Below, piece after piece: positions 1 to 64,000 of a stretch of DNA of 64,000 nt. Origin of the DNA: Dactylosporangium siamense (GTDB lineage: Bacteria > Actinomycetota > Actinomycetes > Mycobacteriales > Micromonosporaceae); contig NZ_BONQ01000125.1 of assembly GCF_016862795.1 (NCBI RefSeq), forward strand, positions 62,001 to 126,000, read 5' to 3'. Each line of letters begins with the position of its first letter. Position 1 is the stretch's first letter. The notes below the pieces were generated by a model. The model worked only from the letters and a program-made list of their open reading frames with translations, was not told where the DNA came from and did no database searches. The translations under genes and the position numbers were made by a program.

Positions 1-299
1 TCGACGACGAGCAGCTCTACACGGTCGTCGACGCGCTCGACGAGATCGCCGCCGAGACCGGCCGCGCGGTCCCGCAGATCGCCATCAACTGGCTGCTGCG
101 GCGCCCGACCGTCGCCTCCGTCGTCATCGGCGCCCGCGACGAGGCCCAGCTGCGCCAGAACCTCGGCGCGGTCGGCTGGTCACTGACGCCGGAGCAGGTG
201 GCCCGGCTCGACGCGGCCAGCGCCCGGACCGCGCCCTACCCGCACTTCCCGTACCAGCGCCAGGAGGGCTTCGCCCGGCTCAACCCGGCGCCGGTGTGA
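1..299 (+). CDS. aldo/keto reductase, C-terminal part (5' end outside window)
   Basis: The reading frame enters from the left edge and gives the last 98 residues of an aldo/keto reductase, a TIM-barrel NAD(P)H-dependent carbonyl reductase. The stretch WLLRRPTVASVVIGARD, followed by a Q-L-x-x-N-L pattern and 'LTPEQVARLDAAS', is the standard C-terminal NADP-binding region of this family. The tail ending in PYPHFPYQRQ and the stop at 297-299 fit a complete C-terminus. The physiological substrate cannot be read from this fragment. The next gene follows 33 bp downstream on the same strand but has its own promoter-like hexamer, so co-transcription is uncertain. Confidence 0.9.
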   Translation, partial: DDEQLYTVVDALDEIAAETGRAVPQIAINWLLRRPTVASVVIGARDEAQLRQNLGAVGWSLTPEQVARLDAASARTAPYPHFPYQRQEGFARLNPAPV

Positions 300-332
300 C
301 AGCGATCGGCGCCCGTTGGGTAACAGGCCTCC

Positions 333-1289
333 ATGACGGTCTTCGGGTTGCACAACTCCCATGAGCAGATCCACCCGTCCGCGCTGCTGGCGGCGGTGCG
401 GCGGGCCGAGGCGGCCGGGTTCACCGCGGCCATGTGCTCCGATCACTTCTCGCCGTGGAGCGAGCGGCAGGGCCAGTCGGCGTTCGCCTGGTCGTGGCTC
501 GGGGCGGCGTTGCAGGCGACGCGGCTGCCGTTCGGGATCGTCAACGCGCCCGGGCAGCGGTACCACCCCGCGATCATCGCGCAGGCCATCGGGACCCTCG
601 CCGCCATGTATCCGGGGCGGTTCTGGGCCGCCCTCGGCACCGGTGAGGCCAGCAACGAGCACATCACCGGCGGCGGCTGGCCCCGCAAGGAGCTGCGCAA
701 CGCCCGGCTCCGCGAGTGCGTCGACGTCATCCGGGCGCTCCTCGCGGGCGAGGAGGTCAGCCACGACGGCCTCGTCACCGTGGACCGGGCGCGGCTGTGG
801 ACCCGGCCGGAGGAGCCGGTGCGACTCGTCGGCGCCGCCATCAGCGTGGAGACCGCCGGCTGGGCCGGGCAGTGGGCCGACGGGCTGATCACCGTGAACC
901 AGCCGGTCGAGCACCTCCGCCGGATGATCGACGCGTACCGCGAGGCCGGCGGCCGCGGTGACCTCTGCCTGCAGGTGCACCTCAGCTGGGCGCCGACCGA
1001 GGACGAGGCCCTCGCGGTCGCGCACGAACAGTGGCGCAGCAACGTCTTCGCGCCGCCGGTCTGCTGGGACCTGGAGACCGCCGAGCACTTCGACGTCGTG
1101 TCCCGGGACGTCACGCCGTCGCGGGTCGCCGAAACCGTCCACGTCAGCGCGGACCTGGGGCGGCACACCGAGATCCTGCGGCGGTACCTGGAGCTCGGCT
1201 TCGACCAGATCTACCTGCACCACGTCGGCCAACGCCAGGACGAGTTCATCGACGCCTTCGGCGCCAAGGTTCTGCCACAGCTGGCTTGA
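333..1289 (+). CDS. LLM-class flavin-dependent oxidoreductase (TIGR03885-like)
   Basis: A 318-residue luciferase-like monooxygenase-fold protein. It begins MTVFGLHNSHEQIHPS, which resembles the actinobacterial non-F420 LLM subgroup. Family features visible are the early 'CSDHFSPW' loop, the 'ALGTGEASNEH' segment near residue 105 that binds flavin phosphate in relatives, and the C-terminal 'ELGFDQIYLHHVG' strand-helix. The expected role is FMN- or F420-linked oxidation of an unknown small molecule in the cytoplasm. The start is chosen at ATG 333: TAACAG lies six nt upstream, close to the TANNNT-N6-start layout seen at other genes here, and there is no clear Shine-Dalgarno sequence. The substrate is unknown. 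Confidence 0.88.
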   Translation: MTVFGLHNSHEQIHPSALLAAVRRAEAAGFTAAMCSDHFSPWSERQGQSAFAWSWLGAALQATRLPFGIVNAPGQRYHPAIIAQAIGTLAAMYPGRFWAALGTGEASNEHITGGGWPRKELRNARLRECVDVIRALLAGEEVSHDGLVTVDRARLWTRPEEPVRLVGAAISVETAGWAGQWADGLITVNQPVEHLRRMIDAYREAGGRGDLCLQVHLSWAPTEDEALAVAHEQWRSNVFAPPVCWDLETAEHFDVVSRDVTPSRVAETVHVSADLGRHTEILRRYLELGFDQIYLHHVGQRQDEFIDAFGAKVLPQLA

Positions 1290-1336
1290 TCTCCGGGAAA
1301 TCCGAAGGACGGGCGGCGGGCGTCCGATAACCGGGT

Positions 1337-4051
1337 ATGTGGTCCGTCGTGCGGCGGGTCTGGCGCCTCGTGTCTCGCGCCGGGGTCCTCGCCACGCTCG
1401 TCGCGGTCCTCGCCGCCACGGTGTCGGTCGGGGCCGGGGTGGTGCTGGACCGCGCCCAGCAGCGGGAGATGACCCAGGCCCTGGACCGGAAGGTCGGCGC
1501 GGTCGCCGCGGTCGTCGCCAACGAGACCGGCCGCTACGTCGACGCCCTACGCACCGTCGCCGCCTCGATCGGCGCGTTCGAGCCGCTCACTGCGGCGAAG
1601 TTCGAGCGGGCTGTCCAGCCGTTGCGGTCCATGGGATTCGCCGGCGCCACGTCGATCGTGTTCGCGGTGCCGGTCGGTGCCGGCGACATCGACCGGGTGC
1701 AGGCGCTGTGGCGGCAGCGGGGCGCGCCCGACCTGACGCTCACCCCGAAGAGCGCGGGCCCGGACCGGATCTTCACCATCTTCGCCGAGCCCTTCGACGG
1801 CACGACGCTCGGCGGCGAGGGCATCGACGTCAACCAGGTCCCCGCGCCGGCCCGGGCGCTGGAGGAGGCCCGGCGGACCGGTGACGTCACGGTCTCCGAC
1901 ACGTACCTGTTGATCCGGGACCGGAACCTGCCCGAGGACCAGCGGCAGAAATCGTTCATCCTGGGTGCTCCGGTGTACGGGGCACCGGGCCCGACCAGGG
2001 CATCGGACCCGGCCGGCGCCCGGCCGTTCCTCGGCTGGGTGCTGATGGGACTGCGGGGGCAGGACTTCATCGGCGCCGCGGTGCGGCGCAGCACCCAGAA
2101 CACCGCCGACGTGACGCTGTCGGCCCGCGACGCCGACGGCACGGCCGGGGTCGTCGCGGCGGTGCGCGCGGACTCCGGGCGGCACCGCACCGACCACCGC
2201 ACCGTCGACGTCCGGGTGGCGCAGGCGCAGTGGCGGTTGCGGGTCAGCGTCGTCGCCGCGGACCTGCCCGGCGGGGGACCGTTCCCGGCCGCGATGACCA
2301 CCGCCGGGCTCGGGCTGGGCGGCCTGCTGGCCGTGCTGACGTTCGTCCTGGCGACCGGCCGGGCCCGCGCCGACCTCCGGGTCGCCGCCGCCACCGCCCG
2401 GCTGCGCCGCACCGAGGCCGAGGCGCGCGAGCACGCCGACCTGCTCAGCGCCGTGGTCGACAGCGTCAGCGACGGCGTCGCGGTGGTCGACGAGCAGGCC
2501 CGCTTCCTGCTGCAGAACCCGGCGGCAAAGGTGCTGCTCGGTGTCGAGGACAACCAGGCCGACTCGGCGACCTGGCAGGAGCACTACGGCATCTTCCACC
2601 CCGACGGCACCACCCCGTTCCCGAGTGCCGAGCTGCCGCTGAGCCGGGCCCTGGCCGGCGAGCCGAGCGACCAGGTGCCATTGGTGATCCGCAACGCTGG
2701 CCACCCCGACGGCATCGTCCTCACGGTGTCGGCGCGGCCGCTGCACGGCAGCGCCGGACGGCCCGGCGCGGTCGCGGTGTTCCACGACGTCACCGCCCGC
2801 GCCGCCGCGGACCGGGAGATCGCCGAGGCGAACACGGCGATGCGGGAGGAGCTGACACTGCGGGAGGCCGCCGAGGCCGAGCTGCGCACCGCGCGGGACG
2901 ACCTCACCGCGGAGCGCGCCTACCTGCGGCAGGTCCTGGACGCGCTCGACGTCTCCGTCATCACCTGCGACGCCGCCGGGGTGCTCGTGCACACCAACCG
3001 GGCGGCGCGGACCGCGATCCCGGGCGTGGACGCCGACGCGGGCGTGCCGCTGGCGGTGGTCGAGAGCGGCCGGCGGCTGCGGCTGGCGCACCCGGACGGC
3101 ACACCGTTCGCCGAATACGACCTGCCGCTGCTGGTGGCGCTGCGTGGCCAGCGCGTCGACGGGGTCGAGGGGCACGTGACCCAGGCCGACGGGCACCACC
3201 AGGTCGTGATGATGCACGCGAGGCCGTTGCGGGACCGGGGCGGGAGCATCATGGGTGCCGTCGCCTCGTCGTACACCATCACCGCCCTCAGGCAACGCGA
3301 GGCCGAGCTGACCGCGTTCGCCGGCATCGTCGCCCACGACCTGCGCAGCCCGCTGACGGCGATCGGCGGGTTCACCGAGTTCGTCCGCGACTCGCTCGCC
3401 GACGGCGGCCCCGGGCACGAGCACCACCAGGAGCGGGAGGTGCTGGACCGCACCCTCGCGACGACGGCGCGGATGCGGCGGCTCATCGACGACCTGCTCG
3501 GCTACGCCGCGGCCCGCGACGCCGTCCTGGACGCCCGCGACCTCGACCTGCGGGCCGTCGTCGACGACGTGGTCACCGAGCGGCTCGCCGCGCAGGCCGT
3601 CGACCCGACCAGCCCACCCGCGCAGATCTTCGTCGGCGCGATGCCGTCGGTGCACGCCGACCCCGCGCTGCTGCGCCAGCTGCTGGACAACCTGATCGGC
3701 AACGCGCTGAAGTACACGCCGCCGGGCCAGCCGGCCCGGGTCGACGTGTGCGCGACCCCGCACGGCGGCGACTGGGTCCGGGTCGACGTCGCCGACCGCG
3801 GCATCGGCATCCCCGAGGGCGAGCACGACGCGATCTTCACCGGCTTCCACCGGGCGCACCGCACCGCCGGCTACTCCGGCACCGGCCTGGGCCTGGCCAT
3901 CTGCCAGCGGGTCGTGGAGCGGCACGGCGGCACGATCGCCGCCAACGACAACCCGGGCGGCGGCGCCAGGCTGTCGTTCACGCTGCCGACCGCGCAGTCG
4001 ACCAGGTTCCACGCCCGCTCGCGGATCGCCTCCGATCAGCCCTTCGGCTGA
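1337..4051 (+). CDS. membrane sensor histidine kinase, CHASE-PAS-PAS-HisKA-HATPase
   Basis: A 904-residue hybrid-free sensor kinase. An N-terminal membrane helix (about residues 14-37) is followed by an extracytoplasmic CHASE-type domain (about 75-255, with FAGATSIVFAVPV) and a second helix (about 316-338). Two PAS-like segments (about 365-485 and 530-650) lead to a HisKA domain whose phospho-acceptor is His667 in VAHDLRSPLTAIGG. The HATPase has an N-box (LLDNLIGNALKYT), a G1 box (DRGIGIPE) and a G2 box (GYSGTGLGLAIC). CHASE domains usually sense small extracellular ligands. No response regulator adjoins it, so the partner is unknown. It converges on another kinase gene and the two coding regions overlap by 16 bp at the 3' ends. 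Confidence 0.92.
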   Translation: MWSVVRRVWRLVSRAGVLATLVAVLAATVSVGAGVVLDRAQQREMTQALDRKVGAVAAVVANETGRYVDALRTVAASIGAFEPLTAAKFERAVQPLRSMGFAGATSIVFAVPVGAGDIDRVQALWRQRGAPDLTLTPKSAGPDRIFTIFAEPFDGTTLGGEGIDVNQVPAPARALEEARRTGDVTVSDTYLLIRDRNLPEDQRQKSFILGAPVYGAPGPTRASDPAGARPFLGWVLMGLRGQDFIGAAVRRSTQNTADVTLSARDADGTAGVVAAVRADSGRHRTDHRTVDVRVAQAQWRLRVSVVAADLPGGGPFPAAMTTAGLGLGGLLAVLTFVLATGRARADLRVAAATARLRRTEAEAREHADLLSAVVDSVSDGVAVVDEQARFLLQNPAAKVLLGVEDNQADSATWQEHYGIFHPDGTTPFPSAELPLSRALAGEPSDQVPLVIRNAGHPDGIVLTVSARPLHGSAGRPGAVAVFHDVTARAAADREIAEANTAMREELTLREAAEAELRTARDDLTAERAYLRQVLDALDVSVITCDAAGVLVHTNRAARTAIPGVDADAGVPLAVVESGRRLRLAHPDGTPFAEYDLPLLVALRGQRVDGVEGHVTQADGHHQVVMMHARPLRDRGGSIMGAVASSYTITALRQREAELTAFAGIVAHDLRSPLTAIGGFTEFVRDSLADGGPGHEHHQEREVLDRTLATTARMRRLIDDLLGYAAARDAVLDARDLDLRAVVDDVVTERLAAQAVDPTSPPAQIFVGAMPSVHADPALLRQLLDNLIGNALKYTPPGQPARVDVCATPHGGDWVRVDVADRGIGIPEGEHDAIFTGFHRAHRTAGYSGTGLGLAICQRVVERHGGTIAANDNPGGGARLSFTLPTAQSTRFHARSRIASDQPFG

Positions 4052-5205
4052 CCCCCTGTCGGCAGGGTGATGACGAAGCAGGCGCCGGGGTCGGCCGGCT
4101 CGTAGGTGAGGTCCCCGCCGTGCGCCCGGGCCAGCTCCCGCACGATCCACAGCCCGAGGCCGACTGAGTCGCCGCCGCTCCCGCCGTACCGGCTGAACAA
4201 CGCGCCGACCGCCGCCGCCGGCACACCCGGGCCGTGGTCGCGGACCCGGATGGACAGCGTCGAGGCGTGGACCGAGGCACCCACGCAGATCGGGGCGGCA
4301 CCGTGCCGCACCGCGTTGCCGATCAGATTGACCAGCATCTGCTCCAGGCGGTCCGGGTCCGCGGTGACGGTCAGGCCCGCCTCGACGTCGATGACGGCGT
4401 CGGCCTGCGGCGTGAGGCTGACGGCGTCCTGCGCCGCGGCGCGCACCGGCACCGGGCGCAGGTCCAGCCGGAGCGCGCCGTCCTCGACCCGCCCGACGTC
4501 GAGCAGCCCGCTGGCCAGCCGCGCGATCCGGGCGACCTGGCGCAGCGCGGCCGCGGTCAGCCTGGCCCGCTGCGCGGGCGGCAGGTCCGCGTCGTCGTCG
4601 AGCAGCTCCAGGGCGCCCTGCACGGCGGTCAGCGGGGACCGGACGTCGTGCGCCAGGGTCAGCATGAGCGACGCCCGCCACCGCTCGGCCGCGGCGACCT
4701 CGGCCCGCGCCTCCCGCCACTGCCGCACCCGCCCGGCGATCAGGACCGCGACCGCGGTCACGACGGGCACGAACACCACCGCGCTGCCGACCACCTCCGG
4801 CGGCTGGTGGGTGACGACCAGCGGCGCGACGTAGGCGGTGGCGGTCAGCGGCGCGAGCGCGTAGGCGATCCACGGCGGGTGGTGCAGCCCGACCCAGGCG
4901 AACAGCAGCACGAAGAACGGCCCGGTCCCCGCCGCGGTCCCGCCGAACGCCCACGTCGAGAACGCCAGCACCGCCAGCCCCGCGACCCCGAGCGCCACGG
5001 TGGCCCGCGGGTGCAGCCGCTGCCACGGCACCCACCACGCGGCCGCGGTGATGCAGAAGTCGGCGCCGGCAACCAGGAGGAGGTCCCGGGCGCGGCTGTT
5101 CGGCTGGGCGATCCCCAGCACGGCGAGGACCCCGGCGAGCAGGAAGAGGCCGGCTGCGGCCCGAGCCGCCCCGACGCTCCCGTCAAAACCGGTTCTTCGC
5201 CACAT
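4036..5205 (-). CDS. membrane sensor histidine kinase (multi-TM N-terminus)
   Basis: A 389-residue kinase. The first about 160 residues form five or six hydrophobic helices with no sizeable extracellular loop. HisKA follows with His186 in LTLAHDVRSPLTAVQG. An HATPase domain then shows the N-box MLVNLIGNAVRHG, the G1 box DHGPGVP and the G2 box SVGLGLWIV. The multi-helix sensor suggests detection of a membrane or membrane-soluble signal. The start ATG at 5205 is preceded by TACACT nine nt upstream, compatible with a near-leaderless message. No response regulator is adjacent. The stop region overlaps the oppositely oriented CHASE kinase by 16 bp, so the two transcripts are antisense at their ends. 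Confidence 0.9.
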   Translation of the reverse strand: MWRRTGFDGSVGAARAAAGLFLLAGVLAVLGIAQPNSRARDLLLVAGADFCITAAAWWVPWQRLHPRATVALGVAGLAVLAFSTWAFGGTAAGTGPFFVLLFAWVGLHHPPWIAYALAPLTATAYVAPLVVTHQPPEVVGSAVVFVPVVTAVAVLIAGRVRQWREARAEVAAAERWRASLMLTLAHDVRSPLTAVQGALELLDDDADLPPAQRARLTAAALRQVARIARLASGLLDVGRVEDGALRLDLRPVPVRAAAQDAVSLTPQADAVIDVEAGLTVTADPDRLEQMLVNLIGNAVRHGAAPICVGASVHASTLSIRVRDHGPGVPAAAVGALFSRYGGSGGDSVGLGLWIVRELARAHGGDLTYEPADPGACFVITLPTGGQPKG

Positions 5206-5281
5206 TACGGACCAAGTGTATGACCGCCGGCTGTGTGGTGCGGGACGACCGGACCGGGAGCTACCCGAACGCTGAACCCTG

Positions 5282-5824
5282 CTACCGGACCTGTTTCAGC
5301 GCGGTGAGGACCGTGTGCAACCGGTCGTCGAGCGGCCCGCTCAGCTCCAGGACCGGCGTGTCCTCCCAGGCGTCCAACGGGTCGTCGTACACCAGCTCCA
5401 GCATCGCGGCATTCGCTCGCGAACGAAGACCGGGCAACTCCGCTGCCGGCAGCACCTGCTCCGTCATGGGTGTGATCACCGTGATGACCAGCAGGTCCAG
5501 ACTGGCGAACGCCGGCCGCAACACCGCACCGTCCGCCTCCTCGGCGGGGTCCGCACCGGCCGCCGCCATATATGCGAGGTAGTCCAACGGCGTCCGGTCG
5601 AAGATCACGTCGGGCCGGGACGGTGGCGAGCACAGGCTCCGCACCGAGCGGGCCAGCAGCGCCCGGTAATCCTCGAGTGCCGGCGGGAACTGAAACTCGT
5701 AACCCTCCTCTTCGAGCAGGTAGTACGGCTCGTCGGCGGCGACGTGGCCCGGCAGCTGCGCGCACAGTGCCTCAACCAGCGTTGTCTTCCCGGTTCCGTG
5801 TGTTCCGGAGATTCCGACCCGCAT
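5282..5824 (-). CDS. AAA/NadR-like P-loop kinase domain protein
   Basis: A 180-residue cytoplasmic protein that opens directly with a Walker A loop (MRVGISGTHGTGKTTLVEAL). A short acidic and aromatic stretch (ADEPYYLLEEEGYEF) and 'DVIFDRTPLDYLAYM' follow. That layout matches the AAA_28/NadR-type ATPase group, often annotated as ATP-binding or nucleotide/NMN-kinase-like; the real substrate is not known. The start is set at ATG 5824 because GGGAG lies five nt upstream; an in-frame GTG at 5839 would add five residues. It is monocistronic, between a kinase gene and a divergently read pentapeptide/DinB gene. Confidence 0.8.
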   Translation of the reverse strand: MRVGISGTHGTGKTTLVEALCAQLPGHVAADEPYYLLEEEGYEFQFPPALEDYRALLARSVRSLCSPPSRPDVIFDRTPLDYLAYMAAAGADPAEEADGAVLRPAFASLDLLVITVITPMTEQVLPAAELPGLRSRANAAMLELVYDDPLDAWEDTPVLELSGPLDDRLHTVLTALKQVR

Positions 5825-5909
5825 CCGCACTCCCACCACCCAGCCCGAGCAACCCGGGGGATCATAGCCGCGCGGTCATCGCCCCGAGTCGCGGCGATAG
5901 GGTCGCGGC

Positions 5910-6650
5910 ATGGCCTTCGACAACGAGGACATGTCCGGTGCGCGGTTCCGCGCCGTCCGTCTCGCCGGCGCCCGGTTCCAGGACGTCGATCTCTCCGGCG
6001 TCGTGATGCGCGGCGTCGAGCTGGTCGACATCGACATCTCCGGTGAGGTCCGCAACCTGACGATCAACGGCGTCGACGTCGGGCCGCTGGTCGAGGCCGA
6101 GCTCGACCGCCGGTACCCCGACCGGGCCAGGATGCGTCCGACGGACCCGGCCGGTTTCCGCGAGGCGTGGGACATCCTGGAGCGGCTCTGGGACGGCACC
6201 GTCGAGCGCGCCCGCCGCCTGGATCCCGAGCTGCTGCACGAGTCCGTCGACGGGGAGTGGTCCTTCATCGAGACCCTGCGGCACCTCGCGTTCGCCACCG
6301 ACGCGTGGATCCGCCGGGCGGTGCTCGGCGACCCGGCGCCGTGGGATCCGCTGTCCCTGCCGTGGGACGGGATGCCGGACACCCCGGGCGTGCCCCGCGA
6401 CCGCACTGCGCGACCGTCGCTGGACGTGGTCCTCAAGCTGCGCCGGGACCGGATGACCACGGTCCGCACGCTCGTCGACGGCCTCACCGACGAGTGGCTC
6501 GCCGCGCACACCGAGCCGGTCGAGGGTCCGGGCTGGCCGCCGCCGCGCAGCTTCGCCGTGCGCGAGTGCCTGTCGGTCGTGCTCAACGAGGAGTGGGAGC
6601 ACCGCCTGTATGCCGAGCGTGACCTGGCCGTGCTCTCAGTGGAACACTGA
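5910..6650 (+). CDS. pentapeptide-repeat/DinB-family fusion protein
   Basis: A 246-residue protein in two parts. Residues 1-50 contain consecutive A(D/N)LXX-like units (MSGARFRAVRLAGARFQDVD), a short right-handed beta-helix like other pentapeptide repeats. Residues 75-246 are a DinB/YfiT-like four-helix bundle. Histidines expected to bind a divalent metal appear in 'LRHLAFATDAW' and 'NEEWEHRLYAERD'. DinB-superfamily proteins include thiol-dependent S-transferases (mycothiol or bacillithiol), so a mycothiol-linked activity is possible but unproven. The hexamer TAGGGT ends six nt before the ATG, with no Shine-Dalgarno sequence, suggesting a leaderless mRNA. The 3' end overlaps the next gene by 15 bp in antisense. 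Confidence 0.85.
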   Translation: MAFDNEDMSGARFRAVRLAGARFQDVDLSGVVMRGVELVDIDISGEVRNLTINGVDVGPLVEAELDRRYPDRARMRPTDPAGFREAWDILERLWDGTVERARRLDPELLHESVDGEWSFIETLRHLAFATDAWIRRAVLGDPAPWDPLSLPWDGMPDTPGVPRDRTARPSLDVVLKLRRDRMTTVRTLVDGLTDEWLAAHTEPVEGPGWPPPRSFAVRECLSVVLNEEWEHRLYAERDLAVLSVEH

Positions 6651-7301
6651 GATCCGGGTGCGGTGGTGCGCCGGGGTCTCGATCTCGTCGAGCACGGCGA
6701 CCGCGAGGTCGGCATAGGTCAGCCCGGTCGACGGCGCGGTGTCGCCGCCGGTGCGGTACCGGCCGAGCCGCGGACCCGCCGGGTCGAGCCCCGCCGGCGG
6801 GGTGAGCATGAGCCAGTCGACCTCGGTGTGGGCGGCCCGGAGCCGGTCCAGGCCCGCGGTGTGCGCCAGGGCGAAGGGCCGTAGCCGCGCCGGGAACGCC
6901 GCCGGGTCGTCCAGCACCGGGCGGCCGCCGGCGCCGAGCAGGTTCGCGAAGAGCCCGATGAGCACCAGCCGGTGCACCCCGGCCCGCGGCAGGCCTTCCA
7001 GCAGCGCGTCGACGCCGTCGACGAAGAACCGTTCGTCGAGCCGCCCGAGGTCGGCCACGGCCTCGGGGCCCGACGCGGGGGTGACCGCGCTGACCACCGC
7101 CGCGTGCCCGCGCGGGATCGACGAGGTGGCGCCGGTGTCCCTGACGTCGCCCCGGACGACGGTCACCCCGTCGGCGGCGAGTCCCGGATGCCTCTCCGGA
7201 TCGCGGACGACGGCGGTGACCTGATGACCGCGGTGCCGCGCCTCGGCGGTGATCGCCCGCCCGGCCCTGCCGCCCGCCCCGAAGATGACGATGCCGCCCA
7301 T
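6636..7301 (-). CDS. NAD(P)-dependent epimerase/NmrA-like SDR protein
   Basis: A 221-residue Rossmann-fold protein. The N-terminus IVIFGAGGRAGRAI is the GxxGxxG dinucleotide-binding loop of atypical short-chain dehydrogenases (NmrA/BVR-B-like), followed by 'TAVVRDPERHP', typical of NADP-preferring members. There is no catalytic YxxxK motif in a recognisable position, so redox sensing is as likely as catalysis. A GGAG sits 7-10 nt before the ATG. It is divergent from an HxlR regulator 75 bp away, a common arrangement in which the regulator controls the reductase. Its 3' end overlaps the DinB gene by 15 bp. Confidence 0.85.
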   Translation of the reverse strand: MGGIVIFGAGGRAGRAITAEARHRGHQVTAVVRDPERHPGLAADGVTVVRGDVRDTGATSSIPRGHAAVVSAVTPASGPEAVADLGRLDERFFVDGVDALLEGLPRAGVHRLVLIGLFANLLGAGGRPVLDDPAAFPARLRPFALAHTAGLDRLRAAHTEVDWLMLTPPAGLDPAGPRLGRYRTGGDTAPSTGLTYADLAVAVLDEIETPAHHRTRISVFH

Positions 7302-7376
7302 GTTCCCGCTCCTGCCGCTCGGCTGCCCGGCGGGGACGGTAGTTCAGGGGATGTCGGTATCTGCAAAGGTACCGGG

Positions 7377-7814
7377 GTGGACCTCGACCCGGAGATGTTC
7401 GACCCGGTGTGCCCGTCGGGCGCCCTGCCGTTCCAGATCGGTGACAAGTGGACGGCGATGGTCGTGCTGTGCCTGGAGCACGGTCCGCGGCGGTTCACCG
7501 AGCTGCGGGTCCCGTTGCGTGCCGTCACGCCGAAGGTCCTCACGTCCACGCTGCGCGCGATGGAGCGCGACGGGCTGGTGGTGCGCACCGCGTATCCGGC
7601 GCATCCACCGCACGTCGAATACGCGCTGACCGGGCTGGGACGCAGCCTGCTGACGCTCATCGCGGCGGTGCGGGCCTGGAGCGGTGCGCACCTTCCCGAG
7701 CTGCTCGCCGCCCGGCAGGCCCACGACGAGGCGGCTATGCCTCTTCCGGCGGTGGCGGCGGCACAGCCGGCGACAAGGGTTTCGGGAAGTGGGCCGACGG
7801 GTCGGGGCAGATGA
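7377..7814 (+). CDS. HxlR-family winged-helix transcriptional regulator
   Basis: A 145-residue HxlR-type regulator. The conserved N-terminal cysteine region (VCPSGALPFQIGDKWTAMVV), 'GPRRFTELR', 'VTPKVLTSTLRAMERDGLV' and 'HVEYALTGLGRSL' give the complete winged helix. These proteins often respond to electrophiles or quinones through the N-terminal cysteine. GTG 7377 is preferred because it keeps a short N-terminus; ATG 7395 is an alternative. The gene is divergent from an SDR-type reductase, the probable target. The coding region runs 80 bp into the oppositely oriented membrane-protein gene, an unusually long antisense overlap. The last about 25 residues are low-complexity and may be dispensable. 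Confidence 0.88.
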   Translation: MDLDPEMFDPVCPSGALPFQIGDKWTAMVVLCLEHGPRRFTELRVPLRAVTPKVLTSTLRAMERDGLVVRTAYPAHPPHVEYALTGLGRSLLTLIAAVRAWSGAHLPELLAARQAHDEAAMPLPAVAAAQPATRVSGSGPTGRGR

Positions 7815-8463
7815 CGTAGGGCATCGGTCCGCCGGGGAACGCGGGCCACGCCGGTGCGGCGGCTCGCGGGACGAAGTAGCGGCTCGCGGGCGGCAGCGCC
7901 AGCAGCAGGACCACGGCACCGGAGAGCGTCAGCACCAGCAGCGCGACCGCGAATCCGGACAGGAAGAAGACCTCGGTGAAGAGGCCGGAGCTGTTGTAGA
8001 GGGCGTCCTGGAACCCCGACTCCTCCCACGACACGCCGTCGTCGACGATGACGTCCTCGTCTCCGCTGAACGCGAACGCCAGCGGCAGCAGCAGGAACCC
8101 GCCGCACGCCTGGGTCGCGGCCAGCAGCAGCTGTCCGCCACCGGCGACGAAGACGAAGATCCTCGCGATGTTGCTGCCCCGCAGCACCGGTCGGGCCGTC
8201 ACCGCGAGCCACCCGGCCAGCAGCAGCGCCGGCACGCCGACGAACAGCGTGCCCACGACGTTGGACGTGCGCTCGTCGCTCACCTCGCCGGGGTCGGCGT
8301 CCGGCACCAGCGCGGCGGCCCGGTCGATCGCCCCGTCGAAGTGCACGGCGTGGGCGATGGCCACCCCGACGAAGCCGAGCAGCAGCGCGGCACCGGCGAG
8401 CTGGAGCCAGAAGGCCACGGTCACCTGCGCCGGGCGGGGAGGGCGGGCGGCATCGACGGTCAC
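7735..8463 (-). CDS. hypothetical four-helix membrane protein
   Basis: A 242-residue protein with four predicted transmembrane helices: about residues 14-38 (VTVAFWLQLAGAALLLGFVG), 65-88, 100-122 and 170-198. The last helices enclose a short acidic loop (GDEDVIVDDGVSWEESG). The C-terminus is proline-rich and cytoplasmic or extracellular (PLSPAVPPPPPEEA). I do not recognise a named family; similar DUF-type membrane proteins are frequent in Micromonosporaceae. GTG 8463 is the likely start because the TM region begins shortly after it, and TACCGT stands eight nt upstream. It shares the short divergent region with the ArsR-type gene, so the palindrome there may affect both. Confidence 0.7.
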   Translation of the reverse strand: MTVDAARPPRPAQVTVAFWLQLAGAALLLGFVGVAIAHAVHFDGAIDRAAALVPDADPGEVSDERTSNVVGTLFVGVPALLLAGWLAVTARPVLRGSNIARIFVFVAGGGQLLLAATQACGGFLLLPLAFAFSGDEDVIVDDGVSWEESGFQDALYNSSGLFTEVFFLSGFAVALLVLTLSGAVVLLLALPPASRYFVPRAAAPAWPAFPGGPMPYVICPDPSAHFPKPLSPAVPPPPPEEA

Positions 8464-8524
8464 AGGTGGCGACGGTACGGGCGGCGGCGCACCGGCACAT
8501 CTGCCCGTTCGGCCGGAACGGTTG

Positions 8525-8554
8525 TACGATCCTACGTAATTACGTAGCATCGTA
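8525..8554. promoter_or_regulatory. 30-bp near-perfect operator palindrome with embedded -10
   Basis: The core CTACGTAATTACGTAG (8532-8547) is a perfect 16-bp palindrome. It extends outward by TACGAT and ATCGTA arms to 30 bp with a single mismatched pair (8531/8548). On the + strand, TAGCAT (8545-8550) ends seven nt before GTG 8558, so the likely -10 box lies inside the palindrome. A dimeric repressor bound here would block the ArsR-type gene and probably the divergent membrane-protein gene. Autoregulation is inference from position. Confidence 0.8.
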
Positions 8555-8557
8555 GGG

Positions 8558-9037
8558 GTGGCGAGCATTGAGGAGCGCGTAGCGGCGCTCGAGGCGCGGG
8601 TCTTCGCCGAGGCGGCGGGGTCCGACCAGCCGGCGCCGGTGTTCTGGGCGCTCGACCGGCTGCGGGAGCTGGCGCCGAGCCCGGGCGCGGTGCTCTTCAC
8701 CGGCGCTGTCGACCTGCCGGCCGGTGAGCACTACGAATGGCAGCTCGGCACGCCGGTCGAGCGGCTGCTCGACGAGGACTGGTCCGACCTCGGCGGGACC
8801 CTCGCCGCGCTCGGCCACCCGATGCGGCTGCGGCTGCTGCGGGAGATCCTCGGCGGCCGGCACGCGAGCACGGAGCTCGCCGACGTCGAAGGGCTGGGCA
8901 CCAGCGGCCAGCTCTACCACCACCTGCGCCAGCTGACCGCCGCCGGTTGGCTGCGCACGGGCGCCCGCGGGCAGTACAGCGTGCCCCCGGAGCGGGTCGT
9001 GCCGCTCCTGGTGATCCTGGCGGCCGCCCGTCGTTGA
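8558..9037 (+). CDS. ArsR-type winged-helix transcriptional regulator
   Basis: A 159-residue regulator. An N-terminal charged helix (ASIEERVAALEARV) precedes a winged helix at about residues 85-150: 'LAALGHPMRLRLLREIL', 'TSGQLYHHLRQLTAAGWL' and 'RGQYSVPPERVVPLL'. This is the layout of ArsR-like proteins that pair with small-molecule or envelope genes in actinomycetes. No metal-binding cysteine pair is present, so metal sensing is unlikely. The start overlaps no Shine-Dalgarno sequence and sits just past the palindrome, which suggests autoregulation. A serine hydrolase gene follows 16 bp downstream with a strong ribosome site, so the two are probably one operon. Confidence 0.88.
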   Translation: MASIEERVAALEARVFAEAAGSDQPAPVFWALDRLRELAPSPGAVLFTGAVDLPAGEHYEWQLGTPVERLLDEDWSDLGGTLAALGHPMRLRLLREILGGRHASTELADVEGLGTSGQLYHHLRQLTAAGWLRTGARGQYSVPPERVVPLLVILAAARR

Positions 9038-9053
9038 ACGGAAGGAGCCGAAC

Positions 9054-10508
9054 GTGCGTCACCGCATCGTCGTGATCGTCGTGATCGCTCTGCTTGCCGG
9101 AGTCGTCGCCCTCCTGGCCGCACCGAGACCACCGCACCTGCGCGGACCTGGCACCGGCGACGCCGCGCTCGCCGCCGACCTCCGCGCGGCGGCCGGCGAC
9201 CCCGACGGCTACCGTGGCCTCGCCGTCGCGCTCATCGGGCCCGGCAGCGTCCGCACCGCCGGGATCGGCGACCGGGGCGACGGCCGTCCGGTGACCGCCG
9301 GGACGCCGTTCGAGATCGGCTCGATCGGCAAGGCCTTCACCGGCATGCTGCTCGCCGACCTCGCGGCGGCACCCGGGCCCACCGTGGCACCCGACGATCG
9401 GGTCGGCGTCGACGGCCCGGCCGGCGACGTCACGCTCGCCGAGCTCGCCAGCCACCGCTCGGGCCTGCGCAGCGTCCCGGTCGTCTCGGCGGGTCAGGCG
9501 CTGCGGCTGTACCTCGCCACGGTGCGTGGGGCCGACCCGTACGCCGGGCAGGACCGCGGCTGGCTGCTGCGGACCGCCGGCACCGAGCGTCCCGGCGGCG
9601 GCCGTGGCACCGTGCACTACTCGAACTTCGGTGCGGCCCTGCTCGGCCAGGAGCTCGCCGGACGGGCCGGCGTCACCTACCCGGAGCTGCTGCGCGGCCG
9701 CCTGCTCGGCCCGCTCGGCATGGCGCACACCACGCTGCACCCCGACGGCGTCGCGCTGCCCGCCGGGCATGCCACGGGGTCGACGGCCGCCGGCCGGCAG
9801 GTGTCGCCGTGGCGCGGCGAGGGCTGGGCGCCCGCCGGCATCGGCATGTGGTCCACCGCGGCCGACCTGGCCCGCCTGGTGACCGCCGTGCACGCGGGCA
9901 CCGCGCCCGGCGCCACCGCACTGGAGCCGCGGTTCGACGCGGGGCCGGGGCGGCGCGTCGGCTATGGCTGGTTCACCACCCGCTTCGACAACGCCACGCT
10001 GACCTGGCACAACGGCGGCACCGGCGGATTCCGTTCCTACCTGGCCGTGGACCGTGCCACCGGACGCGGCGTCGTCGTGCTGGGCAACACCGACCGCGAC
10101 GTCGACGCGATCGGCCGGCGCCTGCTCGACGTCACCCCGGCCGGCTCGCAGCGCCCGCCGCACCCGCCCATGGCCGTCGTGCTCGCCGTGGGCCTCAGCT
10201 TCCTGGGCGCGGCCGGCCTGGTCATGACCGTGCGGCTGGCCGCCCGGGGCCGCACCGACCGGGTCCGCCTCGCGTCGTCGGCGGTCTGGTCGGTGGTGAT
10301 GCTGGTGCTCGCGTTCCGCGCCGGTGACTGGCTCACGGTCCCCGGCGCGGTCTGGGCGCTCGGCGTGGCCGCGACCGCCGTCGCGCTCTGCCTGGCGGTC
10401 CCGCGCTGGCGCGGGCTGCCCCTGACCGCCGGCCGACGCTGGTGGCGCTGGACCGGCGCGGCCGTCTCCGCGGCGGCCGCGCTCGCCGTGGTGCTGCTGG
10501 TGACCTGA
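9054..10508 (+). CDS. secreted/membrane serine hydrolase, class C beta-lactamase fold
   Basis: A 484-residue serine hydrolase. An N-terminal signal anchor (IVVIVVIALLAGVVALLAA) leads to a beta-lactamase/D-Ala-D-Ala peptidase-like domain. The catalytic SxxK is SIGK near residue 91, the tyrosine motif is 'HYSNFGAALL', and 'HNGGTGGF' replaces the KTG box. The last about 115 residues carry four hydrophobic helices, a layout common in penicillin-binding-like esterases of actinomycetes. It probably acts outside the membrane on peptides or esters. GAAGGAG stands upstream of the GTG start. The gene follows the ArsR-type regulator by 16 bp and ends before a strong hairpin. Confidence 0.88.
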   Translation: MRHRIVVIVVIALLAGVVALLAAPRPPHLRGPGTGDAALAADLRAAAGDPDGYRGLAVALIGPGSVRTAGIGDRGDGRPVTAGTPFEIGSIGKAFTGMLLADLAAAPGPTVAPDDRVGVDGPAGDVTLAELASHRSGLRSVPVVSAGQALRLYLATVRGADPYAGQDRGWLLRTAGTERPGGGRGTVHYSNFGAALLGQELAGRAGVTYPELLRGRLLGPLGMAHTTLHPDGVALPAGHATGSTAAGRQVSPWRGEGWAPAGIGMWSTAADLARLVTAVHAGTAPGATALEPRFDAGPGRRVGYGWFTTRFDNATLTWHNGGTGGFRSYLAVDRATGRGVVVLGNTDRDVDAIGRRLLDVTPAGSQRPPHPPMAVVLAVGLSFLGAAGLVMTVRLAARGRTDRVRLASSAVWSVVMLVLAFRAGDWLTVPGAVWALGVAATAVALCLAVPRWRGLPLTAGRRWWRWTGAAVSAAAALAVVLLVT

Positions 10509-10520
10509 CGGTGGTGGGGA

Positions 10521-10550
10521 GGGGCCCCGGCGGTGTTCCGCCGGGGCCCC
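10521..10550. terminator. bidirectional hairpin terminator
   Basis: A perfect 13-bp stem (GGGGCCCCGGCGG paired with CCGCCGGGGCCCC) closes a TGTT loop between two convergent genes, 13 bp after one stop and 17 bp before the other. There is no U-tract, as is usual for GC-rich actinobacterial terminators. Confidence 0.85.
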
Positions 10551-10566
10551 GTTCGCAGGAGGGGCG

Positions 10567-13500
10567 TCAGCGGACCGTGACCGGGGTCGTGACGACCGTC
10601 GTGCCGGCGACCAGCGGGGAGTCCGCGGTCGTCGTCAGCTGGCCGTTGCCCCGGAAGATCCCCTTGACCGTGACGGTGTAGGACACGGTCCCGCCCGGCT
10701 GCGGGCCGCTGCTGGTGACCCGCAGGTCCGTGGTCGGGACGGTGCCCCGGGGCAGCGCCGCGCCGGCGGTGCCGTCGGCGTTCTCCGCGCCGATCAGGAA
10801 CGGCTGCCCGAACGGGGCGCCGATCGCGCTGAAGTCGTAGGCGAACTGGATGTCCTGCACGCCGTTGACCCCCAGCCAGACCTGGAACCTGCGGAGGCTG
10901 TTGGTGCCGAACACGTAGACCCGCCACTCGACCACGATCCAGCTGGACACGCCGTCGGTCAGCACCGCCGAGAAGATGCCCGGCGCCCCGCCGCCGTCGA
11001 GATCGGACCAGAACGGTGCGATCAGGTTGTTCGGCCGGGCCGGATCCGGGATCTGCGTGAGGTCGCAGCAGTTGTTGTCCTCGGGCGTCCCGCCGCCGGC
11101 GACCAGGTAGCCGTTGGCGTCGACGCCAAGGCTGGTGTACGACGTGCCGTTGAACATGAACGGCGGGGTGTTGAGGTTGATGAGCTGCTCGTCGCCGATC
11201 TGGGTCGGCGCGACCCCGAACGCGTCGAGCGGCAGGTAGCCGAAGAGGGTGCCGGGATCGGGAGCCACCGAGGTCGGCGCGCCCGGGCGGACGCCGGTGA
11301 GGGCGACCCCCTTGCGCTCGGCCTTGAGCGGGTTGGCGACCGTGGCGCCGGTCGCGCCCGTGATCGGCAGGTTCACCGGTGGGAACGTGGCCAGGTCCAC
11401 GGTGGTGTCGGTGAAGCTGGTGTTCTCTGCCGTCACCGTGCAGGTGCTCGTCTGCAGCACCGTGACGGTGGCCGGGGCGCAGGCCTGGGCGACCTTCAGC
11501 GCGCCCTGCTTCGGCACGAACGCGACCGGCAGGTGCAGCACCGGCAGCCCGGCGCGGAGCGGCACGAGCCGGACCTCACCGGTGTACTGCGCCTCCGCCG
11601 CGGTCGAGGCGATGACGACCGTGAACGTCGCCGTCGCGCCGGCGGCGACCGTGAGCGCGGGCGGCAGGACGGTGATGCTGCTGCCGGACGGCGCGGTCGT
11701 CTGCGCCGTGTACAGCTGGGTCTTGTCCGTCACGTTCTTCACGGTGCGCTGGACCTTGAGCAGGCCCGGCATGACCGGGGCGTTGATCGAGGGCAGGTTG
11801 AGCTGGCTGACGGTGGACGGGTCGTTGCCCAGCGCCGCCATCCGGGCCGCGGTCTCGTCGAACGTGAGGCCGGGGTTGGCCGCGACGTCCACGCGGATCC
11901 GCCCGGCGCCGCGGTCGAAGGGGCCGGCGGCGGCATCCGAGCCCGGCAGGGTCATCGCCGTGGTGGCCGTCGTCATCAGCGCCGACTTCAGCTGCGCCGG
12001 GGTCCAGTCCGGGTGCAGCGCCTTGAGCTGCGCGGCCGAGCCCGCGACGTGCGGCGCGGCCATCGAGGTGCCCTGGTTGAAGGCGAACATGTGCTCGCCG
12101 GGACCGTCGAGGACGACGTGCGAACCGGGGGTCATCCCGGCCAGGATCTGCGTGCCGGGCGCGGCGACGTCGGGCTTGAGGAACAGCCCGGCCGGCCCGC
12201 GCGAGGAGAACGACGCGACCTGATCGGCGGTGCCGTCGGCCTTCGCGCCCTCGGTGAACGTGGCCGTGACACCCGGGTGCGCGCCGAGATAGGCGAGCAG
12301 CGCGGTGCCGTCGGTCAGCTGGACGGTCGGCACGTAGTGGCTGCGCGGGGCGACCGAGCCACCGTGCAGGATCAGGCCCGCGGCGCCGGCGGCGAGCGCC
12401 TGGTAGCTGTTGCCGACGACCGGCGCGACGGCGGCGCACACCGCCACCTTGCCGGTGAGCGAACCCGCCGGCAGGGCGCCGGCACAGTCGACGACGGTCA
12501 CCGGCGCGGGCGTGGCGACCCCGGCCGTGGCCGACGTGCCGCTGAAGGTCGCCGACGTGCCGTCCGTGGAGGTCAGGGTGATGACCGACCGGAACTCGCG
12601 CAGTTGCGTGGACGCCGCGACCGTGGTGACCCAGGGGGAGCGGTGCTCGACGGTGCCGGCACCGGGGCCGTCGTTGCCCGCCGACGCCGACACGAACACG
12701 CCGGCCGCGAACGCGTCGAGGAACGCGAGCTCGGCCGCGTCGGTGAACGGGTCCTGCCCGCCGCCGACCGAGAAGTTGATGACCTGGACGCCGTCGCGGA
12801 CCGCTTGGCCGATCGCCTGGGCCGAGTCGCTCGTGAAGCACCCCTCGAAACCGCAGACCTTGTACGCCGAGATCCAGGCGCCGGGCGCTATCCCGGCGAC
12901 CGGCCCGCGGTCGATGCCGAGCACGGACGCGGACGCGACGATGTCGCCGGCCGCGGTCGAGGCGGTGTGCGTCCCGTGCCCTTCCACGTCCCGGGCGTCG
13001 GTGACCGGCTCGGCCGGGTGGCCGGCGCGGTAGGCGTCCATGAAGACCTGGCCGCCGATGAGCTTGTGGTTGCAGGCGAAGACGTCGGTGGCCGGGGTCA
13101 GCGGGTTGTCACCGAAGTCGCAGGCGCGCGGGGTGCCGTCGGCCTTCGCCGGCGGGGCGCCGAGCGTGCCGGTGTCGGCGAACGACGGGTGCTCCGGCCA
13201 GACGCCGGTGTCCAGGACGCCGACGATCACGCCCTTGCCGGCGTTCGCCTTGCCGCCGTTGCGGGCGGCGAGCGCGTCCGCGCCGATGAACGCGCCGCTG
13301 GCGTCGGTCTGCGGCGCGCGGACCGTGTCGCGCTGGACCGCGGTCACGCCCGGCACGGCGAGGATCCGCTCGACGCGGTTGGCCGGGACGGTGAGGGCCA
13401 CGCCGCCGTAGACGGTGCGCAGGCTGGCGCCGACCTTCACCTCCGGGACCCGGCTGCGGATCGCACCGAGCACCTGCTCCTCGAGCTGCTGGATCCGCCG

Positions 13501-13857
13501 CTCGTAGCGCCGCTCGGCGTCGCCGCCGGACAGCTTCCTGCCGGTCGCGCCCGGGCTGGTGGCGGGCAGCCCGGCGATCCCGCCGCGATACGTGGCGAGC
13601 GAGTCGTAGTCCAGCTTCACCACCACCTGGACGGGGGCGGCGTCGGAGCGGCCGAGCAGGGTGCGGTCGGTCTTCGCGAGCCGGCTCGTCGTGGCCTTCG
13701 TCGCCGTGACCTGGCCGGTGGTGGTGGGCTGCTGTGCTGCGAGCGTCAACGTCGTCCGCGCCGGTGCCTGCGCCGCTGCCGGCCCGGCCGCCGCGGCGAT
13801 CAGCAATGGCGGCACGAGGACGGTCAATGCCGCCCGTGCCCAACTCGTTCGTTGCAT
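10567..13857 (-). CDS. secreted S8 family subtilisin-like serine peptidase
   Basis: A 1096-residue extracellular protease. A signal peptide (about 1-30, ending AGPAAAQA) and an I9-type propeptide (about 75-180) precede the S8 catalytic domain. The triad is Asp216 (VGVLDTGVWPEHPSF), His294 (VEGHGTHTAS) and Ser598 (NQGTSMAAPHVAG), with the oxyanion Asn395 (SASAGNDGP). A PA-type insert occupies about 450-540 between Asn and Ser. Beyond about residue 640 lie two fibronectin-like beta domains and a C-terminal part of about 240 residues (GYLPLDAFGVAP, FWSDLDGGGAPG) whose role is unknown. This is the plant/actinobacterial subtilase layout. It likely degrades extracellular protein. It is monocistronic, with a convergent hairpin downstream. 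Confidence 0.95.
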   Translation of the reverse strand: MQRTSWARAALTVLVPPLLIAAAAGPAAAQAPARTTLTLAAQQPTTTGQVTATKATTSRLAKTDRTLLGRSDAAPVQVVVKLDYDSLATYRGGIAGLPATSPGATGRKLSGGDAERRYERRIQQLEEQVLGAIRSRVPEVKVGASLRTVYGGVALTVPANRVERILAVPGVTAVQRDTVRAPQTDASGAFIGADALAARNGGKANAGKGVIVGVLDTGVWPEHPSFADTGTLGAPPAKADGTPRACDFGDNPLTPATDVFACNHKLIGGQVFMDAYRAGHPAEPVTDARDVEGHGTHTASTAAGDIVASASVLGIDRGPVAGIAPGAWISAYKVCGFEGCFTSDSAQAIGQAVRDGVQVINFSVGGGQDPFTDAAELAFLDAFAAGVFVSASAGNDGPGAGTVEHRSPWVTTVAASTQLREFRSVITLTSTDGTSATFSGTSATAGVATPAPVTVVDCAGALPAGSLTGKVAVCAAVAPVVGNSYQALAAGAAGLILHGGSVAPRSHYVPTVQLTDGTALLAYLGAHPGVTATFTEGAKADGTADQVASFSSRGPAGLFLKPDVAAPGTQILAGMTPGSHVVLDGPGEHMFAFNQGTSMAAPHVAGSAAQLKALHPDWTPAQLKSALMTTATTAMTLPGSDAAAGPFDRGAGRIRVDVAANPGLTFDETAARMAALGNDPSTVSQLNLPSINAPVMPGLLKVQRTVKNVTDKTQLYTAQTTAPSGSSITVLPPALTVAAGATATFTVVIASTAAEAQYTGEVRLVPLRAGLPVLHLPVAFVPKQGALKVAQACAPATVTVLQTSTCTVTAENTSFTDTTVDLATFPPVNLPITGATGATVANPLKAERKGVALTGVRPGAPTSVAPDPGTLFGYLPLDAFGVAPTQIGDEQLINLNTPPFMFNGTSYTSLGVDANGYLVAGGGTPEDNNCCDLTQIPDPARPNNLIAPFWSDLDGGGAPGIFSAVLTDGVSSWIVVEWRVYVFGTNSLRRFQVWLGVNGVQDIQFAYDFSAIGAPFGQPFLIGAENADGTAGAALPRGTVPTTDLRVTSSGPQPGGTVSYTVTVKGIFRGNGQLTTTADSPLVAGTTVVTTPVTVR

Positions 13858-13937
13858 CAGGGTTCCCCTCGTGACGGGTAAAGGTCACGGCGAGGACGGG
13901 CAGGGCCGGCACGAAGATACCGGCTGTCGGATAACGG

Positions 13938-14525
13938 TCAGCGCGGGCCGGTCTCGGCTCGGGCGAGGGTCAGCAGCTCGTCCACCGACCACTGGTCGTA
14001 GGCGTGGGTGCCGTACCTGACCGCGAGCAGGCGGCCGTCGCCGGCGATGAGGAAGTCGGCGGGCAGGCCGAGGCGACCGTTCGGCTGCTGGAGCGCGGGC
14101 GCCGGCTTCCCGCGCCGCAGGATGGCGGGCAGGTCGCGGGCGATCCCCTGGACGATGCGGACCCACACGCGCGGGTTGAGCAGGGCGCGCCGGCCGGCCT
14201 CGACGCCGTACCGGACGTACAGGCGCTTGCCGGGGTCGGCGATGACCGCGAACGGCAGGTCGGCGACGTGGGGCCGAAGCTCCTGCTCGGAGGAGTGGAA
14301 GACGACCACCTCGCGGATGCCCGCGGCGGCGATCTCGTCGTGCCGGCGGGTGATGGAGCGCAGGTGCAGGTTGCACACGGGGCAGCCGGCGAAGCGCCGG
14401 AACTGCAGATGGACGAGGCGCCCCGGGTCGGGCACGTCGACTGCCGCGCCGTCGACCGCGGTGAGCGCCGTGGCCGGGATCTCCTGACCGGCGACCAGGC
14501 GCCGTCCCATCTGCTGTGTGACCAT
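13938..14525 (-). CDS. peroxiredoxin-like (AhpC/TSA) protein
   Basis: A 195-residue thioredoxin-fold protein of the peroxiredoxin-like family. The presumed active site CPVCNLHL near residue 48 contains a CxxC pair instead of the single peroxidatic cysteine of typical AhpC. 'VVVFHSSEQELRPHVADLPF' and 'ADPGKRLYVRYGVE' are the conserved strand and helix segments. The expected role is thiol-dependent peroxide reduction or a redox-sensing relative; the reductant is unknown. GAGGGGGAACC precedes the ATG. It is divergent from a TetR gene across 66 bp that contain repeated palindromic half-sites, so it is the probable target of that regulator. Confidence 0.88.
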   Translation of the reverse strand: MVTQQMGRRLVAGQEIPATALTAVDGAAVDVPDPGRLVHLQFRRFAGCPVCNLHLRSITRRHDEIAAAGIREVVVFHSSEQELRPHVADLPFAVIADPGKRLYVRYGVEAGRRALLNPRVWVRIVQGIARDLPAILRRGKPAPALQQPNGRLGLPADFLIAGDGRLLAVRYGTHAYDQWSVDELLTLARAETGPR

Positions 14526-14534
14526 GGTTCCCCC

Positions 14535-14580
14535 TCGTAGGCGTACGATGTACTCCTAAATCGTAGGCGTATGTCATACG
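14535..14580. promoter_or_regulatory. TetR-type operator region with direct and inverted repeats
   Basis: Within 46 bp of the divergent region there are two copies of TCGTAGGCGTA (14535-14545 and 14561-14571, 26 bp apart), an inverted pair TACGAT-N10-ATCGTA (14544-14565) and a palindrome CGTATG-T-CATACG (14568-14580). Such clustered dyads fit binding of TetR dimers controlling both genes. Which dyad is used cannot be decided by eye. Confidence 0.7.
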
Positions 14581-14591
14581 CTGTCAAGGCC

Positions 14592-15209
14592 ATGCCACGT
14601 CCCCGATCGCTGACCGACGACCAGATCGCCGCCGCCGCACTCGCTCTCACCGACCGCGCCGGGCTGGCCGCGCTGTCGATGCGGACCGTCGCCGCCGAGC
14701 TGGGCATGGGCACCATGTCGCTGTACCGCTACGTCACCGATCGCGAACAGCTCGAACGCCTCGTGGTCGAGTTCGTGCTCCGCGACGTCGACTTCGCCCC
14801 GCCCCGCGACGCGCCGTGGACCGACCAGGTGTCCGCGGTGACCAACGGCATCCGGGACGCCGTCAGTGCCCACCCGGCGGTGGTGCCCCTGTTCCTGACC
14901 CACCGCAGCACCAGCGCCGGCGTCATGCGCTGCGGCGACGTGCTGCTGCGGGTGCTGGCCGAGGCCGGTTTCCACGGCCCGGACCGGGTCTTCGCCTTCC
15001 GCACCCTGCTGGCCTACCTGATCGGCGCGCTCACCACCGAGCACCTCGGCCCGCTGTCCGGCCCGGGCACCGCCGCGCTGGCCCGGCTACCGGGCGACGA
15101 CTTCCCGTTCCTGGCCGAGACCGCCCGCGTCGCCCGCTCCATCGGCCCCGACGAGGAGTTCCGCCGCGGGCTCACCATCGTCCTGGCCGGCCTCGGGGCT
15201 TCTCCGTGA
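14592..15209 (+). CDS. TetR/AcrR family transcriptional regulator
   Basis: A 205-residue TetR regulator. The N-terminal helix-turn-helix (SLTDDQIAAAALALTD, 'SMRTVAAELGMGTMSLYRYV') is followed by a TetR_C-like ligand-binding helical domain with 'AHPAVVPLFLTHRSTS'. ATG 14592 gives the usual short N-terminus MPRPRSLT. An in-frame ATG at 14571 lies inside the palindrome and would add seven residues. The divergent peroxiredoxin-like gene is the probable target, perhaps with autoregulation. The stop codon is part of an inverted repeat shared with the end of the following convergent gene. Confidence 0.88.
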   Translation: MPRPRSLTDDQIAAAALALTDRAGLAALSMRTVAAELGMGTMSLYRYVTDREQLERLVVEFVLRDVDFAPPRDAPWTDQVSAVTNGIRDAVSAHPAVVPLFLTHRSTSAGVMRCGDVLLRVLAEAGFHGPDRVFAFRTLLAYLIGALTTEHLGPLSGPGTAALARLPGDDFPFLAETARVARSIGPDEEFRRGLTIVLAGLGASP

Positions 15210-15255
15210 TCCGGTAAACCTTGTGCACCCCTGGCTACACGGGCTTACCGGATCA
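15207..15255. terminator. long inverted repeat between convergent genes, probable bidirectional terminator
   Basis: TGATCCGGTAA (15207-15217) and TTACCGGATCA (15245-15255) are perfect 11-bp inverted copies around a 27-nt loop, and CC/GG and GTG/CAC pairs can extend the stem. It lies exactly between two convergent stop codons and includes the TGA of the TetR gene. Confidence 0.65.
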
Positions 15256-15268
15256 TGGTGAGGTCACG

Positions 15269-18064
15269 TCAGTCGTCGGGGCCGAGCGCCTCGAGGGCGC
15301 CTGCGAGCGCGGCGCGGGAGGTGATGCCGAGCTTCGGGAAGAGCCGGTGCAGGTGCGCCCCGACGGTGCGGTGCGACAGGAACAGGCGCTCGCCGATCTG
15401 CTTGTTGGTCAGCCCGGTCGCCGCGAGCGTCGCGATCTGCCGCTCCTGCGGTGTCAGCGCCACGACGGCACCGGCGCGGGCGGTCACGACGCCGGCGGCG
15501 CGCAGTTCGTTGCGGGCCCGGTCCGCCCATGGCTTGGCGCCCAGCCGGTTCAGGCTTTCGAAGGCCTCCCGCAGCTGCAGCCGGGCCGCGGTGGTGTCGC
15601 GGGTGCGGCGCAGCCATTCGCCGTAGGCGAGCCGGATCCGGGCCTGTTCGAACGGCCACTGGTCGGCGTCGGGCAGGGCGAGTGCCGTGCTGTACAGCTG
15701 GTCCGCGTCGGTGTCCGGGGCGGCGAGTGCGGCGGCACCGGCGGTGAGCAGCGCGGTGCGGCTGGAAACCGAAGGGAGGCCGGCCTGGCGCGCCGCGGTG
15801 ACGTGCATCCGTGCCTCGCCGACGTGTCCGATGTGGACGGCGGCGTCGACCACGTCCAGGACCAGCCACCGGCCGGGGATGCCGAGGCTCGGGCGGCCGG
15901 CCGGGTCGATCCGGGTGGTCTGCAGGTAGGCGTCCTCGTAGTCCCGGCGGCCGAGGGCCGCGAGGCCGCACGCCTGCCAGGCCAGGGCCTGGGTGAGGCC
16001 GACGCCGCGCGGGGTCGCCCAGCGGGTCACCTCGTCGGTCAGCACGCGGGCCTGGGACCCGTCGCCGCGGGACGCCGCGATGAGGGCGAGCCGGCACCGG
16101 ATCTGGCCTTCGAGGAGGTGGTAGCCGTCGGCCCGGGCCATGTCCAGGGCCTCCGTGGCCAGCTGCTCGGCCTCGTCCCACTGGCCGTGCGCGATCGAGT
16201 CGACGCTGAGCATGAGCAGGCCGGTGATGACGACGGTGACGATGCCGCCGTCGCGCTCCCGGTCGATGACCTGCTGGCACAGGTGCCGGTAGGCGGCCAG
16301 CTCGTCGAGCTCGATGGCGGCGTACGCCAGCGGGATGAACTGCCACGGCGCCGGGTCGCTGGACAGGGCCTCGAAGGCGCTCGCCAGCCGGCTGCGGACG
16401 GGGGTCGCGGTCCCGGCCGGGTCGGCGTAGGCGTCGTAGCACAGCCGCAGCGCGGAGACGGCCCGCGGGTCGAACCGGGACAGCGCCCCGCGCAGCAGCT
16501 CCCACGGCTCCGGGCGTCCACTGTAGACGCAGACGAAGAGCAGGGCGTAGAGGACACCGTAGGCGTCCCAGCCCTCGTTGCCCGGGATGGCGTCGAGGTC
16601 GTCCAGGGCCTTGGCGAGGAGGTGGTGGGCGGTGTCGACGTCGCACTCGCCGTTGGTCAGCAGGTGCGCGGTGGCGGCGAAGACGAGCCCGGTGGCCGTG
16701 TCGGGGGTCTGCCCGGCGTCGTGCAGCAGCTGCGGCACCCGGTCGAGCTGACCGGTCACGTTGGCCAGGAAGGCGGCCTCGACGAGCCGGCGGGACCGCT
16801 GTCCCGGCCGGTCGCTGAGCTCGCTGGCGCGCACGAGCGCGCTGACCGCGCCGGCGGCCCCGATGCGCCGGCCGGAAGGGCCGCCCCAGGCGGACTGGGC
16901 CACGTCGTCCAGCGCGCGGGCGACCGTCTCGTCCGGGCCGGTCGCGGCGTCGGCGAGGTGGCGGGCGCGGCGTTCCGGGGCGGTGCCGCGGTGTCCGGCC
17001 GAGGACGCGGCGAGGGCCTCCGCGAGCGCCACGTGCGCCCGCCGGCGCTCGTCGGCGGACGCGAGCTGGACGATCGCGGCGCGGATCAGCGGGTGGCGGA
17101 AGACCATCCGGCCGCCGGCCTCGTCGACGGTGATGAGGCCGGCCCGCCGCGCGGGGGTCAGGTCCGGCAGGTCCGCCTGTGGCCGGGCGGCGGCCCGCAC
17201 CGTCGACAGGTCCGCCTCACCGTCCAGCGCGGCCAGCAGGAGCAGGACGCGGGCCGGCTCCTGCAGTGCGGCCAGCCCGGCGGCGAACGCGGCCTCGAGG
17301 CGGGCGTTCAACGGCAGGAAGGCCGGCAGGGCGGCCTGCCCGGACCGCTGCCGGTCCGTCAACGATCCGGGCAGCTCCAGCAGCGCCAGGGGGTTGCCGG
17401 CGGCGTCGGCGAGCAGGCGCCGCCGCACGACGCCGGGCAGGTCGCGGTGGTTGGCGTCCAGCAGCGTGCCCGCTGCCGGCGGCGGCAGCGGGCCGACGGT
17501 GTGCTCCGGCAGCCGCATCTCGTCGAACAGGCAGGGCGTGCCGATGCGGCCGGCGCCGAGGAACCGCGCGTGGGTGCCGCCGGCGCGGCGGGCGAGGAAG
17601 CCCAGGACGGTCGCGCTGGCGGGGTCGATCCACTGCACGTCGTCGACCGCCAGGAGCAGCGGGTGGCCGGCGGCGATCTCGTTGACCAGCGCCAGCACGG
17701 CGGTGGCGAGCACGAGCGGGTCGGTGTCGCGGGCGCCGGCGCGGCCGAAGACGTGGGCGAGGGCGTCGCGCTGGTCGTCGGGGAGGCGGCCGGCGACGTC
17801 CCGGGAGGCGTACAGCATCTGGTGCAGCGCCGAGAACCGGATCCCGGCCTCGAAGGGGGCGCCGGTCGCCCGCAGCACCCGGGCCCCGGCGGTGAGCGCG
17901 CGGGCACAGGCGGCGTCGAGCAATGCGGTCTTGCCCGCGCCCGGGTCGCCGCGCAACAGCAGGCTCGGGCCGGGTGGGTCGGCGCCGGCGAGCAACGCGT
18001 CGATCGTCCGCAGCTCGGATGCCCGGCCGAGCAGATCGCCGCCGGGCGGCGCAGGAACCTTCAC
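15269..18064 (-). CDS. LAL-type LuxR family regulator with N-terminal AAA ATPase
   Basis: A 931-residue large ATP-binding regulator of the LuxR family. A Walker A loop (LLLRGDPGAGKTALLDAAC) and a Walker B-like region (HPLLLAVDDVQWIDPAS) form an N-terminal ATPase. A long helical TPR-like middle follows. The C-terminal LuxR helix-turn-helix is visible in 'ALTPQERQIATLAATGLT' and 'SHRTVGAHLHRLFPKLG'. LAL regulators often activate sugar-uptake or antibiotic genes after binding an inducer. GTG 18064 has a purine-rich GGGGGCA upstream and leaves a normal divergent promoter region; ATGs at 18127 and 18154 are alternatives. It is divergent from the adenylate kinase gene, but no functional link is evident. 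Confidence 0.9.
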   Translation of the reverse strand: MKVPAPPGGDLLGRASELRTIDALLAGADPPGPSLLLRGDPGAGKTALLDAACARALTAGARVLRATGAPFEAGIRFSALHQMLYASRDVAGRLPDDQRDALAHVFGRAGARDTDPLVLATAVLALVNEIAAGHPLLLAVDDVQWIDPASATVLGFLARRAGGTHARFLGAGRIGTPCLFDEMRLPEHTVGPLPPPAAGTLLDANHRDLPGVVRRRLLADAAGNPLALLELPGSLTDRQRSGQAALPAFLPLNARLEAAFAAGLAALQEPARVLLLLAALDGEADLSTVRAAARPQADLPDLTPARRAGLITVDEAGGRMVFRHPLIRAAIVQLASADERRRAHVALAEALAASSAGHRGTAPERRARHLADAATGPDETVARALDDVAQSAWGGPSGRRIGAAGAVSALVRASELSDRPGQRSRRLVEAAFLANVTGQLDRVPQLLHDAGQTPDTATGLVFAATAHLLTNGECDVDTAHHLLAKALDDLDAIPGNEGWDAYGVLYALLFVCVYSGRPEPWELLRGALSRFDPRAVSALRLCYDAYADPAGTATPVRSRLASAFEALSSDPAPWQFIPLAYAAIELDELAAYRHLCQQVIDRERDGGIVTVVITGLLMLSVDSIAHGQWDEAEQLATEALDMARADGYHLLEGQIRCRLALIAASRGDGSQARVLTDEVTRWATPRGVGLTQALAWQACGLAALGRRDYEDAYLQTTRIDPAGRPSLGIPGRWLVLDVVDAAVHIGHVGEARMHVTAARQAGLPSVSSRTALLTAGAAALAAPDTDADQLYSTALALPDADQWPFEQARIRLAYGEWLRRTRDTTAARLQLREAFESLNRLGAKPWADRARNELRAAGVVTARAGAVVALTPQERQIATLAATGLTNKQIGERLFLSHRTVGAHLHRLFPKLGITSRAALAGALEALGPDD

Positions 18065-18187
18065 CGTGCTGCCCCCGTCACGTGTGGTGTGTCCCACGGT
18101 AGCCCGTGATGCGGTCATCTGACTCATGCCCGGAACCGCCGCCCGTCGCAGCATTCATGGGTAGCCACACGCGGATGAGGAGAGACC

Positions 18188-18829
18188 ATGCGGGTACTGA
18201 TGATCGCGCCACCCGGAGCCGGTAAAGGCACGCAGGGCGCCAGGATCGCCGCCCATTTCGGTGTGCCGCACCTCGCCACCGGCGACCTGCTGCGTCGCCA
18301 CGTCGCGCGCGGCACGCCCCTGGGTCGCACGGTGCAGGCGTACCTGGACCGGGGCGGCCTGGTCCCGGACCGCCTGATGCAGGACCTGGTCCGCAAGGCG
18401 CTCGCCGACGCGACCACCGGAGGTGGCGGCTACGTCCTCGACGGCTACCCGCGCAACCCCGCCCAGGCATGGGCCGCATACCAGATCGCCACCTCGATCG
18501 GTGCCACCGCGCAGGTCGCGCTGCACCTGCGCACCGATGACGACGAGGTGGTCCGGCGGCTGCTGGCGCGGGCCGGGATCGAGCACCGCTCCGATGACAC
18601 CGAGCCCGTCATCCGGCGGCGGCTGGCCCTGTACCACGAGGTCACGGAGCCGATACTGACGTGGTACGACCGCCGCGGCATCCTGCTGTCCATCGACGGA
18701 ATGCCGGACGCGGACCGGGTCACCGCCGCCGTGATCCCGGCGCTGGAGGCCAGGCGGGCCTGTCACGTGGACAGGCCCGGCCCGGTCCCGGAGCTGCTGA
18801 TCGCCGCCGGAGCGGTCAGCTGCGGTTGA
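18188..18829 (+). CDS. adk: adenylate kinase, short form, stand-alone copy
   Basis: A 213-residue nucleoside monophosphate kinase that converts ATP + AMP to 2 ADP. The P-loop is APPGAGKGT (residues 7-15). The AMP-binding segment is 'HLATGDLLRRHVARGT', 'GGYVLDGYPRN' is the conserved GxPR region, and arginines in the RRRL segment follow a reduced LID, with no four-cysteine or HCD(T) zinc motif. Housekeeping adk in actinomycetes normally sits beside secY; here it stands alone between a LAL regulator and a secreted hydrolase, so it is probably a second copy. GAGGAGAG precedes the ATG. The 3' end overlaps the GH32 gene by 14 bp. Another NMP kinase specificity is possible. Confidence 0.85.
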   Translation: MRVLMIAPPGAGKGTQGARIAAHFGVPHLATGDLLRRHVARGTPLGRTVQAYLDRGGLVPDRLMQDLVRKALADATTGGGGYVLDGYPRNPAQAWAAYQIATSIGATAQVALHLRTDDDEVVRRLLARAGIEHRSDDTEPVIRRRLALYHEVTEPILTWYDRRGILLSIDGMPDADRVTAAVIPALEARRACHVDRPGPVPELLIAAGAVSCG

Positions 18830-21239
18830 GGCGCTGCACCACCCCCGTGCCGTCGAAGACGTTGGCGCCGAGATATCCGCTGCTGTACGCGGTGTCGGTG
18901 GCGTCGATGACGGGCGTGGCGCCGTTGTTGAAGTAGACCTTGATGCTGGCGCCGCTGGCGACGACCTTCAGGTGGTAGGTGCGGCCGGGCGTGATGGTGG
19001 TCGGGTAGCTGGCGATGTCGCGGCCGGGACGCCACAGCTTCACCACCCCGGACGCGTCGATGTTCGCGGTGTAGTGCGCGGTGGCGTCGGCGCTGGCGCG
19101 GAAGGTGAGCGCCGCCGCCGTGCCGTTGACGATCGTGACGTCTCCCTCGTAGGTGAAGTCGGCGGCGACGGTCCGGCTGAGGTAGAAGGTGTCGCCGGCG
19201 GCGTTGCCCCGCGCGCCCGGCCGGGCCGCCGTCCCCGTGGTCCAGGTGCCGTTGACGGGCTGCCACGGACCGGCCAGGTTGGTCGCGAAGCCGGGACCGT
19301 TGAGGGTGAGGTGCTGCACGGTGCCGGTGCCGTTGTAGACGTTGGCGCCCAGGTACCCGGCGGCGTAGGCGGTGTCGGTGGCGTCGATGACCGGCGTGGT
19401 GCCGTGGTCGAGGTACACCTTGATCGCGGCCCCGGCGGTCACGACCTTCAGGTGGTAGGTGCGGCCGGGCGTGATCGATGTCGGATACGTGGCGATGACC
19501 CGGCCGGGCCGCCACAGCTTCACCACCCCGGACGCGTCGATGTTCGCGGTGTAGTGCTGCGACGCGTCGGCGTTGGACCGGAAGGTCAGGGCGGCGGCGG
19601 TACCGGACGCGATTGTCACGTCGCCCTCGTACGTGAAGTCCGCAGCGGTCGTGGCGCTCAGGTAGAAGGCGTCACCGCCGGCCGTGCCGAGCTTGCCGGC
19701 CGCCGCGTCACCCCACGTCCCGCCGACGCTGCGCCACGGCCCGGCGAGGTTCGACTCCAATGTGGACTGACCCTGCCCCCAGGCGGAGGACAGCCGGTGG
19801 AACTCGGCGGAGACCAGCCGCACCGAGCCGCCGGTGGCGAAGAGCCGGATGCCCTGGCTGCCGGCCGCGGAGTTGAAGTTGACGTTGTCGGTGACGGAGA
19901 GCCGCCCGTCGTTGCCGAAGACCTCCAGCTGGCCTCGGTCGACCAGCAGGCGCAGCTTCACGCGGCCGTTCAGCGGTGCCAGCGGCGCGCCGTACAGCGT
20001 CTGCGCGGCCCGGTCGTAGACCACGGCCCGGTCGTAGCCGCCGTCGGCGCGTCGGTGCAGCTGGAACCCGAACTGGGTGGCGGTGGCCGTGCTGGTGTCG
20101 AACTCGGCGATGATCTCGTAGGTGTCGGCGGTGATCCCGGTGAACGGGTCGGTGGCCGGGTCGGCGGTGACGGTGCGGTTCGACCAGGTCGTCGTGTCCG
20201 CCCGCAGGCCGGCCAGCTCGGCGACCGGGTTGCGGGTGACGCGGAGCCCGGCGGGTGTGCTGACGAGCCGCAGCTGGGCCGGGAAGGACGCGTTGCCGGT
20301 CCAGGTGGCGCCGTGGTTGCCGGGCTGCCAGGCCATCTGCACGGTCCGGCCGTCGGGCATGTTGCTGAACGTCAGGCCCGCGTAGAACGAGCCGTCGAAG
20401 CTGTTGCGGCCCTGGTCCATGCGCTGCGGGGAGGACCAGTCGGGGCCGAACGTGCCGCCGTCGAACGTGCCGGTGACGTACTCGCCGGACGCGTCGGTCA
20501 TGACCCACCGGACGTTGCCGCCGTCGCCGTCGACCGGCAGCGGGAAGAAGTCGGGGCACTCGAACAGCCAGCCGGCCGTGTAGCGGCTGCGGTAGGTCCA
20601 GTCGAGCAGGTTGGTGGACGTGTACACGTTCACGCCGTTACCGCCGCCGTCGGACCAGACGACCATGACCCACCGGCCGCGGGCGGCGTCCCACAGGACC
20701 TTCGGGTCGCGGCTGGTGCCGGTCGGGGTGACGACCTTGCGCCCGCGGTCGTAGTTCTGGAAGGTGCGGGCGCCGTCGGTGCTGTAGGCGATCGAGACGC
20801 CGTTGGTGCCGGTGAACACCACGATCGGGGCGTCGGTGCCGGTCCGCAGGCCCGAGGTGTTGGTCGTGTCGACGACCCCGGCGCCGGAGAACAGGTCGCC
20901 GGGGTGCGCGCCGGGCTCCAGCGCGACCGGCTTCTGCGTCCAGTGCACGAGGTCCGGGCTGGTGGCGTGGCCCCAGTGCATCGTGTCCCAGGCCAGGCCG
21001 TGCGGATTGTGCTGGTAGAACAGGTGGTAGAGGCCGTTGTAGTACAGCGGCGCGTTGACGTCGTTCATCCAGCCGGCGCGCGAGCTGAAGTGGAACTGGC
21101 CCCGGTAGGGCTCGTCGTAGGCGGCGGTGGCCGGATACGGGAACTGCGGGTAGTCGCTGGACGGGCTGGCGCCGGCGGGCGCCGCGGGCAGCAGGATGCC
21201 GGCGACGAGGACGAGCGTGAGCAGGATTCGGAGGCGCAT
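18816..21239 (-). CDS. secreted GH32 fructan hydrolase (levanase/exo-inulinase-like) with duplicated C-terminal modules
   Basis: An 807-residue exported enzyme. The signal peptide ends AAPAGA near residue 24. The GH32 five-bladed propeller carries the nucleophile Asp60 in GWMNDVNAP (canonical WMNDPNG, with V and A substituted), the RDP motif (TSRDPKVLW) and the acid/base EC motif (FECPDFFPL). 'FHFSSRAGWMND' and 'FDGSFYAGLTF' are also typical. A beta-sandwich follows to about residue 510, then two about 160-residue modules (SNLAGPW / TNLAGPW) resembling family 66 or LamG-like carbohydrate-binding domains. It likely releases fructose from levan or inulin outside the cell. AGAAGGGA precedes the ATG. 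A LacI repressor is divergent, with a palindrome between them. Confidence 0.92.
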   Translation of the reverse strand: MRLRILLTLVLVAGILLPAAPAGASPSSDYPQFPYPATAAYDEPYRGQFHFSSRAGWMNDVNAPLYYNGLYHLFYQHNPHGLAWDTMHWGHATSPDLVHWTQKPVALEPGAHPGDLFSGAGVVDTTNTSGLRTGTDAPIVVFTGTNGVSIAYSTDGARTFQNYDRGRKVVTPTGTSRDPKVLWDAARGRWVMVVWSDGGGNGVNVYTSTNLLDWTYRSRYTAGWLFECPDFFPLPVDGDGGNVRWVMTDASGEYVTGTFDGGTFGPDWSSPQRMDQGRNSFDGSFYAGLTFSNMPDGRTVQMAWQPGNHGATWTGNASFPAQLRLVSTPAGLRVTRNPVAELAGLRADTTTWSNRTVTADPATDPFTGITADTYEIIAEFDTSTATATQFGFQLHRRADGGYDRAVVYDRAAQTLYGAPLAPLNGRVKLRLLVDRGQLEVFGNDGRLSVTDNVNFNSAAGSQGIRLFATGGSVRLVSAEFHRLSSAWGQGQSTLESNLAGPWRSVGGTWGDAAAGKLGTAGGDAFYLSATTAADFTYEGDVTIASGTAAALTFRSNADASQHYTANIDASGVVKLWRPGRVIATYPTSITPGRTYHLKVVTAGAAIKVYLDHGTTPVIDATDTAYAAGYLGANVYNGTGTVQHLTLNGPGFATNLAGPWQPVNGTWTTGTAARPGARGNAAGDTFYLSRTVAADFTYEGDVTIVNGTAAALTFRASADATAHYTANIDASGVVKLWRPGRDIASYPTTITPGRTYHLKVVASGASIKVYFNNGATPVIDATDTAYSSGYLGANVFDGTGVVQRLNRS
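18830..19764 (-). repeat. two tandem about 480-bp in-frame repeats in the GH32 gene
   Basis: The two C-terminal modules are repeated at the nucleotide level with a period of 480 bp. For example, the same run starting CGCCACAGCTTCACCACC occurs at 19030 and 19510. At the protein level they share ADFTYEGDVTI, HYTANIDASGVVKLWRPGR and TPGRTYHLKVV. A recent duplication is the simplest reading. Confidence 0.85.
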
Positions 21240-21275
21240 GGTTGCGGTCCCTTCTGGCGGGAAGGTGCCTCGTGT

Positions 21276-21287
21276 GGAAACGTTTCC
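21276..21287. promoter_or_regulatory. LacI-family operator palindrome
   Basis: GGAAACGTTTCC is a perfect 12-bp palindrome with the central CG typical of LacI-family operators. It lies 36 bp before the GH32 start and 48 bp before the lacI-type start, so one bound dimer could repress both divergent genes. Confidence 0.8.
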
Positions 21288-21335
21288 TGACGGGCTGTTC
21301 GACAGTGTGCGCCCGACGATGGAAGATGTCCATAT

Positions 21336-22370
21336 ATGAATGTCTATGTGCGTGCCACGATGAAGGACGTCGCGGCCCTCGCCGGGGTCGGCCTGGCCAC
21401 GGTCTCCCGGGTCCTCAACGGCGTGCCGGTCGACCCGCACCTGACCGTCCGGGTCCTGGACGCCGCGCGGCAGCTGGGCTACCGCAAGGACACCGCGGCG
21501 ACCAGCCTGCGCCGCGCGGACCGGCGGACCAACACGATCGGGCTCGTGCTGCAGGACGTGGCGAACCCGTTCTCCTCCGCCCTGCACCGGGCGGTCGAGG
21601 ACGTCGGCGTCCAGCGGGGGCTGCTCGTGCTCGCCGGCAGCAGCGACGAGGAGCCCGAACGGGAGCGTGAACTGCTCGGCGTGCTGCGCACCCGGCGGGT
21701 CGACGGCCTCATCGTGGTGCCGACCGGCGCCCCCGACGACGAGCTGGAGTCCGCGCACCGGGACGGGACCCCGATCGTGTGCGTCGACCGCGCGTCGCCG
21801 GTCCCGGGCGTGGACACCGTGACCGCCGACAACCGCGGCGGCGTCGCCGGTGCCGTGCGGGCGCTGCACGCGCTCGGGCACCGGCGGATCGGGTTCGTGG
21901 CCGATCACAGCTCACTGTGGACGGCACGGGAGCGGCACGAGGGTTTCGCCGCCGCGATGGCGGAGCTGGGCTGCCGGACCAGGGCCGGTTGGGTGCGCCG
22001 CGACGTGCACACCGAGGACGCCGCCCGGGCGGCCGTGACCGGAATGTTCGGCACGGCGACCGCGCCGACCGCCCTCGTCACCGCACAGAACTGGCTGACG
22101 ATCGGCGCCCGGCGCGCGCTGGTCGACCTCGGGCTGCACCACACCGTCGCGCACGTCGGCTTCGACGACTTCCCGCTGGCCGACATGCTCGACCCGCCGG
22201 TCTCCGTGATCGCGCAGGACCCGGCCGAGATGGGCCGGCGCGCGGCGCTGCTGCTGGTGTCCCGCCTCGACGGGGACGACGGCCCCGTCGAGGCGGTCAC
22301 GCTGCGGACCCGCTACATCGCCCGGGGGTCGGGCGAGCTCCCGCCCCCGGCGACGGTCAGCCCGTCCTGA
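21336..22370 (+). CDS. LacI-family transcriptional repressor
   Basis: A 344-residue LacI/GalR regulator. The N-terminal headpiece MKDVAALAGVGLATVSRVLNG is a complete helix-turn-helix with the hinge helix. A periplasmic-binding-protein-like sugar domain follows, with 'TNTIGLVLQDVANPF', 'VDGLIVVPTG', 'GHRRIGFVADHSS' and 'HVGFDDFPLADML'. It very probably responds to fructose or fructo-oligosaccharide and controls the divergent GH32 gene through the GGAAACGTTTCC site. ATG 21336 is used here, but ATG 21360 (MKDVA) is equally plausible. The 3' end overlaps the sigma-partner gene by 14 bp in antisense. Confidence 0.92.
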   Translation: MNVYVRATMKDVAALAGVGLATVSRVLNGVPVDPHLTVRVLDAARQLGYRKDTAATSLRRADRRTNTIGLVLQDVANPFSSALHRAVEDVGVQRGLLVLAGSSDEEPERERELLGVLRTRRVDGLIVVPTGAPDDELESAHRDGTPIVCVDRASPVPGVDTVTADNRGGVAGAVRALHALGHRRIGFVADHSSLWTARERHEGFAAAMAELGCRTRAGWVRRDVHTEDAARAAVTGMFGTATAPTALVTAQNWLTIGARRALVDLGLHHTVAHVGFDDFPLADMLDPPVSVIAQDPAEMGRRAALLLVSRLDGDDGPVEAVTLRTRYIARGSGELPPPATVSPS

Positions 22371-23220
22371 CGCTGGGCTGGGGGACCGCGCCCGAGACGC
22401 TGGGCCGCGGTCGCATCGGCGCCTTGCCGTCCTCCGACACCCACAGCACGATCACGGTGTTGGAGATCGGGGCGGTGTCGTAGACGATCCAGCTGCCGGG
22501 CACCTGGTCCGCGGTGGCGGCGAGGGACTCCGCGCCGACCCGGTATTCCGCCGTTCTGCCTTGCGCGGCGAGCAGCGTGCGCACCTCCGCGACCCGCTTG
22601 CCGACGAGCTCGCCGGCCGCCGCCTTCTGCTCGGCCGACCCGCCGTCGACGAACTCGCCGGGCAGCGGCGTGCGGCCGAACGCGACGACCGCGTAGGACG
22701 TGAAGTGCAGCGGCACCTTGAACCCGACCGCGCACGACCCGTTGGCGGTGCACCGCCCGGGGTCCTCGATCGCCTCCAGCCCCGGGCCCCCGCCGGTGTC
22801 GCCGACCTCGGTGAACACCACCTTGCCGACGTCCTCGGGGTCGGCCGGCACCAGTTCGAGCTTGATGTCCAGCCCGTGCCTGGCCAGTTCGGCGCGGTAC
22901 CGCTGGGGATCGGCGGCCGGGTCCTTGATCGTGACGATCAGGAAACCGCGGTCCTCGGTGAAGGTGAGCGCCGCGTTGGCCGGCGCGGGGCCGACCGGCG
23001 CCGAGGACGGCAGCAGCGAACCGGCCGCCAGCACCGCGGCGGCGAGCCCGGCCACGACCGGGACGCCCACGAGCAGGCGCCGCCGCCACGGCGCCGGCGG
23101 GCGGGTGTCCAGGATGTCGCGCAGCAGCTCGTCCCCGGCGGCGCGGGCGGCCGGTGGGACGTGCACGGTGGGGGACAGCAGCCGGATCAGGTGGTCCTGC
23201 TCCTCGTCGACGTCAGTCAC
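22357..23220 (-). CDS. membrane partner of ECF sigma factor, PASTA-like C-terminus (putative anti-sigma)
   Basis: A 287-residue single-pass membrane protein encoded just after an ECF sigma factor. An about 45-residue cytoplasmic N-terminus precedes a helix at about 48-70 (LLVGVPVVAGLAAAVLAAGS), and the rest is extracytoplasmic. The C-terminal part (GKRVAEVRTLLAAQGRTAEY, then 'GSWIVYDTAP') resembles a PASTA fold. No zinc-type HxxxCxxC anti-sigma motif is present, so the anti-sigma assignment rests on gene order. GTG 23220 is chosen because AGGAG precedes it; this start overlaps the sigma stop by 8 bp. Its 3' end overlaps the lacI-type gene by 14 bp. Confidence 0.75.
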   Translation of the reverse strand: MTDVDEEQDHLIRLLSPTVHVPPAARAAGDELLRDILDTRPPAPWRRRLLVGVPVVAGLAAAVLAAGSLLPSSAPVGPAPANAALTFTEDRGFLIVTIKDPAADPQRYRAELARHGLDIKLELVPADPEDVGKVVFTEVGDTGGGPGLEAIEDPGRCTANGSCAVGFKVPLHFTSYAVVAFGRTPLPGEFVDGGSAEQKAAAGELVGKRVAEVRTLLAAQGRTAEYRVGAESLAATADQVPGSWIVYDTAPISNTVIVLWVSEDGKAPMRPRPSVSGAVPQPSVRTG

Positions 23221-23749
23221 GGTGGCTCCTGTCATGGCTGGTGAGGGAACGGCTGGTCAGGGACGGTGAGCGCAACGCCTCGGCGAACCGGCGGCGGGCG
23301 CGGTGCAGACGGATCCGGGCGGCGTTGACCGAGCAGCCGAGCGCGACGGCGAGGTCGTCGGCGGTCAGTCCCTCCCAGGCGACCAGGCGCAGCACCTCCT
23401 GGTCACCCTCGGGCAGCGCACGGAACGCGTGGGCGATCTCCGGCGGCACCGCCGGTTCGGCCGTCGTGGCCCCGGTCAGCTCCTGCCGCAGGCGCGCACC
23501 GAGGTCGGCGCGGCGCCGGTCGGCCCGCTGGTGGTTGGCCATGACGTTGCGGGCGACCCCGAAGAGCCAGGGCCTGGCCTGGCTGTCGGGGATCTCGTCG
23601 ATGCGGCGCCAGGCGATCAGGAAGGTGTCGGCGACCACGTCGGCGGCCGACTCCGGTCGCTCGACGCGGCGCAGGGCATAGCCGAGCAGATCCTGATAGC
23701 AGGCCCGGTACAAGGTCTCGAAGCGGGCGGCGCTGGGGGCTCGTGCCAA
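23213..23749 (-). CDS. ECF-type RNA polymerase sigma factor
   Basis: A 178-residue sigma-70 family protein with region 2 (FETLYRACYQDLLGYALRR, 'ESAADVVADTFLIAWRR', 'RPWLFGVARNVMANHQR') and region 4 (FRALPEGDQEVLRLVAWEG, 'LAVALGCSVNAARIRLHRAR'). There is no extra C-terminal SnoaL-like domain. The start is TTG 23749 with GGGAG upstream. The following membrane protein overlaps it by 8 bp, so the pair is translationally coupled and probably forms a sigma/anti-sigma module. The signal and regulon are unknown; its own promoter region should carry the cognate sequence if it is autoregulated. Confidence 0.9.
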   Translation of the reverse strand: MARAPSAARFETLYRACYQDLLGYALRRVERPESAADVVADTFLIAWRRIDEIPDSQARPWLFGVARNVMANHQRADRRRADLGARLRQELTGATTAEPAVPPEIAHAFRALPEGDQEVLRLVAWEGLTADDLAVALGCSVNAARIRLHRARRRFAEALRSPSLTSRSLTSHDRSHRD

Positions 23750-23835
23750 GGGTGGCTCCCATCGTGCGGAGGCGACGTGTCGTCTCTACATGTCCGCACG
23801 ACGCCGTTCATTTCACCCTGCGCCGGCCCCCGCTG

Positions 23836-26800
23836 TCAGGCGGGTCCGGTGGGCGCGTGCCGGCCGGCAGGGGTGCGGTGGCGGGGGTGCCAGCGGCGGG
23901 TGCGGGACGCGCGGACCAGGCCGGCGCCGAGGAGCAGCATCAGCAGACCGGCCTCGGCCGTGGCGGCGGTGGCGGCGCCGGTGACCGCCAGCGGCGGCGT
24001 CGTGGGCGTCGCCGGTGTCGCGGGAACGGCCGGGGCGACGGTGACGTCGAGGCGCATCGCCCGCACGTTGCCGTCCTTGTCGGCGCCCACCGCGGCGAGG
24101 GTGTGGTCGCCGATCGGGAGCGAGGGCGGCACGACGACGTCGACGGAGAACTCGCCCTTGTCGTCGGTGACCACCGTGCCGAGCGAGACCGGCGAGGAGT
24201 ACACGATGAGCTCGACCGTCGAGTTCGGCGCGTAGCCGCTGCCCTTGAGCGTGATGGTCGCGCCGGGGGCCGTGGGCTTGTCGTCGCTCTGGGGCGTGTC
24301 GAGCTTCTCGTCCGTGACCGGCGGCGTGGCCGGGATCTCCGGCGCGGCCGCGGTCACGCTGCTCGACGGCGTGGACGCGGTCGAGTCACCGCTGGCCGAG
24401 TGGGCCACGACCGTGATCGTGTACGCCTGGTTCGCCTGCGCGCCCAGCACGCAGGTCATCTCACCGATCGCGTCGCAGGTCGCCGGGCCGGGTGAGGCGA
24501 TGGCGGTGTAGCCGGTGATGGCCGCGCCGCCGGTGGGCGGGGCGACCCACGTGACGGTGATGGTCGCCGTCTTCGCCGTGGCGACGACCCCGCTCGGCGC
24601 GGCCGGTGCGGCGAGCGGCGTCACCAGCACCGGGCCGGCCTCGGCGCCCGGGCCCGTGGCCGTCACCGCGCGCACCTTGAGCTGATACGACCTGTCGTTG
24701 ACCAGGCCGGCCACCGTCGCCTTCAGCGCGTCGGTGCCTTCGGTGCCGAGTCCGGTCCAGGCGCCGCCGTCGACCGCCACCTGGTAGCCGGTGATCGCGG
24801 TGCCGCCGGTGTCGGCGGGGGCCTGGAAGGTCAGCGCCGCGGCCTGGTTGCGGGGTGCGGCGGCGAGCCCGACCGGTGCGCCGGCGGTGCCGGCCAGGGT
24901 CAGGGTGACGGCCGCGCTGACCGCGCCGGCGCCGGCGACGTTGCGGGCCCGGACCGCGAACTGGTAGGTCGTGCCGTTGGTCAGCGCCGGACGGCCCGCG
25001 GTGCTGGCCGTGGTGACGGTGGCGGTCAGCGTCCCCGACCCGCCGGGTGACAGCGTCGCCCAGGTGGCGCCGCCGTCGGTGGAGTAGTCGTAGCCGGTGA
25101 TCGGGCTGCCGCCGCTGCCGGGCGTGGAGAACTGCAGCGCCGCGCCGGTCTTGGCGGGTTTCGCGCTCAGCCCGGCGGGCGCGTCCGGGACCGTGAACGG
25201 GGTGACGGTCGCGGCCGTGCTCGGCGTGCCGGCGCCGGCCAGGTTGAGCAGGCGCAGGCGCAGGCTGACCGCGGTGCCGTTGACCAGCGCGGCGCCGCCG
25301 CCGGTCGACTGCGTGGTGATGACGGCGGTGAGGGTCCCGGTGCCGGTCGGGGTCGCGTCGGCCCACGTGGTGCCGCCGTCGGTGGAGTACCGCAGGCCGG
25401 TGACCGGGCTGCCGCCGTCGTCCGCGACCTGGTAGGTGACGGTGACTTTGCGGTCGCCCGGGGTCGTGGTGATCTGGGTCGGGGCGCCCGGCAGGTCCGC
25501 CGCCGGGATGAAGGTCACCGCGTCGCTGGCCGGGCCGGTCCCGAGCTCGTTGGTGGCGCGCAGCCGCAGCTGATAGGTCACGCCGTTGACCAGCCGGGCG
25601 GTGCCGCCGCCGCTGGACACGTTCGTGATCGTGGTCCGGAAGCTCTTGTCGGCGAGCTCGTCGACGTCGTCGGGATCCAGCGCGCGCCAGGTGACGCCGT
25701 TGTCGGTGGAGTAGTCGATCCCGGTGAGGTCCGGGCCGTTCTTGTTCACGCTGAAGGAGAAGGTCACCTGCCGGTTGCCCGGCACGGGCGTGACCGACAC
25801 CGGCTTGGCCGGCGCGGACGCCGGGAGGCTGACCTCGGCCGGGGCGCTGGGCAGGCCGGCGCCCTGGGTGTTCACCGCGCGCACCCGCACCCGCAACGGA
25901 CTGCCGTGCCAGAGCGGGAAGCCGCCGGCGCTGTCGGCGGAGATCACGCCGTGCAGCGTGCCGGTGCCGGTGGTCGTCAGGTCGCGCCAGGAGCTGCCGC
26001 CGTCGGTGGAGTACTGGTACTTGGTGATCGCGCTGTTGCCCGGCCCGGCCGCGGTGAAATCGGCGCCGATGGTGTCGCCGGCCGCCGCCACGGTGAGGTT
26101 GGCCGGCCGGGTGGGTGAGCCGGGCATCGGCAGCTGCACCGTGACCGGCTCGCTGTCGGGGCCGGTGCCGAGCGAGTTGGTCGCCCGGAGGCGGACCTGG
26201 TAGGTCTGCCCGTTCTGCAGCTGGGTGCTGCCGTCGCCGGTCGAGGCGGCGGCGACCGTCGCGGTCGTGGTCCAGTCCATCTTGTTGAACGCGAACGGTG
26301 ACAGCGGCCGCCAGTCGGTGCCGTTGTTCGTCGAATACGCGTAGCCGGTGATCTCGTCGCCGTTGTCCGGCGCCTTCCAGTCCAGCGTGATCGCCTGGTC
26401 GCCCGGGTCGCCGTGCACGTCGTAGGGCTCGCCCGGCGCGGTCGGCGCGAGGCTGACCTCGCCGGCGCCGCTGGGCAGGCCCGGACCCTGGGCGTTGACC
26501 GCTCGGACGCGGACGCGGTACGGCTGCCCGGGGTGCAGCGGGCCGCCGTCGCCGCTGTCGATGCTCAGCGAGGCCAGCAACGGTCCCGCCCCGGTGGTCG
26601 TGGTGTCCTTCCAGCTCCAGCCGTCGTCGGTGGAGTACTGGTACTTGAGGATCGCGCTGGTGCCCTGGTTCGGCGCGGTGAAGCTGACCTCGATGGTCCC
26701 GCCGGCCACCGTCGCGGCGAGCGAGCCGGGCGCGGCGGGTGAGCCGGCGTTGGGCAGGCCCGCGGCGACGGTCTGGCTGTCCGGCCCGGTGCCGAGGACG

Positions 26801-29373
26801 TTGCGGGCCCGCACCCGGACCTGGTAGGTCACCCCGCTCGCCAGGGCCGTCGTGCCGTCGCCGGTGGACCGGTTGGTGATGGTGGCGGTGAGCTGCCAGT
26901 CGCCGGTGACGCCGGTCAGCGGCTGCCACTGCCCGGCGTTGTCGGTGGTGTACTCCCAGGCGGTGATCGGGCTGCCGTTGTCCGTCGGGGCCTTGAAGTT
27001 CAGCGTCAGCGACCCGCTGCCCGGCACGGTGCGCAGGTCGAACGGCTCGCCCGGCGCGGACGGTGGGAGGCTGACCTCGGCGGCGGCGCTGGGCAGGCCG
27101 GGGCCCTGGGTGTTCACGGCGCGGATGCGGACGCGGTACGTGTTGGCGCGGGCGAACGGGTAGCTGCTGTTGCTCTCCACGGTCAGCTCGGCGTGCAGCG
27201 GCCCGGCGCCGGTGGTCGGGGTGTCCTTCCAGGTGCCGCCGCCGTCGGTGGAGTACTGGTACTTGAGGATCGTGCTGGTGCCCTGGTCGGCTGCGGTGAA
27301 GTCGACCCCGAGGTTGTTGCCGGCCGGGGCGGCGGTGACGGAGCCGGGTGCCGCGGGCGAGCCGGCGGCGGGCAGGCCGGCCGTGACGGTGTCGCTGTCC
27401 TGGCCGGTGCCGATGGCGTTGCTGGCGCGCACGCGGATCTGGTACGTCCCGCCGGCCGCGAGCGGTGTCGAGCCGTCGCCCGTGCTCTGGTTGGTGATGA
27501 CGGCGGAGCGCTGCATGTCGCCGGTGACGCCGGTGAGTGCCCGCCAGTGCGCGCCGTTGTCGGTGGTGTACTCGAAGCCGGTGATCGGGCTGCCGTTGTC
27601 GGGCACCCCGTCGAACGTGAGCGCGAAGCCGCCCTCCGCGCGGGGCACGGCGACGAGGCGGTAGGTCTGGCCGGGCGCGGTCGCCGGCAGCGTCACCTCC
27701 GCGGCGGCGCTGGGCAGGCCGGGCCCCTGGGTGTTCACGGCGCGCAGGCGGACCCGGTAGGGCTGGCCGGGATAGAGCCGGAATCCGGTCCCGCTCTCGT
27801 TCGACAGCTCGGTGTGCATCGAGCCGTTGGCGCTGGTGGTCGTCGCGTCGGCCCAGGAGCCGCCGTCGTCGGTGGAGTACTGGTACTTGACGATCTGGCT
27901 GGTGCCCTGGTTCGGCGCGGAGAAGTCCAGCTTGATCTTGTCGCCGGCGGCGGACGGCGCCCCGGTGACCGATCCGGGGGCCGCGGGCGAGCCGGCCGCG
28001 GGCAGGCTCGCGGAGACGGTCTGGCTGTCCTGCCCGGCGCCGAGCGCGTTGCGGGCCCGCACGCGGATCTGGTACGTCACGCCGCTGGCCAGGGCCGTCG
28101 AGCCGTCGCCGGTGGACCGGTTGGTGATGGTGGCCGTCTTCTGCCAGTCGCCGGTGACGCCGGTCAGCGGCTGCCACTGCCCGCCGTTGTCGGTGGTGTA
28201 CTCCCAGGCGGTGATCGGGCTGCCGTTGTCCGCCGGATTCTTGAAGCTCAGCGTCATGGACCCGTTGCCGGGCACGGCCCGCAGGTCGAACGGCGCGCCG
28301 GGTTCGGTCGCTGCCAGGGTCACCTCGTCGGCGGCGCTGGGCAGGCCGGCGCCCTCGGTGTTCACGGCGCGGACCCGGATGCGGTACATGCGGCCGCGGG
28401 CGAACCCGAAGCTGCTGTTGCTCTCCACGGTCAGCTCGGCGTGCAGCGGTCCCGCCCCGGTCGTCGTGGTGTCCTTCCAGGTGCTGCCGCCGTCGGACGA
28501 GTACTGGTACTTGACGATCGCGCTGTTGCCCGGGCTCGGCGCGGTGAAGTCGACCCCGACGTTCGCGCCGGCCGCGGCGGCGGTGACGGAGCCGGGTGCC
28601 GCGGGCGCGCCCGGGTCGGGGATGGCGACCGTGAACGTGTCGGTGTGCTGCCCCTGCCCGGCGTTGCTCGACGCCCGGATGCGCAGCTGGTACTGCTGGC
28701 CGGCCTGGAGCGCGGTGCTGCCGTCGCCGGTGGACTGGTTGGTGACGGTCGCCGCGAGGGGGCCCATGCCCGTGACGGTGAGCGGTTGCCAGTGCAGCCC
28801 GTTGTCGGTGGAGTACTCCCAGCCGGTGATCGTGCTGCCGTAGTCCCGCGGGTAGGGGAAGCTCAGCTCGATGGCGCCGCCCTGCACGTCCGTGGTGATC
28901 GGCATGGGCGCGTCGGGCGCCTTCGGCGGGATCGTCGTGGCGTAGGCGTCGCTGGCCGGGCCCGGGCCCTCGGCGTTGACCGCCCGCACCTTGAGGTTGT
29001 ACTGGATGTTGTAGCCCAGCGGGTTGGTGCCGTCGCCGGCGGACTCCTTGGAGATCGTCGCCTGCTTCGTCGTGGTGCCGGTCAGGCCGGTCAGCGGTTT
29101 CCAGGTGGTGCCGTCGTCGGTCGAGTAGTCGTAGCCGGTGATCGCGCTGCCGCCGTCGCCGGCCGCGTCGAAGGAGAGCATCAGCACGCCGTCGCCGGTC
29201 CCGGCGGTCAGCCCGGTCACCTTGTCGGGCGCGGCGGCCAGGAGCTCCGCCTGGGCGCTGGGGGTCGCCTCGACGCGCGGCGCGGCGTGCGCCGGCGTCG
29301 TCCAGATGATGGCGGGCGTGCCGGCGGTGAGCAGCAGCGCTCCCATGACGGAGAGCCGACGCGGAGAGCGCAT
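23836..29373 (-). CDS. giant cell-wall-anchored protein with 16 fibronectin III-like domains and LAxTG sorting signal
   Basis: An 1845-residue surface protein. The signal peptide ends TPAHAAP near residue 31. Sixteen about 95-residue fibronectin type III-like domains run from about residue 50 to 1670, each with a YSTDxGxxW core. Domains 3-12 alternate between two subtypes (PAAPGSV...KYQYSTDGG and APGEPFDL...WEYTTDN). An Ig-like domain follows (ATITLKGSGYAPNSTVEL). The C-terminus LAVTG (1795-1799) with a hydrophobic stretch and an arginine-rich tail is a class E sortase signal. No enzyme domain is present, so adhesion or a structural surface role is inferred. No sortase is encoded in the window. 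ATG 29373 lacks a clear ribosome site; M10 is an alternative. Confidence 0.9.
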   Translation of the reverse strand: MRSPRRLSVMGALLLTAGTPAIIWTTPAHAAPRVEATPSAQAELLAAAPDKVTGLTAGTGDGVLMLSFDAAGDGGSAITGYDYSTDDGTTWKPLTGLTGTTTKQATISKESAGDGTNPLGYNIQYNLKVRAVNAEGPGPASDAYATTIPPKAPDAPMPITTDVQGGAIELSFPYPRDYGSTITGWEYSTDNGLHWQPLTVTGMGPLAATVTNQSTGDGSTALQAGQQYQLRIRASSNAGQGQHTDTFTVAIPDPGAPAAPGSVTAAAAGANVGVDFTAPSPGNSAIVKYQYSSDGGSTWKDTTTTGAGPLHAELTVESNSSFGFARGRMYRIRVRAVNTEGAGLPSAADEVTLAATEPGAPFDLRAVPGNGSMTLSFKNPADNGSPITAWEYTTDNGGQWQPLTGVTGDWQKTATITNRSTGDGSTALASGVTYQIRVRARNALGAGQDSQTVSASLPAAGSPAAPGSVTGAPSAAGDKIKLDFSAPNQGTSQIVKYQYSTDDGGSWADATTTSANGSMHTELSNESGTGFRLYPGQPYRVRLRAVNTQGPGLPSAAAEVTLPATAPGQTYRLVAVPRAEGGFALTFDGVPDNGSPITGFEYTTDNGAHWRALTGVTGDMQRSAVITNQSTGDGSTPLAAGGTYQIRVRASNAIGTGQDSDTVTAGLPAAGSPAAPGSVTAAPAGNNLGVDFTAADQGTSTILKYQYSTDGGGTWKDTPTTGAGPLHAELTVESNSSYPFARANTYRVRIRAVNTQGPGLPSAAAEVSLPPSAPGEPFDLRTVPGSGSLTLNFKAPTDNGSPITAWEYTTDNAGQWQPLTGVTGDWQLTATITNRSTGDGTTALASGVTYQVRVRARNVLGTGPDSQTVAAGLPNAGSPAAPGSLAATVAGGTIEVSFTAPNQGTSAILKYQYSTDDGWSWKDTTTTGAGPLLASLSIDSGDGGPLHPGQPYRVRVRAVNAQGPGLPSGAGEVSLAPTAPGEPYDVHGDPGDQAITLDWKAPDNGDEITGYAYSTNNGTDWRPLSPFAFNKMDWTTTATVAAASTGDGSTQLQNGQTYQVRLRATNSLGTGPDSEPVTVQLPMPGSPTRPANLTVAAAGDTIGADFTAAGPGNSAITKYQYSTDGGSSWRDLTTTGTGTLHGVISADSAGGFPLWHGSPLRVRVRAVNTQGAGLPSAPAEVSLPASAPAKPVSVTPVPGNRQVTFSFSVNKNGPDLTGIDYSTDNGVTWRALDPDDVDELADKSFRTTITNVSSGGGTARLVNGVTYQLRLRATNELGTGPASDAVTFIPAADLPGAPTQITTTPGDRKVTVTYQVADDGGSPVTGLRYSTDGGTTWADATPTGTGTLTAVITTQSTGGGAALVNGTAVSLRLRLLNLAGAGTPSTAATVTPFTVPDAPAGLSAKPAKTGAALQFSTPGSGGSPITGYDYSTDGGATWATLSPGGSGTLTATVTTASTAGRPALTNGTTYQFAVRARNVAGAGAVSAAVTLTLAGTAGAPVGLAAAPRNQAAALTFQAPADTGGTAITGYQVAVDGGAWTGLGTEGTDALKATVAGLVNDRSYQLKVRAVTATGPGAEAGPVLVTPLAAPAAPSGVVATAKTATITVTWVAPPTGGAAITGYTAIASPGPATCDAIGEMTCVLGAQANQAYTITVVAHSASGDSTASTPSSSVTAAAPEIPATPPVTDEKLDTPQSDDKPTAPGATITLKGSGYAPNSTVELIVYSSPVSLGTVVTDDKGEFSVDVVVPPSLPIGDHTLAAVGADKDGNVRAMRLDVTVAPAVPATPATPTTPPLAVTGAATAATAEAGLLMLLLGAGLVRASRTRRWHPRHRTPAGRHAPTGPA
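24360..29225 (-). repeat. tandem FN3-domain coding repeats, two-domain super-repeat of about 620 bp
   Basis: The domain array is repetitive at the DNA level. The motif CGCCGGTGACGCCGGT recurs at about 26900, 27520 and 28150, spaced 618 and 630 bp apart, which equals two fibronectin-like domains. Homology between units is highest from about 26400 to 28600 and decays towards both ends, suggesting growth by internal duplication. Confidence 0.85.
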
Positions 29374-29662
29374 GAAGGCACCACAATCCTACGTGGAGTA
29401 TTGTCATGCGCACTATATGTAGTCAGCTCGCATGCAGTGCGGTATTCGGCCCGGAACGTGCGGTGGCCGGGACCCGCGGGTCAGCGTTCGCGCAGCCGGC
29501 CGCGGACCGCCTCGCCGCAGGGTGGCGGTTCGTTGACCGGCGGTGAGCGGATCGGTACATTGCTGCCGCGAGCCGCGGTGGGAGCCGAGCGGCCGGTGCG
29601 GCGGACAGGCCGCGTGACCGGCGTGCGCCAGTGCCCGATCCGCACCCCGCCATGGAGGCTCG
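29374..29662. promoter_or_regulatory. AT-richer divergent promoter region with inverted repeats
   Basis: This 289-bp gap separates the giant surface-protein gene from the CBM2 gene. Near the former it holds ACAAT-N12-ATTGT (29383-29404) and ACTA-TATG-TAGT (29412-29423), in the least GC-rich stretch of the neighbourhood. A regulator dimer site is plausible. Nothing gene-like was seen in the rest, and GGAGG near 29655 serves the CBM2 gene. Confidence 0.5.
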
Positions 29663-30073
29663 ATGTCCCGTCCCACCCGCCTGCTCGTCACAGCCGCGCT
29701 CCTACCGGTCGCCTGGGCGGCGCCCGCAGTCATGCTTCCGCCGGTCGCCTGGGCGGCGCAGGCGCCCGCCACGGTCGCCTGCGCCTACTCGTTCGTCGCC
29801 TGGCCCGGCGGCTTCGTCGCGGACCTCACGATCACCAACCACGGCCCGGCCGTCAACGGCTGGACGGCCCGGTGGACGATGCCCACCGCGACCGCCAACC
29901 TCGGTGTCTGGCAGGCGACGATGTCGCAGGCCGACCCGTTCACGTTGACGGCGACGAACCTGCCCTACAACGCGGTCATCGACACCGGTCGGTCGGTGCG
30001 GTTCGGCTGGACCGCGTCGGCGGCGAGCACGGAGGCGCCGGCGGACATCACGGTCAACGGTGTGCCGTGCTGA
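29663..30073 (+). CDS. small secreted CBM2 (cellulose-binding) protein
   Basis: A 136-residue exported protein with a signal peptide (about 1-32) and a single family 2 carbohydrate-binding module. Supporting features are the early Cys (VACAYSF), 'GGFVADLTITNHGPAVNGW', 'WTARWTMP' and the terminal Cys (GVPC). The first and last cysteines normally form the CBM2 disulfide. There is no catalytic domain or linker, so it resembles a free cellulose- or chitin-binding protein. The conserved surface tryptophans (NGW, WQA) are present. GGAGG stands upstream of the ATG. The coding end overlaps the STAND regulator gene by 20 bp in antisense. An accessory role beside the FN3 proteins is inference. Confidence 0.88.
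   Translation: MSRPTRLLVTAALLPVAWAAPAVMLPPVAWAAQAPATVACAYSFVAWPGGFVADLTITNHGPAVNGWTARWTMPTATANLGVWQATMSQADPFTLTATNLPYNAVIDTGRSVRFGWTASAASTEAPADITVNGVPC
29704..29758 (+). repeat. 19-bp direct repeat inside the signal-peptide coding region
   Basis: CCGGTCGCCTGGGCGGCGC occurs at 29704-29722 and 29740-29758, in frame, 36 bp apart. It encodes PVAWAA twice, so the signal peptide carries a 12-residue internal duplication with two possible cleavage sites. Confidence 0.85.
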
Positions 30074-32459
30074 GGTGACGACCGGCGCTGCGCTCCTGGC
30101 CGTCCAGGGCGCCCGCCAGGCCGTGCCGGTCGCCGGTGCGTTCGGCGAGGGCGCGGGCGGCCGCGAACCGGCGCGCCGCCGCGTCCGGGCGGCCGGTGGC
30201 CAGGAGCACGTCGCCGAGGGTGTTGAGCGTCTCGACCTCGAGGCCGCACTCGCCGGTCGCGCGGCTGAGGGCAAGGGCGCGCCGCAGGTGCCCGAGCGCC
30301 CGGTGATGCCGGCCGGCGCGGTGCAGCGCCGCGCCGATCGTCCCGTGGGCGCTGCCCTCGCCGCCGCGGTCACCGGCCGCGACGCAGCTCGCCAGGGCCT
30401 GCCGGAGGTGGGCGAGGGCCTGGTCGTGCCGGCCGGTCAGGCTCTCCACGGCGCCGAGGTTGCCCAGCGCGTAGCCTTCGAGCCGCCGGTCGCCGAGCTC
30501 GGCGAAGAGGTTCGCGGCGCACCGGAGCTGCGTTTCGGCCTTCGCGTAGTCGTTGCCGCGGTGGTACGTGAAGCCGAGGTTGAGCAGTTGCGCGGCTTCG
30601 CCGTGCCGGTCGCCGGCGGCCTGGTACATGGCGAGGGCGTCGCGGAGCCGGGCCGCGGCCTCCTCGTGGTCGCCGAGCCGCTCGTGCACCAGCGCGAGCC
30701 GGGCGGTCGCGCGGGCCTCGCCGGCGGTGTCGCCGGTGGTGCGGTGCCCACGCAGCGACCGTCCGAAGTGGACCTCCGCCAGGTGGTGCTCACCGAGCAG
30801 CCAGTGGACCGCACCGAGGTTTGTGTGCGCGTCGGCGTCGTCGTGCGCCGCGGCGGCGGTGTGCACGGTGAGCGCGTCCCGGTAGTGCCCGCCGACCTCC
30901 AGGTAGCGCCACAGGACGCGGGACAGCTCGACGGCGGCACGGGTCCCGGAGAGGGCGACCAGCGCGGCGCGTTCCCGGTCCAGCCACCGCTGCGCCCGCT
31001 CCGGTGTGTCCACAGTAGACTCCCCGGTGACGCCCGGGAGGTCGTGCGGGAACAGGGTCGCGGCGGCCAGCGTCGCAGTGCGCACCAGGTGGGCGGTGAG
31101 CCGGTCGAGCGCGGCTGCCGAGACGTCGCCGGCGAGCTGCCCGGCGAGGTCGACGCTGTGCGCGTGCAGCAGGTCGTGCATGCCGTAACCGCCGGCGCCG
31201 GCCGGTTCGACGAGATGCGCGCGGGCCAGCTCGTCGAGCAGCGCCCGGCCGCCGGCCGGCGGCACCCCGGCGAGCGCGGCCGCCGCGGCCGAGTCGACGA
31301 TCCGACCCGGATGCAGCCCGAGCAGCTGGAAGGCGCCCGCCCCGGCCGGGCTCAGCTGCCGCAACGACCAGGAGAACACCGACCGCAGCGCGGTGCGCGG
31401 GTCGCCGCCGGCGTCGAACGCGTCGAGGCCCGGCCGGTCGTGGAGCTCCGCGGCGAAGTGCGGGGTCGCGGCGACCCGCAACGCCAGTGGCAGTCCCGCG
31501 CAGCGCTCGGCGAGCCGCGACGCGGTGCCCGCGGGGACGCCCGGGCCGGCCAGCCGCCGCAGCAGGGCGAGCGAGTCGGCCCGGCCCAGGCGGCCGAGGT
31601 GGACGGGGTGCACGCCGTCGCGGGCGACCAGCCCGGCGAGCGCGTCCCGGCTGGTCACCACCACGACGCAGGTCCCGGTGCCGGGCAGCAGCGGGCGGAC
31701 CTGCTCGGCGGTGGAGGCGTTGTCCAGCAGCACCAGCAGCCGCCGGCCGGCCACCGCCGTGCGGTAGCACGCGGCCCGCTCGGCGGTCGCGGCCGGGATC
31801 CCGGTGGCGGGGACGCCGAGACCGCGCAGGAACCCGGCGAGCGCGTCGCCGGCGTCGACGGGCTGCCGCGGGTCGTACCCGCGCAGGTCGACGTACAGCT
31901 GGCCGTCGGGGAACCGGGCGGCGACCCGGTGCGCCCAGTGCACCGCGAGCGCCGTCTTGCCCACGCCGGCGGTGCCGGCGATCAGCGCGGCCCGCGGCCC
32001 GGTGCCGACGAGGTTGCCGTCGAGGACGCCGTCGAGGTCGGCGAGTCGCGCCGTGCGGCCGGTGAACGCGGGCACGTCCGCCGGCAGCTGCCGCGGGACG
32101 GCGGAGGTAGGTGCCGGCGGCACCGGCGGTGCCTGGCGGCGGCCCTCCTCGACCCGGTCGCGGGCGGTGGCGAGGGCGCCCTGCTCGGCCGGTGCCGCGC
32201 CGAGCAGGCGGACCAGGACGTCGAGCCGGTCGGTCGGCGGCAGCACCCGCCCGGCGAGGTATCCGCCGATGATCCCGTGCGACCAGCCGGTGGCCGCGGC
32301 CAGCTCCCGGTAGGTCAGTTCGGCGCCGCCGCGCCGGCGGGCGTCGCGGCGGCGCAGCTCGCGCAGCAGCCGGGCCAGGTCCTCGGTCGTGCGCGCACCC
32401 GCGACCGCGCCCGGCGCCAGGAGGGCGTCGGGCGGGTCGGTGCGGGCGCGGCTGTCGAT
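30054..32459 (-). CDS. HTH-NB-ARC-TPR (STAND) regulator, probable ATC start
   Basis: An about 801-residue regulator. A helix-turn-helix lies at about residues 22-75 (LTYRELAAATGWSHGII, 'GGYLAGRVLPPTDRLDVLV'). An NB-ARC ATPase follows with Walker A GTAGVGKTAL (about 161-170) and 'RLLVLLDNASTAEQV'. At least six tetratricopeptide repeats end the protein (AHTNLGAVHWLLGEHHLAEV and similar). STAND proteins switch between ADP and ATP forms on ligand binding. No ATG, GTG or TTG is in frame upstream of GTG 32246, which falls inside the HTH. ATC 32459 has TACGCT six nt upstream, the same layout as leaderless starts here, so I use it. If GTG is used, the HTH is lost. It lies between two CBM2 genes. Confidence 0.85.
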   Translation of the reverse strand: MDSRARTDPPDALLAPGAVAGARTTEDLARLLRELRRRDARRRGGAELTYRELAAATGWSHGIIGGYLAGRVLPPTDRLDVLVRLLGAAPAEQGALATARDRVEEGRRQAPPVPPAPTSAVPRQLPADVPAFTGRTARLADLDGVLDGNLVGTGPRAALIAGTAGVGKTALAVHWAHRVAARFPDGQLYVDLRGYDPRQPVDAGDALAGFLRGLGVPATGIPAATAERAACYRTAVAGRRLLVLLDNASTAEQVRPLLPGTGTCVVVVTSRDALAGLVARDGVHPVHLGRLGRADSLALLRRLAGPGVPAGTASRLAERCAGLPLALRVAATPHFAAELHDRPGLDAFDAGGDPRTALRSVFSWSLRQLSPAGAGAFQLLGLHPGRIVDSAAAAALAGVPPAGGRALLDELARAHLVEPAGAGGYGMHDLLHAHSVDLAGQLAGDVSAAALDRLTAHLVRTATLAAATLFPHDLPGVTGESTVDTPERAQRWLDRERAALVALSGTRAAVELSRVLWRYLEVGGHYRDALTVHTAAAAHDDADAHTNLGAVHWLLGEHHLAEVHFGRSLRGHRTTGDTAGEARATARLALVHERLGDHEEAAARLRDALAMYQAAGDRHGEAAQLLNLGFTYHRGNDYAKAETQLRCAANLFAELGDRRLEGYALGNLGAVESLTGRHDQALAHLRQALASCVAAGDRGGEGSAHGTIGAALHRAGRHHRALGHLRRALALSRATGECGLEVETLNTLGDVLLATGRPDAAARRFAAARALAERTGDRHGLAGALDGQERSAGRHLSTAHR

Positions 32460-32471
32460 GCCGGCAGCGTA
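32460..32471 (-). promoter_or_regulatory. leaderless-type -10 element before ATC
   Basis: On the - strand, TACGCT (32471-32466) is followed by six nt and then ATC 32459. The TANNNT-N6/7-start spacing equals that found at ATG or GTG starts of several other genes in the window. Confidence 0.5.
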
Positions 32472-32536
32472 GGCCGGGGGAGCGGTGCGGTGCGCGGGGC
32501 TTCCCCGGCGGTCGGCCCGCGCCGCAGGTCACGGCG

Positions 32537-33508
32537 TCATACCACGGTGCACGGGGTGCCGTTGAGCGTGAAACTCTCCGGGGGCGTGAACGGGGTGGCG
32601 GTCCCGGAGAAGCCGGCCGTCAGCTGCCCGCCGGGGCTGATCGTGCCGCCCCACGCCGGCGGGCTGATCGTGCCGGTGTTGCCGGCGCGGGTGAGCGTCC
32701 CGCCGAAGGAGTTGGAGACCGACGCGGTCGCGGCGAGGTTGAACCGCACGGCCCAGCCGCTGACCGGCGCGGCGGTGGTGTTGGTGATGGTGACGGTGGC
32801 CAGGAAGCCGGGGCTGAACAGGATGATCTGGGCCTGGCAGGTCGGTGCGGCGGTGGCGGCGAGGGTGGTCACGGTGGCCGGCGCGGACCGGGCGGAGGTG
32901 TTGCCGCGGGCGTCGAAGGCGAGGACCGCGAATGTGTACGACGTGCCGGCCGACAGCCCGGTGACCCGCTGGAACCGGCTGAACGCGTCGACCGTGCGGA
33001 TCGTGGTCCAGGCGCCGCCGACCAGCTGCTGCAGGTGATACCCGGTGACCTCGACGTTGTCGGTCGACTCGGCCCAGAGCAGGGACACCGCGGTGGTGGT
33101 GATGCTGCTGAACAGCATCGAGCCGGGCGCGGACGGCGCGACGGTGTCGGGACCGGTCAGGGTCGTGAACGTGACCGGCGCGGACGGCGGGCTCGCGGTG
33201 TACCCCGCCGCCACCAGGGAGATCCGCAGCGTGTAGCCGGTGCCCGGGTGCAGGCCCGTCAGGTGGAGCGCGCCGAAGGCGCCGCGGGCGAACGGCGACC
33301 AGGCGCCGCCGACGTTGCGCTCGATGACCGCCTCGTCGCTGCGGGCGTCGCCGTTCCACCACAGGTCGGCGGTGGTGTCCGCGACGTGCACGGCCTGCAC
33401 GTTCGTCGGCGCGTCCAGGGTGCCGGTGGCTGCGGTGGCTGAGGCCGGCGCGAGTGCCAGCAAAGCGGCGGTGAGCGGCGCGAGAAATTGGAGCAGCGTG
33501 CGTTTCAT
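32537..33508 (-). CDS. secreted FN3-FN3-CBM2 protein
   Basis: A 323-residue exported protein. The signal peptide ends ASATAA near residue 27. Two fibronectin type III domains follow (APTNVQAVHVADTTADLWW; 'APSAPGSMLFSSITTTAVSL'), then a C-terminal CBM2 module bracketed by cysteines (PTCQAQ ... GTPCTVV), with 'SPGFLATVTITNTTAAPVSG' and 'ISPGGQLTAGFSG'. No hydrolase domain is present, although this domain order usually flanks cellulases or chitinases. It therefore seems to be a free substrate-binding or matrix protein, perhaps a partner of the small CBM2 protein and the giant FN3 protein. AAAGGG precedes the ATG. The regulator gene lies directly downstream, about 80 bp away. Confidence 0.88.
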   Translation of the reverse strand: MKRTLLQFLAPLTAALLALAPASATAATGTLDAPTNVQAVHVADTTADLWWNGDARSDEAVIERNVGGAWSPFARGAFGALHLTGLHPGTGYTLRISLVAAGYTASPPSAPVTFTTLTGPDTVAPSAPGSMLFSSITTTAVSLLWAESTDNVEVTGYHLQQLVGGAWTTIRTVDAFSRFQRVTGLSAGTSYTFAVLAFDARGNTSARSAPATVTTLAATAAPTCQAQIILFSPGFLATVTITNTTAAPVSGWAVRFNLAATASVSNSFGGTLTRAGNTGTISPPAWGGTISPGGQLTAGFSGTATPFTPPESFTLNGTPCTVV

Positions 33509-33591
33509 GGTGAGCCCTTTCGATGCGGGGCACCCATGCTCACCGCGGCCGCCCACCGCCGTCGCGCGATCCTGGACAGCGTCGGACACCG

Positions 33592-34773
33592 TTAGACGGC
33601 GGGCCAGCCCGTGTACCCCTCCGCCAGGTACCGGCGGCCCGACTCCGACGCGACCAGCATGGCCAGCTCGCCCTCCTGCCGGCGCAGGTCGAACGCGTCG
33701 GCGCCGGGCGGGACGTGCAGCATCGTGGTCATCCAGTACGAGAAGTGCTGCGCCTTCCACACCCGGGTGAGCGCGCGGCGGGTGTAGCCGTCCAGGGCGT
33801 CGGGGTCGTCGTGGCGCACGGCGAGCTCGAGGACCTCGGCGAGGACCCGCACGTCGGCGAGGGCGAGGTTGAGGCCCTTGGCGCCGGTCGGCGGGACCGT
33901 GTGCGCGGCGTCGCCGGCCAGCAGCAGCCGACCGTGCCGCAGCGGCTCCTGCACGAAACTGCGGAACGGCAGCACCGTCTTGTCGAAGATGGGCCCCTCG
34001 TGCAGCCGGAACCCGTCGGTGCCGGCCAGCCGCGCCTGCAGCTCGCTCCAGATCCGGTCGTCGGACCAGTCGGCCGGATCGGTGGAGGGGTCGCACTGCA
34101 GGTACATCCGCTGCACGGCCTCGGTGCGCTGGCTGATCAGGGCGAACCCGCGGTCGGAGCGGGTGTAGATGAGCTCGGGCGCGCTCGCCGGCGCCCGGCA
34201 CAGGATGCCGAACCAGGCGTACGGGTACTCCCGGTGGTGCCGCCGCCGCACCGCGTCGGGAACTTCGTGCCGGCAGATGCTCCTCGAGCCGTCGGCGCCG
34301 ACCAGGTAGTCGCAGGAGATCTCGTGGACGGTGCCGCGGTCGTCGGCGTACCGGATGAACGGCGACCCGGTCACGTCGGCGACGGTGGTGCCGCGCACCC
34401 CGAACCGGACGTCGCCGCCGTCCCGGGCCCGGGCGTCGGCGAGGTCGGTGAAGACGTCCGTCTGCGGGTAGAGCCAGGTCGACGCGCCGGCGAGGCCCTG
34501 GAAGTCGATGCGGTGGCTCTCCCCGCCGAACCGCAGGTCGATCCCGCGGTGCTCGTGACCGTCGGTGAGGACCCGGCTGGACACGCCCGCGTCGACGAGC
34601 AGGCGGACGCTGTCGCGTTCCAGGATGCCGGCCCGGTGGGTGGTCTCGATCTCGTGGCGGGTGCGGTGGTCGACCGCGACGGTGTCGATGCCGGCCCGCG
34701 CCAGCAGGTGCGACAGCATGAGCCCGGCCGGCCCGGCGCCGACGATGCCGACCGTGGTGCGGGTGACCGTCAT
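33592..34773 (-). CDS. pobA: 4-hydroxybenzoate 3-monooxygenase
   Basis: A 393-residue FAD-dependent aromatic hydroxylase that converts 4-hydroxybenzoate to protocatechuate with NAD(P)H and oxygen. The FAD loop is VGIVGAGPAGLML (residues 8-20). The second FAD motif is 'LLAGDAAHTVPPTGAKGLN', and 'DYLVGADGSRSICR' is the DG motif. Length and C-terminus match PobA. It is the last gene of the run pcaH-pcaG-pcaC-pobA, 55 bp after pcaC, and so supplies substrate for PcaGH. The divergent IclR regulator probably controls the set. NADH versus NADPH preference cannot be judged by eye. Confidence 0.95.
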   Translation of the reverse strand: MTVTRTTVGIVGAGPAGLMLSHLLARAGIDTVAVDHRTRHEIETTHRAGILERDSVRLLVDAGVSSRVLTDGHEHRGIDLRFGGESHRIDFQGLAGASTWLYPQTDVFTDLADARARDGGDVRFGVRGTTVADVTGSPFIRYADDRGTVHEISCDYLVGADGSRSICRHEVPDAVRRRHHREYPYAWFGILCRAPASAPELIYTRSDRGFALISQRTEAVQRMYLQCDPSTDPADWSDDRIWSELQARLAGTDGFRLHEGPIFDKTVLPFRSFVQEPLRHGRLLLAGDAAHTVPPTGAKGLNLALADVRVLAEVLELAVRHDDPDALDGYTRRALTRVWKAQHFSYWMTTMLHVPPGADAFDLRRQEGELAMLVASESGRRYLAEGYTGWPAV

Positions 34774-34828
34774 GGCACTCCTTCCGTGGGCGGAGCCGGT
34801 GCCCGTTGCCCGTGAGCGGCGGAGCTGA

Positions 34829-35197
34829 TCACGGGGACTCGTCCAGGACGGGACCGGCGACCGCGAACGCGTGGTTGGCGGCGGGCACGCCGCAGTAGAC
34901 GGCGGCGTGCAGGATCACCTCGCCGATCTCGTCGCGGGTCAGGCCGTTGCGGCGGGCGGCGCGCACGTGCATCGCGAACTCGTCCCAGTGCCCGTTGGCC
35001 ATCAGTGCGGTCAGCGTGACCAGGCTGCGGGAGCGGCGGTCCAGCCCCGGCCGGGTCCAGATCTCGCCCCACGCGTAGCGGGTGATGAAGGACTGGAAGT
35101 CGGCGGTGAACCCGGTGGTGCCGGCGACGGCGCGGTCGACGTGCGCGTCGCCGAGCACCTCGCGCCGCACCGCCATCCCGTCGTCGAAGGCGTTCAC
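34829..35197 (-). CDS. pcaC: 4-carboxymuconolactone decarboxylase
   Basis: A 122-residue enzyme of the CMD family that converts 4-carboxymuconolactone to beta-ketoadipate enol-lactone. The conserved 'LDRRSRSLVTLTALMANGHW' helix, 'EFAMHVRAARRNGLTRDEI' and 'ILHAAVYCGVPAANHAFAVA' cover the active-site helix. In many actinomycetes this activity is fused to PcaD as PcaL; here it is a separate gene and no pcaD is visible. The ATG overlaps the pcaG stop as ATGA (35194-35197), so translation is coupled. The intervening enzymes PcaB and PcaD must be encoded elsewhere. Confidence 0.95.
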   Translation of the reverse strand: MNAFDDGMAVRREVLGDAHVDRAVAGTTGFTADFQSFITRYAWGEIWTRPGLDRRSRSLVTLTALMANGHWDEFAMHVRAARRNGLTRDEIGEVILHAAVYCGVPAANHAFAVAGPVLDESP

Positions 35198-35727
35198 GGA
35201 GTCCCCTCGAAGGTCAGGAACGTGGTCTGGCCCGGCCCTTGCAGCCGGATGTCGAAGCGGAGGTCGCCGGACGGCTCTGCAACAGCGACGAGCGTCGCGC
35301 GCTCGTCCGGGTCGAGCGACGCCAGGAACGGGTCGTCGCCGAGCCCCGGCCCGGGCACGTAGGCGCGGGTGAACAGCCGGTCCAGCAGGCCGCGGGCGAA
35401 GACGACGACGGCGAAGAACGGCACCGGCCCGCCCGGGACGAGCGTGGTGAAGCTGTAGTGGCCGCCGGGGTCGACGCCGGCCCGCCCCCAGCCGGTGAAG
35501 CGGGTGCCGTCGCGGCGGATCGAACCGTCCACAGTGGGCACCACCCCGTCCGGTCCGGCCTGGCGGATCTCCAGCAGCGCGTCGGGCACGGGCACCCCGG
35601 CGCCGTCGAACACGGTGCCGTGCAGGCGGATCGCCCCGGGACGCGCGGGCGGGACGAGCTCGTGATCGCGCCGGTACGGCAGCGCGTATCCGTAGAACGG
35701 GCCGATGGTCTGTCCGGGGGTCGTCAC
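35194..35727 (-). CDS. pcaG: protocatechuate 3,4-dioxygenase, alpha subunit
   Basis: A 177-residue alpha subunit of the intradiol ring-cleavage dioxygenase. It opens with TTPGQTIGPFYGYALPY, the hallmark PcaG N-terminus, and ends with 'FDIRLQGPGQTTFLTFEGTP'. The alpha subunit lacks the iron ligands but shapes the active site with PcaH. Start GTG 35727 overlaps the pcaH stop by four bases (GTGA), so a longer frame starting at 35793 is rejected. Order pcaH-pcaG is standard. It acts in the cytoplasm on protocatechuate to give 3-carboxy-cis,cis-muconate. Confidence 0.95.
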   Translation of the reverse strand: MTTPGQTIGPFYGYALPYRRDHELVPPARPGAIRLHGTVFDGAGVPVPDALLEIRQAGPDGVVPTVDGSIRRDGTRFTGWGRAGVDPGGHYSFTTLVPGGPVPFFAVVVFARGLLDRLFTRAYVPGPGLGDDPFLASLDPDERATLVAVAEPSGDLRFDIRLQGPGQTTFLTFEGTP

Positions 35728-36464
35728 GAGGCGTCCAGCGGGGTGCGGTGCGGGCCGCTCAGCACGATGTCCCAGCGGTAGCCGAGCAGCCATTCGTGTT
35801 CGGACAGGTCATGGTCGTAGGCGGCGACCAGGCGCTCCCGGTCCCGGGGATCGGTGACCGACTGGTAGATCGGGTCGAGCCCGGACAGCGGGTCGCCCGG
35901 GAAGTACATCTGCGTGATCAGGCGCTGGGTGAACTGGGTGCCGAAGAGCGAGAAGTGGATGTGCGCCGGCCGCCACGCGTTGTGATGGTTGCGCCATGGG
36001 TACGGGCCGGGCCTGATCGTCACGAACCGGTAGCCGCCGTCGTCGTCGGTGAGGCAGCGCCCGACCCCGGTGAAGTTGGGGTCGACGGGCGACGGGTGCT
36101 GGTCGCGCTGGTGGAGGTAGCGGCCGCCGGCGTTGGCCTGCCAGACCTCCACCAGCTGCCGCCGCACCGGCCGGCCGTCGCCGTCGACGACCCGGCCCTG
36201 CACGACGATCCGCTCGCCGATCGGCACGCCGCCGTGCCGGATGGTCAGATCCGCTTCCAGGGGGTCGACGTCGCAGTGGCCGAACACCGGCGCGAACAGC
36301 TCGGCGCCCTCCGGGTCGACCCGGCGCGGCGCCCTGGTCGGGTGGCGCAGGGTCGAGCTGCGATACGGCGTGAAGGACAGTATCGGCTGCCGCGCGGGCG
36401 CCGGACCCGCGTGCAGGGCCTCGATCTCGGCGGAGATGTCCCGCTGCGATGGGTCGGCGGTCAT
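35724..36464 (-). CDS. pcaH: protocatechuate 3,4-dioxygenase, beta subunit
   Basis: A 246-residue iron(III)-binding subunit. All four predicted ligands are present: Tyr116 (GGRYLHQR), Tyr155 (GPYPW), His168 and His170 (PAHIHFSLF). An N-terminal 'SFTPYRSSTLRHPTRAP' is typical of PcaH. ATG 36464 is the start; TACGGT lies seven nt upstream without a Shine-Dalgarno sequence, so the operon message is probably leaderless. It heads pcaH-pcaG-pcaC-pobA. Regulation by the divergent IclR protein is likely from the operator-like dyad in the 70-bp gap. Confidence 0.96.
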   Translation of the reverse strand: MTADPSQRDISAEIEALHAGPAPARQPILSFTPYRSSTLRHPTRAPRRVDPEGAELFAPVFGHCDVDPLEADLTIRHGGVPIGERIVVQGRVVDGDGRPVRRQLVEVWQANAGGRYLHQRDQHPSPVDPNFTGVGRCLTDDDGGYRFVTIRPGPYPWRNHHNAWRPAHIHFSLFGTQFTQRLITQMYFPGDPLSGLDPIYQSVTDPRDRERLVAAYDHDLSEHEWLLGYRWDIVLSGPHRTPLDAS

Positions 36465-36525
36465 GGATGCGACCGTACGGACCCTGACGGACGGCGGTCT
36501 ACGCTTGACTTCCACTGAGCGGAAG
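36465..36525. promoter_or_regulatory. divergent pca/IclR control region with leaderless -10 and IclR-type dyad
   Basis: On the - strand TACGGT (36477-36472) stands seven nt before the pcaH ATG. CTTCCAC-TGA-GCGGAAG (36509-36525) is a 17-bp dyad with one mismatch whose right arm contains the regulator's ribosome site GGAAGGGG. Binding there would hinder the regulator's own translation start region and sit about 45 bp upstream of pcaH. Confidence 0.7.
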
Positions 36526-36534
36526 GGGCTTCGG

Positions 36535-37281
36535 ATGGCCGGTCGGGTGTCGACCCCGGGCGCGTCGGTGGTGTCGCGGGCGTTCGCCGTCCTCGGCGCG
36601 TTCGACGAGCGGCACCGCGCGCTCACGCTGTCCGACCTCGCCCGCCGCGCCGGCCTGCCCCTCACCACGACGCACCGCCTCGCCGCCGAGCTCGTCGCGG
36701 CCGGCGCCCTGGACCGGCGGGAGTCGGGGCACTACGTGGTCGGCCGGCGGATCTGGAGCACCGGGCTGCTCGCCCCGGTGCAGACCGGGCTGCGCGAGGT
36801 CGCCTCGCCGTTCCTGCACGACCTCTTCGCGGCGACCCTCGCCACCGTGCACCTCGCCGTCCGTGAGGGCACCCAGGTGCTCTACCTGGAGCGGTTGCGC
36901 GGCAACGAGTCGGTGCCGATCGTCAGCCGGGCCGGCGGCCGGCTGCCGCTGCACAGCACCGGCGTCGGCAAGGTCCTGCTCGCCCACGCGCCGGCTGAGG
37001 TGCGGGCCGAGGTCCTCGCGTCGCTGCACCGGGTCACGCCGTTCACGGTCGTCCGGCCGCCGGTGCTCGCCGCGCAGCTGGAGCGGATCCGGCGGGAGGG
37101 CTACGCGACCACCGTCGACGAGATGACCCTCGGCGCCAGCTCGGTCGCGGTGCCGGTGCTGCGCGGCGGCACCGAGGTCGTGGCCGCGCTCGGCATCGTG
37201 GTGGCGCGGCTGGGCCGGGACCGGCAACGCCTCGTCGCCGGCCTGCGGGTCGCGGCGCAGGGCATCGGCCGCACCCTCTGA
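36535..37281 (+). CDS. IclR-family regulator of the pca genes
   Basis: A 248-residue IclR regulator with an N-terminal winged helix (ASVVSRAFAVLGAFDERH, 'LTLSDLARRAGLPLTTTHRL') and a C-terminal effector domain ('GRRIWSTGLLAP', 'LPLHSTGVGKVLLAHAP', 'EGYATTVDEMTLGASSVAVP'). IclR proteins of the PcaR/PcaU/PobR type respond to protocatechuate, beta-ketoadipate or 4-hydroxybenzoate. Which applies here is not decidable, but the divergent position to pcaH strongly suggests control of that operon. The ATG has GGAAGGGG upstream, inside the dyad. It could be an activator or a repressor. Confidence 0.92.
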   Translation: MAGRVSTPGASVVSRAFAVLGAFDERHRALTLSDLARRAGLPLTTTHRLAAELVAAGALDRRESGHYVVGRRIWSTGLLAPVQTGLREVASPFLHDLFAATLATVHLAVREGTQVLYLERLRGNESVPIVSRAGGRLPLHSTGVGKVLLAHAPAEVRAEVLASLHRVTPFTVVRPPVLAAQLERIRREGYATTVDEMTLGASSVAVPVLRGGTEVVAALGIVVARLGRDRQRLVAGLRVAAQGIGRTL

Positions 37282-37350
37282 TCCACGACGGCCGCGGGCA
37301 CCCGTCGCGCTCGTGTGGCGCCGGAACCGATTCGACGGTATGAGTGTCCG

Positions 37351-37977
37351 ATGGACTGGACCGTCATCCCCCTGCTGGTCGCCATCTGCCTCGGTGCGCT
37401 CGTCGGCCTGGAGCGGGAGTTGGGTGCCCAGCCCGCCGGCCTGCGCACCCACATGCTCGTCGCGGCCGGCGCGGCCCTGTTCACCATCGCCGGCAAGGAG
37501 GTCGGCACCGACCCGACCCGCATCGCCGCCCAGGTCGTCACCGGCATCGGCTTCCTCGGCGCCGGCGCCATCTTCAAGGAAGGCGTCAACATCAGCGGCC
37601 TGACGACCGCGGCGTCGCTGTGGGTCACCGCCGCGATCGGCCTCGCCACCGGGCTGCGGCTGTTCTGGGCGGCCGGTGCGGTGACCGCCATCGCGCTCGG
37701 CGCGCTGTGGCTGTTCAAGGTGGCCGAGTCCAACTGGCTGCCCGACCGGCACCGCATCCAGATCACGCTGACCCTCGCCCCGGACTTCCCGCTCGACGTC
37801 GTGGAGCGGGAAGCCCTGGAGGCCCTGCCGAGCGGGCACGTGCTGCGCGTCGACTACGCCGGCCACGACCAGTCGATCGTGCTGACCGCCCGCGGCGACA
37901 ACAACACCTCACTGCCGGCGATCGCCGAGTCCCTGCGCCTGCTCGACGGCGTGCGTGGCGTGGAGATAGCCCGTTGA
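37351..37977 (+). CDS. MgtC/SapB-family membrane protein
   Basis: A 208-residue inner-membrane protein of the MgtC/SapB family. The conserved helix motif 'GALVGLERELGAQPAGLRTH' and the following 'VVTGIGFLGAGAIFKEG' and 'GLTTAASLWVTAAIGLA' are complete. A cytoplasmic ACT-like C-terminal domain follows (residues about 135-208). Relatives support survival in low magnesium or affect the F1F0 ATPase and virulence; in soil actinomycetes the role is unclear. ATG 37351 is used; TATGAG stands six nt upstream. A hairpin follows the stop. Confidence 0.9.
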   Translation: MDWTVIPLLVAICLGALVGLERELGAQPAGLRTHMLVAAGAALFTIAGKEVGTDPTRIAAQVVTGIGFLGAGAIFKEGVNISGLTTAASLWVTAAIGLATGLRLFWAAGAVTAIALGALWLFKVAESNWLPDRHRIQITLTLAPDFPLDVVEREALEALPSGHVLRVDYAGHDQSIVLTARGDNNTSLPAIAESLRLLDGVRGVEIAR

Positions 37978-37979
37978 GC

Positions 37980-38002
37980 GGCGCGGCCTTCGCGGCCGCG
38001 CC
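37980..38002. terminator. hairpin terminator
   Basis: GGCGCGGCC and GGCCGCGCC form a perfect 9-bp stem around TTCGC, placed in the 35-bp gap between two convergent genes, so it can serve both. No U-tract. Confidence 0.8.
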
Positions 38003-38012
38003 GATCGGGGCG

Positions 38013-39308
38013 TCAGCTCGCCGAGGGCGACGGCGACGCTGACGAGGACGGTGACGCGCCGGTGGTGCCGGGCACGTATGGCACGGCACTGCCCTTGACG
38101 TACTCCTCCCAGCTGACCGACCAGTCGGTCCAGCCGTTGGCCCACTTCACCTTCTCCTCGGTGCCCTTGATGATGACCGGGTCGCCGATGCGGGTCTGCT
38201 TGTACAGCCAGTCCGCGTTCGCGGCGGAGACGTTGGTGCAGCCGTGGGAGACGTTGCGCTTGCCCTGGTCGCGCTCGGACCACGGCGCCGAGTGGATGTA
38301 CTCGCCGTCGTAGGTGAGCCGCTGCGGCCAGTACACCTTGGTCCGGTAGCCGCCGCTGGAGTCGGACGGGACGCCGAAGGTGGACGAGTCGAACCACTCC
38401 CACTCGTTCTTGACCATGATGACGAAGTTGCCGCTGGCCGAGGGGCTCGACGGCTTGCCGAGGCTGACCGGGATGGTGCGCAGCACCTGGCCGTCCTGGG
38501 TGACCGTCATCTGCTTGGTCGCGTTGTCGACCTCCATGACGAACTTCGGCCCGACGGTCGCGCTGAACGCGACGTCGCGCTCGCACCACCACTTGCCGTC
38601 CAGGTTCGTGCCACCGGTGCGGGCGTTCACCTGGAGTTTGGTGCCGGTCTGCCAGTACTCCTTCGGGCGGAAGTGCAGCTCGTTGCCCTTGAGCCAGTTG
38701 AAGGCGCCCTCCTGCGGCGGGTCGCTGATCACCTGGATCCGCTGCTGGACGGCGGCGCGCTGGGCCGGCGCGACGTCGACGCCGAAGGTGATGACGACCG
38801 GCATCCCGACGCCGACGACCTGCTTGTCGTTGATGATGCTGGTGACCTTCCCGAGCTTGCCGGGCTTGGCCATCGTGGTGAACGAGGTGGTCATCGTGGT
38901 CGGCTTGCCGTCGGTCGAGGTGGCGGTGACCGTCGCGGTGTACTTGGTCGCGTACTTCAGCTGACCGGCCGGCTGCCAGGCCTTGCCGTCCGGGGCGAGG
39001 GCGCCGGTGATCTCCGCACCGGCGGCGTCGGTGAGCTTGACCGCGACGCTGGCGGCGTTGGTGGCGGTGTAACCGATGTCCAGGGCCGTGGTCACGTTGG
39101 CCGCGCCGTCGGCGGGGCCACTGATCGCGAGCTGGACCGGCAGGGCCGGCGGTGGCGGGCTCGCCGTCGGCTTGCCCTGCGCCGCGCCGGGGTCCTTCGA
39201 CGGTGACTTCGAGGTGCACGCCGCCAGCAGTGTCGCCGCGGCGGCCGCGGCCGCCGCGGACAGCACGCGGCGGCGGCCGAGGGTGCGTGGGGGAGATGGG
39301 TTTGTCAT
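38013..39308 (-). CDS. L,D-transpeptidase lipoprotein
   Basis: A 431-residue cell-wall cross-linking enzyme. The N-terminus combines a twin-arginine-like motif (GRRRVLSA) with a lipobox (LLAAC, Cys31), so Tat export and lipidation are likely. Two Ig-like domains follow, as in mycobacterial LdtMt2. The YkuD catalytic domain contains 'HSAPWS' and the motif SHGCTNVS with nucleophile Cys357. A serine/proline-rich tail ends the protein. It forms 3-3 meso-diaminopimelate cross-links in peptidoglycan outside the membrane. The gene is monocistronic. It diverges from a coiled-coil protein gene across 368 bp. Confidence 0.95.
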   Translation of the reverse strand: MTNPSPPRTLGRRRVLSAAAAAAAATLLAACTSKSPSKDPGAAQGKPTASPPPPALPVQLAISGPADGAANVTTALDIGYTATNAASVAVKLTDAAGAEITGALAPDGKAWQPAGQLKYATKYTATVTATSTDGKPTTMTTSFTTMAKPGKLGKVTSIINDKQVVGVGMPVVITFGVDVAPAQRAAVQQRIQVISDPPQEGAFNWLKGNELHFRPKEYWQTGTKLQVNARTGGTNLDGKWWCERDVAFSATVGPKFVMEVDNATKQMTVTQDGQVLRTIPVSLGKPSSPSASGNFVIMVKNEWEWFDSSTFGVPSDSSGGYRTKVYWPQRLTYDGEYIHSAPWSERDQGKRNVSHGCTNVSAANADWLYKQTRIGDPVIIKGTEEKVKWANGWTDWSVSWEEYVKGSAVPYVPGTTGASPSSSASPSPSAS

Positions 39309-39663
39309 CAGGTGTTCGCCATCCGGGTGTCGGTGGTGGTCAGCAGATCAAGGGACACGCACTGCTTTTGACGCGGCGGGGGCCGCGAAGGTTGCCGGCG
39401 GCGGCATGCGAGCGCCGGCGGCGAGCCAGCTCACGGCGAGTGGCAGCGGCGGGACGGACAGCAACCTTCCGGTGCGCCCGGGCCGCGCGACTCGCGCGAC
39501 AGGCCCCCACGGCACGATGCGCTCCCCCCACCACCCGGTCGTTCTCCGGGAAATCTACCCCGGCGGTCTCACTCGAGGGAGCCCGGGGACAGCGACGCGA
39601 GATGCGCGGGAATGCCGGTGTTTCACCGGTTTTCGGTCGACTGGCGCTTCCCGGCACCTTGGA
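39309..39663. other. long divergent intergenic region with one hairpin
   Basis: No convincing coding frame was found. CCGGTG-TTT-CACCGG (39615-39629) followed by TTTT resembles a short intrinsic terminator or attenuator 48 bp before the next ATG. I looked for a cyclic di-AMP (ydaO) type riboswitch, which precedes some cell-wall hydrolase genes, and did not see its conserved core. Confidence 0.5.
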
Positions 39664-39669
39664 TATGCT
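39664..39669 (+). promoter_or_regulatory. -10 element of a leaderless gene
   Basis: TATGCT is followed by seven nt and ATG 39677. No Shine-Dalgarno sequence is present, matching the leaderless layout seen elsewhere in the window. Confidence 0.6.
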
Positions 39670-39676
39670 GACGGCG

Positions 39677-40696
39677 ATGCTGACCGCTCCGACCCGGCGC
39701 CTGCCCCGGGTTCTGATGCTGCTGCTGGCCTCCCTGCTCCTGGGGGTGGTCGGGATCGCCGACCCCGCGGCCGCCGAGCCCGGCGAGGACGGCGGCCAGA
39801 ACCTCACCGTCCGCCAGGCACTGGACAAGGCCAACGCCGAGTACAACGACGCCAAGGGGCGGCTCGACAAGTCCGTCGCCGACCAGGCCGCGATCGGCGA
39901 GCAGCTCACCGCGACGCAGGCCCGCGTCGGCGAGCTCGAGGCGTCGGCCGGGACCGTGGCCAACGCCGCCTACCGCGGGCAGCGGGTCAGCCTGACCAAC
40001 GTCATTCTCGGCAGCGACGATCCCGAGACCGTGATGCGCGGCATGACCACGGTGCAGTACATGCTGTCCCGCGACGACAAGGCCCTGCGTGAGCTGGCCG
40101 ACACGCGCAGGAAGCTGGAGCAGCAGAAGACCGACATCGCCGCGGCGGTCGCCAACCAGCAGGCCCAGCTGAAGATCATGGAAGCGAACAAGAAGGCCGC
40201 CGAGGACGCGCTGAAGAAGGCGGGCGGCGGTGGGGCCACCACCGGCGCGCCGAGCGGCGGCAAGGTCACCACGAGCGCCGGGGGCCGTAACGCGGACGGT
40301 TCCTTCACGAAGGAAGGCTGCTCCCAGAACGACCCGACGACCAGCGGCTGCATCTCCCCGCGCATGCTCGCCGCCTACAACGCGGCGCGGGCGGCCGGCT
40401 ACACGCACTACACGTCGTGCTTCCGCAGCGGCGGCGGGGGAGACCACCCGGCCGGCAAGGCCTGCGACTTCTCGGCCAACGCCAAGACCTTCGTCAACGC
40501 CAGGGCCACCGGCGCCGACCAGCAGTACGGCGACGCCCTGGCCGCCTGGTGCGTGGCCAACGCGAAGAACCTCGGCGTCAAGTACGTCATCTGGTACAAG
40601 CGGATCTGGCAGCCCAGCAGCGGCTGGAAGTCCTACGGTGGTGACGGCACCCCCGCCGGCGACCACTACAACCACGTGCATCTGTCGATGCAGTAG
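39677..40696 (+). CDS. secreted coiled-coil protein with M15/VanY-like C-terminal domain
   Basis: A 339-residue exported protein. The signal peptide ends ADPAAAEP. A long coiled coil occupies about 45-175 (LDKANAEYNDAKGRLDKSVA and onward). After a glycine/threonine linker, a C-terminal domain contains His257 (GDHPAGKACDF, with Asp264) and the pair His333/His335 (YNHVHLSM). These are zinc ligands of M15/VanY-like peptidases and the ARB_07466-like domain. The coiled coil resembles RipC/FtsX-partner proteins, so cell-wall cleavage during division is plausible. ATG 39677 is preferred over 39665 because the -10 hexamer precedes it correctly. Whether the zinc site is active is not known. Confidence 0.85.
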   Translation: MLTAPTRRLPRVLMLLLASLLLGVVGIADPAAAEPGEDGGQNLTVRQALDKANAEYNDAKGRLDKSVADQAAIGEQLTATQARVGELEASAGTVANAAYRGQRVSLTNVILGSDDPETVMRGMTTVQYMLSRDDKALRELADTRRKLEQQKTDIAAAVANQQAQLKIMEANKKAAEDALKKAGGGGATTGAPSGGKVTTSAGGRNADGSFTKEGCSQNDPTTSGCISPRMLAAYNAARAAGYTHYTSCFRSGGGGDHPAGKACDFSANAKTFVNARATGADQQYGDALAAWCVANAKNLGVKYVIWYKRIWQPSSGWKSYGGDGTPAGDHYNHVHLSMQ

Positions 40697-40698
40697 CG

Positions 40699-40721
40699 CG
40701 GCCCGGACCGTCTGCGGGCCG
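40699..40721 (+). terminator. hairpin terminator
   Basis: CGGCCCG and CGGGCCG form a 7-bp stem over a nine-base loop a few bases after the stop codon of the coiled-coil protein gene. Confidence 0.6.
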
Positions 40722-40856
40722 GGTCAACCGCGCCACCCGGTGGCTGCAACCGTTTTGCTCCCGGCCGGATGGATCAGATGTCGGCATGTCGGGCCGATGG
40801 CACGATCGGCGCTTCGGCTGGCGGAGCCGCCCGACGGTGCGACAGGAGGACTCCTG

Positions 40857-42818
40857 GTGCTGCGACCATCCCGGCTGCTGCGCACCGGTGCCGTGCTCGG
40901 ACTCGCCACCATTCTGCTCGGCCTGACCGGCGTCAGCGTGGCGGGCTCGACCCGGACCCGGGCCTCGGCGAACGCCGCCGTCGCCGCGACCGCGCTGGCC
41001 GAGGCGTACGAGCTGGCCGACGACGCGGTGGCCCTCGAGGTGATCGCCGAGCAGCGGTACCGGCTGGCGGCCGGCGACGCGGCCCGCGAGACGGCCCGCG
41101 AACTGCACCGTGGCGCGGCCGGTGCGCTCGAGGTGGCGCTGCACGACGTCGAGCTGCGCGGCGCCCCCGCCGACCGGGACCTCGCGGCCAGGGTGCGCAC
41201 GCTGCACGAGTCCTACCTGAACTCCAAGGACCGGCTGTTCAACGCCGTCGACCGTGGGGACCAGGCAGCCGCGGCCCGCATCGACGAGACCGAGGTCGAC
41301 CCGGCCGCGGAGGAGATCGGCGGCCTGGTCCACAGCGCCTCGGCGGCCACCGCGGCCGAGGCGGCCGACGCGATGCGCGACCTGCACCGCGTCGAGGGCA
41401 TCGTCTTCACCGCCACGGCCTCGACGTTCGCCGTCGGGCTCGCGTTGCTGGTCGCGTTCGCCGTGATCGCGGGTGGCTACCAGCGCCGGCTGCTGCGGCA
41501 GGCGGCCGAGCACGAGTACCACGCCTCGCACGACGCGCTGACCGGCCTGCCGAACCGCACGCTGTTCACCGAACGCACCGCGGAGGCCCTGCTTGCCGCC
41601 GAGCCGGACGGCCGTGGCCTCGCGGTGCTGCTCCTGGACCTGGACCGGTTCAAGGAGGTGAACGACACCCTCGGTCACCAGTACGGCGACGAGCTGTTGC
41701 GGCAGGTCGCCGCCCGGACCACCGCGGCGCTGCGGGGCGGCGACATGGTCGCGCGGCTGGCCGGGGACGAGTTCGCGGTGCTGCTGCCCGGCGCTTCCGC
41801 CGCCGACGCCGCCGGCCTGGCCGCGCGGTTGCAGGGCGAGCTGCACCGCAGCTTCGCGCTCGACGACGTGGCGGTCGACGTCGAGGTGAGCATCGGCATC
41901 GCGGTCGCGCCGGAGCACGCCGCGGACACCGACGCGCTGCTGCGCTGCGCCGACATCGCCATGTACACGGCGAAGGACAGCAAGACCGGCGCGACGCTGT
42001 ACCGGCCGACCATGCACACCGAGGACGGCAACCGGCTCCTGCTGCTCGGCGACCTGCGCCGCGCCCTGGACGTCACGGACCAGCTCACCCTGCACTACCA
42101 GCCGAAGATCAGGCTCGACGACGGCCGGCCGTCCGGTGCCGAGGCGCTCGTGCGCTGGGCGCACCCGACGCGCGGGCCGATCCCACCGGCGGAGTTCATC
42201 CCGGTCGCGGAGACCACCGGCCTCATCACCCGGCTCACCCTGTACGTGCTGCGCCTCGCCGTCACGCAGGCCCGGACCTGGCTCGACGACGGGCTCGTCG
42301 TGCCGATCGCGGTCAACCTGTCGCCGCGCTGCCTGCTGGACCCCGAGCTGGTCGGCCACGTGACGCGGCTGCTGGAGGAGCACGATCTGCCCGCCGACCT
42401 GCTGCGCCTGGAGGTGACCGAGACGGCGGTCATGGCGAACCCGGCCCTCGCCACCGAGACGCTGGTCGCGCTGCACCGCCTGGGTGTGCGGCTGTCGATC
42501 GACGACTACGGCACCGGGTACTCGTCGATGGCGTACCTCAAGAGCCTGCCCGTCGACGAGCTGAAGGTCGACCGCACGTTCGTCATGCACATGGACGCCG
42601 ACCCGGAGGACGCGGTCCTGGTCCGCGGCGCGATCGAGCTCGGCCACAACCTCGGCATGTCGGTCGTCGCCGAGGGCGTGGAGGGCGCCGCGCACGTCGC
42701 CGCGCTGCAGGAGCTCGGCTGTGACGTTGCGCAGGGCTACCACTACGCCCGGCCGATGCCCCCGGCGGACCTGACCGCGTGGCTGCGGACCAGCGCCGCC
42801 ACGGCGCTGGTCCGCTAG
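40857..42818 (+). CDS. membrane GGDEF-EAL cyclic di-GMP protein
   Basis: A 653-residue signalling protein. Two membrane helices (about 8-30 and 180-203) enclose an extracytoplasmic helical sensor region. The GGDEF domain has LDLDRFKEVNDTLGH and the signature LAGDEF (302-306; first G replaced by A). An intact I-site, Arg293-x-x-Asp296, lies upstream. The EAL domain keeps Glu429 (GAEALVRWAHP), 'VNLSPRCLL', 'EVTETAVM' and 'IDDYGTGYSSM', so phosphodiesterase activity is expected. Cyclic di-GMP synthesis is possible with AGDEF. GTG 40857 is supported by AGGAGGA; ATG 40797 is rejected. The sensor signal is unknown. In Streptomyces cyclic di-GMP controls development. Confidence 0.92.
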   Translation: MLRPSRLLRTGAVLGLATILLGLTGVSVAGSTRTRASANAAVAATALAEAYELADDAVALEVIAEQRYRLAAGDAARETARELHRGAAGALEVALHDVELRGAPADRDLAARVRTLHESYLNSKDRLFNAVDRGDQAAAARIDETEVDPAAEEIGGLVHSASAATAAEAADAMRDLHRVEGIVFTATASTFAVGLALLVAFAVIAGGYQRRLLRQAAEHEYHASHDALTGLPNRTLFTERTAEALLAAEPDGRGLAVLLLDLDRFKEVNDTLGHQYGDELLRQVAARTTAALRGGDMVARLAGDEFAVLLPGASAADAAGLAARLQGELHRSFALDDVAVDVEVSIGIAVAPEHAADTDALLRCADIAMYTAKDSKTGATLYRPTMHTEDGNRLLLLGDLRRALDVTDQLTLHYQPKIRLDDGRPSGAEALVRWAHPTRGPIPPAEFIPVAETTGLITRLTLYVLRLAVTQARTWLDDGLVVPIAVNLSPRCLLDPELVGHVTRLLEEHDLPADLLRLEVTETAVMANPALATETLVALHRLGVRLSIDDYGTGYSSMAYLKSLPVDELKVDRTFVMHMDADPEDAVLVRGAIELGHNLGMSVVAEGVEGAAHVAALQELGCDVAQGYHYARPMPPADLTAWLRTSAATALVR

Positions 42819-42831
42819 TTCAAGGCCTGCG

Positions 42832-43614
42832 TCAGATCTTCGGCTGGGTGCGCTGGATCTTGCGGTGCTTCAGGCGCAGCTTGAACGGCATCGTGGCGCT
42901 CTCGATCTTCGTGGCCGTGGTCATCTTCGACACGCCGTCGGTGCGCTCCTCGAAGCGGATCGGCACCTCGATGATCGTCTGCCCGAGCTTGGTGGCCAGG
43001 AAGTGCATCTCGACCTGGAAGCTGTAGCCGTTGGACTGGACCCGGTCCAGGCCGATCGCCTGCAGCGCCTCCGCGCGCCAGATCTTGAACCCGGCGGTCA
43101 GGTCACGGATGCGCACCTGGAGCAGGGTGTGCACGTACAGGTTGGCCCAGCCGCTCAGCGCCCGCCGGTACAGCGGCCACTGCTCGTCGAGCTGTCCGCC
43201 GGGCACGTAGCGTGACCCGATGACCACACCGGCCCGGGTGGACAGCAGTGCGCCGAGCATGCCGGGCAGCGCCTCCGGCGGGTGGGACAGATCGGCGTCC
43301 ATCTGCGCGACGAACTTGGCGCCGCCCTCGAGGGCCTTGCCGATGCCGTCCACGTAGGCCCGGCCGAGGCCCTCCTTGCCGGGCCGGTGCACCACCCGGA
43401 TGCGTCCGGGGTGCTCGGTGGCCAGCTTCTCGGCCACCTCGCCGGTGCCGTCCGGCGAGTTGTCGTCGGCGATGAGGATGCTCAGCCCTGGCAGCGGCAG
43501 GGCGAACAGCCGCTCGACCAGCCGGGGCAGGTTGCCCGCCTCGTTGTAGGTCGGCACGACCACGGTCAGGGGCTCGTCACACCACGGCGACGGCAGCCGC
43601 ACTGGCTCGATCAT
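42832..43614 (-). CDS. polyprenol monophosphomannose synthase (GT2)
   Basis: A 260-residue family 2 glycosyltransferase of the Dpm1/Ppm1 type. The N-terminus LTVVVPTYNEAGNLPRLVE, the aspartate motif 'ILIADDNSPDGTGEVAE', the DxD-like 'FVAQMDADLSHPPEALPG' and the acceptor region 'IGSRYVPGG' are complete. It transfers mannose from GDP-mannose to polyprenyl phosphate at the inner face of the membrane, for lipomannan and protein mannosylation. The mycobacterial acyltransferase fusion is absent. ATG 43614 has GAGGATGG upstream. It is convergent to the GGDEF-EAL gene at only 13 bp. Confidence 0.93.
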   Translation of the reverse strand: MIEPVRLPSPWCDEPLTVVVPTYNEAGNLPRLVERLFALPLPGLSILIADDNSPDGTGEVAEKLATEHPGRIRVVHRPGKEGLGRAYVDGIGKALEGGAKFVAQMDADLSHPPEALPGMLGALLSTRAGVVIGSRYVPGGQLDEQWPLYRRALSGWANLYVHTLLQVRIRDLTAGFKIWRAEALQAIGLDRVQSNGYSFQVEMHFLATKLGQTIIEVPIRFEERTDGVSKMTTATKIESATMPFKLRLKHRKIQRTQPKI

Positions 43615-43665
43615 TACGGTGGACCATCCTCGGTTCGCCGGCGGGTTCAGAGGTAAAGGGTAGTC

Positions 43666-43706
43666 GGGCCGGGCCCGCCACCTGAGCACCGGGCCCCTCC
43701 CGGCCC
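43666..43706 (-). terminator. hairpin downstream of the antiporter gene
   Basis: GGGCCGGG (43666-43673) and CCCGGCCC (43699-43706) are complementary across a 25-nt loop. It lies between the antiporter stop and the mannosyltransferase start on the - strand. The loop is long, so the call is tentative. Confidence 0.5.
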
Positions 43707-43727
43707 CGTCGGCACCTCGGCGCTGGT

Positions 43728-44810
43728 CTATGGGCTGGCGGCGAGGAACAGGAACGCGGCGCAGATGGACAGGTGTACCGCGGCCTGCAGCAGCGTGGCG
43801 CGACCGGGCATGACGGTGAGGACGCCGACACCCGCGGTGAGGGTGAGCAACACGATCTGGGTGGCGCCGAGGCCGAGGATCAGCGGCCCGTTGAGCCAGA
43901 TCGAGGCGACCGCGATCGCGGGGATGGTCAGCCCGATGCTCGCGATGGCGGAGCCGAGGGCGAGGTTGAGGCTGATCTGGACCCGGTCGCGGCGCGCGTT
44001 GCGGACGGCCGCGAGGGTCTCCGGCAGCAGGATCAGCACGGCGATCACGACACCGACGAAGGAATGGGGGAACCCGAAGCGGGCGACGCCGGCCTCGATC
44101 GAGCCGGACTCGACCTTCGCCAGCCCGACGACCGCCACGAGCGCGACGATGAGCAGGGCGAGGCTGGTGAGGGCCTGGCGCATGGAGGGAAGCTCGGCGT
44201 GGTCATCGGGTGGGCCGGCGACGGGCAGGAAGTAGTCCCGGTGCCGCACGTTCTGGACCACCACGAACAGCGCGTACAGCGTGAGCGACGCGACCGCGGC
44301 GAACGCCAGCTGCGGGCCGGTGAACTGCGGCGCCGGCGCGCTGGTGGTGAAGGTCGGCAGGACCATGCTGAGGGTGGCCAGGGTGATGACGGCGGCCAGG
44401 GCCGCGCCGGTGCCCTCGGCGTTGAACACCGCGACGTGGCTGCGCAGCGCGGTCACCAGCAGCGACAACCCCGCGATGCCGTTGCAGGTGATCATGACCG
44501 CGGCGAAGACGGTGTCCCGGGCGAGGGTCGCGGTGCCGGAGCCGCCGGAGACCATGAGGGTGATGATCAGGCCGACCTCGATCACGGTGACCGCCACCGC
44601 GAGGATGAGCGACCCGAACGGCTCCCCGACGCGGTGCGCGACGACCTCGGCGTGGTGGACGGCGGCGAGCACCGACCCGGCCAGCAGCGCCACCACGACG
44701 ATCTCGACGGGGATCGGCATGTTGCGGCCCCACACCGCGGCGAGGACGCCGAGCGCGAGCGGCGGCAGGACGACGGCCGAACGGTTCAGCGATGCACCCA
44801 CGGCGGGCAT
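43728..44810 (-). CDS. calcium/cation:proton antiporter, CaCA superfamily
   Basis: A 360-residue membrane protein with about eleven hydrophobic helices in two homologous halves. The signature 'HHAEVVAHRVGEPFGSLILA' with 'TVIEVGLIITLM' in the first half, and 'ILLPETLAAVRNARRDRVQI' with 'LNLALGSAIASIGLTIPAIA' in the second, match the alpha-repeats of ChaA-like exchangers. It probably expels Ca2+ or Na+ in exchange for protons. Start choice is uncertain: ATG 44810, 44846 and 44873 are in frame; 44810 keeps the N-terminus short. The gene is divergent from a purine permease. Confidence 0.88.
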   Translation of the reverse strand: MPAVGASLNRSAVVLPPLALGVLAAVWGRNMPIPVEIVVVALLAGSVLAAVHHAEVVAHRVGEPFGSLILAVAVTVIEVGLIITLMVSGGSGTATLARDTVFAAVMITCNGIAGLSLLVTALRSHVAVFNAEGTGAALAAVITLATLSMVLPTFTTSAPAPQFTGPQLAFAAVASLTLYALFVVVQNVRHRDYFLPVAGPPDDHAELPSMRQALTSLALLIVALVAVVGLAKVESGSIEAGVARFGFPHSFVGVVIAVLILLPETLAAVRNARRDRVQISLNLALGSAIASIGLTIPAIAVASIWLNGPLILGLGATQIVLLTLTAGVGVLTVMPGRATLLQAAVHLSICAAFLFLAASP

Positions 44811-44909
44811 CTGACCGCCGTTGCCAGCATGAAACCTGCGTCCCATTGAATCCCGCGCCGCAGGTGGGATCATCGCGCGTCAGGGGGTATCTGTCAGCAG
44901 GGAGGCTCA

Positions 44910-46385
44910 ATGGACGAACCGTCCGCCGGTGCGGGGACCACCGCGACCAGACCGGCGCCGCACAGCGGCTTCGACCGGTTCTTCGAAATCAGTGCACGCG
45001 GCTCGACGCTGAGCCGGGAGATCCGGGGCGGCCTCGCCACGTTCTTCACGATGGCCTACATCGTGGTGCTCAACCCGCTCATTCTCGGCAGCGGCGTCGA
45101 CAGCACCGGCGGCAAGCTCGCGCTCGCCGCGGTCGCCTCCGCGACGGCCCTCGTCGCGGGCGTGATGACCATCCTGATGGGGGTCGTCGCCCGGTTCCCG
45201 CTCGCGCTCGCCGCCGGGCTCGGCGTCAACGCGCTCGTCGCGTTCGAGATCGCACCCCAGATGACCTGGGCCGACGCCATGGGCCTGGTGGTCATCGAGG
45301 GCGTGCTCATCGCGATCCTGGTGCTCACCGGCCTGCGCACGGCCGTGTTCCGGGCCGTGCCGACCCAGCTCAAGACCGCCATCGGCGTCGGTATCGGGCT
45401 GTTCCTGGCGCTCATCGGCTTCGTCGACGCCGGGTTCGTGCGCCGGGTGCCCGACGCGGCGAACACGACGGTCCCGGTCGGGCTCGGCATCGGTGGCAAG
45501 CTGATCAGCTGGCCGGCCCTCGCGTTCTGCGTCGGGCTGCTGCTCACCGTCGTCCTGGTGGTGCGCAAGGTGCGCGGTGCGATCCTCATCGGCATCCTCG
45601 CCTCCACCGTGCTCGCGATCGTCATCGAGGCGATCGCGAAGGCGGGCCCGTCGTTCGTTGACGGCAAGCCCAACCCCAAGGGCTGGAGCCTCAACGTCCC
45701 CGTCCTGCCGGACAAGGTCATCGACAAGCCCGACCTGTCGCTGCTGGGCCACTTCAACGTCCTGCACTCGTGGCAGACCGCCGGTTTCCTGATCGTGCTC
45801 ATGTTCGTGTTCACCCTGCTCATCACCGACTTCTTCGACACGATGGGCACGATGGTCGCGGTGGCGCAGGAGGGCGACCTGCTCGACGCGGAGGGCATGC
45901 CGCCACGCACCCGCGAGATCCTGCTCGTCGACTCGATCGCCGCGGCCGCCGGCGGCGCCGCCAGCACGTCGAGCAACACCACCTACATCGAGAGCGCGTC
46001 AGGCGTCGCCGAGGGCGCCCGCACGGGCGTGGCGAGCCTGGTGACCGGCGCGCTGTTCCTGGTGGCGATGTTCTTCGCGCCGCTGGTGACGGTGGTGCCG
46101 TTCGAGGCGGCGTCGGTCGCCCTGGTGGTCGTCGGCTTCCTGATGATGACGGCCGTGCGCACCATCGACTGGTCCGACTACGAGATCGCGCTGCCCGCGT
46201 TCCTCGCGATCGTGATCATGCCGTTCACGTATTCGATCTCCAACGGCATCGGCGCCGGCATCGTCTCCTACGTGGTGATCAAGGTGGCCGCTGGCAAGCC
46301 CCGCGAGGTGCATCCGCTGCTGTACGGGGTCGCGGCGCTGTTCATCGTGTACTTCCTGCGCGGCCCCCTGGAGGCGCTGTCCTGA
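44910..46385 (+). CDS. NCS2-family purine permease (AzgA/GhxP-like)
   Basis: A 491-residue proton symporter with about 12-14 helices. 'REIRGGLATFFTMAYIVVLN', 'ALAAGLGVNALVAF', 'TDFFDTMGTMVAVAQEGD' and 'SSNTTYIESASGVAEGARTG' are the AzgA subgroup hallmarks, which carry hypoxanthine, guanine or adenine. GGGAGG stands before the ATG. No purine enzyme or riboswitch is adjacent. The 3' end overlaps the alpha/beta hydrolase gene by 44 bp in antisense. Exact substrate is not deducible. Confidence 0.92.
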   Translation: MDEPSAGAGTTATRPAPHSGFDRFFEISARGSTLSREIRGGLATFFTMAYIVVLNPLILGSGVDSTGGKLALAAVASATALVAGVMTILMGVVARFPLALAAGLGVNALVAFEIAPQMTWADAMGLVVIEGVLIAILVLTGLRTAVFRAVPTQLKTAIGVGIGLFLALIGFVDAGFVRRVPDAANTTVPVGLGIGGKLISWPALAFCVGLLLTVVLVVRKVRGAILIGILASTVLAIVIEAIAKAGPSFVDGKPNPKGWSLNVPVLPDKVIDKPDLSLLGHFNVLHSWQTAGFLIVLMFVFTLLITDFFDTMGTMVAVAQEGDLLDAEGMPPRTREILLVDSIAAAAGGAASTSSNTTYIESASGVAEGARTGVASLVTGALFLVAMFFAPLVTVVPFEAASVALVVVGFLMMTAVRTIDWSDYEIALPAFLAIVIMPFTYSISNGIGAGIVSYVVIKVAAGKPREVHPLLYGVAALFIVYFLRGPLEALS

Positions 46386-47607
46386 CCCATTCGGCGACGA
46401 GGCTGACCACGGCCCGGTCCACGTGCTGGGCCGGCTCGTACTCCGCCGGCGTCGACGGCCCCTTGCCTGGGAAGAACAGGTGGTTGCCGGCGTCGTGGAC
46501 GTGGAAGGTGACGTCGGGGCGGTGCGCCAGCCCCGACCGCCAGCGGGTGAGGTCGTCGGCGACCGTCACCTGGTAGTCGCGGGCGCCCTGGACGAGCAGC
46601 ATCGGCACGTCCAGGGCGGCCGCGGCGGTGACCGGGTCGTGGTCGCGCAGGTCCAGCCAGAACGACGCGGGCAGGCCGAACGGCAGGTCGGCGGCGGGCG
46701 TGGCCGGGGTCAGCGGTCCGTCGACCAGCGCGGCCTGCCGGGTGATCGTCGCCACGGCCGCGTCGGACTCGGGGCCGGGCCGCAGGGCGGCGAGATACCG
46801 CACGACCCGCTCGGCCGAGCGCTGCATCGGCTGCGCCTCCGCGGCCAGCAGGACCAGGCCGGCGACGGTGGGATCGGCGGCCGCCACCCGAGGGGCCACC
46901 TTGCCGCCCAGGCTGTGCCCGAGGACGAACACCCGGCCGGGGTCGACGGCGGGCTGCCGGCGCAGGAGGTCCACGGCCGCGACCGCGTGCGGCACGTATT
47001 CGTCGAACACCGTGAAGCCCGGCGCCGACACGTGCGGGTGGGTGTGGGTGACCTTGTCGAACCGCAGGACCGCCACGCCCCTGCTGGCCAGGCCCCAGGC
47101 CAGGTCCTTGAGCGGCTTGTTGGCCCCGGTGGTGGCGTCGCGGTCGAACGGCCCGCCGCCGCTGAGCAGCACGACACCCGGATGCGTGCCCCGGCCACGT
47201 GGCAGGCTGACGGTCCCGGCCACGGTGAGCGGTCCGGTCCCCAGAGTGACGTCGTGCTCGGCGAACCGGCGTGGCTTCGCGTAGCTCGGCGGCGCCCAGG
47301 TCGCGGTCGCCGGGGCGAGCCGCAGGCCGTGCAGCCGGCCGTCCCCGTCGACGGACATCACGACGGTGAGCCCGCCGTGCTCGCAGATCACCGGCACGCT
47401 GGCGCGGACCAGCCCGGACCCCATCGGCTCGGTCGCCGGCGTGCCCACGGTGCGGACCGCGCCGCGCCGCTGGATCTCGACCAGCCATGCCATCCGGACG
47501 GTCTCGCCGGAGACCGCGGCCCGCAGCGGCGCCGCGAACCGGTCCTCCAGTGGGCCGAACTGTCCGGTCCGGATCAGCTCGACGACCTCCAGCGCAACCG
47601 TTCTCAT
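46342..47607 (-). CDS. alpha/beta hydrolase
   Basis: A 421-residue protein. About the first 130 residues form a DUF3887-like cystatin-fold domain ('AVSGETVRMAWLVEIQRRGA'). The hydrolase part has 'GVVLLSGGGPFDRDATTG' (oxyanion region), the nucleophile elbow GHSLGG, the acid in 'LLVQGARDYQV' and the His in 'VHDAGNHLFFPG'. Similar proteins act as bacterial acyl-esterases or peptidases. It is not secreted by any visible signal. It diverges from an ArsR-type gene by 34 bp, a pairing frequent in actinomycetes, so control by that regulator is likely. The 3' end overlaps the permease gene by 44 bp. Confidence 0.9.
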   Translation of the reverse strand: MRTVALEVVELIRTGQFGPLEDRFAAPLRAAVSGETVRMAWLVEIQRRGAVRTVGTPATEPMGSGLVRASVPVICEHGGLTVVMSVDGDGRLHGLRLAPATATWAPPSYAKPRRFAEHDVTLGTGPLTVAGTVSLPRGRGTHPGVVLLSGGGPFDRDATTGANKPLKDLAWGLASRGVAVLRFDKVTHTHPHVSAPGFTVFDEYVPHAVAAVDLLRRQPAVDPGRVFVLGHSLGGKVAPRVAAADPTVAGLVLLAAEAQPMQRSAERVVRYLAALRPGPESDAAVATITRQAALVDGPLTPATPAADLPFGLPASFWLDLRDHDPVTAAAALDVPMLLVQGARDYQVTVADDLTRWRSGLAHRPDVTFHVHDAGNHLFFPGKGPSTPAEYEPAQHVDRAVVSLVAEWVRTAPPGGRAGSTR

Positions 47608-47628
47608 ACTTGCGAACGGTAGCAGATG

Positions 47629-47634
47629 TAGGAT
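47629..47634 (+). promoter_or_regulatory. -10 element of a leaderless gene
   Basis: TAGGAT is followed by seven nt and ATG 47642. No Shine-Dalgarno sequence is visible. The short gap to the divergent hydrolase start implies that both promoters overlap. Confidence 0.6.
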
Positions 47635-47641
47635 CGGTGCG

Positions 47642-48184
47642 ATGGACCCGCTGGAACTGCTCGCGCACCCCGTCAGGCTGCGCGTCGTCCACGCGATGCG
47701 CGGTGGGCGGACGCTCACGACGTCGCAGCTGTGCGACCGGCTCCCGGACGTGTCGAAGGCCACCGTGTATCGCCACATCGACCTGCTGTGCGACGGCGGT
47801 GTCCTCGAGGTCGCCGTCGAGCGGCGGGTCCGCGGCGCCGTCGAGCGCCTCTACCGGCTGCGCCCGGACCGGGCCGTCATCGACGCCGGCACGCTGTCGT
47901 TGGACGACTACCGGCGCAGCTTCGGCATCGCCATGGCCGCGCTGCTCGCCGAGTTCGACGCCTACCTCGGCCGCGACCCCGACCCGGCCACCGACCTGGT
48001 GGGCTACCGGCAGCACGCCGTGTGGCTCAGCCGCGACGAGCTGCTGGAGCTGATCGGGGAGATGCGCCGGGCCATCCTGCCCAGACTGGCGAACCAGGCC
48101 ACGCCGCAGCGGTCGCAGTACCTGCTGAGCCCGATCCTCTTTCCCATCGACGAGCCGCTGGACGCCGCCGACAACGACGGCTGA
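47642..48184 (+). CDS. ArsR-like helix-turn-helix regulator
   Basis: A 180-residue winged-helix regulator. The DNA-binding part is 'MDPLELLAHPVRLRVVHAMR', 'LTTSQLCDRLPDVSKATVYRH' and 'VAVERRVRGAVERLYRL'. The C-terminal half is helical, as in the DUF6-type or YdfF-like regulators that partner hydrolases. No metal-binding cysteines are present. The start is ATG 47642, preceded by the leaderless-type TAGGAT. Divergence from the alpha/beta hydrolase gene suggests control of that gene. The SARP gene starts 13 bp after the stop with its own -10. Confidence 0.88.
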   Translation: MDPLELLAHPVRLRVVHAMRGGRTLTTSQLCDRLPDVSKATVYRHIDLLCDGGVLEVAVERRVRGAVERLYRLRPDRAVIDAGTLSLDDYRRSFGIAMAALLAEFDAYLGRDPDPATDLVGYRQHAVWLSRDELLELIGEMRRAILPRLANQATPQRSQYLLSPILFPIDEPLDAADNDG

Positions 48185-48185
48185 C

Positions 48186-48191
48186 TAACCT
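48186..48191 (+). promoter_or_regulatory. -10 element of a leaderless gene
   Basis: TAACCT ends six nt before GTG 48198, with no ribosome site. It overlaps the end of the preceding ArsR-type gene region. Confidence 0.6.
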
Positions 48192-48197
48192 GGGCCC

Positions 48198-51100
48198 GTG
48201 ACCGTGGAGCTGATCCTGCTGGGGCGGGTGTCCTACCGGGGGCGGGAGATCGTCGGCCCCCGGCAGTGCGCCCTGCTCGCGCTGCTCGCCGGCGACCTGC
48301 GGACCGGCTGCGGCACCGGGCGGCTGGTCGACGGGCTGTGGCCGGACGAGCGGCCGGAGCACCCGGCGAAGGCGCTGCAGGTCATCGTGTCGAGGGCCCG
48401 CGCACAGGCGGGCGCCGACATCATCGTGCGCACCGCGGTCGGCTATCGATTGGCCGTGCCGGCGGCGCAGCTGGACACATCCGCCGCGCTGCTGCACGCC
48501 TCGGCGGCCGCCGAGCTGGACCGCGCGGGCGATCACGGTGGTGCGCTCGCGAGCGCCGAGGCCGGGCTGGCCCTGTGGGCGGCGGCCGAACCCGGCGATC
48601 CCGGCGACACCGACCCGCTGTCCGTGCTGCGCGCCGAGCGGGAGGAGACGCGGCAGTCGCTGCTGGCCGCCCGCGCCCTGGCGCTGTCCCGGCTCGGCCG
48701 GCACGCCGAGGCCGTCGGGCCCCTCATCGACCTGGCCGGGCAGCGTCCCCACGACGAGACGGTCCTGCTGGAGCTGCTGCGCGCCGAGGCGGCCACGGCC
48801 GGCCAGGCGGCCGCGCTCGACAGGTACGAGACCTACCGCGGGCGGCTGCGCGAGCAGCTCGGCACCGACCCCGGCCACGCCCTGCGGGAGGCACACCGGG
48901 AACTGCTGCGCGACGAGGCACCCGCGACCGTGCGGCGCGGCGTCCCGCACGACCCCAACCCGCTGCTGGGCCGCGACGACGACATCGCCGCGGTGACGGC
49001 GCTGCTCACCACGGCGCGGGTCACGTCCGTGGTCGGCACCGGCGGGCTCGGCAAGACCCGGCTCGCCTACGCGGTGAGCCGCCAGGCACCGCAGCCGGTC
49101 GTGCACCTGGTCGCGCTCGCCGGGGTCGCCGCCGACACCGACGTCGCCCAGGAGGTCGCGACGGCGCTCGGCGCCCTCAGCGACGGGCGCCCGGCGGAGG
49201 TCAGGATCGTCGACGCGCTCGGCACCGGGCCGGCGCTGCTGGTGCTGGACAACTGCGAGCACGTGCTGCGGGGCGTGGCCGACCTGGTCCAGGCGCTGGT
49301 GTCCGCGACCCGGGACCTGCGGGTGCTGACCACCAGCCGGGCGCCGCTCGGGCTGTCCTCGGAGTCGGTGTATCCGCTGCCCGAGCTGCGCCTGGACACC
49401 ACCGTCGAACTGTTCCAGCAGCGGGCGCGGGCGGCCCGGCCGGGCGCCGACGTCCCCACGGCAGCGGTGCGGGAGGTGTGCGCCCACCTCGACGGCCTGC
49501 CTCTGGCGGTGGAACTGGCCGCGGCCCGGGTCCGGGTCATGTCGGTGGCCGAGATCGCCCACGGCCTGGACGACCGGTTCGCCCTGCTGCGCGGCGGGGC
49601 CCGGGACGCGCCGGCGCGGCACCACACGCTGCACGCCGTGATCGACTGGAGCTGGAACCTGCTGGAACCCTCCGGCCGGGCGGCGATGCGGGCCCTGTCG
49701 GTCTTCCCCGGCGGGTTCACCGCCGGCGCCGCCCGGCACGTCCTCGGCGACGGCGACGTCGTGTCGGCGCTCGCCCAGCTCGCCGACCAGTCGCTGCTGA
49801 AGGTCACCGACACCCCGTCCGGCACCCGGTTCCGGATGCTGGAGACCGTCCGCGAGTTCAGCACCGCACACCGGGAGCGGGCCGCCGAGACCGCGGCGGC
49901 CATCGACGGGCTGCTGGCGTGGGCCCGGGAGTTCGGCGTCACGCACGCCGGCGCGGTCTTCGGCACCGACTTCCTCCCGGCCGTCCTGCTGATCCGGGCC
50001 GACCGGGACAACCTCGTGCTGGCGCTGCGCCACGCGCTCGACCGCGAGGACGGCGCGTCGGTCGCCGCGACCGCGGCGATCCTGGCCGGGCTGTGGACCA
50101 TCGAGTCGAACTTCGCGGGGATGACGGCCCTCGCCGAGCAGACCACCTGGATCCTGTCGCACGCCCGGCCGGCACCCGAACTGCTCGCGGCGACCCACAC
50201 CGCGGTGCTGCTGTGCGCGTTGTGGGTGTACCTCATGCGGGGCCCCGTCCCGGTGCGGCTGCTCGTCACCCTGCGCCGGCTGCCGCCGGCCCCGCCGGGC
50301 ACGCTGATGGGCGCCGCCGACACGGTCGCGCGGGCGCTGACCGCGGACCTGGACTCGCTGCGGGTGCTGTGCGACAGCGACGATCCGCTGCTGGCCGGCG
50401 TGGCCAACGGCGCCGCCAGCTACGTCTACGAGCGGCAGCAGGACATCGACGGCGGGCTGCGGGCCGCCAGGACGATGCTCACCGCGTTCCGCGGCCAGGC
50501 GACGCCGTGGATGCGGGCGGTGGCGCACTCCCGGGTCGGGGAGCTGTGCCTCTACGTCGGCCGCGGCGAGGAGGCCCGCGAACACCTGGCGGCGACCCTC
50601 GCGGTGCTGGACGACCTGCGGGAGCCCGGGGTGGCGTCGAGCGCCTCCCGGATGCGCGGCGCGATGGCCATGGCCCACCTGCAGCGCGGCGCACTCGACG
50701 AGGCGGAGGACTGGCTCGAACAGACGCTGGGCGAGGGCGGCACGGACACCGACACGCTCACGTTCGGGGCCGGGATCCGCGCGGAGATCCTGCTCGCCCG
50801 CGGCGACGTCGACGGCGGGCTGCGGCTGTGGCACAGGATCGCCGATCGGCTCCGCGACACCGCCGCCGGCGGTGACCTGCCGGGCTCGGCGGCGTGGGCA
50901 CTGGAGGTGCAGGCCACGACGGTGCTGGCGCACGCCCAGCACGACCGGCTGGACCTGGTCCGGGACATCGCCGGTGACCTGCCGCGGCTGCTGTCGCGGG
51001 TGCTCACCGCGCCCGACGCCCGCACCGACGTGGGCGACGCGATCCGCGGCGCGCTGCTGCTCGCCCTCGCCGTGGTCGACCTCGACCCCCGGCACCGCAC

Positions 51101-51392
51101 CGGCGACGCCCGGGTCGCGGCGGCGGCGCGGATGGTCGCGCTCGCCGAGTCGTTCCGGTTGAAACCGGAATTCCAGGCCCGGATGTCCGCCGTGTCCGCC
51201 CGGCACCTCGCTGCCTCCGGTGCCGGCTTCGGTTCCGCTGCCGCCTCCGCTTCGGTCTACGCTTCGGCCTACGCCGAGGCCGTGGCGTCCTGTGCCGGGC
51301 TGGACCGCGACGCGCTGTTCGGTGCCGCGTCGGCGGCCCTGGCAGCGCGTCGCAACCTGGCGGGGGGTCTTACGGCCGCGGAGGCCGGTTGA
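48198..51392 (+). CDS. SARP-STAND regulator (AfsR/BTAD family)
   Basis: A 1064-residue regulator. An OmpR-type DNA-binding domain (about 1-95, 'LLALLAGDLRTG', 'LVDGLWPDERPEHPAKALQV') and a bacterial transcriptional activator domain (about 100-240) are followed by an NB-ARC-like ATPase with Walker A 'VVGTGGLGKTRLAYAV' and 'LLVLDNCEHVL'. A long helical repeat region ends the protein. Such proteins commonly activate secondary-metabolite or morphological genes. GTG 48198 is the start, directly after TAACCT. The downstream convergent ABC exporter genes may be a target but are read in the opposite direction; the two coding regions overlap by 23 bp. Confidence 0.92.
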   Translation: MTVELILLGRVSYRGREIVGPRQCALLALLAGDLRTGCGTGRLVDGLWPDERPEHPAKALQVIVSRARAQAGADIIVRTAVGYRLAVPAAQLDTSAALLHASAAAELDRAGDHGGALASAEAGLALWAAAEPGDPGDTDPLSVLRAEREETRQSLLAARALALSRLGRHAEAVGPLIDLAGQRPHDETVLLELLRAEAATAGQAAALDRYETYRGRLREQLGTDPGHALREAHRELLRDEAPATVRRGVPHDPNPLLGRDDDIAAVTALLTTARVTSVVGTGGLGKTRLAYAVSRQAPQPVVHLVALAGVAADTDVAQEVATALGALSDGRPAEVRIVDALGTGPALLVLDNCEHVLRGVADLVQALVSATRDLRVLTTSRAPLGLSSESVYPLPELRLDTTVELFQQRARAARPGADVPTAAVREVCAHLDGLPLAVELAAARVRVMSVAEIAHGLDDRFALLRGGARDAPARHHTLHAVIDWSWNLLEPSGRAAMRALSVFPGGFTAGAARHVLGDGDVVSALAQLADQSLLKVTDTPSGTRFRMLETVREFSTAHRERAAETAAAIDGLLAWAREFGVTHAGAVFGTDFLPAVLLIRADRDNLVLALRHALDREDGASVAATAAILAGLWTIESNFAGMTALAEQTTWILSHARPAPELLAATHTAVLLCALWVYLMRGPVPVRLLVTLRRLPPAPPGTLMGAADTVARALTADLDSLRVLCDSDDPLLAGVANGAASYVYERQQDIDGGLRAARTMLTAFRGQATPWMRAVAHSRVGELCLYVGRGEEAREHLAATLAVLDDLREPGVASSASRMRGAMAMAHLQRGALDEAEDWLEQTLGEGGTDTDTLTFGAGIRAEILLARGDVDGGLRLWHRIADRLRDTAAGGDLPGSAAWALEVQATTVLAHAQHDRLDLVRDIAGDLPRLLSRVLTAPDARTDVGDAIRGALLLALAVVDLDPRHRTGDARVAAAARMVALAESFRLKPEFQARMSAVSARHLAASGAGFGSAAASASVYASAYAEAVASCAGLDRDALFGAASAALAARRNLAGGLTAAEAG

Positions 51393-52149
51393 ACGCCGTG
51401 CGGGCCCACAGGTAGCCGAGCAGCGCCAGCCCGGCGGACCAGGCGACGGCGACCAGGCCACGGTCGCCGACCGGGGTGTCCATCAGCAGTCCCCGCAGCG
51501 TGTCGATGATCGGGGTGAAGGGCTGGTTGTGGGCGAACCAGCGCACCGACCCCGACATCGTCTCCGGGGCGACGAACGCGCTGCTGATGAACGGCAGCAT
51601 CTGCACCAGGAGCAGGAACCCGGTGGTCCCCTCCGCGGTCGGCGAGGCGAGCCCGATCGCGACGGCGAGCCAGGTCAGCGCGAGGACGAGCAGCAGCACG
51701 ACCCCGATCGCGGCGACCCACCGCACCGGGTCGGTGGTGGGCCGGAACCCCATCAGCAGCGCCACCCCGACGACCAGCGTCAGGCTCGCCATCGTGCGGA
51801 TCGTGGCGGCGAGCACGTGCCCGGAGAGCACCGAACCGCGGGTGATCGCCATGGTGCGGAACCGGTCGATGATCCCCTCGGTCATGTCCTTGTTGACGGC
51901 CAGGGCGGTGGTCGAGGAACCGTAGCCGACGGTCACCAGCAGGATGCCGGGGACGATGTAGTTGATGTAGTCGCCGCTGTTGGTCATGCCGGCGTTGATC
52001 GCGCCGCCGAACACGCCGACGAACAACAGCAGCAACAGCACCGGCACCAGCAGCGAGGTGACCATCGAGGCGGGGTACCGCAGCGTGTGCCGCAGGCTCC
52101 GGCGCAGCATCGTGGTGGAGTCGGTCACGGCGTGGGTCAGCGCGCTCAT
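51370..52149 (-). CDS. ABC-2 type exporter permease (DrrB-like)
   Basis: A 259-residue membrane protein with six helices of the ABC-2 permease family. '[20 protein letters not shown]' is the amphipathic entry helix, '[20 protein letters not shown]' is the conserved cytoplasmic turn and '[20 protein letters not shown]' precedes the last helices. It pairs with the DrrA-type ATPase encoded just upstream, overlapping it by four bases (ATGA). It probably exports a hydrophobic drug-like compound. The 3' end overlaps the SARP gene by 23 bp. The substrate is unknown, and no biosynthetic genes adjoin. Confidence 0.92.
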
Positions 52150-53201
52150 CGTGCGGTTTCCTTCTCGGTCGTCGGTTCGGTGGTGTCAGCGCCGGCCCGG
52201 GCGCCGGTCGGGTTGGCCTTCGGGTTGCCGGCCGGAGTTCCGGTCGGGCTGCCGGTCGGGGTTCCGGTCGGGGTTCCGGTCAGGGCGAAGAACACGTCGT
52301 CGAGGTCCGGTGTGTGCACCGACAGGTCGGCGACCTCGGCCTCGACGGCGTCGAGCCGGTCGAGCAGCGCCCGCATCGACCGGACGCCGCCGTCGCCGGG
52401 CACCCGCAGCGTGAGCGCCTCGTCGTCGCGCGACGACCCGTCGAAGACGCGGGCGGCCGCGTCGAGCCCGGCGGCGTCGGCGAACCGCACCCGGATGTGC
52501 CCGCCGGGGATCTGCCGTTTGAGCTCGTCCGCGGTGCCGGTGGCAACGACCTTGCCGTGGTCGATCACCGCGATCCGGTCGGCGAGCGCGTCGGCCTCCT
52601 CCAGGTACTGCGTGGTCAGGAACACCGTGACCCCGCCGGCGACGAGCCGCCGGATGATCTGCCACATGGTCCGCCGGCTGCGCGGGTCGAGCCCGGTCGT
52701 CGGCTCGTCGAGGAAGATCACGCTGGGGTCGCCGACGAGCGTCATGGCCAGGTCGAGCCGGCGCCGCATGCCGCCGGAGTAGGTCGCGGCGGTCTTCTTC
52801 GCCGCGTCGAGCAGGTCGAACCGCTCCAGCAGGTCCGCGGTCCGGCGCCGCCCCTCGGCCCGCCCGAGGTGCTGCAGGTCCGCCATGAGCTGGAGGTTCT
52901 CCTCGCCGGTGAGCAGGCCGTCGACGGCCGAGAACTGACCGGTGACGCCGATCGCGCCGCGCACCGCGGCGGCCTCCCGGTCCAGGTCGTGCCCGGCGAC
53001 GGTCGCCTGCCCGCCGTCGGCGCGGATCAGGGTGGACAGGATCCGCACCGTGGTCGTCTTGCCGGACCCGTTCGGCCCGAGCAGGGCGAAGACCGTGGCG
53101 CGTGGGACGTCCAGGTCGATACCGTCGAGCACGACGTGGTCGCCGAACGACTTGCTCAACCCGGTTGCGGTGATTGCCGACGGGAACGGGGTGGTAGCCA
53201 C
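52146..53201 (-). CDS. ABC exporter ATP-binding protein (DrrA-like)
   Basis: A 351-residue ATPase of the DrrA/CcmA group. Walker A ([15 protein letters not shown]), signature ([14 protein letters not shown]), Walker B ([14 protein letters not shown]) and the H-loop region ([16 protein letters not shown]) are intact. After the DrrA C-terminal domain there is a tail of threonine, proline and glycine repeats ([14 protein letters not shown]) not usual for the family. GTG 53201 has GAAGGGAGGGA upstream. It is co-transcribed with the permease. It likely provides export or self-resistance for a hydrophobic compound. Confidence 0.94.
52200..52280 (-). repeat. short in-frame repeats encoding TGTPTGTP tail
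   Basis: Repeats of about 12 bp (TTCCGGTCGGGG and variants) at the 3' end of the ATPase gene encode a Thr/Pro/Gly-rich tail. They are likely slippage-prone and vary in copy number among relatives. Confidence 0.7.
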
Positions 53202-53356
53202 GTCCCTCCCTTCCGAACTTCCGCTGTGGCGCCGTCCGCCACGACTGCACCGATCGTGCGGGGCCCCGCATTCACCGCGGTTTCACCGGGTTTCAGGTCA
53301 GTTCCGGCCGATGGGATTCCGGCCGATCGGATGACGCGAGCTTCATGGCGGAAAGA

Positions 53357-53383
53357 CTCAGACGCGCGCGGTGCCGCGCCGAT
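53357..53383 (+). promoter_or_regulatory. FliA/sigma-28-like promoter for the MCP gene
   Basis: CTCA (53357-53360), 17 nt, then GCCGAT (53378-53383) matches the -35/-10 pattern of FliA-type sigma factors. It stands 40 bp before the MCP ATG, and a GAGGAGG ribosome site lies in between. Confidence 0.6.
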
Positions 53384-53423
53384 GATCAGGGAGCATGCTC
53401 CAACTCCCGAGGAGGCCCAGGAC

Positions 53424-55142
53424 ATGGCCGACGCAACCGGTGAACGACGCCGCTCCGGATTCCGGGACCTGTCCGTCGCCTGGAAACTGGGCAGCCTGGC
53501 CGGCGTGGTGTCCGTGCTGCTGCTCGCGATCGGGGTGTTCGGGCTGGTCCAGCTCGGCAACGCGCAGGAACGGCTCGATCTGCTGTACAACAAGAATCTG
53601 CGAACCGTGCAGATGGTGAACGATGTCGGCGGCGACTACAAGGACCTCCGGTTCTACATCCGCGAGCTGGCGCTGGCCCAGACGGCCGCGGAGAAGGACG
53701 CCGCCGAGCAGAAGCTGAACACGGCCGTCGACGGGCTGGACGAGAGCTGGCAGACGTTCACCGCGCGGGACGCGCAGAACGGCAAGGCCGACCGGGACGC
53801 GTTCAGCACCGCGTGGAAGTCCTACCAGACGCTGCTCGCCCAGCAGCTGGTCCCGCTCGCGAGGGCGAACAAGTACGACGAGTTCAACTCGGTGGCCAGG
53901 GGCCAGGGCGCGGCGATGGCCGGCGCCATCGACACCGCCCTCACCAACCTGGTCGAGCAGGAGAACACGGCGGCCGAGGCCACGCTCGCCGAGTCGAAGT
54001 CCACCTACGACTCCTCCCGGATCCTCTCCATCGGGCTGATCGCGGTGGCGCTGGTGCTCGCGTTCACGGTGGTGCAGATGATCAGTCGGTCGATCTCCAA
54101 GCCGCTCAACGAAACCGTCGCGGTGCTGTCCGCGATGGCCGAGGGCCGCCTGGACAAGCGGGTCACCGTGGCGAGCCGGGACGAGGTCGGCCGGATGGGC
54201 GCCGCACTCAACAGCGCGCTCGACCGGCTGGCCGAGACGGTGAGCACGGTCGTGGACTCCGCCACCCAGCTCAGCAACGCCTCCAGCCAGATCAGCGGCG
54301 CCTCGCAGAGCCTGTCGCAGGCCGCCACCGAGCAGGCCGCCAGCGTGCAGGAGACCACCGCCAGCATCGAGCAGATGACCGCCGGCATAGCCCAGAACAG
54401 CGAGAACGCCCGCACCACGGAGGGCATCGCGACGGGCGCCGCGACCGAGGCCCACGACGGCGGCGGCGCGGTCCAGAAGACCCTCGACGCGATGAAGCAG
54501 ATCACCAGCAAGATCGGCATCATCGACGACATCGCCTTCCAGACGAACATGCTGGCGCTGAACGCGACGATCGAGGCCGCCCGGGCCGGCGAGCACGGCA
54601 AGGGCTTCGCCGTGGTGGCCACCGAGGTCGGTAAGCTCGCCGAACGCAGCCAGATCGCCGCGCAGGAGATCAGCGAGCTGGCGGCCGGCAGCGTGACGAC
54701 CGCCGAACACGCCGGCACGCTCCTCGACAAGATCATTCCGAGCATCACCAGGACGTCGGACCTGGTCCAGGAGATCGCGGCGGCCAGCGGGGAGCAGTCC
54801 ACCGGCGTCCACCAGATCAACATCGCCATGACCCAGATCGGCAAGGTCACGCAGCAGACGGCGTCGTCCAGCGAGGAGCTGGCCGCGACCGCCGAGGAGA
54901 TGGCGGCGCAGACCCACCAGCTGCAGAACATGATGTCGTTCTTCACCACCGGCGCCACGGGCGGTCGCCGCCCCGCCGGGAACAGCCGCCCGCAGCGCGA
55001 GGTGTCCCAGTCCAAGGGCCAGTCGAAGGGCCTGAACTACAACACCGCCCAGTACAGCGGCAACGGCAGCAGCACGTACTCCCCGCGCGCCGCCGAGATG
55101 ACCGTCCCGGACATCGACGAGAGCAAGTTCGACCGCTTCTGA
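53424..55142 (+). CDS. methyl-accepting chemotaxis protein, full-length transmembrane receptor
   Basis: A 572-residue receptor. Two membrane helices (about 20-42 and 198-217) flank an extracytoplasmic four-helix-bundle ligand domain (4HB_MCP-like, '[20 protein letters not shown]'). A HAMP domain (about 218-270) leads to a signalling coiled coil with the conserved tip '[20 protein letters not shown]'. The C-terminal tail is long and ends KFDRF. It senses an unknown extracellular compound and controls CheA through CheW. GAGGAGG precedes ATG 53424. It lies on the opposite strand to the che operon but probably shares FliA-type control. No CheR-docking NWETF-type tail is present. Confidence 0.95.
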
Positions 55143-55350
55143 CCCGGCGTTCCGGGAGCCTGTGAAGCTTTGTACTCGCCGCCGGTGGAACGGGGCAGGA
55201 GACCGTGAATCACCTCTGCTGCTCCGTGTCTATCCAGCACGACACTTTGTCTTGATGAGCAGGTGTTCCCTCACGGCCCGCATCCCCTGACCCTGTCGCC
55301 TTGCGGCCCACGGCTAGCATCGGGCGCGTCTCGTCGATGGAGGTGCGCCA

Positions 55351-55812
55351 ATGTCCAGAGCCCCGATCGGTCAGTACCCCCACATCCGACTATCCCACTA
55401 TCTCGGCGCGAACCAGTCGATCGGCTCCGTGACCCACCACTACACCCTCACGCCGATCAGCATCCCCCGGCCCACCGAGGGCGAGGCGACCGGCGAGATC
55501 GTCTGCGCCGAGTGCGGCGGCGTGGAGTACTACCGAGTGCTCAACGAACGGTCCACGCTGGCCTGGCGCCGGCTGTGGCTGGTCCTGATGCTGGTCAGCT
55601 TCGCGATCATGGGTCTGAGCATCGCGTACATAGCGGTCAATGGCGACCAGCCGATCGACGGCGACGAAACCTTGATCAACCTGGTGCTCGTGGGGCTGTT
55701 CGGCGGTTTCATCGTCGGCCTGATCCTGTGGAACTTCTGGTGGTATGAGGACGGCGTGCGCGGACCGGGCCGGTTCTTCCGCCGCCCACACGGCCTCAAA
55801 CTCCCAAAATGA
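55351..55812 (+). CDS. hypothetical two-helix membrane protein with CxxC motif
   Basis: A 153-residue protein that I do not recognise. A hydrophilic N-terminus of about 70 residues contains CAEC (residues about 51-54), perhaps half of a zinc ribbon or a redox pair. Two membrane helices follow (about 72-97, LWLVLMLVSFAIMGLSIAYI, and 110-130, LINLVLVGLFGGFIVGLILW). A basic C-terminus (GRFFRRPHGLKLPK) is cytoplasmic. GGAGG precedes the ATG. It sits between the receptor gene and the end of the che operon, so a motility role is possible but only by position. Its lower GC usage near the 3' end is mild. Confidence 0.65.
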   Translation: MSRAPIGQYPHIRLSHYLGANQSIGSVTHHYTLTPISIPRPTEGEATGEIVCAECGGVEYYRVLNERSTLAWRRLWLVLMLVSFAIMGLSIAYIAVNGDQPIDGDETLINLVLVGLFGGFIVGLILWNFWWYEDGVRGPGRFFRRPHGLKLPK

Positions 55813-56055
55813 CCTCGCCGGCTCAGGACCCGCATTCGCCTCGCGGACGGCAAGCCGGGGGCCGGAGCTGGGCCGGGCCATGGCTCCCCGAGGAATACCG
55901 CCAACCGCTCATGTGGCATAAGAACCAGATGTCGTAACGAAAGGATCATTGCCACAAAATAGATCGCCTGCATTCCTCAGAAGCCCCACCGGTTCGGTCT
56001 GCGTCTCGCATGAACGGCGGGCGGGATCAGGAATACGGGGCGGGCGGGGTGCGGG

Positions 56056-58179
56056 TCAGACGAGGACCTGTTCGCGGCTGACGTTCTCGGCGACCAGCGG
56101 GCCGACGTCCAGGATCAGGGCCACCTCGCCGTTGCCGAGGATGGTCGAGCCGCTGATGCAACGGGCCTCGCTGAACAGGACGCCGAGCGGTTTGATGACC
56201 GTCTGGAACTGGCCGAGCAGGGTGTCCACGACCAGGCCCGCGCGCTGCCCGGACTGCTCGATGACGACCACGTTCTGCCGGCGCGGCGGCGTGCCCGCGA
56301 TGTCGAAGATCGTGCGGAGGCGGATGAAGGGCAGGACCTCGCCGCGCAGATACATGCAGTCGCGCTCCGCGGCGTTCGGGGGTAGCTCCACGCACTCGGT
56401 GACCCGGTCGAGGGGGACGATGAACGCCGAGGGCCCGACGCCGACGAGGAAGCCGTCGATGATGGCGAGGGTCAGCGGCAGCCGGATCCGGAACGTGGTG
56501 CCCGCGCCCGCCGTCGTCAGCACCTCGATGGTGCCGCGCAGCTCGGCGATGTTGCGGCGGACCACGTCCATGCCGACGCCGCGGCCGGAGAGGTTGGAGA
56601 CCGTCTCGACCGTGGAGAAGCCCGGCTCGAAGATCAGGTCGTACACCTCGTGGTCGCTCATGACGGTGCCGGGCTGGACCATGCCGCGCTCGACGGCCTT
56701 GCCGAGGATGCGGTCGCGGTTGAGGCCGCGGCCGTCGTCGGCGACCTCGATGACGATGGAACCGGCGTCGTGGAAGGCGTTGAGCCGCAGCTTGCCCCGG
56801 ATGGGCTTGCCCTGCCGCTCGCGGTCGGCGCGGGGTTCGACGCCGTGGTCCAGCGCGTTGCGGACCAGGTGGAGCAGCGGGTCGCCGATCCGCTCGACGA
56901 GGGCCTTGTCCATCTCCGCCTCGCCGCCGGTGATGACCAGGTCGACGTCCTTGTCGAGGTCGACGCAGACGTCGCGGACCACCCGTTCGAACCGGCGCAG
57001 GGTCGTGCCGATCGGCACCATGCGCAGCGACAGGGCGCTGTGGCGCACCTCCTCGACGAGGCGCATGACCTCGCCCTGTGCCTCGTCGTAGCCCTCCTCG
57101 TCCGGGCGGTGGATGCCCACGCTGGACTGGGCGATGACCAGCTCGCCGACGAGGTCGATGAGCTTGTCGAGGCGGTTGGCGTACACCCGGATCGTCTGCG
57201 TCTCCTGCGAGCGGCTGTCGGCGGTCTTGCGCTGCTTGCCCAGCGCCGCGTCGACGACGGGCTTCGGCACCGTCTGGGTCTCGATCAGGATCTCGCCGAG
57301 CGGCGGCAGGGAGTCGCCGGTGCGGTTGCGTTCCTGCTGGATCTGCAGTGCCCGGGCGATCTCGAGGTCGGTGACCGCGCCGCTGCGGACGAGCAGGTCG
57401 CCGAGCCGGTCCTGGTCGGGCAGCCCCTCGATCACCTTGACGTAGTCGTCGGCCTGGCCGTCGGCGGGCACGATGCTGATCTGGCTGTCCTCGCGCACGA
57501 AGTCGAAGACGTCCTCGATGTCGGCCTTCGCGGCGCCGCTGACGAAGTCGATCACGAAGCCGAGGTAGCAGGTCTCCGGATCCATCTGCTCGGCGTCGGG
57601 CAGCGCGTCGGTGAGGGTCGTGACCCGTTCCAGCACGCCCATGGTGGCCAGGTACCGCAGGAACGACAGCGGGTCCATGCCGTTGCGCAGGCTGTCCGGG
57701 CCGAACCGCAGGGTCAGCCGCCATGTGCGCAGCGTGTCGACCTCCGGCTCGGCAAGCACCGGCGCGAGCGGGGAGGACAGCGTCAGGAAGGGCTGGAGCG
57801 CGGCGAGCAGCCGGTCGCCGTCGACGGTCTCGCTGGTCGTCGCGTCGAGGCGGCCGGCGGCGACCCCCTCGACCATGGACGAGACGTGGTCACCGCACGG
57901 CAGCAGCGCGCTGACCAGCTCGGCCGAGACGGCCAGCTCACCCTCGCGGACCGAGTCCAGCACCGTCTCGACCACGTGCGTGAACGCCACCAGGTGGTGC
58001 AGGCCGAACAGCCCGGCCGAGCCCTTGAGGGTGTGCATGGTGCGGAACAGGGCGTTGACCGAGTCCTGGGCGCTCGGCTCGTCCTCCAGGCCGAGCAGCC
58101 CCTCCTCGAAGTCCTGCAGCAGCTCCCGGGCCTCGGTGATGAACGTGTCGAGCGCGTCGGCGAGATCGTCGTCGGTCAC
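56056..58179 (-). CDS. cheA: chemotaxis histidine kinase CheA
   Basis: A 707-residue cytoplasmic kinase. The Hpt (P1) domain carries His49 in LFRTMHTLKGSAGLFG. A P2-like region and the dimerisation helices (ANRLDKLIDLVGELVIAQS) follow. The HATPase has 'LLHLVRNALDHGVEPRADR' and 'SGRGVGMDVVRRNI', and the last about 140 residues are a CheW-like regulatory domain ('IDGFLVGVGPSAFIVPLD'). It autophosphorylates on receptor signals and phosphorylates CheY and CheB. It is the last gene of the operon, overlapping the STAS gene by 4 bp. It has no receiver domain, and no CheZ is present. Confidence 0.97.
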   Translation of the reverse strand: MTDDDLADALDTFITEARELLQDFEEGLLGLEDEPSAQDSVNALFRTMHTLKGSAGLFGLHHLVAFTHVVETVLDSVREGELAVSAELVSALLPCGDHVSSMVEGVAAGRLDATTSETVDGDRLLAALQPFLTLSSPLAPVLAEPEVDTLRTWRLTLRFGPDSLRNGMDPLSFLRYLATMGVLERVTTLTDALPDAEQMDPETCYLGFVIDFVSGAAKADIEDVFDFVREDSQISIVPADGQADDYVKVIEGLPDQDRLGDLLVRSGAVTDLEIARALQIQQERNRTGDSLPPLGEILIETQTVPKPVVDAALGKQRKTADSRSQETQTIRVYANRLDKLIDLVGELVIAQSSVGIHRPDEEGYDEAQGEVMRLVEEVRHSALSLRMVPIGTTLRRFERVVRDVCVDLDKDVDLVITGGEAEMDKALVERIGDPLLHLVRNALDHGVEPRADRERQGKPIRGKLRLNAFHDAGSIVIEVADDGRGLNRDRILGKAVERGMVQPGTVMSDHEVYDLIFEPGFSTVETVSNLSGRGVGMDVVRRNIAELRGTIEVLTTAGAGTTFRIRLPLTLAIIDGFLVGVGPSAFIVPLDRVTECVELPPNAAERDCMYLRGEVLPFIRLRTIFDIAGTPPRRQNVVVIEQSGQRAGLVVDTLLGQFQTVIKPLGVLFSEARCISGSTILGNGEVALILDVGPLVAENVSREQVLV

Positions 58180-58448
58180 CGCGGTGCTCCGTCCAGGTCG
58201 AGATGGGCCATGACGAAGACGTCGTGGACGGCCCGGCTCGGGTTGTGGAAGGTCAGCGTGATGCCCCGCTGCGCCGCCTCGCGCCGGGCGACCAGCAGGA
58301 GCTGCAGGCCGGCGGTGTCCAGCTCGGTCACGCCCGAGAGATCCACGTCAGCGGCCGTGCCCCGCTCCAGGAACGCCCGCAGCCGCGCCTGCTGCTCGGC
58401 GGCCACGGCGACGGTGAGCTCGCCGTCGATGATCAGCGCGTCCTTCAC
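58176..58448 (-). CDS. STAS-domain protein in the chemotaxis operon
   Basis: A 90-residue single STAS domain, like anti-sigma factor antagonists: 'VAAEQQARLRAFLERGTAAD', 'VDLSGVTELDTAGLQLLLVA' and 'RREAAQRGITLTFHNPSRAV'. The loop has LDTAGL, where antagonists carry a phosphorylatable Ser/Thr; here Thr is available. It overlaps cheY by 4 bp and cheA by 4 bp, so it is made in step with the kinase. In other bacteria, STAS proteins beside che genes link chemotaxis arrays to partner switching. No SpoIIE phosphatase or RsbW kinase is adjacent. The role here is unknown. Confidence 0.9.
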   Translation of the reverse strand: MKDALIIDGELTVAVAAEQQARLRAFLERGTAADVDLSGVTELDTAGLQLLLVARREAAQRGITLTFHNPSRAVHDVFVMAHLDLDGAPR

Positions 58449-58813
58449 GGCATGATGAGTTTCGACACCGCGGCGAGCATCTGCGCCGGCTGGAACGGCT
58501 TGGTCACCCAGGCCTTGGCGCCCGCCGCCTGCGCCTGCCGCTTCTTGTCCTCCTGCGACTCGGTCGTGAGCATGATGATGGGCGTGAACTTGTACGACGG
58601 CAGCTTCTTGACCTCACCGACGAGCGTGATCCCGTCCATGTTCGGCATGTTCACGTCCGAGATGATCAGGTGGATCCGTTTGCCGTCGAGCTGCTTCAGC
58701 GCGTCCTGGCCGTCGGCGGCGGTCACCACCTCGTAGCCCGCGCCGCGCAGCGCGATGGAGACGACCTGCCGTACCGACGCCGAATCGTCGACGATCAAAA
58801 TGGTCTTCGACAT
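58445..58813 (-). CDS. cheY: chemotaxis response regulator CheY
   Basis: A 122-residue single receiver domain. The acid pocket (Asp9, Asp10), phospho-acceptor Asp53 (IISDVNMPNMDG), the switch Thr83 or Thr84 (IIMLTTES) and Lys105 (VTKPF) are all present. Phosphorylated CheY binds the flagellar motor switch to alter rotation. It starts with ATG 58813, 11 bp after the short MCP gene. The stop overlaps the STAS gene by 4 bp. Its direct neighbour downstream (STAS) and the absence of CheZ or CheC leave the dephosphorylation route open. Confidence 0.96.
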   Translation of the reverse strand: MSKTILIVDDSASVRQVVSIALRGAGYEVVTAADGQDALKQLDGKRIHLIISDVNMPNMDGITLVGEVKKLPSYKFTPIIMLTTESQEDKKRQAQAAGAKAWVTKPFQPAQMLAAVSKLIMP

Positions 58814-58824
58814 GAGTGCCCCTC

Positions 58825-59838
58825 CTAGAAGAACGTGATCTCTGATTCGGGAACGGCGGCCGCGGTCCTGGCGCCGGTGTGGTGCGCCTCCCGCTCCTGG
58901 TGCATCGTGTACGTGGCCTCGAGCTCGGCCAACAGGCTCCGCGCGTCGAGGTTTCCGGACGACGCGACGGCGGGCATCCGGCCGATGTTGTCCCGCAGGT
59001 GCTCCAGGACCTGGCCGATCCGGTCCTGGAACTGCAGGTTGACGATGGCCTCGGAGACTCCGGAGCGGATCCCGACGGCGGCCCGCTCCAGGCGGTCCGA
59101 GGACTCCCGGAGCCCCGCGAACACGGCGCCGAGGTCGTCGAGGACCTCGGTCACCTCGCTGTTGGCCCGGGCGACCGCGGCGCCCTCCCGCTCCGTGTCG
59201 CCCTCCGCCTTGGCGAGGGCGCCGGCGATCGCGCCGGCGATGCCCTCGACCCGGCCGGCCATCTTCTCGCTGGTCTGGAACGACCGCTCGGCCAGCTGCC
59301 GCACCTCGAGGGCCACGATGCCGAAGCCGGCACCGGCCTCGCCGGCCCGGGCCGCCTCGATCGAGGCGTTGAGCGCGAGGAGGTTGGTCTGCGCCGCGAT
59401 CTGGGCGACCTCCGAGGTCATCTGCTTGAGGTCGTCGTTGAGCCCCAGCAGCGTCTCCAGGTCCCGCAGCGCCTCGCGCTTGGAGCTCAGGGCGTCGTCG
59501 AGGGTGCCCACGACGTTGCCCAGCCGCTGCCGGCCCCGGTCGAACGAACCGCCGCCCTGGCTGTCCTCCAGCACCGCGCTGGAGGAGGTGAGCACGGCGT
59601 CGAGGTTGTCGACGATCTGGCTGAACTCGGTGGTCACCGCGGCGACGGCGGTCTCCATCTGCACCCGCGACGACTCGATCTGGCTGGACCAGACCGGCGC
59701 GACCGCGGCGGCGAACTCGGTGATGCCGCGCTCGTGGTCGGCCGGACCGGTGTCCTCGCTCACGGGCCGGCGGTGTCGCCTGACACCCAATAGGTAGCCG
59801 GCGGCGAGGGCGACGGCAGCGATCAGGAACTCAACCAT
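58825..59838 (-). CDS. short methyl-accepting chemotaxis protein, single N-terminal helix
   Basis: A 337-residue receptor without a periplasmic domain. A single N-terminal helix ([16 protein letters not shown]) anchors a cytoplasmic coiled coil. The hairpin tip '[20 protein letters not shown]' and '[16 protein letters not shown]' are typical of MCP signalling domains. It ends ESEITFF, a short hydrophobic pentapeptide-like tail. It may detect an internal signal, energy state or pH. The start overlaps the cheB stop by 8 bp. It sits inside the che operon, so it is probably a core component of the array rather than a facultative receptor. Confidence 0.9.
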
Positions 59839-60892
59839 GGGTACGGATCACCTCAGCGATGGCGGTCAACGGCACTTCGCGGTCCACGGCGCCGAGCCGG
59901 ACCGCCTCCTTGGGCATCCCGTGCACGACGCAGGTCGCCTCGTCCTGCGCGACGGTGAGCGCCCCGGCGGTGCGCATCTCCAGCAGGCCGCGGGCGCCGT
60001 CGTCGCCCATCCCGGTCATGATGACGCCGAGCGCGCGGCGCCCCGCGACCCGCGCGACCGAGCGGAACAGCACGTCGACGGAGGGCCGGTGCCGGTTGAC
60101 CGGCGGCCCGTCGCTCACCTTGACCCGGAACCGGGCGCCATCGGTCAGCAGCTGCATGTGCCGGCCGCCGGGCGCGACGAGGGCCAGCCCGGCCTGGACG
60201 GCATCGCCGTCGGCGGCCTCCCGGACCTCGATCGTGGACAGCATGTCCATGCGCTCGGCGAACGCGGCGGTGAACTTCTCCGGCATGTGCTGGACGATGA
60301 CGATGCCGGGGCTGTTGCGCGGCAGCGCGGTCAGCACCGTTTCGAGGGCCTGGGTGCCGCCGGTGGACGTGCCGATCGCGATGATCCGGTCGGTGCCGGC
60401 GGAGGCGGCCGCCACGGCCACCGGTGCGGGGCGGGCCACCGCCGGGGCCGCCGGCGCCGCCGTCCGGTTCAGCCGGGCGACCTTGCCGGCAGCGGCCGCC
60501 CGCACCGCCGCCACGATGTCGCCGCTGTCGTCCGTCATGAACTGTTTCAGCCCGGTGGTCGGCTTCGGTACGACGCCCGCCGCGCCCGCCGCGAACGCGT
60601 CCATGGTGGCCCGGGCGCCGCGCTGGCTCAGCGTCGAGCAGATGACCACGGGCGTCGGCCGGGTCGCCATGATCTTCTTCAGGAACGTGATGCCGTCCAT
60701 CCGGGGCATCTCGATGTCCAGGATGACGACGTCGGGCCAGGTCTTGTTCATCAGCGCCATGGCGAAGATCGGGTCCGAGGCGGAGCCGAGCACCTCGATG
60801 CCGGGGCTCTCGGCGAGCCGCCGTCCCAGGACCTGCCGCACGACCGCCGAGTCGTCGACGATGACGACCTTGATGCCCGCCCCGGTGGTCAT
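59831..60892 (-). CDS. cheB: protein-glutamate methylesterase/glutaminase CheB
   Basis: A 353-residue adaptation enzyme. The N-terminal receiver has Asp59 ([13 protein letters not shown]). A linker rich in alanine and proline leads to the methylesterase domain with Ser176 ([13 protein letters not shown]), His202 (VQHMPEKF) and Asp298 (MTGMGDDGA). It removes methyl groups from receptors and may deamidate glutamines. ATG 60892 overlaps the cheD stop as ATGA, so a longer open frame starting at 61273 is rejected. CheA probably phosphorylates it. Confidence 0.97.
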
Positions 60893-61377
60893 GCCGTCTG
60901 CCGCTCTTGGTGCTGCACCCAGACGTCGCCGGTGTTCAGGTCGAAGACCAGCTGCCGCGATCCCGTCCCGCCCAGGTGTTGCGCGGTGAGCTGGAACCCG
61001 TGCCGGTGCAGCAGCCGGGTGCCGATCGCGATGTTGTCCTGTGGCACCTGCGGCGCCGGGCCGGGGGAGCGGCCGGGGAACTGGTCGCCGCCGCCGAACA
61101 TCTTCGCCTGGTACTCCGCCGGCCGGGTGCCGGTCCGGTCCAGCTCGTGCAGGAACAGCTGGACGGCCTCGTCGGCGTAGCGGCCGCTGAGGGCCGGCAG
61201 GTCCGCGGTCGGCGCGGTGCGGTGCGCCAGCAGGTAGTGGCACATCCCGCCGACCCGCAGCCGCGGGTGCCACAGGGTGATCGCGACGCAGGAGCCCAGC
61301 ATGGTCCGGATCCGGGTGCCGGCGCCCGTGAAGTGGAAGTCGCCCGGGTTGAGGAACACGTCGGAGGGGCTAGCCAA
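60889..61377 (-). CDS. cheD: chemoreceptor glutamine deamidase CheD
   Basis: A 162-residue enzyme. The catalytic Cys30 ([13 protein letters not shown]) and His47 ([10 protein letters not shown]) are in place, with 'FGGGDQF' and '[16 protein letters not shown]' typical of CheD. It deamidates receptor glutamines and, where CheC exists, is inhibited by it; no CheC gene is visible here. The start is TTG 61377 with GGAG upstream, and the overlap with cheR is 8 bp (TTGGCTAG). It is one of a chain of translationally coupled genes. Confidence 0.95.
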
Positions 61378-62206
61378 GATCGGCTCCGGGGAGCTGGTAG
61401 ATCGACGGCTGCACCTGCCGCAGCCGCGACGGGATCCCGTTGAGCGTCTCGGACAGGCTCACGATGAAGTAGCCGCCGGGGTGCAGCATGTCCTGCAGCC
61501 GCCCGACCACCTCCGCCTTCGTGGCGGTCTCGAAGTAGATCATCACGTTGCGGAGCATGATCACGTCGAACCGGCCGAGCCGGCTCTGGTCCTCGAGCAG
61601 GTTCGCGCCCAGGAACGTCGTCCTCGCCCGCAGCGCCCGGTCGATCGCCATCAGGCCCTCGTATTCGGCCCGGCCCTTGCGGCAGTACCGGCGCAGCAGC
61701 GGCGTCGGGATCTTCTCCGCCGCCGAGATCGGGTACAGGCCGGCCTCGGCCCCGGCCACCACCCGCGAGGAGATGTCGGTGCCGACGACCTCCCACGGCG
61801 CGTTCGGCAGCGCGTCGGCGAGCACCATCGCGGCGCTGTACGCCTCCTCGCCGCTGGAGCTCGCCGCGCTCCAGAGCCGAAACGGCCGGCTCGCCCGATG
61901 TGCCGGGGCGATGACCTGGCCGAGGAACTCGAAATGCCGGGGCTCGCGGAAGAAGAACGTCTCGTTGGTGGTGAGCAGGTCGATCGCCTGGCGGGTCTCG
62001 GCCGGATGCTGCGGCGAGCGGAGCACCTGCAGGTATTCCGTGTAGCTGCGCAGCCCGAGCTTGCGCAGCCGCTTGTCCAGCCGCCCCTGCACCAGGGTCT
62101 CCTTGCCCGGCGCCAGCCGGATGCCGGTGCGCTGGTGCAGGAACTGGCTGATGGCCTGGAACTCGGTCGTCGTGATCTCCGTGGGCCCGACCAGTGACGG
62201 CGTCAT
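61370..62206 (-). CDS. cheR: chemotaxis protein methyltransferase CheR
   Basis: A 278-residue S-adenosylmethionine-dependent methyltransferase that methylates receptor glutamates. The N-terminal helical domain ('FQAISQFLHQRTGIRLAPG') is followed by the SAM-binding domain: 'LLTTNETFFFREPRHFEFLG', 'RLWSAASSSGEEAYSAAM' and 'FDVIMLRNVMIYFE'. 'EVVGTDISSRVV' is the acidic loop. The ATG overlaps the cheW stop by 4 bp (ATGA). Length and motifs match CheR rather than the TPR-extended relatives. Confidence 0.96.
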   Translation of the reverse strand: MTPSLVGPTEITTTEFQAISQFLHQRTGIRLAPGKETLVQGRLDKRLRKLGLRSYTEYLQVLRSPQHPAETRQAIDLLTTNETFFFREPRHFEFLGQVIAPAHRASRPFRLWSAASSSGEEAYSAAMVLADALPNAPWEVVGTDISSRVVAGAEAGLYPISAAEKIPTPLLRRYCRKGRAEYEGLMAIDRALRARTTFLGANLLEDQSRLGRFDVIMLRNVMIYFETATKAEVVGRLQDMLHPGGYFIVSLSETLNGIPSRLRQVQPSIYQLPGADLG

Positions 62207-62760
62207 GAGTCTTCCGGGATCGCCGTCGCCAGATCGGCCATGTCGCTCAGCGACAGGACGTGGTCGATGTCGAGCACGATGATGAAGTCGTTGTCCCGCT
62301 TCGCCATCCCGCTGATGAAGTCGGCCCTGATGCCGGCGCCGAAGGACGGGGCCGGCTCGATGTCCTCCGCCGTGAAGGTCTCGACCTTGCTGACCGCGTC
62401 GACCAGGATGCCGATGTCCTGGCCGTTGCCGCGGGCATCCGCCGCGGCCGCGTCGCCGGACCCGGGCATGCCACGGATGTGCACGATGATGATGCTGGTG
62501 CGCCGGGCGATGCTGGTGGCGCCCTTGGCGAAGCGGATCGCCAGGTCGATGACCGGGACCGCCCGGCCGCGCAGGTTGATGACGCCACGGACGAAGTCGG
62601 GCGTCATGGGCACGACGGTGAGGTTGCGGTACTCCAGGATCTCGGTGATGTGGAAGATGTCCAGCGCGTAGGACTCGCCGTTCAACGTGAACGTCAGATA
62701 CCGCGTCGCGTCGTCGGCGGTGCCCTCACCGCGTCCCCGGGCCGCTGCCTCAACGCTCAC
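62203..62760 (-). CDS. cheW: chemotaxis coupling protein CheW
   Basis: A 185-residue scaffold protein that links receptors to CheA. The CheW domain spans about residues 20-180: 'RYLTFTLNGESYALDIFHIT', 'LEYRNLTVVPMTPDFVRGVI', 'NLRGRAVPVIDLAIRFAKGA' and 'IGILVDAVSKVETFTAEDIE'. GTG 62760 has the strong ribosome site GGGGAGATCC, so an in-frame ATG at 62817 is rejected because it lies within the promoter. It heads the operon cheW-cheR-cheD-cheB-mcp-cheY-STAS-cheA. Confidence 0.95.
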   Translation of the reverse strand: MSVEAAARGRGEGTADDATRYLTFTLNGESYALDIFHITEILEYRNLTVVPMTPDFVRGVINLRGRAVPVIDLAIRFAKGATSIARRTSIIIVHIRGMPGSGDAAAADARGNGQDIGILVDAVSKVETFTAEDIEPAPSFGAGIRADFISGMAKRDNDFIIVLDIDHVLSLSDMADLATAIPEDS

Positions 62761-62815
62761 TGGATCTCCCCTTCCGGGCAACCGCGCGCCCACGGGCACG
62801 CCTGTCAGGAGACCC

Positions 62816-62840
62816 ATCGGCGGCGCGGCGGCGCCCTGAA
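62816..62840 (-). promoter_or_regulatory. FliA/sigma-28-like promoter for the cheW operon
   Basis: On the - strand TTCA (62840-62837) is followed by exactly 15 nt and GCCGAT (62821-62816). It stands about 55 bp before the GTG of cheW and is the only such sequence seen on this strand in the gap, so it is a good candidate for the operon promoter. Confidence 0.65.
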
Positions 62841-62856
62841 GGAGAACGTCGGACAG

Positions 62857-63219
62857 TTACCGGCCGGCGACCACCTTCGCGGCGACGAGCGTGCTGCTGG
62901 TCTGCGTCCCGGTGACGGTGACCTGCATGCCGGGGCGGACGGCGCCGAGGCCGCTCGCCGAGCCGTTGACGATGACGGCCGTGCTGGAGGTGAGGCTGAA
63001 CTTGACGGTCTTGGGCCGGCTGTCACGGAACCGGTACGCCCGGGTCACGACCAGCGTTGAGTCGACGGTCCGCACCGAGGTGACGGTGCCGACCGCGGAC
63101 ACCGCTACCGCCGGCGACGGGTCGATGGACGCCGCCCAGGCGTTGCCCGGCGCCATGATCTGACCGCCGGCCACCGCGACGGCGATCAGGCCCGCGGCAC
63201 GATGAAGTCGTCGCGACAA
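62857..63219 (-). CDS. small secreted beta-rich protein, DUF5666-like
   Basis: A 120-residue exported protein. A signal peptide (about 1-29, ending GNAWAASI) precedes a beta-rich domain with 'VGTVTSVRTVDSTLVVTRAY' and 'LGAVRPGMQVTVTGTQTSST', which resembles DUF5666-type OB-like domains. No enzyme motif or cysteine is seen. The start is TTG 63219 with GGGGGG upstream. It is upstream of the cheW operon on the same strand, but the FliA-type site lies after it, so it is probably not co-regulated. Function unknown. Confidence 0.7.
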   Translation of the reverse strand: MSRRLHRAAGLIAVAVAGGQIMAPGNAWAASIDPSPAVAVSAVGTVTSVRTVDSTLVVTRAYRFRDSRPKTVKFSLTSSTAVIVNGSASGLGAVRPGMQVTVTGTQTSSTLVAAKVVAGR

Positions 63220-63301
63220 GTTGCCCCCCGTGGTTGAGCTGGAAGTTGTAGCGTGCCCGACCCCGGTTGCCGCCGGGGTGCGCCCGTGGTGCGGCCGGGT
63301 T

Positions 63302-63901
63302 TCAGCGCAGGCCCTCCATCGGCGGGCGCCCCGCGGTCGCGATGACGGTGGCGACGATCCGGCGCACCGTGGCCGGGTCCGGCGGGGCGTCGGCGTAGCG
63401 CAGGTGGGTCGCGCCGATGAGCATGGCGGCGAGGGTCTCGACGTCGGCGCCGGCCGCGACCCGACCCAGATCGCGCTCGGCGGCGAGGTACCCGGCGATC
63501 AGCTCGGCGGCCTCGGTGAGCACCGGCACCCCGGCCGGCAGGTCCCGGCGCAGCCGGGCGCGGAGCTCGTCGCGGGCGGCGATGAGACCGACCAGCGCCA
63601 GGGCCACCGAGGCGAACAGGGCGGTCAGCGCGCCGGTGAGGTTGTCCGCGACGGTGCCGGTGCCGGCGGCGTCGCGCAGGCCGGCGGTCCGTTCGTCGAG
63701 CCGGGCGATGCGGTCCAGCACGAACTCGGCGAGGAACGCGTCGAAGTCGGCGAAGTGCTTGTGCAGCACGCCCTTGGCGCAGCCGGCCTCGGTGGTCACC
63801 GCGCGGCTGGTCAGCGCGTTCGCCCCGTCCCGCAACAGGACCCGCTCGGCGGCGCCGAACAGCTGCTCGCGGACGTCGCGGATGGCGACCCCTGTGGGCA
63901 T
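63302..63901 (-). CDS. TetR/AcrR family transcriptional regulator
   Basis: A 199-residue TetR regulator. The helix-turn-helix is 'IRDVREQLFGAAERVLLRDG', 'LTSRAVTTEAGCAKGVLHKHF', and the C-terminal helical domain follows. Two identical-arm palindromes lie in the gap to the divergent gene starting at 63949. Binding there would repress both. The divergent partner seems to be a methyltransferase, whose substrate may be the ligand. ATG 63901 is used; the ribosome site is weak. Confidence 0.9.
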   Translation of the reverse strand: MPTGVAIRDVREQLFGAAERVLLRDGANALTSRAVTTEAGCAKGVLHKHFADFDAFLAEFVLDRIARLDERTAGLRDAAGTGTVADNLTGALTALFASVALALVGLIAARDELRARLRRDLPAGVPVLTEAAELIAGYLAAERDLGRVAAGADVETLAAMLIGATHLRYADAPPDPATVRRIVATVIATAGRPPMEGLR

Positions 63902-63920
63902 GGACGTCCTCCGTTGACGA

Positions 63921-63956
63921 GTGGGCGCTTGCCCACTAGCGTGGGCACATGCCCAC
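63921..63956. promoter_or_regulatory. tandem TetR operators GTGGGC-N4-GCCCAC
   Basis: Two 16-bp palindromes, GTGGGC-GCTT-GCCCAC (63921-63936) and GTGGGC-ACAT-GCCCAC (63941-63956), are repeated with a 20-bp period. TAGCGT (63937-63942), a -10-like hexamer six nt before ATG 63949, lies between their centres. The second palindrome covers the start codon of the rightward gene. Confidence 0.85.
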
Positions 63957-64000
63957 TATAGAGCCGCACCAGGCCAGGCAGGTCGCGGAGTCGTTCGGTG
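63949..64000 (+). CDS. N-terminus of a probable SAM-dependent methyltransferase (3' end outside window)
   Basis: Only 17 codons are visible, starting MPTIEPHQARQVAESFG. That opening matches a group of actinobacterial class I methyltransferases (…AESFG.. followed by AERYDRARPRYP in relatives), but the SAM motif is outside the window, so the call is tentative. The ATG follows TAGCGT by six nt, fitting a leaderless message. Both are overlapped by the second TetR palindrome. Confidence 0.5.
   Translation, partial: MPTIEPHQARQVAESFG

Follow-up and report, generated by a model that had tools for sequence, protein, structure and literature searches.

What switches on chemotaxis in a flagellated soil actinobacterium? 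The question is raised by a locus of Dactylosporangium siamense (contig NZ_BONQ01000125.1; 'the window' is the 64,000-nt stretch of it that was analysed, and all coordinates are positions therein), in which a chemoreceptor gene (mcp) and a che operon on the opposite strand had each been predicted to follow a promoter of the kind recognised by FliA/WhiG sigma factors (Table 1). We consider it very probable, on the sequence evidence set out below, that each site is a true promoter of the FliA/WhiG type (sigma-28 family), serving the receptor gene in one case and the operon in the other.

Table 1. Features of the chemotaxis locus and of the third-ranked site of the window
Feature	Position	Strand	Basis
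Third-ranked FliA-type site of the window, ATCA-N16-GCCGAT	40773..40798	+	Flagellin matrix, 15.2 bits; sequence
GGDEF-EAL protein of c-di-GMP turnover, following the third-ranked site	40857..42818	+	Pfam
FliA-type promoter of MCP gene, predicted	53357..53383	+	CTCA (53357-53360), N17, GCCGAT (53378-53383); sequence, matrix, orthologues
Membrane chemoreceptor, 572 aa (mcp)	53424..55142	+	Pfam 4HB_MCP_1, HAMP, MCPsignal (scanned in longer open frame)
cheA	56056..58179	-	Pfam: Hpt, dimerisation, ATPase, one CheW domain
STAS-domain protein	58176..58448	-	Pfam STAS_2
cheY-like receiver	58445..58813	-	Pfam Response_reg
MCP-signal protein, 337 aa	58825..59838	-	Pfam MCPsignal
cheB	59831..61273	-	Pfam CheB_methylest + Response_reg; 96 nt after cheR by listed starts
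cheR	61370..62206	-	Pfam CheR; 4-nt overlap with cheW
cheW, first gene of operon	62203..62760	-	Pfam CheW; GTG start
FliA-type promoter of cheW operon, predicted	62816..62841	-	CTTC (62841-62838), N16, GCCGAT (62821-62816); sequence, matrix, orthologues

The two sites and their resemblance to flagellin promoters

The CTCA-N17-GCCGAT sequence predicted before mcp is present, with 40 nt between its hexamer and the ATG (53424). Likewise, the TTCA-N15-GCCGAT predicted before cheW was found at 62840-62816 on the minus strand, upstream of a GTG (62760) that is preceded by the stretch GGAAGGGGAG; it is the same site as CTTC-N16-GCCGAT, read in another register. In the latter register it scores 15.8 bits with the flagellin matrix described below, and as TTCA-N15 only 10.1 bits with a 2.5-bit spacing penalty (about 12.6 without). 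Because the CTTC-N16 reading scores higher, the spacings of the two sites differ by 1 nt rather than by the 2 nt first noted: a difference does exist, mcp having N17, but half of the predicted one was an effect of register.

In the same genome, a search of the kind originally proposed, for CTCA-type sites before flagellar genes, finds the element at the organism's own flagellins (n=4), at N16 and 79-88 nt before the start. The -35 words of flagellin promoters are CTCA, CTTA, CTTC, CTTT and CTAA, so that CTCA at mcp and CTTC at cheW fit a flagellin-type -35, CT(C/T)(A/C); the sites share the GCCGAT -10 core (neither continues with the AA of GCCGAT(AA)), and their spacers lie within the range of 15-17, for which 16 is best. 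Among the 100 CTCA sites listed out of 146 in the whole genome, 24 are placed as promoters, 21 with N16, one with N15 and two with the rare N17. N16 is also the commonest spacing among the listed sites not so placed (44 of 76; Fisher p 0.006 against 21 of 24), and the bias of the promoter-placed sites has a background component. The forward pattern is more frequent than its reversed form (146 vs 33 for CTCA, 96 vs 12 for TTCA), but the spacing bias was used instead of this control because reversal alters dinucleotides. Promoter-placed sites stand before genes for flagellins, MCPs, GGDEF and EAL proteins and others, and a T2SSE-family ATPase gene, whose product we read as PilT-like, is also preceded by the motif (coding status around the sites was judged by our own GC3 rule, and downstream proteins were read to about 800 nt).

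The training set of the matrix consisted solely of 21 flagellin promoters, taken from 10 genomes of Micromonosporaceae, and penalties of 0, -2.5, -5 or -7.5 bits were applied for N15 and N17. The set drew on 20 of 34 Flagellin_N matches and excluded those that were FlgL-like, partial or weak (as it did the FlgL-like member of the five matches in the D. siamense genome); L035 and L067 represent a single genome, as do L036 and L040, and each of these genomes was counted once. Three of 24 flagellin promoters (L101, L102, L103) were omitted because the script had initially set them at TTCA-N15, and they too can be read as CTTC-N16.

With this matrix, the mcp and cheW sites are the top two of some 127,900 window positions under all four penalties: mcp is first of 127,920 (first or second over the four penalties) and cheW second. 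When only the 4+6 core positions are scored, the ranks under the four penalties are 1, 2, 6 and 16 for mcp and 3, 3, 2 and 2 for cheW; with the organism's own flagellins removed from the training set, the sites still rank first and second. Column-shuffled matrices (n=200) never placed both sites in the top three, and placed either one there twice. The same test put mcp first and cheW second of 36,878 positions in D. fulvum, and first and third, respectively, of 36,890 in V. ochraceum. The cheW score is slightly below the lowest training site (16.3) and slightly above the next site of the window (15.2).

Conservation in related genera

In two genera, seven genomes with these genes (the window genome included) were compared: the cheW site is conserved in all seven and the mcp site in six. 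GCCGAT is identical in all seven cheW upstreams, in which pairwise identity is 86% at the -35, 46% in the spacer and 38% and 31% in the flanks. The MCP gene has orthologues in six of nine other genomes searched. In five of six related genomes, the orthologue is preceded by CTCA/TTCA-N16-(T/C/G)CCGAT, N17 at mcp being peculiar to the window. In one genome (G069), the mcp site is absent and the cheW site scores just 11.7. A further genus, g7, has the same genes divergently arranged, and no convincing FliA-type motif was found in the cheW-mcp intergenic regions of its five genomes: the scores are 15.7, 12.5, 8.0, 3.3 and 1.2 upstream of cheW and no higher than 6.8 upstream of mcp. The 15.7 of L071 equals accepted sites by score alone; we set it aside, since L071 has GGCGAC as its -10 and the CTCATAT responsible for the score is invariant in all five genomes, without a conserved -10. 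The promoter region of the chemosensory system is therefore different between genera.

Might such short motifs nevertheless match GC-rich DNA by chance? In the window, the bare patterns do not occur above chance (CTCA-N14-18-GCCGA, eight vs 5.8 expected, with 23 of 100 shuffles reaching eight; TTCA-N14-18-GCCGA, three vs 1.9 expected, with 27 of 100 reaching three), and the third-ranked site is merely 0.6 bits below cheW. However, this site stands before a GGDEF-EAL gene, and the ranks given by an independent matrix, the conservation among orthologues and the shuffled matrices led us to reject a chance origin, which we regard as extremely improbable. It is also very improbable, if slightly less so, that a housekeeping-sigma promoter drives mcp and cheW and that the FliA-type motif is a relic. 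The mcp upstream of g7 does contain a plausible principal-sigma-type sequence, TTGTC..TA(C/G)GCT, read by eye, but in the genera with the motif it has been kept while the remainder has drifted; a scan of the mcp and cheW upstreams, of a kind ill-suited to GC-rich actinobacteria, found no TTGACA/TATAAT-type site.

Sigma factors and the system under control

Three genes of the genome pass the curated TIGR02479 cut-off for FliA/WhiG sigma factors; two adjoin flagellins and the third is on contig 151. The solved chains that all three products match best are 6pfv and 6pfj, which carry only the name 'RNA polymerase sigma factor' and which we take to be WhiG; FliA-named chains come next, and the WhiG-named chain 7lq4 is also matched. 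RNA polymerase with one of these sigmas would read CT(C/T)(A/C)-N16-GCCGAT at flagellin and chemotaxis genes alike, the mcp-side promoter driving the membrane chemoreceptor gene and the cheW-side promoter the operon cheW-cheR-cheB-MCP-cheY-STAS-cheA, and the chemosensory proteins would then be made in the developmental phase of the flagella. Transcription from the sites, its dependence on such a sigma factor and its timing in motile spores are what we infer. Since the chemotaxis units share a flagellin-type start signal, this organism probably turns on its steering with its propeller. The original prediction of co-regulation is supported in this by the element at the flagellins and the sigma genes next to them, by the persistence of the element before cheW and mcp in two genera as spacer and flanks diverged, and by the restriction of CheW matches, in a sample of 61 genomes of the family, to 15 that are all among the 16 with a Flagellin_N match above cut-off.

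Which sigma factor, and which machinery? The sigma acting at the promoters might be a WhiG-like or sporangium-type paralogue, such as that of contig 151, so that chemotaxis would follow spore development rather than flagellar assembly. We hold this to be quite possible, though somewhat short of an even chance; it is a sub-case of the FliA/WhiG explanation, not its opposite. The presence of three such sigmas and their structural matches favour it, and WhiG has the promoter specificity of the flagellar sigma (PMC8325347) and three FliA-family sigmas act in the development of A. missouriensis (PMC13293333, PMC11064477). Against it, the element also stands at the flagellins, to which two of the three sigma genes are adjacent; both readings therefore give co-expression, and the sequence does not separate them. 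It is rather unlikely, but deserves consideration, that the promoters are of FliA type and the che cluster acts on type IV pili or c-di-GMP signalling instead of on the flagellar motor. As described in PMC10746217, the F5 chemosensory class has an additional CheW domain in CheA and the gene order A-W...B-R, and the F9 class is reported in three zoospore-forming species; here Pfam found one CheW domain in CheA, and the order is W-R-B-MCP-Y-STAS-A. Elsewhere in the genome there is another, distant stretch with a CheW domain (27% identity), and the window cluster may be a second chemosensory system. The motif before the T2SSE-family ATPase gene and the GGDEF/EAL genes points the same way, as does the reading of Actinoplanes zoospore pili genes by WhiG-like sigmas (PMC8325347). 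On the other hand, a membrane MCP and a full CheR/CheB/CheY set fit chemotaxis (Pfam found no sensor domain in the 337-aa MCP-signal protein), and five of the 61 genomes have a CheW of the window type (E below 1e-30), all five with a Flagellin_N match.

Returning to FliA/WhiG-type control of chemotaxis, it is possible, though somewhat less likely than not, that one sigma-28-type element defines a spore-motility regulon of the genus, made up of flagellins, chemoreceptors, several c-di-GMP enzymes, a pilus-type ATPase and a second chemosensory operon not of the F5 class, and that replacement of its promoters has brought this second system into the regulon, or taken it out, between one genus and another. 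This reading has its basis in the element of the Dactylosporangium and Virgisporangium types and the different promoter region of g7.

Comparison with known systems

The flagellar-type signals at these chemotaxis genes are real, well supported and of a known kind. That chemotaxis genes come under the flagellar sigma is a textbook principle, and sigma-28/FliA/SigD promoters drive chemotaxis operons in enterobacteria and Bacillus, likewise with a GCCGAT -10 core and similar spacing. Actinoplanes missouriensis belongs to the same bacterial family, and the consensus that Jang et al. are said to have described in 2016 for its flagellar promoters, CTCA-N15-17-GCCGAA, has the same -35 word, spacing range and GCCGA core. 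The flagellin promoters of G006 and G047 also end in GCCGAA; unlike those of A. missouriensis, the sites here mostly have GCCGAT, and they stand before a che cluster on a contig other than that of the late flagellar genes. For flagellated Micromonosporaceae other than Actinoplanes, the gain is a model of chemotaxis promoters that can be tested, in which a possible second chemosensory system and c-di-GMP enzymes fall within the predicted regulon of the flagellins. The -35 sequence CT(C/T)(A/C) is distinct from the TAAA of enterobacterial and Bacillus sigma-28 promoters, for which PMC8325347 gives the flagellar consensus TAAA / GCCGATAA. The same paper describes Rubrobacter WhiG promoters as flagellar-type sites before genes for pili and c-di-GMP enzymes, a likeness in that one sigma class reads such sites at both kinds of gene; in D. 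siamense, in contrast to what is described there, flagellins and chemotaxis genes are included as well.

Candidate flagellar-type promoters of the chemotaxis genes

The 12.7-Mb genome of D. siamense, which its relatives place as of Micromonosporaceae type and which shares its genus with one of the genomes compared (G062), carries in this window, C125:62001-126000, a gene for a membrane chemoreceptor (mcp) and, on the opposite strand, an operon cheW-cheR-cheB-MCP-cheY-STAS-cheA, the successive intergenic gaps of which are -4, 96, -8, 11, -4 and -4 nt. The STAS-domain gene is an unexpected companion in such an operon. The original prediction, that FliA/WhiG-type promoters flank these genes, is very probably right, and on the sequence comparisons below they would be a new, well-supported example of something known in kind. 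The element proposed before mcp is present, as is the one before cheW, although in a different register (see below).

Positions of the sites and genes discussed
Feature	Position	Strand	Remarks
mcp site, CTCA-N17-GCCGAT	53357-53383	+	ends 40 nt upstream of chemoreceptor ATG
Membrane chemoreceptor gene (mcp)	53424-55142	+	
cheW site, TTCA-N15-GCCGAT	62840-62816	-	starts 80 nt upstream of cheW GTG
Operon cheW to cheA	62760-56056	-	
STAS-domain gene	58176-58448	-	between cheY and cheA
Third-ranked FliA-type site in window	40773-40798	+	before GGDEF-EAL gene
GGDEF-EAL gene	40857-42818	+	
CTCA-N16-GCCGAT	C125:52640 (L033 10640)	+	before MCP gene, 9.4 kb outside window
CTTC-N16-GCCGATAA	C125:130473-130446 (L034 5473-5446)	-	before PAS-GGDEF gene, about 4.4 kb beyond window
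Fourth flagellin gene	G000:C77:138374-138781 (L027, L182)		away from flagellar cluster

The bare words do not exceed chance expectation in the window (8 against 5.8 for the mcp type, 3 against 1.9 for the cheW type), so resemblance to the flagellar promoters of the lineage was examined. A single element, like CT(C/T)(A/C) and, after 16 nt, like GCCGAT, precedes the 24 flagellin genes examined, which come from 10 genomes; it stands 79-91 nt ahead of the start in the CT register. The weight matrix trained on 21 of these promoters (three, placed by the script in another register, were omitted) includes no che site. With it the mcp and cheW sites outscore all others of the roughly 127,900 positions in the window at all four spacing penalties, and they keep ranks 1 and 2 when the flagellins of D. 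siamense itself are removed. When the ten core positions alone are scored, the mcp site ranks 1, 2, 6 and 16 at the four penalties and the cheW site 3, 3, 2 and 2. None of 200 column-shuffled matrices brought both sites into the top three, and two brought either there. In Dactylosporangium fulvum (L035) the mcp site ranks first and the cheW site second of 36,878 positions, and in Virgisporangium ochraceum (L036) they rank first and third of 36,890. Against this, the cheW site, at 15.8 bits, falls slightly short of every training site (lowest score 16.3), and the third-ranked site of the window comes close behind it at 15.2. These ranks, together with conservation in two genera, favour the FliA/WhiG-type reading of both sites.

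Conservation and spacing

Window-type cheW is present in 5/7 genomes of the same genus, 2/3 of the Virgisporangium genus and 5/5 of a third genus. All seven possessors in the first two genera (D. siamense, G062, G044, G063, G064, G055 and G069) have the cheW site, with a -10 of GCCGAT at N16 from CTTC, CTAC or CTTG; its scores range from 11.7 to 18.7. Compared in pairs, the sequences are 100% identical in the -10 and 86% in the -35, against 46% in the spacer and 38% and 31% in the upstream and downstream flanks. The mcp site is found in six of the seven, as CTCA-N17-GCCGAT in D. siamense, CTCA-N16-TCCGAT in G044, G062 and G063, CTCA-N16-CCCGAT in G064 and TTCA-N16-GCCGAT in G055; the flagellin matrix detects none upstream of mcp in G069.

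The two spacers had been thought to differ by 2 nt. The N17 of mcp is real; the N15 of cheW is a matter of register, in that TTCA-N15 scores 10.1 bits (about 12.6 without the spacing penalty) and CTTC-N16 15.8. Since the latter scores higher and also occurs at flagellin promoters of G044, G062, G063 and G064, the cheW spacer is canonical. Only the mcp site of the window deviates from its orthologues, by one base.

The finding is limited in that the third genus does not convincingly share the motif. There mcp and cheW diverge from one short intergenic region (L038, L039, L070, L071, L072), in which no convincing FliA-type site was found in any of the five genomes: cheW upstreams score 15.7, 12.5, 8.0, 3.3 and 1.2, and mcp upstreams at most 6.8, with the flagellin matrix. 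The highest passes by score alone and was discounted, its -10 being GGCGAC; our confidence is slightly reduced because it scores as high as accepted sites. The invariant words of this region are CTCATAT, TGATC and, towards mcp, TAGG, and there may be a promoter of the principal-sigma type in place of a clear FliA-type element.

Flagellin_N, a family that FlgL proteins also match, exceeds its cut-off in 16 of the 61 genomes of the family sample, and all 15 genomes with a CheW match are among these 16. Five of the 61 have window-type CheW (E below 1e-30), each together with such a Flagellin_N match. The reverse fails, as G061 and G065 (same genus) and G024 (Virgisporangium genus) have flagellin-family matches and window-type cheW and mcp were not found in them.

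A wider set of sites and candidate sigma factors

A search of the whole genome gave 146 CTCA-N15-17-GCCGAT sites. Among the first 100 the spacers are N16 in 65, N17 in 23 and N15 in 12; among the 24 of these that are promoter-placed (non-coding by our GC3 rule, with a gene 8-180 nt downstream) the numbers are 21, 2 and 1. Nine of the 24 genes encode flagellins (two), MCPs (two), proteins with an MCP-type four-helix sensor (two), a GGDEF protein, an EAL protein and a T2SSE-family ATPase, which we read as PilT-like. Five more have receiver, GAF, PAS, CHASE or CHASE3 domains, four belong to unrelated families and six lack a family match. Nine genes behind N16 or N17 sites ruled coding include one each of flagellin, HAMP, LuxR-type response regulator and FIST, the other five being unrelated or unmatched. 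It is probable that the finding extends to a regulon for motility, chemotaxis and c-di-GMP.

The GTG of the listed PAS-GGDEF frame lies a few bases past the -10, so its true start is probably farther downstream. The fourth flagellin gene, on contig C77, has its own CTCA-N16-GCCGAT and lies in a 641-aa open frame (its paralogues have 294-303 aa).

Three genes of D. siamense pass the FliA/WhiG cut-off. Two adjoin three flagellins, FliD, FlgK, an FlgL-like protein, FliW and another MCP, the gene for which has its own CTCA-N16-GCCGATA. The best solved relatives of the sigma factors, 6pfv and 6pfj, are listed just as RNA polymerase sigma factor, and we take them to be WhiG; the next are chains named FliA (9wsf, 9wsm, 1rp3, 6pmi).

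Comparison with known systems

Control of chemotaxis genes by a flagellar sigma factor is established in enterobacteria and Bacillus. For Actinoplanes missouriensis, Jang et al. are said to have given in 2016 the flagellar consensus CTCA-N15-17-GCCGAA. The literature searched, which leaves out key subscription papers, yielded no description of che genes under FliA control in these bacteria. One article describes flagellar promoter specificity as common to WhiG, and both flagellar and pili genes of Actinoplanes zoospores as directed by WhiG-like sigma factors (PMC8325347). Another assigns most flagellated species in actinobacterial classes other than FlgFG to a class F5, marked by a CheA with an additional CheW domain and the gene order A-W...B-R (PMC10746217). 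The window cluster differs from F5, as there described, in both features, and a second, distant CheW stretch is present in the genome; the window che cluster may thus be an additional chemosensory system.
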